Below are positions 1 through 12,514 of a stretch of DNA of 12,514 nt, one piece after another; position 1 is the first letter of the stretch, and each line of letters opens with the position of its first letter. Origin of the DNA: a bacterium. GTDB lineage: Bacteria > UBA9089 > CG2-30-40-21 > SBAY01. The notes under the pieces were generated by a model. It did no database searches. It was not told the origin of the DNA and saw nothing but the letters and a program-made list of their open reading frames with translations. A program made the position numbers and the translations under genes. The stretch is taken from assembly GCA_040757115.1 (NCBI GenBank), contig JBFLYA010000085.1, positions 2,934 to 15,447 of the forward strand, in the 5' to 3' direction.

Positions 1-1629
1 ATACCTCGGGTTTATCTCCAATGCCTCATCATAGCAGGAGATTGCCTCCTGATGTTTGCCAAGATTTACTAAGGTAAGTCCTTTGTTATACCATGCCTCT
101 GCCAACCTCGGGTTTACCTCCAATGCCTCATCATAGCAGGATATTGCCTCCTGATATCTGCCAAGATTTCCTAAGGCAACCCCTTTGTTATACCATGCCA
201 CTGCAAGCCTTGGGTTTATCTCCAATGCCTTATCATAGCAGGAGATTGCCTCATTATATCTACCAAGTCTTCCTAAGACATTCCCTTTGTTATACCATGC
301 CACTGCATACCTTGGGTTTATCTCCAATGCCTTATCACAGCAGGAGATTGCTTCCTGAGGTCTGCCAAGATTGTCTAATGCAGTCCCTTTGTTATTCCAT
401 GTCTCTGCATCCCTTGGGTCTATCTCCAATGCCTCATCATAGCAGGAAATTGCCTCCTGATATCTGCCAAGATTTTTTAAGGTAACTCCTTTGTTATTCC
501 ATACCTCTGCATCCTTTGGGTTTATCTCCAATGCCTCATCATAGCAGGAGATTGCCTCCTGACTTCTACCAAGATTTAATAAGGCAGTCCCTTTGTTACT
601 AAGTTCCCATGCCTCTAATTTTTCCCTCTCAGGTGGGGTTATTTTTTCCCCGGTCTCTTTTAAAAGCAGGTTTTGTAGTTCCTCCCTGATAAGGGTAAAA
701 TTCTGGTATCTTTTATCTGGCTCTTTTTCTAAACATTTTTTAATTATCGGGAAAAGGGATGCTGAAACCCCTGAAACAAGTTCAGGGTCAGCATGACATA
801 TGCCAGGGGGAGAAGGAAGGGGAGGAATCTTACCATATCTATGTAGCCGCTCATATTCTTCTCCGTTTCTACCCACAAAAGGTAATCTTCCATTTCCCGC
901 CATCTGGTATAAGACAAGACCAAAGCTATAGACATCAGACCTTTTGTCGGCCAATCCTTCAAACTGCTCTGGTGCCATATAAGGAAGTGTGCCACAAACC
1001 CTCTTCCCCTTACTTCTAAATATGCTTAAAGAAGATGCTTTCTCTGCAATAACATCCCCCTTAAGTTCTATCTCTTGAAATGCCTTAGCTAAACCAAAGT
1101 CGGTTATCTTTACCGTCTTATCAAAGGTAATCATAATATTATCTGGTTTTATGTCCCGGTGGCTATCTATCCCTTTAGAGTAGGCATACTCCATACCATA
1201 ACAAAACTGGATGGAGAATCTTAAGACCTCAGATAGGGTCAAATCCCCAAGATAATGGCTTAAGGTATTTCTTCCCTGTCTATCCGGGGCAATATATTCA
1301 AGGACAATAAATAGCCTTCCCTCTAATCTCTCTACCCAAAAAGCACGGACAATATAGGGGTGTCTTTCCAATTCTGTCCAGACCCGGGCTTCTCTTTCAA
1401 ATAGCCTTTGGCTATCTTCAGAAAAAAGGTATTGCTCCTGAAAGGTCTTAAGGGCATAAGGTATTTTATGTTCGTGGTCATAGCAGACATAGACCATACC
1501 CATTCCTCCTCCTAATACCTGGTAAATCTCATATCGGTTACCAATCCTATCCCCTACCTGCCATCTACCTGTGTTTGCCCTACTTCTTTCTGCACTCTCT
1601 CTTTTCCCCAAACCTCTAAATATACCCAT
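1..1629 (-). CDS. Ser/Thr protein kinase with C-terminal TPR repeats, copy 1 (partial, runs off left edge)
   Basis: Open from an ATG at 1629 to the window edge (543 codons, no stop seen). A good ribosome site (GAGGAGG) lies just upstream. The N-terminal half is a eukaryotic-type (Hanks) kinase: glycine loop VLGGGMGMVY, ALKTF lysine, HRDIKPDN catalytic loop, DFGLA magnesium motif and GTLPYMAPEQ activation segment, so it should be an active kinase that phosphorylates Ser/Thr on unknown partners. From about base 600 leftwards come at least six 34-residue TPRs (consensus AEAWYNKGxALxNLGRxQEAISCYDEALEINPR), a protein-docking scaffold. It is a paralogue of the kinase at 2400-4397, with near-identical kinase domains. 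Differences are a longer N-terminus and a 17-residue in-frame insertion (757-807) near the end of the kinase domain, which encodes a palindromic repeat. No transmembrane segment is seen, so it is probably cytoplasmic. The true C-terminus is outside the window. Confidence 0.93.
   Translation of the reverse strand, partial: MGIFRGLGKRESAERSRANTGRWQVGDRIGNRYEIYQVLGGGMGMVYVCYDHEHKIPYALKTFQEQYLFSEDSQRLFEREARVWTELERHPYIVRAFWVERLEGRLFIVLEYIAPDRQGRNTLSHYLGDLTLSEVLRFSIQFCYGMEYAYSKGIDSHRDIKPDNIMITFDKTVKITDFGLAKAFQEIELKGDVIAEKASSLSIFRSKGKRVCGTLPYMAPEQFEGLADKRSDVYSFGLVLYQMAGNGRLPFVGRNGEEYERLHRYGKIPPLPSPPGICHADPELVSGVSASLFPIIKKCLEKEPDKRYQNFTLIREELQNLLLKETGEKITPPEREKLEAWELSNKGTALLNLGRSQEAISCYDEALEINPKDAEVWNNKGVTLKNLGRYQEAISCYDEALEIDPRDAETWNNKGTALDNLGRPQEAISCCDKALEINPRYAVAWYNKGNVLGRLGRYNEAISCYDKALEINPRLAVAWYNKGVALGNLGRYQEAISCYDEALEVNPRLAEAWYNKGLTLVNLGKHQEAISCYDEALEINPRY
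757..807. repeat. 51-bp palindromic element inserted in frame in kinase copy 1
   Basis: Absent from the paralogous kinase at the aligned position, where CTT-TTC directly follows the SP codons. The insert holds a hairpin: 759-765 ATGCTGA pairs with 788-794 TCAGCAT, and 769-775 CCCTGAA pairs with 781-787 TTCAGGG, with a three-base one-sided bulge and a five-base loop. Its length is a multiple of three and it adds 17 residues (PGICHADPELVSGVSAS) without stopping the frame. It resembles Rickettsia palindromic elements in behaviour; this is an analogy, not a homology claim. Confidence 0.8.
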
Positions 1630-1696
1630 TGTTTCGCCTCCTCTGTCCTGTTGGAATGCTCCTGGATAAAACCTATTTTTAATCAAAAATCTGGAT

Positions 1697-1761
1697 GTGT
1701 TTAGTGAAGTTTGTTTTAGTGTTTAGTGATTTTTTATCCCTAAACACTAAACTCTAAACAC
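1697..1761. repeat. Intergenic long hairpin upstream of kinase copy 1
   Basis: Two nested perfect stems: GTGTTTAG (1697-1704) with CTAAACAC (1754-1761), and TTTAGTGTTTAG (1715-1726) with CTAAACACTAAA (1740-1751), loop 1727-1739. It fills most of the gap between the HTH fragment and the kinase start. It could act as a terminator or attenuator for minus-strand transcription entering the kinase, or be a small dispersed palindrome. There is no clean T-run after it, so the role is open. Confidence 0.6.
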
Positions 1762-1768
1762 ATACGAT

Positions 1769-2065
1769 TTACAATATTATTTCATAATAACCACTGCGCT
1801 TTGAACCAACAAATTTTATTTTGCCTTCTTTTTTCAATTCCTCTATATCCCTCTCAATTGTTTTATTACTTACCGCTAATTCCTTTGCCAGGGTGACAAA
1901 AGTAAATAATTCTTTTGATTTTATTTTGTTATATATATATTCTTTGCGTTCCTTTTTAGTAGCATCTTTAAGGAAGACTTTACCGACATTTTTCACCGAC
2001 ACTTTACCGACACTTTTCACCGACATCTTATGGACATCTTTAGTGATATGCCGATAAAAAGTTAT
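1769..2065 (-). pseudogene. C-terminal fragment of an HTH regulator, 5' end lost at an inverted-repeat element
   Basis: The reading frame ends at 1769 and encodes a winged-helix DNA-binding unit: FVTLAKELAVSNKTIERDIEELKKEG followed by a wing and the end KFVGSKRSGYYEIIL. Before it is a short repetitive linker (SVKSVGKVSVKNVGKV). Both the linker style and the ending are like the C-terminus of COG2865-type regulators (AlbA_2 / predicted ATP-binding, often called RecG-like), which are normally several hundred residues long. The frame stays open into the repeat element that begins at 2066, and the apparent upstream ATG (2119) lies inside that element. The only other in-frame ATG (2026) has no convincing ribosome site. 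I infer a truncated remnant rather than a small working gene; a short 85-residue DNA-binding protein from 2026 is the alternative. Confidence 0.6.
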
Positions 2066-2323
2066 GTAACCGTTCAGATAGTAATTCACCGCAGAGACGC
2101 AGAGGAACAGAGAAGACATAGAAATAAATCAGATCACAGAAAAGATTATTGAGGTAATCTTTGTAATACATAGGACATCAAAACCAAATTTGTTAATCAA
2201 TTCATGATATATTATTGGTCCTCAAAAGCTTGCTCTGATGAAAATCAGGGATGGAATGAAGCGTATGGTAAATAGTTTTTAATTTTTTCTCTGCGTCTCT
2301 CTGTCTCTGCGGTGAACAGTTAC
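2066..2323. mobile_element. MITE-like inverted-repeat element 1 (GTAAYYRTTCAG family)
   Basis: The left end GTAACCGTTCAG (2066-2077) and the right end, read inward on the minus strand as GTAACTGTTCACCGCAGAG (2323 backwards), form terminal inverted repeats. They continue into a shared CACCGCAGAGACGCAGAG-type block (2088-2104 and the complement of 2291-2314). The left end carries an extra nested GTAATTCACCGCAG start at 2081, as if two ends were stacked. The 258-bp length, absence of a transposase and position between two broken genes fit a non-autonomous element. I see no clear target-site duplication. Confidence 0.65.
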
Positions 2324-2396
2324 CTAATTTTTTATTTGCCGCCTCTGCTACCGCAATCTGCCAGGCAAGAGTTGCCCCTATAGAAAGCTTATCCAT
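2202..2396 (-). pseudogene. Small gene downstream of kinase copy 2, interrupted by the inverted-repeat element
   Basis: Starts at ATG 2396, three bases after the kinase stop, with a perfect AAGGAGG ribosome site overlapping that stop, so translation was clearly intended. Only about 24 residues (MDKLSIGATLAWQIAVAEAA...) precede the element boundary at 2323. The remaining 40 codons to 2202 are read out of the element and look non-biological. The native stretch resembles the first helix of Clp N-terminal (Clp_N) repeats, which often read LSIxxLLAWQIAxxEA, but it is too short to be sure. It probably encoded a partner of the kinase and is now truncated. Confidence 0.6.
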
Positions 2397-2399
2397 CGC

Positions 2400-4397
2400 C
2401 TACCTCCTTAAGTCTTGTAGAATCATTTGTTTTAGCTGGTGAACCATTGGTAAATCAGGATTTAACCTTATTGCCTCATCAATACATTCTAATGCCTTTT
2501 GAAACCTTCTCAACTTTGCTAAGGCAAGCCCTTTATTATACCATGCCTCTGCATACCTTGGGTTTATCTCCAATGCCTTATCAAAGCAGGAGATTGCCTC
2601 CTCATATCTGCCAAGATTTCCTAAGGCAATCCCTTTGTTAATCCATGCCTCTGCCAACCTTGGGTTTATCTCCAATGCCTTATCATAGCAGGAGATTGCT
2701 TCCTCATGTCTGCCAAGATTGTCTAAGGCAAACCCTTTGTTAATCCATGCCTCTGCCAACCTTGGGTTTATCTCCAATGCTTCATCACAGCAGGAGATTG
2801 CCTCCTCATATCTGCCAAGCTTTCCTAATGCACCCCCTTTGTTAGACCATGCCTCTGCATACCTTCGGTTTATCTCCAATGCCTCATCATAGCAGGAGAT
2901 TGCCTCCTCACTTTTACCAAGATTTACTAAGGCATTTCCTTTGCTATACCATGCCTCTGCATCCTTTGGGTTTATCTTCAATGCCTTATCAAAACAGGAG
3001 ATTGCTTCCTGATGTCTACCAAGATTGCCTAATGCACTCCCTTTATTATTCCATGTCTCTGTCAGCCTTGGGTTTATCTCCAATGCCTTATCACAGCAGA
3101 AGATTGCCTCCTGATGTCTACCAAGATTCCCTAAGGCAAGCCCTTTGTTATACCATGCCAGTGCCTCTCTTGGATTTATCTTCAATATCTCATCAAAATA
3201 GGATATTGCCTCCTGATGTTTACCAAGCCTTCTTAATACATTCCCTTTGTTACCCCATGCCTCTGCATACCTTGGGTTTATCGCCAATGCCTCATCATAG
3301 CAGGATATTGCCTCCTGATGTCTACCAAGATTCCCTAAGGCAAACCCTTTGTTATACCATACCTCTGCATCCCTTGGGTTTATCTTCAATGCCTTATCAA
3401 AACAGGAGACTGCCTCCTGAAGTCTACCAAGATTTAATAAGGCGGCCCCTTTGTTATAAAGTTCTCCTGCCTCTAATTCTTCCCTCTCAGGTGGGGTTAT
3501 TCTTTCCCCTATTTCTTTTAAAAGCAGGTTTTCTAACTCCTCCCTGATAGAGGTAAAATCCTGGTATCTTTTATCTGGCTCTTTTTCTAAACATCTTTTA
3601 ATGATCGAGAAAAGAGGAGAGGGAAGGAGAGGAATCTTACCATATCTATGTAACCGCTCATATTCTTTTATACTACTGCCCACAAAAGGTAATCTCCCAT
3701 TTCCTGCCATCTGGTATAAGACAATACCAAAGCTATAGACATCAGACCTTTTGTCGGTAACCCCCTCAAACTGCTCTGGTGCCATATAAGGAAGTGTGCC
3801 ACAAACCCTCTTCCCTTTGCTTCTAAATATGCTTAAAGAAGATACCCCTTCTGTGATAACATCCCCCTTAAATTCTATCTCTTGAAATGCCTTAGCTAAA
3901 CCAAAATCGCTTATCTTTACCGTCTTATTAGAGGTTATCATAATATTATCTGGTTTTATGTCCCGATGGCAATCTATCCCTTTAGAGTAGGCATACTCCA
4001 TACCATAACAAAACTGGATGGAGAATTTTAAGACTTCCTGTAGGGTCAAATCCCCAAGAAGATAATGGCTTAAGGTATTTCTTCTCTGTCTATCTGGAGG
4101 AATATATTCAAGGAAAATAAATAGCCTTCCTTCTAATCTACCTACCCAATGAGCACGGACAATATAGGGATGCCTTTCCAATTCTGTCCAGACCAGGGCT
4201 TCTCTTTCAAATAACCTTTGGCCATCTTCAGAAAAAAGGTATTGCTCCTGAAAGGTCTTAAGGGCAACAGGTATTTTAAATTCGTGGTCATAGCAGACAT
4301 AGACAATACCCATTCCTCCCCCTAATACCTGGTAAATCTCATATCGGTCAGCAATTCTATCCCTAACCTGCCATCTACTTGTGTTTGTTTTCCCCAT
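2400..4397 (-). CDS. Ser/Thr protein kinase with ten TPR repeats, copy 2
   Basis: A complete 665-residue protein. The Hanks-type kinase domain spans roughly residues 18-290, with glycine loop LGGGMGIVY (25-33), ATP-binding K47 in VALKTF, HRDIKPDN (144-151, catalytic D146), DFGLA (164-168) and GTLPYMAPEQ (200-209). All key residues are present, so activity is expected. Residues about 311-650 are ten consecutive 34-residue TPRs, nearly identical to one another and visible in the DNA as 102-bp repeats. The last repeat (LRRFQKALECIDEAIRLNPDL) is diverged and acts as the cap. Start at 4397 is backed by GGTGG upstream. The gene begins 11 bp after the AbiEii-like gene on the same strand and is probably cotranscribed with it. 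There are no membrane segments. Targets are unknown; the TPR scaffold suggests docking to protein partners. Confidence 0.95.
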   Translation of the reverse strand: MGKTNTSRWQVRDRIADRYEIYQVLGGGMGIVYVCYDHEFKIPVALKTFQEQYLFSEDGQRLFEREALVWTELERHPYIVRAHWVGRLEGRLFIFLEYIPPDRQRRNTLSHYLLGDLTLQEVLKFSIQFCYGMEYAYSKGIDCHRDIKPDNIMITSNKTVKISDFGLAKAFQEIEFKGDVITEGVSSLSIFRSKGKRVCGTLPYMAPEQFEGVTDKRSDVYSFGIVLYQMAGNGRLPFVGSSIKEYERLHRYGKIPLLPSPLFSIIKRCLEKEPDKRYQDFTSIREELENLLLKEIGERITPPEREELEAGELYNKGAALLNLGRLQEAVSCFDKALKINPRDAEVWYNKGFALGNLGRHQEAISCYDEALAINPRYAEAWGNKGNVLRRLGKHQEAISYFDEILKINPREALAWYNKGLALGNLGRHQEAIFCCDKALEINPRLTETWNNKGSALGNLGRHQEAISCFDKALKINPKDAEAWYSKGNALVNLGKSEEAISCYDEALEINRRYAEAWSNKGGALGKLGRYEEAISCCDEALEINPRLAEAWINKGFALDNLGRHEEAISCYDKALEINPRLAEAWINKGIALGNLGRYEEAISCFDKALEINPRYAEAWYNKGLALAKLRRFQKALECIDEAIRLNPDLPMVHQLKQMILQDLRR

Positions 4398-4408
4398 CGT
4401 TTCACCAC

Positions 4409-5161
4409 CTATAATTTTTCTAAGACCATTTCCTTAATATTCTCAGCAATTCTTCTTTGGTTTAAAGGTAGAAATTTTCCGAGGTCTAATTTTAATCTTT
4501 TCTGGTCAAATCCCCTGATTTTATCTACTAAATCCTTCTGGGTTACTCTTCTGTTATAATATTCCATTTTCTTATTAACCATCACCCAGTCAATTTGTAT
4601 TCCTTTTGAAAGAAGATACCAGATGTCAAAAAGGTCTCTGCCTTTTACCCTATGTATCAATGCCCTTATTTTTTCTGTTAGAATCTCTTCCCACGACAGG
4701 CATTTGATAATAGGATATGGGCTGATGGGAAATAATGTCTCCATAACAACATCTTTTTCAGTCAAAGGCTTTTCCCTTAAAGAAAATTCCAGATGAACAT
4801 TTAAGGGAAATTTCAACTCATCAGTCTTGTATCGCAAAAATCCTGTGAGACTGTTAATGTTAGAAGTAATCTGTCTTAATTCTATTTCAGGCATAAGAAG
4901 ATTTATTTTTCTGATAATTTTGATGAGTAACTTTTTTATTTCATCAGCAGATATTAAAGAGGTAAAATCTAAATCTTCTGAAAATCTGAAGGAATTAAGA
5001 ATTAGTCTCAAGGCTGTGCCGCCTTTGAAATAAATTTTTGAACTCTCTTTTTGCTCATAAAGCGCCGCCAGAAAAAGAATCTGCAAATACTCTCTTAAAC
5101 AAGTGAACTCGTCAATAGCAAATTTATGTGATAATTCTCTAACCTGTTCTTTACTAATCAT
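4409..5161 (-). CDS. AbiEii/AbiGii-family nucleotidyltransferase toxin
   Basis: A 250-residue protein of the nucleotidyltransferase fold. Family motifs are all visible: YFKGGTALRLIL (about 44-55), SEDLDFTS (61-68) with the metal-binding acidic residues, a central EILTEKIRALI segment, and GRDLFDIWYLL near residue 200. AbiEii proteins are toxins of type IV toxin-antitoxin systems; members of this superfamily transfer nucleotides to RNA targets such as tRNA and can cause abortive infection. The start codon overlaps the end of the upstream AbiEi-like gene by 4 bp, the usual coupling of this pair. Length is slightly below the classical AbiEii of about 300 residues but the core is complete. Which substrate it modifies cannot be told from sequence. 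Confidence 0.9.
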   Translation of the reverse strand: MISKEQVRELSHKFAIDEFTCLREYLQILFLAALYEQKESSKIYFKGGTALRLILNSFRFSEDLDFTSLISADEIKKLLIKIIRKINLLMPEIELRQITSNINSLTGFLRYKTDELKFPLNVHLEFSLREKPLTEKDVVMETLFPISPYPIIKCLSWEEILTEKIRALIHRVKGRDLFDIWYLLSKGIQIDWVMVNKKMEYYNRRVTQKDLVDKIRGFDQKRLKLDLGKFLPLNQRRIAENIKEMVLEKL

Positions 5162-5748
5162 AGTTTTATATTCAATGAATCAAAGAAATTGCCAAAAATT
5201 TCACTCTTAATCTTGCCAGATAGTTCTCTTAACCTCTTTTTATCAATCTTATCTAATACCCATTCTTCAGGATTAATTACCGTTCTCCCATAACTTGCAA
5301 AGAAGATGGTATCAACAATGGCTTTTTCAGGGGTTGCGATAAGAAAATGTTGCTCTTTAATATAATCTGAATAATATCTTTGGTCTAAATGAAAATAGGC
5401 AAATTCTTTATTTACCGCCCTTATTTTTTTAGCCCTTTTGATGGTAACTGAAGTTATAACCTGTGGCACCTGAATTAAAATACCATAGTATGCCAGAGCA
5501 GATTCTAAAGAAACATAGGAGGGTTTATAGAGGAAATTAGCTATCTCAAAATCTGTAGGTTTTTTATCTTTTAAACAATATACTCCTTTAGCTATTCTGT
5601 CTAATAGACCCTCCTTCGTCAGCCTATTTGCCTGAATGTAGGCGATGTTATCACTTTCACTTCTGAGGAGTTTTTTAAGGTCAATCAGACTAAAAATATC
5701 TCTTCTGGATTTCTGTAATATAAGCAGTGCTTCTATCTTCTTCATCAT
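5158..5748 (-). CDS. AbiEi-like antitoxin / autoregulatory wHTH protein
   Basis: A 196-residue protein. The first about 60 residues form a winged helix-turn-helix (LIDLKKLLRSESDNIAYIQANRLTKEGLLDRIAKGVYCLK). A domain typical of AbiEi-family antitoxins follows, with PSYVSLESALAYYG near residue 80 and ATPEKAIVDTIFF near 140. In characterised AbiE systems this protein binds inverted repeats in its own promoter and counters the nucleotidyltransferase toxin encoded next. Two adjacent ATGs (5748 and 5745) follow an AAGGA motif; the second has the better spacing. A strong promoter and palindrome lie just upstream. The 4-bp overlap with the toxin gene points to coupled translation. Confidence 0.88.
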   Translation of the reverse strand: MMKKIEALLILQKSRRDIFSLIDLKKLLRSESDNIAYIQANRLTKEGLLDRIAKGVYCLKDKKPTDFEIANFLYKPSYVSLESALAYYGILIQVPQVITSVTIKRAKKIRAVNKEFAYFHLDQRYYSDYIKEQHFLIATPEKAIVDTIFFASYGRTVINPEEWVLDKIDKKRLRELSGKIKSEIFGNFFDSLNIKL

Positions 5749-5769
5749 CTATCCTTATATGCATTATTC

Positions 5770-5785
5770 TTAACAATATTGTAAA
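5770..5785. promoter_or_regulatory. Candidate operator overlapping the -10 of the abiE promoter
   Basis: The 16-bp sequence TTAACAATATTGTAAA is palindromic, with a perfect ACAATATTGT core, and covers the -10 hexamer. AbiEi-type antitoxins repress their own promoters by binding inverted repeats, so this is the natural binding site. Assignment is inferred from position and symmetry. Confidence 0.55.
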
Positions 5786-5806
5786 GGATTATGTATATAT
5801 TGTCAA
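5778..5806 (-). promoter_or_regulatory. Promoter of the abiE-kinase operon
   Basis: On the minus strand a perfect TTGACA (-35, complement of 5801-5806) and TACAAT (-10, complement of 5778-5783) are separated by exactly 17 bp. The -10 is about 30 bp from the AbiEi start. This should drive abiEi, abiEii and probably the downstream kinase. Confidence 0.8.
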
Positions 5807-5848
5807 GCAAAAATTAAATTGAACCCTACATTTTTTCAAATACCTGGC

Positions 5849-6152
5849 GTAATTATTCAGCCACAGATAAATACGGATGAAACACTGAAAATTCGTAATC
5901 CGTGTCCGTTTTCCGTGTCCGTAATCAGGCTGAAGGCTGATGGCTGAAAATTCAGGTATAGTGCCTCGTGTCTCCTCTCCTTCTCCGCTTCTCCCTTTCT
6001 CCGTTTCCCCGTTTCCCCCTTTCTCATTTGTCCTCTACCCTCTGCCTTCTGCCCTCTGCCCTCTGCCTTCTGCCCTCTGCCCTCTGCCCTCTGCCTTCTG
6101 CCCCCTGTATTTATCCGTGCTAATCCGTGTCAATCAGTGGCTGAATAGTTAC
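5849..6152. mobile_element. MITE-like inverted-repeat element 2 (GTAAYYRTTCAG family)
   Basis: The left end GTAATTATTCAGCCACAGAT (5849-5868) and the complement of the right end, GTAACTATTCAGCCACTGAT (6152-6133), match at 18 of 20 positions. Inside are further inverted ATACGGAT / ATCCGTAT-like blocks, three GGCTGAW heptamers (5928-5948), a polypyrimidine stretch and a CTCTGCC tandem array. No gene is credible here: the open frame across it is low-complexity. It fills most of the gap between the abiE promoter and hisC. Confidence 0.7.
6033..6102. repeat. Heptamer tandem repeat (YTCTGCC)x10
   Basis: Ten uninterrupted 7-bp units, mainly CTCTGCC and TTCTGCC with one CTCTACC at the left. They lie inside a longer all-pyrimidine tract that starts near 5970. 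It resembles the short tandemly repeated heptamers known from cyanobacteria and other genomes and is likely length-variable by slippage. Confidence 0.9.
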
Positions 6153-6266
6153 AGTCCTTTTTGAAATTTGATTTGTAATTTTGCTTTTTGATATTTGATT
6201 TAATTTCAGGTCTAACTCTCAGTTTTTCCCCCAAATCCTATTTTGCAGAACCATAGAAAAGAAGCC

Positions 6267-7322
6267 TTAATATCTTCTGCAAATACTATCTATCTTTCCC
6301 AAAAAGGCATTGTTTTCTTGTTCATTACCAATAGTTACTCGAAGGCAGTTAGGGATATCATCATTCAAATTACGAATTAATATCCCTTCTTCAACTAAAT
6401 TTGAAAAAAGGGTATCTGCCGGGATATTAAGGGTTTTAAATAAAATAAAATTAGCATCACTGGGGTAAGGCATAATGCCCGTTATTCCTTTAAGAAATCC
6501 ATAGACCCTTTCTCGCTCGCTTATTATCTGGTTAATTCGAGGTTGTAAAAGGTATCTAAAATTTTCTATGGCACAAGTCGCCACTGCTTGAGAAAAAGCA
6601 TTCAGGTTATAGGGCAATTTTACTTTGAGAAGTTCATCGATTATTTGAGAATTAGCAATCAAATATCCAATTCTTAATCCGGCTAAACCAAATGCCTTAG
6701 AAAATGTCCTTACAATTATTACCTGCGGGTAAATGTTAATCAGTGAAATGAAGGTTTCCTTTGAAAACTCAAAGTAGGCTTCATCAATAATTATTAATGA
6801 GGTTGGCGATTCGTCAATAATTTCTAATACCTTTTCTTTTGAAAAAGAGTTTCCTGTTGGATTATTTGGATAAGCGAGAAAAATAATGGAAGGAGTATCC
6901 CTGGTTATTTTCAATATCTTTTCCTCATTTAATTCAAATTTGTCAGTTAAAGGTATTCCAATTGGCGTGGTGTTAGTAATCTGGGATAATATTTTATACA
7001 TGGCAAAGGTAGGTGTGGGAAAAACAACTTGACCTGCGTTAAAAGTTAGCAGAATGTATAAGATTAGTTCATCAGAACCATTACCAACCAAAATTTCTTT
7101 TTTATTTATGCCAAGATATGCGGCAATAGTCTGGCGTAATTCATTTGAAAGTGGGTCGGGATAACGATTAAAACCAGTAATCTTTTCTTTAAGCAATTCT
7201 TTTATTTCGTCTGGTAAGTCATAGGGATTTTCCATCGCATCTAATTTAATTGGGCAGGAAATATCCGGTATTTGGTATGGTTTTAAGGTTTTAATATTTT
7301 CTTTGACTAATGATTCAATCAT
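6267..7322 (-). CDS. hisC: Histidinol-phosphate aminotransferase-like PLP enzyme
   Basis: A fold-type I aminotransferase of 351 residues when started at ATG 7322. PLP-site motifs: YPNNPTGN (151-158), IIIDEAYFEF (177-186, with the PLP-ring Asp), TFSKAFGLAGLRIGY (206-220) with the Schiff-base lysine K209 and the phosphate-binding Arg. KLDAMENPYDLP near the start is the substrate region typical of HisC. HisC makes histidinol phosphate from imidazole-acetol phosphate and glutamate. The start at 7322 is preferred over an upstream TTG (7358) because it overlaps the radical SAM stop as TGATG and has AAAGGAG upstream. No other his gene is in view and the partner is a radical SAM enzyme, so a different amine acceptor is possible. 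Confidence 0.88.
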   Translation of the reverse strand: MIESLVKENIKTLKPYQIPDISCPIKLDAMENPYDLPDEIKELLKEKITGFNRYPDPLSNELRQTIAAYLGINKKEILVGNGSDELILYILLTFNAGQVVFPTPTFAMYKILSQITNTTPIGIPLTDKFELNEEKILKITRDTPSIIFLAYPNNPTGNSFSKEKVLEIIDESPTSLIIIDEAYFEFSKETFISLINIYPQVIIVRTFSKAFGLAGLRIGYLIANSQIIDELLKVKLPYNLNAFSQAVATCAIENFRYLLQPRINQIISERERVYGFLKGITGIMPYPSDANFILFKTLNIPADTLFSNLVEEGILIRNLNDDIPNCLRVTIGNEQENNAFLGKIDSICRRY

Positions 7323-8350
7323 CAATTTATCCGCTCCTTTTTTGGTTGATAAATACAATTAGGCTCCTGGTCTAAGTAATCACCTGTTTTCGCATAGGCT
7401 CGTGCTCGGCAACCACCACACACATTGATATATTCACATCGTCCACATTTACCTTTGTATTTAGAAAAATCACGCAATTCGTTAAAGACTTGCGAATTTT
7501 CCCAGACATCTTTAAAACTCTGGGTTTTAATATCGCCACAACGAACATCTAAATAACCGCACGGGAATACCTCACCTTTGTAAGAGATGAAGCAATAAGA
7601 AGTTGCGGCCAAGCAACCTTTGCTTAAGGGAAAATGTTGTTCACCTTTTTCTATCTGTTGCATAATCCTGAAATAATGTGGGGCACAGGTAGTTCTTATT
7701 TCAATATTTGTTACTTTACTTTTTTTATATAACCAGGTTAAGACATCTTCGTATTCCGTGAGGCTTAATTCCTGTTTCTCCATTGTCTTAGCTCTGCCAG
7801 TTGGGACAAGGAAGAAGAAATGGCAGGCAACCGCACCCAATTTAATGCTTAAATTGATTATATCATTGAGTTCTAGATAATTTTGTTTTGTAACCGTAGT
7901 ATTAATCTGGAATTCAAGACCACTTCTTTTTGCCCATTTTAGTCCTTCTAAAGCCTTTTCAAATGCTCCCTGTTGTCTAATTTTATTATGGGTTTTAGCC
8001 GCCGCACCATCCAGACTAACACTAATTCTTTTAATTCCAACATCTTTTATTCGCTCAGTGACTTTCTCATTAATCAAAGTTCCATTACAACCGATGACAA
8101 CGGTAAATTCCTTACTTATGGCATAAGAGGCTATTTTAAATATATCCTGTCGAAGTAGTGGCTCACCGCCAGAAAGGATAAGTATGGGATGGCTAACTTT
8201 AGCAATTTCATCAATTAAAACAAATGCCTCCTCTGTAGATAACTCATCCTCATCAAATCTATTACTATTAATCGCACTTGCCCGACAATGGATGCAAGAA
8301 AGATTACATCTTCGAGTAACCTCCCAGGCTACTAATCTCAAATTATTCAC
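7322..8350 (-). CDS. ahbD: SPASM radical SAM enzyme, AhbD-like (haem b synthase family)
   Basis: A 342-residue enzyme. CNLSCIHC (C15, C19, C22) binds the SAM-cleaving 4Fe-4S cluster and SGGEP (60-64) the SAM amino group. The C-terminal SPASM region has many cysteines (253, 264, 271, 302, 305, 311, 314, 332) for auxiliary clusters. The segments RLVAWEVTR, LEFQINTTVTKQN, TCAPHYFRIM, CGYL and GGCRARAYAKTGDYL match what I know of AhbD, which converts iron-coproporphyrin III to haem b by oxidative decarboxylation of two propionates in the siroheme-dependent route. NirJ, AhbC and peptide-modifying SPASM enzymes are close relatives, so the exact substrate is less certain than the family. The annotated start is GTG 8350; a TTG at 8341 sits six bases after AAGGTG and gives the more typical N-terminus. 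The first gene of an operon with hisC. Confidence 0.85.
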   Translation of the reverse strand: MNNLRLVAWEVTRRCNLSCIHCRASAINSNRFDEDELSTEEAFVLIDEIAKVSHPILILSGGEPLLRQDIFKIASYAISKEFTVVIGCNGTLINEKVTERIKDVGIKRISVSLDGAAAKTHNKIRQQGAFEKALEGLKWAKRSGLEFQINTTVTKQNYLELNDIINLSIKLGAVACHFFFLVPTGRAKTMEKQELSLTEYEDVLTWLYKKSKVTNIEIRTTCAPHYFRIMQQIEKGEQHFPLSKGCLAATSYCFISYKGEVFPCGYLDVRCGDIKTQSFKDVWENSQVFNELRDFSKYKGKCGRCEYINVCGGCRARAYAKTGDYLDQEPNCIYQPKKERIN

Positions 8351-8359
8351 CTTATTTTT

Positions 8360-8388
8360 ATTATACCCTTATAATTTGTTTCTGTCAA
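8360..8388 (-). promoter_or_regulatory. Promoter of the radical SAM-hisC operon
   Basis: On the minus strand, TTGACA (complement of 8383-8388) and TATAAT (complement of 8360-8365) with a 17-bp spacer: a full consensus sigma70-type promoter. The predicted transcript start is only a few bases before GTG 8350, which favours the TTG at 8341, with AAGGTG as ribosome site, as the translation start. Confidence 0.85.
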
Positions 8389-8406
8389 GAGAAATCTCGT
8401 GAAACC

Positions 8407-8543
8407 CAGTAATTCTCGGTGAATTTTTAGAGACTGAATTCACCTATGTTTAGGAGAGATAGAAAAAAATATTTTTCGTAAAGATTTTGAGAGGAAAATA
8501 AGGAATAATGAGTCTCTATCTAATTTTCCACCGAGAATTACTG
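8407..8543. repeat. 137-bp palindromic element between divergent promoters
   Basis: A perfect 15-bp inverted repeat, CAGTAATTCTCGGTG (8407-8421) and CACCGAGAATTACTG (8529-8543), forms the ends. It continues imperfectly inward (TTAGAGACT-type blocks). The left arm also holds its own perfect hairpin, GGTGAATT (8418-8425) with AATTCACC (8437-8444). No coding potential is convincing. It may be a small mobile element or a shared regulatory structure for the two flanking promoters. Its ends do not match the GTAAY element family. Confidence 0.65.
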
Positions 8544-8560
8544 ATAGATCAAAATTTTTA

Positions 8561-8589
8561 TTGACATGGGATAAAATTTGTGGTAAAAT
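8561..8589 (+). promoter_or_regulatory. Promoter of the DUF4384-zinc ribbon-DUF2085 gene set
   Basis: TTGACA (8561-8566) and TAAAAT (8584-8589) with a 17-bp spacer. The -10 ends nine bases before ATG 8599, so the transcript should be nearly or fully leaderless. Confidence 0.75.
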
Positions 8590-8598
8590 ATAACCATA

Positions 8599-9471
8599 AT
8601 GATTAAAAGTGAAGGTAACATCAAAAATGACCCAAAAGCAAATTCCTATCAGTTCAGTAATGAATACAAGGCTGGAAACCAATCACATCCTATTGCTGAC
8701 CTATTTGGCACGAAAGAAATGTTACAGATTGTCATCAAGAAATTGTCAAGTCAATCGCTAATCTTCAGTTTGGCGTTTATTGTCATCCTGGTGATAGCCT
8801 ACAAGCTCTGTGGCAATCAAGGATTACCGATTATTGCAGCCATTCTCTTCGTTTTTCTGGTAGGTATGTTTGCCTATTTATTCTTTGAGCAGAAGAGCAA
8901 AGTTAAGCATGAAGACCCATCAACCATAAGCCAACTGCTCGGAGAGAAGCTCAACGCTATCACAAAGCCAACGGGAGACTTTTCTGTCCATGTGTGGACC
9001 TCTCTCGCCGCCGAGACCAGTGTGGAGAGTCGTGATATTAATATTATCCCATCAGCGAAACAAGCTAAGTATCGTATTGGCGACAAGATTAATGTGTGCT
9101 TCCGTTCCACTAAGGACTGCTATTTGACCTTGCTGAATATCGGTACGAGTGGAAAACTGACCATTTTATTTCCCAATGGGCTATATCGTAACAATTTGAT
9201 TTCAGCCAATCAGAGCTATGAAATTCCTGGCAAAGAGTATGGTTTTGAATACGGACTGCTGGGACCGCCGGGAATCGAAAAGTTGAAAGCCATCGCTACA
9301 TTGGAGAAGGTAGAATTACTGGCGTCGCAATTCTCATCGGATGGTTCGCTGTTTCGGATAGAGACGCCGGCAGCCGCGGCGCGTGATATTACAGTAATCA
9401 AGAAAAATGTCGAAGCGATTCCGACAGACAAATGGACTGAAGCAACCTGTGAGTTTCGTGTTAACCAATAG
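8599..9471 (+). CDS. Membrane-anchored DUF4384-domain protein
   Basis: A 290-residue protein. A polar N-terminal 50 residues precede two closely spaced hydrophobic segments (about 53-71 and 77-96) that should form a membrane hairpin, followed by a soluble domain of about 190 residues. Residues about 150-240 (YRIGDKINVCFRSTKDCYLTLLNIGTSGKLTILFP) fit DUF4384, a beta-rich domain often found attached to bacterial caspase (peptidase C14) domains or to Ser/Thr kinases. With both helices crossing, N- and C-termini are on the same side, most likely the cytoplasm. No ribosome site precedes ATG 8599 and the promoter leaves almost no leader; the next in-frame ATG (residue 41) would remove only the polar tail. 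A caspase gene follows 1.3 kb downstream, which suggests the usual fused pair is split here. Molecular role unknown. Confidence 0.85.
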   Translation: MIKSEGNIKNDPKANSYQFSNEYKAGNQSHPIADLFGTKEMLQIVIKKLSSQSLIFSLAFIVILVIAYKLCGNQGLPIIAAILFVFLVGMFAYLFFEQKSKVKHEDPSTISQLLGEKLNAITKPTGDFSVHVWTSLAAETSVESRDINIIPSAKQAKYRIGDKINVCFRSTKDCYLTLLNIGTSGKLTILFPNGLYRNNLISANQSYEIPGKEYGFEYGLLGPPGIEKLKAIATLEKVELLASQFSSDGSLFRIETPAAAARDITVIKKNVEAIPTDKWTEATCEFRVNQ

Positions 9472-9523
9472 CATGTGTAAAACAACCTTGCGGTTAACAA
9501 ATCCAAAAAGGAGGAGCACTATC

Positions 9524-9877
9524 ATGTTTTGTCCAAAATGTGGTTTTGAAAATCCAGATGGAGCTAAGTTCTGTGGTAAATGTGGCACTTCCATGACAAT
9601 AGATTACCCGACTGAGCCACAAACCCAAATAGGGAAACCGCCTTTCCCACCAGATGGTGCACCAGTCTCATCGGGGTTGAAGACGGGCATCATTGTCGGC
9701 ACATTGTTCATACCATTGCTCGGCATTATCATGGGAATAATCTACATGAACGATCCTAATCCCGCCAAAAAAGCCGTTGGGCGATTATGGTTGTGGGTAG
9801 GCATCAGTGTGTGTGTACTCTCATGTATCTGCGGGATAATAGCCTATGTGATTGGTATGTCGGGGAGTTATTATTAG
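9524..9877 (+). CDS. Zinc-ribbon membrane protein
   Basis: A 117-residue protein starting at ATG 9524, seven bases or so after a strong AAGGAGG site. The N-terminus is a zinc ribbon (CPKCGFENPDGAKFCGKCG, two CxxC pairs 12 residues apart). A Pro-rich linker and two hydrophobic segments follow (about 47-68, and 86-112 after the NDPNPAKKAVGR turn). The ribbon style matches the C-terminal ribbon of the caspase at 10799. It lies 52 bp after the DUF4384 gene and two bases before the DUF2085-like gene, so it is in the same transcript. Such proteins are common but mostly uncharacterised; a scaffold or sensor role in the membrane is a guess. Confidence 0.85.
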   Translation: MFCPKCGFENPDGAKFCGKCGTSMTIDYPTEPQTQIGKPPFPPDGAPVSSGLKTGIIVGTLFIPLLGIIMGIIYMNDPNPAKKAVGRLWLWVGISVCVLSCICGIIAYVIGMSGSYY

Positions 9878-9879
9878 CG

Positions 9880-10443
9880 ATGTCTGTTCTGTATGATCTC
9901 TGTGGATTGATATGTCACCAATTGCCAGGTCGCTCGTCGCACTTTGATGGTATTGTCTTCCCCCTCTGTTTTCGGTGTTCAGGCTTGCATTTCGGAGTGG
10001 TATCGTCATACCTCTATCTGGCAGTAAGCGGTGGGTGGAAGCGCAGTTTCCCAGATGTTCGAAGTGGGGTTAGCGCTAGCTTGCTGATGGTGCCATTTTT
10101 GCTGGATGGCTGGGGCAACACGCTACACCTGTGGGCATCGCCAGGGTGGTTTCGGGCTCTCACAGGTTTAGGTATGGGTATGGTGCTACCGCTGTTACTG
10201 GTTCCTCTAATCCATCAGCCGGCACAAATAACGACTTCCGAGCTCAAACCATCACTGTCGCATCCCACTACCCTGATTTGGCCGGCAATACCAGGCCTTA
10301 TAATGGTATGGTTTATGATGCATCCGATGGTGCTGCTCATATTCCAACTTCTGACCATTACTGTATTAGTGGGAATACTAATATTTGGTATCAATTTCCT
10401 CTTAGTGTCGCGTGTTGTATTAACGGAGATATTTTTTTCGTAA
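9880..10443 (+). CDS. DUF2085-like multi-pass membrane protein, 3' end altered by a repeat element
   Basis: 187 residues from ATG 9880, two bases after the preceding stop, so translational coupling is likely. The N-terminal signature ICHQLPGRSSHFDGIVFPLCFRCSGLHFG matches DUF2085 membrane proteins (CHQxPxRS...PLCxRCxGxYxG), whose conserved Cys/His suggest metal or redox chemistry; function is unknown. Several hydrophobic segments follow (around residues 38-50, 66-80, 95-110, 132-150 and 152-178). The stop codon TAA (10441-10443) is the second to fourth base of the inverted-repeat element starting at 10440, so the native C-terminus may have been lost or replaced. Confidence 0.8.
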   Translation: MSVLYDLCGLICHQLPGRSSHFDGIVFPLCFRCSGLHFGVVSSYLYLAVSGGWKRSFPDVRSGVSASLLMVPFLLDGWGNTLHLWASPGWFRALTGLGMGMVLPLLLVPLIHQPAQITTSELKPSLSHPTTLIWPAIPGLIMVWFMMHPMVLLIFQLLTITVLVGILIFGINFLLVSRVVLTEIFFS

Positions 10444-10656
10444 CCGTTCAGGCTATATATCAAAAGTGTAAGAAAGGGGATAAGGAGATAAGAGTGATAT
10501 GGAGATAAGATAATAGAAATAGGTAGAAATTGATTGTGGAAAACAACAAATTTCCATAAATTTCTATTAGTTTCTATTAATTTCAATTTTTTTATAATAT
10601 CTCCCTATCTCCTTAATCTCCACATCTCCTTATTGTTACATCACCTGAACGCTTAC
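10440..10656. mobile_element. MITE-like inverted-repeat element 3 (GTAAYYRTTCAG family)
   Basis: The ends GTAACCGTTCAGG (10440-10452) and the complement of 10644-10656, GTAAGCGTTCAGG, match at 12 of 13 positions. The interior is a long imperfect palindrome: AAGGAGATAAGAGTG and GGAGATAAG blocks on the left, their complements (CTCCTTAATCTCC, ATCTCCTTA) on the right, around a central AT-rich TTTCTATTA-type repeat. The DUF2085-like gene's stop codon lies in its left end. No coding frame inside is credible. It separates the membrane genes from the caspase. Confidence 0.75.
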
Positions 10657-10783
10657 GGAAATTATATACCCTATCGCGAAATTGTAAAAACTGGGGGAGG
10701 CAAGTCAAATTTACATAATTGTCTGAAAATATAGAAGGTTAAGAGAAATTTAGGTAAAAGTTTTTGACATTAACAACCTCAGC

Positions 10784-10790
10784 AAGGGAG
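10784..10790 (+). promoter_or_regulatory. Ribosome binding site of the caspase gene
   Basis: AAGGGAG with eight bases before ATG 10799 fixes the caspase start. A TTGACA at 10764-10769 lacks a convincing -10 at the right distance, so where this gene's transcript begins is unclear; the gap 10657-10798 shows nothing else. Confidence 0.7.
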
Positions 10791-10798
10791 ATAAAATC

Positions 10799-12055
10799 AT
10801 GAGTGAAGTATTTAGTGGTTCAGTAGCGACAGTAGCAATCAAATCTGCTTATGCGCTGATTGTAGGCATTGGACAATATAGCGATCCGCGTATTCGAAAG
10901 CTTGATTTCACTCATGCCGATGCTCAAGCATTTTGTGACTTATTGTTGAATCCACAGCACGTTGGATTCTTAAAGGAGAATGTCAAACTGCTATTGGACG
11001 AGCAGGCGACTTTATTCAATATCAAGAATGCGATTACTGGATGGCTCTATAAATACACCGGTTCCGAATCGACGGTAATTATTTTCTTCGCTGGACATGG
11101 CGGTGTAGAAAGTGACAAGGAAGACACTGAAAAAGATGGGATTGCCAAATATCTTCTGCCGTGGGATACGAACCCTGACGATTTATTTGCCTCAGCGCTA
11201 TCAAACACCGACTTTCACCGGCTATTGAGCACGATTAAGGCTCAGCGATTGATTATTTTCCTGGATGCATGCTACGCGGGTGGCGTGGCTCAGCGAGGAT
11301 CGCGGGATTTGGGAATCGTAGAAAATCCCTGCGAGCGGTTGGCACAGGGAGAAGGCAGGTTAGTGATTTCAGCGGCTAAACCGAATCAACGTTCCTGGGA
11401 AGACCCTACCATTGGCCATGGTATTTTTACCCATCATCTACTGGAGGCGCTAAAGGGCAAAGCAGATATGGACAACGACGGCTATGTGTCAATCTGGGAG
11501 GTCTATAAATACCTCGAACGGGAGGTGTCCCAGAGCGCGCGATGTTTGGCCAAAAGTATCCAGGAACCTCTTTTCTGTGGGGACATGGCAAAAGATATCT
11601 TTCTGACCGCAGACGCCCAGCGCATAGCCAAACTTGCCTTTCAGCGTTCCGAAGCCGAACGCCGGTGCAGAGAGGAAATACAACTGAAACGACGCAAGCT
11701 GTTCGATCTTTATGATCGCGGCGAATTCCCATCAGACGCTTATCAGGAAGCTATGAGCCTTATCGACAAACCTCTCACTGAAATGACTACAAAGGATAGC
11801 AAATTAGCGAAGAATCTTGAGGCACTGTTAAAGGACGGACTTTCCGCTGAGGTCTATCTTGAAAACCGTGACTCTATTCGTTCACAAATGGAACGAAAAG
11901 ATTCCGACCGTTCCCCAGTTCAACCTCCACCACAAGACACTAAATCCCCAGGGCTAAAGCCACCTAAAACAGAGATGAAATATTGTATTCATTGTGGTAC
12001 GCAAATCAATCTTCAGAACAAGTTTTGCATTAACTGCGGTTGGTCAATTCAATGA
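10799..12055 (+). CDS. Caspase-family (peptidase C14) protease with EF-hand-like loop and C-terminal zinc ribbon
   Basis: A 418-residue protein. Residues about 16-270 are a caspase/metacaspase-type p20-p10 domain: YALIVGIGQY strand, FFAGHGG with catalytic H100, and FLDACYAGG with catalytic C158. Both dyad residues are present, so proteolysis is expected, likely after basic residues if it is metacaspase-like. D223-E234 (DMDNDGYVSIWE) fits a canonical calcium-binding EF-hand loop and could make activity calcium-dependent. Residues 290-360 are charged and helical, with an LFDLYDRGEFPSDAYQEAMSLI stretch like short SHOCT-type oligomerisation motifs. A Pro-rich linker (about 370-392) leads to a zinc ribbon (C396, C399, C410, C413). 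No membrane segment or signal peptide. The ribbon resembles that of the protein at 9524 and may tether the protease to it or to a shared partner. A role in programmed death or stress response is inferred from the family. Confidence 0.92.
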   Translation: MSEVFSGSVATVAIKSAYALIVGIGQYSDPRIRKLDFTHADAQAFCDLLLNPQHVGFLKENVKLLLDEQATLFNIKNAITGWLYKYTGSESTVIIFFAGHGGVESDKEDTEKDGIAKYLLPWDTNPDDLFASALSNTDFHRLLSTIKAQRLIIFLDACYAGGVAQRGSRDLGIVENPCERLAQGEGRLVISAAKPNQRSWEDPTIGHGIFTHHLLEALKGKADMDNDGYVSIWEVYKYLEREVSQSARCLAKSIQEPLFCGDMAKDIFLTADAQRIAKLAFQRSEAERRCREEIQLKRRKLFDLYDRGEFPSDAYQEAMSLIDKPLTEMTTKDSKLAKNLEALLKDGLSAEVYLENRDSIRSQMERKDSDRSPVQPPPQDTKSPGLKPPKTEMKYCIHCGTQINLQNKFCINCGWSIQ

Positions 12056-12075
12056 GGTTTAGGGGGGTAAACCTC
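12054..12075. other. Hairpin at the caspase stop codon
   Basis: GAGGTTTA (12054-12061) pairs perfectly with TAAACCTC (12068-12075) around a GGGGGG loop. It could protect the mRNA 3' end or aid termination, but no T-run follows, so it is not called a terminator. Confidence 0.45.
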
Positions 12076-12129
12076 GAAAGCGGAATTAACTCAGTTCCTG
12101 CATTTTCTGGGTCATCAGTGTACTATTAT

Positions 12130-12260
12130 TCATTCCCAGATGACCTCATTAGCAATCAAATACAGGCCCATCTTTACAAACGCGTTTATCGATGGTTTTC
12201 TCTCCATCTCTAACATTTATTACGCAACCCAGACATGCCCCTACTCCACAGGTTTTTATT
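12130..12260 (-). pseudogene. pyrK: 3' remnant of pyrK (dihydroorotate dehydrogenase electron-transfer subunit), frameshifted
   Basis: The minus strand from 12250 reads CGVGACLGCV, then VRDGEKTIDK, then RVCKDGPVFD. This is the C-terminal 2Fe-2S site of PyrK with all four cysteine ligands. One extra T in GATTGC (complement of 12152-12157) then throws the frame into a stop. Without it the sequence continues as ANEVIWE and a stop at 12130-12132, the normal end of the family. The 5' side ends at the GTAAGCGG repeat starting at 12261, and nothing further of PyrK is found to the right. I conclude it is a truncated, dead copy. A sequencing error would explain the frameshift but not the missing 5' part. 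Confidence 0.7.
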
Positions 12261-12356
12261 GTAAGCGGATTAAACGGATTGAGCGGATTTTTTTTATTTC
12301 TTTTTCCGCTAAATCCGCTTACTAAATCCCCCCGCTTACTATAAAAATCTGCTTAC
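12261..12356. repeat. Cluster of GTAAGCGG inverted and direct repeats
   Basis: GTAAGCGGATT (12261-12271) is answered by a perfect inverted AATCCGCTTAC (12312-12322). Two further CYGCTTAC copies follow at 12332-12339 and 12349-12356. Internal ACGGATT / GCGGATT units make the left arm tandem. It borders the broken pyrK fragment on its 5' side and is probably a small dispersed palindromic element with partial duplicates. Confidence 0.7.
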
Positions 12357-12372
12357 TTAATTTTCTACCTGA

Positions 12373-12504
12373 ACAGGTCGCAAAATTTTTCGACCTGTGC
12401 GGTTAGGTTTTAGGTTATTGACGCTGAAAGCGTCGAATTTTAAATAACCGTAGATGCAATCTACGGAAATAAACGCCCGCAAAACTCGACCCTGAAAGGG
12501 TCGA
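12373..12504. repeat. Array of four short hairpins, REP-like
   Basis: Four perfect hairpins in series: ACAGGTCG/CGACCTGT (12373-12380 with 12391-12398), GACGCT/AGCGTC (12420-12425 with 12429-12434, GAA loop), CCGTAGAT/ATCTACGG (12448-12455 with 12459-12466) and TCGACCCT/AGGGTCGA (12486-12493 with 12497-12504, GAA loop). Two share the same GAA loop and a trailing TCGAAT-like tail but have different stems, with compensating changes. They resemble repetitive extragenic palindromes. No gene is present from 12262 to the window end. Confidence 0.7.
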
Positions 12505-12514
12505 ATGTAATCCA

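Follow-up and report, generated by a model that had tools for sequence, protein, structure and literature searches.

The window, by which the whole stretch of 12,514 nt analysed here is meant, contains two tandem kinase genes, one of which carries a palindromic segment of 51 bp that is missing from the other. The question raised by this locus is whether the segment is a native part of the kinase or a repeat that entered the gene and, in the latter case, to which kind of repeat it belongs and how it may have arrived. As argued below, the insert is probably one CGTC-tagged REP unit whose stem is nested and extended; its entry into copy 1 most likely followed duplication of the gene.

The insert and its empty site

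Both kinase genes lie on the minus strand, and in each the kinase domain precedes TPR repeats. Between the kinase parts of the two genes, identity is 86% at the protein level and about 90% at the DNA level.

1-1686, minus strand: kinase copy 1, with TPR repeats (Pkinase 2.8e-37); extends past the window edge; insertion target
2400-4397, minus strand: kinase copy 2, with TPR repeats (Pkinase 1.9e-34); empty site, by alignment
757-807, minus strand: 51-bp in-frame insert in copy 1, coding for PGICHADPELVSGVSAS; absent in the paralogue and 20 other homologues

Alignment of the DNA of the two copies gives one large clean gap, 51 bp at 757-807, between flanks that are about 90% identical. The 17 codons of the insert preserve the reading frame and add their residues between GKIPPLPSP and LFPIIKKCLEKEPDKRY, a site that we take, from general knowledge of the kinase fold and with placement by alignment only, to be the loop before helix H. 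These residues are absent from the paralogue and from all 20 other kinase homologues compared, which come from the host genome and its relatives. The coordinates, length, kept frame and hairpin proposed in the sequence-only reading of this DNA are correct, as is its description of the segment as cleanly absent from the other paralogue; the check on orthologous kinases that it suggested, made here with homologues, finds the insert in none of them. The HRD and DFG motifs are both preserved; the dN/dS of about 0.35 between the copies is consistent with kinase genes under constraint. An AlphaFold model of the kinase, made from a two-sequence alignment, was unusable (mean pLDDT 37).

The polarity of the indel is judged both from the alignment and from what the repeat is. 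A gain in copy 1 is likely, with the caution that copy 2 is shorter at this position than most kinases; other homologues have about 10 residues there. No target-site duplication is evident at the insert when copies 1 and 2 are compared.

The kinases are adjoined by an AbiEii-type toxin and AbiEi-type antitoxin pair (4409-5748). The window also encodes a caspase-like peptidase (Peptidase_C14; 10799-12055) with a C-terminal zinc ribbon, and a DUF4384 protein and a second zinc-ribbon protein lie nearby.

The repeat was earlier given the size of the whole insert; 51 bp is correct for the insert, and the repeat unit itself is 43 nt. On the coding strand (798-756) it reads TGTC-ATGCTGA-CCCTGAA-CTTGT-TTCAGGG-GTT-TCAGCAT-CCC, with the following parts.

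756-798, minus strand: nested palindromic unit, 43 nt, from TGTC tag to CCC tail (R1 match, E 0.00017; 40/43 identical to the L055 unit)
795-798, minus strand: tag TGTC, unpaired (from the sequence; compare the C53 unit)
788-794, minus strand: outer stem, 5' arm ATGCTGA (fold and outer-stem scan)
781-787, minus strand: inner stem, 5' arm CCCTGAA (fold)
776-780, minus strand: apical loop CTTGT (fold)
769-775, minus strand: inner stem, 3' arm TTCAGGG (fold)
766-768, minus strand: one-sided bulge GTT, 3 nt (geometry shared by most nested units found)
759-765, minus strand: outer stem, 3' arm TCAGCAT (fold and outer-stem scan)
756-758, minus strand: tail CCC (from the sequence); the final C, at 756, may be native

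Model R1 comprises 17 units chosen by eye, one row of which is absent from the data as typed. The remaining 9 nt at 799-807 (CCTGGCATA, coding strand) are inside the insert and outside the unit. Folded as single-stranded DNA, the insert region reaches -12.4 kcal/mol; shuffled sequences average -5.7 (z -3.6), and 0 of 200 shuffles folded as well. The unusual feature of the unit is its nested stem with a one-sided 3-nt bulge.

Units in the host genome and in other lineages

The host genome, of 4.3 Mb, has two exact copies of the 15-mer core, CTGAACTTGTTTCAG, with 0 occurrences of the reversed control and a chance expectation of about 0.01 as estimated from sequence length. The second site, on contig C53, is a plain unit, TGTC-ATGCTGAA-CTTGT-TTCAGCAT-CCC, which has the outer stem and tail of the window unit and is paired with an inverted partner, TGTCATTCCGAACTCGTTTCGGAATCTC, 4 bases away with the tags outside. 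In addition to the window unit, a covariance model of plain units recovers the C53 pair and a degraded pair on C265. The host genome holds about five units, and further copies, for which the sequence-only reading suggested a search, do exist. The C53 and C265 units sit between ORFs, which leaves the window copy as the one intragenic unit found in the host. A genome-wide habit of the "protein-invading" kind named in that reading is thus not demonstrated in the host, in which just one of about five units is intragenic.

Among 18 other genomes of the host phylum, no match to the exact core was found; a few relatives carry single, more divergent units, and a degraded nested unit, TGTCATCCTGACCCGGACCTTATTTCAGGAGTCTCAGGATCTA, is present in a genome of the same genus (L175). 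Matches to CTGAAC..TTCAG at two mismatches in the host genome are mostly chance-like (reversed control 1 and 3). The 56-bp region had no match in phage and plasmid collections, the nested unit had no exact match in viral contigs, and an Rfam search of the window returned nothing. A longer palindrome with GATTCAG, roughly CCTG.CCTGAACTTGATTCAGGACAGG, occurs in the host genome (L006, L016, L019, L023 and L030, on contigs C212, C24, C9, C47 and C265), with several copies between ORFs; it contains the core without a TGTC tag and was kept out of the family.

Two other dispersed repeats in the window are very abundant and abundant, respectively. The inverted pair AGCCACAGATAAATACGGAT / ATCCGTGTCAATCAGTGGCT (5849-5878 / 6123-6152) has, at two mismatches or fewer, 277 matches in the host genome against 0 for the reversed control, 185 in the same-genus genome, 260 in genome G008 and few in most other relatives. 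An inverted pair around ACCGCAGAGACGCAGAG (2085-2124 / 2277-2316) has 443 host matches against 12 reversed at the same threshold, and 369 in the same-genus genome. Between the arms of the ATCCGTGT repeat pair lie tandem arrays (5981-6107) with units of 8 bp, TTCTCCGT, and of 7 bp, CCTCTGC.

An exact scan with TGACCCTGAACTTGTTTCAGGG, using one genome per species, returned 35 stretches, with the core in about nine lineages: Dehalococcoidia, Fibrobacter, sphingomonads, Muricauda, Nitrospirae, Nitrospinota, TA06, WOR-3 and Gastranaerophilales, in addition to two records labelled just bacteria. Allowing at most one mismatch, the core occurs 191 times in the Dehalococcoidia MAG CG2_30_46_9 against 0 for the reversed control. 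Of 13 further genomes, eleven have between 16 and 61 copies, with 0 or 1 for the control, and the signal was weak in two (2 vs 1 and 6 vs 1). The general pattern of the unit is GTCA-NN-CTGAACTTGTTTCAG-N'N'-TC, and the free NN stem positions pair in 42 of 43 distinct tagged units, which were taken by tag and core alone, compared with a mean of 14.3 and a maximum of 22 in shuffles. A nested unit in another phylum, the L055 unit TGTCATGCTGACCCTGAACTTGATTCAGGGGATTCAGCATCTC of a Dehalococcoidia MAG, is identical to the window unit at 40/43 positions. The same nested geometry is seen in TA06 and Nitrospirae MAGs as well. Most nested units share one geometry (gap of 0 bases upstream and 3 downstream), with outer stems ATGCTGA, ATTCCGA, CCCTGA and TCCTGA, and their outer and inner stems vary independently.

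Entry into many genes is seen in the Dehalococcoidia MAG only. In 40 of its contigs (386 kb), nearly all selected for the core and with crude gene calls, 45 of 108 core copies are located within ORFs (minimum length 100 aa), 12 at ORF edges and 51 between ORFs; since ORFs make up 86% of these contigs, genes are still avoided by the core. The GTCA tag is missing in 44 of the 45 intragenic copies, and most of these are therefore bare cores, unlike the tagged window unit; the nested form accounts for 8/108 copies. None of the 33 intragenic cores examined uses the phase in which CTGA would give the stop codon TGA. The genes that contain the core include those for PheRS beta (L137 7233-9846), an oxidoreductase (L142 492-1893; three copies of the core) and ribosomal protein L3 (L135 3912-4542). 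For ribosomal protein L3 and PheRS beta, alignment with PDB homologues reveals small differences in length at the core, but these homologues are too distant to decide the matter. In one gene with three cores, comparison with an 80%-identical orthologue gives net changes of +15, +15 and 0 bp, which means that there is no fixed gain length at these sites. The presence of both gains and no net change rules out that all intragenic copies in this MAG are replacements.

Proposed origin and movement of the unit

We infer that the unit moved into copy 1, and its path may be sketched as follows. The unit would spread as a hairpin-forming DNA strand; copying of this strand to new sites would depend on an enzyme, or on a repair process, that is encoded separately. 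In copy 1 the insert was probably tolerated because it landed in the loop between kinase helices G and H, because the stem leaves the frame open, and because its total length is divisible by three; copies in the TGA-giving CTGA frame, or with a length that shifts the frame, would not persist. The simplest route to nesting would be replacement of the loop of a ATGCTGAA..TTCAGCAT unit by a CCCTGAA..TTCAGGG hairpin. No fixed insert length or target-site duplication was found; the variable net lengths and the lack of an evident duplication would also allow template switching or the integration of single-stranded DNA. The search for a mobilising enzyme of the unit gave none. Two features count against assignment of the insert to the CGTC-tagged REPs: the nested stem departs from the published stem of 8-9 bp and loop of 4-5 nt, and the copy number is low for a REP.

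It is possible, though rather doubtful, that a distinct element is represented by the nested core (NNCTGA-CCCTGAACTTGWTTCAGGG-GNT-TCAGNN) together with its untagged relatives. Such an element would cross phyla, readily enter the genes of some hosts, and move by a mechanism yet to be identified.

Movement by a RAYT/Y1 (IS200-like) transposase of the host, as with GTAG REPs, is unlikely. Six Y1_Tnp matches are present in the host genome, and the combination of a hairpin and an unpaired tag is reminiscent of RAYT substrates. However, the fetched flanks of Y1 loci in the host and four other hosts contain no convincing unit, and Y1_Tnp matches are absent from two hosts rich in the core, Muricauda M10 and the Dehalococcoidia MAG, of which the latter is incomplete. 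The published survey also gives no transposase link for CGTC REPs (Di Nocera et al., 2013; PMC3733652), and a RAYT-like route is not supported.

Formation of the palindrome at the site itself, with no arriving unit, through template switching or a hairpin-directed repair of the sequence there, is consistent with the lack of an evident target duplication and with the variable net lengths at the three Dehalococcoidia sites. It is nevertheless improbable as the origin of the insert, because it leaves unexplained both the 40/43 identity, with the same tag and tail, to a unit in another phylum and the C53 plain unit with the same outer stem. The nesting step, on the other hand, could have arisen by mutation in place.

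That the segment is a native loop of the copy 1 kinase, palindromic by chance and deleted from the paralogue, is likewise very improbable, for although the shortness of copy 2 and the roughly 10 residues of other homologues speak in its favour, the segment matches a dispersed repeat elsewhere in the host genome and in other phyla, and similar sequence is found in 0/20 other homologues.

Comparison with known repeat systems

In the survey of Di Nocera et al. (2013; PMC3733652), most REPs fall into two superfamilies, GTAG and CGTC. As described there, CGTC units have an unpaired CGTC, TGTC or CCTC tag at one end, a stem of 8-9 bp starting with AT, a loop of 4-5 nt and a short tail, mostly CCA; they form HH dimers with the tags outside, may be intragenic, and have no transposase link. 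They are reported to be without a dedicated transposase. The insert beside a 90%-identical empty site, the near-identical nested unit in another phylum and the Dehalococcoidia MAG with 191 copies provide concrete test cases for the spread of such hairpins and their absorption by proteins.

The window unit appears to fit the published features of CGTC-tagged REPs except for its nested stem. Its tag is TGTC, and the stems of the window and C53 units begin with A-T and then T-A pairs (AT...AT). The C53 plain unit has an 8-bp stem and a 5-nt loop, whereas the window unit has nested stems of 7 + 7 bp, a 3-nt bulge and a 5-nt loop. The short tail of the window unit is CCC, and CCA occurs in Sphingomonas units. 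HH dimers are represented by the C53 pair, with tags outside and 4 bp apart; the window unit is single. At the Y1 loci, the class examined, the units do not flank transposase genes. Unlike CGTC-tagged REPs, the window unit has a nested stem with a one-sided bulge and a low copy number in its host, and the host lineage appears not to be among those named for CGTC REPs in the survey.

GTAG REPs and REPINs, which are RAYT-associated, resemble the window unit in the short hairpin, unpaired tag and inverted dimers, and differ from it in the tag and in the RAYT gene association, which was not found here.

The likeness to Rickettsia RPE suggested by the sequence-only reading holds. It goes further than that reading proposed, since the tagged structure agrees with that of the CGTC superfamily, where R. 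conorii RPE-6 has been placed in CGTC-1 and RPE-4 in CGTC-4 (Di Nocera et al., 2013; PMC3733652). As with these repeats, the window insert is palindromic and in-frame within an ORF, a likeness of class and not a claim of membership in an RPE family; unlike RPE-4 and RPE-6, a single intragenic unit was found in the host genome. In the searchable open-access literature, the core strings and the peptide HPELVSG had no match and further peptide strings occurred only in two unrelated papers. The kind of repeat, which the same reading thought might be undescribed in its organism, is nevertheless already known from the survey as CGTC-tagged REPs. The nested form recurring across phyla is a structural variation of this kind, and nesting itself has a parallel in the self-complementary loops described for some GTAG families, such as GTAG-14, in the survey (Di Nocera et al., 2013; PMC3733652).

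Follow-up and report, generated by a model that had tools for sequence, protein, structure and literature searches.

Genes and features of the locus

We analysed a window of 12,514 nucleotides, the whole stretch from base 2934 to base 15447 of contig C85, reaching the contig's right end, in a draft genome of 4.3 Mb and 462 contigs. Domain searches and reading frames confirmed the positions and the single orientation of four genes described in an earlier note, which encode a DUF4384 protein, a zinc-ribbon membrane protein, a DUF2085 membrane protein and a caspase of the orthocaspase type (Table 1). A strong ribosome-binding site (AAGGAGG) precedes the ribbon gene, and the DUF2085 gene, whose likely start is the ATG at 9880, begins two bases past the ribbon gene's stop codon. 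This spacing suggests that the first three genes probably form a single transcript. The DUF2085 assignment made in the earlier note was also sound, with a score of 62 bits against PF09858 (cut-off 25).

Table 1. Features of the window, numbered from its first base
Feature	Position	Strand	Evidence
DUF4384 protein, 290 aa	8599..9471	+	PF14326, E 2e-21
Hydrophobic helices of the DUF4384 protein	~8758..8811 and ~8824..8886	+	read from sequence
DUF4384 domain proper	9070..9303	+	
Zinc-ribbon membrane protein, 117 aa	9524..9877	+	PF13240, 8e-10
Zinc ribbon of the membrane protein	9527..9592	+	
Two-helix segment	9632..9871	+	homology to Pelagicoccus caspases
DUF2085 membrane protein (start approximate)	9880..10443	+	PF09858, 7e-17
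MITE-like palindromic repeat	10439..10657	not assigned	terminal inverted repeats, copy number
Caspase, orthocaspase type, 418 aa	10799..12055	+	PF00656, 2e-18
Catalytic domain of the caspase	10850..11590	+	
Catalytic dyad, His100 and Cys158	11096 and 11270	+	
EF-hand-like loop of the caspase	11465..11500	+	
C-terminal zinc ribbon of the caspase	11984..12037	+	CxxC...CxxC
More multi-copy repeats, from directly 3' of the caspase to the end of the contig	12254..12514	not assigned	copy number

The product of the first gene belongs to the DUF4384 family (PF14326, 76.3 bits, cut-off 27) and carries two hydrophobic helices, at residues 54–71 and 76–96, with the DUF4384 domain C-terminal of both; its first ~18 residues are doubtful, the sister species using another frame there. 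The helix pair has lysines on either side of it, N-terminal and C-terminal, and this charge pattern suggests that the DUF4384 domain, whose Ig-like fold is weakly defined, faces the cytoplasm. Residues 120–290 gave a beta-sandwich-like predicted model, for which Foldseek returned nothing at E ≤ 0.001 and a second structural comparison returned nothing more specific than Ig-like beta-sandwiches of a generic kind (Z at most 7.5). Because these matches are generic, the fold was dropped as a pointer to function and we claim none from it. In the zinc-ribbon protein, a short ribbon is followed by two hydrophobic helices, and the positive charge of the loop between them makes the sidedness of this anchor unsure.

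The caspase is a member of Peptidase_C14 (PF00656, 67.2 bits, cut-off 21.4) with an intact His/Cys dyad, both residues being invariant. Its predicted structure is a caspase fold of good quality and was matched best by Foldseek to 3bij (E 1e-12), followed by metacaspases and MALT1. The catalytic domain is followed by a helical tail and then by a C-terminal zinc ribbon, in agreement with the earlier observation that a ribbon is present on both the protease and its membrane neighbour. In the protein scan this second ribbon stayed short of the Pfam threshold, at 20.4 of 25 bits, but a six-frame search placed it marginally above (26.0 bits). Complementary parts of the DZR profile matched the two ribbons, positions 1–23 on the membrane protein and 25–45 on the caspase; as both profile halves are nearly alike, we did not count this as evidence of a split double ribbon.

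Several other assignments of the caspase were considered and rejected. A mobile or viral origin was discarded, as protein and alignment searches gave no phage or viral-contig match, and the plasmid matches were distant caspases only, at most ~32% identical among the matches listed. A defence-system label was likewise set aside, PADLOC returning one generic caspase model (3e-14) for the caspase and no match for the DUF4384, zinc-ribbon and DUF2085 proteins. A single-sequence search with the window caspase found no relative in the genome contig collection, and an alignment of ten varied caspases was too diverged for collection scans.

The repeat junction and the sister species

The caspase is not tightly linked to the membrane genes: 355 bases, mostly a high-copy repeat element, separate it from the DUF2085 gene. 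Each of the genus's two genomes carries over 40 copies of this palindromic, MITE-like element, which has terminal inverted repeats CGTAA(C/G)CGTTCAGG. The stop codon of the DUF2085 gene falls within the element, and in the window repeats flank the caspase on both sides. Contig C180 contains an identical copy of a 119-base stretch of the junction repeat, and C85, the contig of the window, starts inside the same repeat, making the element a weak point of the assembly. The connection of the caspase to the membrane genes in the window rests solely on this repeat-bearing join.

The genus has one further genome, that of the sister species (98% DNA identity), and comparison with it showed the four genes to be divided between contigs. 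Window bases 6257–10440, comprising hisC, a radical SAM protein gene and the genes for the DUF4384, ribbon and DUF2085 proteins, are found at 98% identity on sister contig C192, which then runs into other DNA, and bases 10774–12261, which contain the caspase, are found at 98% identity on sister contig C59, behind IspD. The IspD locus of the window's own genome has no caspase, and the longest run common to the two sister contigs near the break is only ~60 bases. The caspase may have changed place, or else a repeat may have made one of the two assemblies chimeric. The proposal of a conserved four-gene module is therefore not upheld: its refutation was to be neighbourhood lost in related genomes, and in comparison with the sister genome and 98 others the four families lie within 5 kb of each other only in the window's assembly.

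These observations raise the alternative, less likely in our judgement, that the genes are chance neighbours, with a DUF4384/ribbon/DUF2085 operon on one side and, on the other, an independent caspase that works alone and either moves between repeats or was mis-assembled into this position. The separate contigs of the two well-preserved sister blocks, the IspD locus lacking a caspase, the repeats on both flanks of the caspase and the 119-base exact repeat at the junction all speak for this explanation; the evidence against it comes from a different lineage.

Pelagicoccus and a probable common core

An alignment search with DUF4384, in which caspases were not part of the query, yielded 47 loci in named genomes. 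Among these, in Pelagicoccus sp. SDUM812005 and P. mobilis, a DUF4384 gene and a caspase gene lie in that order on one strand, 12 bases apart. The Pelagicoccus DUF4384 proteins have the same two-helix N-terminus as that of the window and are 38% identical to it over 249 aa. Their caspases, which have neither a zinc ribbon nor a DUF2085 gene nearby, are the nearest to the window's among the compared loci outside the genus (52% and 49% identity over the domain; others at most 39%). A caspase-domain tree with 51 members joins Pelagicoccus to the window's genus with support of 99/97, and in the DUF4384 tree the Pelagicoccus and window domains fall in one clade of weaker support (90/83), which also includes a kinase-fused domain from Candidatus Scalindua rubra.

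The Pelagicoccus caspases also end in a segment homologous to the two-helix segment of the window's zinc-ribbon protein. Their C-terminal 80 residues aligned with residues 37–116 of the ribbon protein at 37% identity (E 2e-13, 59.7 bits), compared to 28.9 bits for the runner-up among thousands of reading frames and 25.8 bits for the best of 2000 shuffles; other membrane proteins scored far below the Pelagicoccus caspases against this segment. Pelagicoccus thus has the anchor built into its caspase, and the window's genus has it as a separate small protein beside DUF4384. A profile of the segment, searched against 386 other genomes, found only weak matches. These weak relatives are parts of other kinds of protein, zinc-ribbon proteins and ribbon-kinases among them, so the segment is a membrane module combinable with other domains; it may be a generic anchor, which tempers, but does not remove, the inference of a caspase set.

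Given the adjacency of DUF4384 and caspase in Pelagicoccus and the fusion of the anchor segment to that same caspase, it seems that the DUF4384 protein, the two-helix membrane module and the caspase genuinely belong together, as a core supported by comparison with one independent lineage. It would take an unlikely coincidence for both lineages, DUF4384 and caspase, to meet again with unchanged gene order and strand and with the anchor segment joined to the caspase, which argues against an accidental neighbourhood in the window. The earlier idea of a membrane-recruited protease fits these three components on the strength of the Pelagicoccus arrangement, and finds no such backing for DUF2085. 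We found no description of this core in the literature searched.

The separation of DUF4384 and caspase into two genes, which the earlier note took to be unusual on the premise that the two are usually fused, turned out to be common. Among the 47 loci found with DUF4384, ten had a caspase as a separate neighbouring gene (two Pelagicoccus, Phycisphaerae, Desulfomonile, Desulfogranum, KSB1, Neomarinimicrobiota, Cloacimonadota, WOR-3 and Bacteroidetes) as opposed to three with a fused frame, and in cyanobacteria DUF4384 is fused in 23 of 473 orthocaspases (PMC8283722). Since separate neighbours recur in several phyla, the split arrangement is not in itself unusual, and this recurrence also speaks for a partnership of DUF4384 and caspase. 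The window's own family provides a further case (G003, contig C134), in which a caspase with N-terminal beta-propeller-like repeats lies directly upstream of a DUF4384 protein.

Proposed mechanism and relation to known caspase systems

We propose, with moderate confidence, that the DUF4384 protein, the two-helix anchor and the caspase form a membrane-associated orthocaspase set. Anchored by its two helices, with its Ig-like domain probably in the cytoplasm, the DUF4384 protein would serve the caspase as a partner, as a sensor or as a subunit that presents substrates to it. The protease itself would act at the membrane, anchored directly in Pelagicoccus via its C-terminal two-helix segment. In the window's genus, where the anchor is separate and a ribbon is present on both the caspase and the anchor protein, the caspase would probably reach the anchor protein through the ribbons or, alternatively, through its own helical tail. 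A membrane signal could then gather or release the caspase and so turn on proteolysis. The sequences show the gene content, the intact dyad, the Pelagicoccus fusion and adjacency and the caspase clade common to both lineages, whereas we infer the interaction of the caspase with the membrane proteins, its direction and sidedness, and likewise the signal, the substrates and the role of the ribbons.

A more specific version, which we regard as rather doubtful, is a ribbon-docked inducible protease distinct from EACC1-caspase, in which the anchor was cut off as its own protein, zinc ribbons replaced covalent anchoring and the membrane DUF4384 protein acts as sensor. We consider it very improbable that the original four-gene version holds, that is, a ribbon-recruited, calcium-gated protease system that includes DUF2085. 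The common orientation of the four genes, the ribbons on two of the proteins and the perfect 12-residue EF-hand loop of the caspase, DMDNDGYVSIWE, speak for it; however, the arrangement is not kept in the sister species, and in 98 genomes searched for co-occurrence of DUF2085, PF00656 and DUF4384, no DUF2085 gene outside the genus lay within 5 kb of a caspase or DUF4384 gene. We regard DUF2085 as a co-transcribed passenger that lacks support as a member of the caspase set. Outside the genus, one DUF2085 gene was ~5.6 kb away from a gene for a DUF4384 protein, and the genes separating them are unrelated to either. The EF loop was not taken as a sign of calcium gating, since its strict form is found in 15 of 63 varied caspases, and a looser form in 32 of the 63, so that the loop does not mark this gene set.

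The nearest known counterparts of the proposed membrane-associated set are two-gene systems of the EACC1-caspase type, where the membrane protein encoded by the 5' gene is proposed to switch on a caspase that is N-terminal in the 3' gene product (PMC7159879). Like System 4 of that study, the loci described here combine a 5' membrane-protein gene with a 3' gene for an N-terminal caspase whose variable C-terminal part often has membrane helices, and the caspase subfamily is the nearest by NCBIfam. The membrane gene directly precedes the caspase in Pelagicoccus; in the window two genes and the repeat lie between, and in the sister species the two are on separate contigs. True membership in these conflict systems is most improbable: although this layout agrees and NF047832 ('caspase, EACC1-associated type') was the best NCBIfam match (1e-28 for the window, 7e-32 and 2e-33 for Pelagicoccus), the scores of 100.2 bits and of 110.7 and 115.8 bits, respectively, fall short of the curated cut-off of 140, NF047832 matched caspases of all kinds in this comparison, and the partner is a two-helix DUF4384 protein with no EACC1 match in Pfam up to E 10 or in NCBIfam up to E 0.01. 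The window also differs in having its anchor as a separate zinc-ribbon protein. By analogy, the set would at most work like an EACC1-caspase system, and we do not file it as a member.

Other known proteins share individual features with the set. DUF4384-fused orthocaspases of cyanobacteria (PMC8283722, PMC7475262) and pseudo-orthocaspases of alphaproteobacteria (PMC6426788) similarly join a caspase p20 and DUF4384 as one functional unit, whereas here the two are encoded by separate genes, the dyad is intact and the C-terminus of the caspase carries a ribbon or a membrane segment. Type I metacaspases with an N-terminal zinc finger also pair a caspase domain with a zinc-binding motif and share the EF-like, calcium theme; in contrast, the ribbon here is C-terminal and does not form an N-terminal prodomain, and the sequence is bacterial and orthocaspase-like. 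The kinase-DUF4384 protein of Candidatus Scalindua rubra (L088) has the closest DUF4384 domain besides those of Pelagicoccus, but it is fused to a kinase, lacks membrane helices and has no PF00656 caspase nearby. A gene for a TPR-CHAT (caspase-like) protease is located two genes downstream of it.

In sum, the core is a variation on the known membrane-caspase theme. DUF4384 is a frequent companion of bacterial caspases and kinases. A DUF4384/caspase pair with a common evolutionary history, in which the anchor is once fused and once separate, offers a concrete partner assignment, with DUF4384 as a candidate membrane-side regulator of an orthocaspase, and suggests that, beyond Actinobacteria and Proteobacteria, two-gene systems with a caspase may have a second kind of membrane partner in addition to EACC1.

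Repeats and the start of the DUF4384 gene

The MITE-like palindromic element is present in more than 40 copies in each of the genus's two genomes, spread over many contigs, and at least the contig that holds the window starts within it. The repeat next to the DUF4384 gene has a copy with 93% identity on contig C67. Relative to the sister species, the first ~18 codons of the DUF4384 gene (8599-8655) are frame-shifted, and its real start may be the ATG at 8719 (Met41).

Features in the window and at related loci
Feature	Location	Strand	Details
Serine/threonine kinase	window, 2400-4397	-	~ten highly similar TPR repeats
AbiEi/AbiEii toxin-antitoxin pair	window, 4409-5748	-	PF08843 (2e-31), PF13338; PADLOC AbiE models also match
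Repeat with inverted ends	window, 8407-8557		150 bases; immediately 5' of DUF4384 gene
MITE-like palindromic element	window, 10439-10657		~220 bases; 14-base terminal inverted repeats
Large protein	L055, 7136-11863		1575 aa; encoded downstream of IspD; cyclase-like, NTPase and WD40 repeats
Tandem caspase genes	G000:C197 (L082), 3401-6656
Tandem caspase genes	G001:C76 (L085), 1787-5039
Kinase-DUF4384 gene, then DnaK-like and TPR-CHAT protease genes	L088, 5014-10268

Other caspases and caspase-like proteases

Both genomes of the genus (G000 and G001) also carry a tandem pair of caspase genes distinct from the window's caspase. At the IspD locus of the window's genome (L055), the gene for the large protein lies close to the position where the sister species carries its caspase. 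The gene order at the Candidatus Scalindua rubra locus (L088) is a possible further link of DUF4384 with caspase-like proteases; kinase-TPR genes resembling that of the window were also found close to its DUF4384-kinase gene.

Zinc ribbons and two-helix segments in kinases

Kinases at two further loci, L185 and L197, carry a zinc ribbon at the N-terminus and, at the C-terminus, a two-helix segment with a weak likeness to that of the window's zinc-ribbon protein. These kinases hint that the pairing of a ribbon with a two-helix anchor is widespread.
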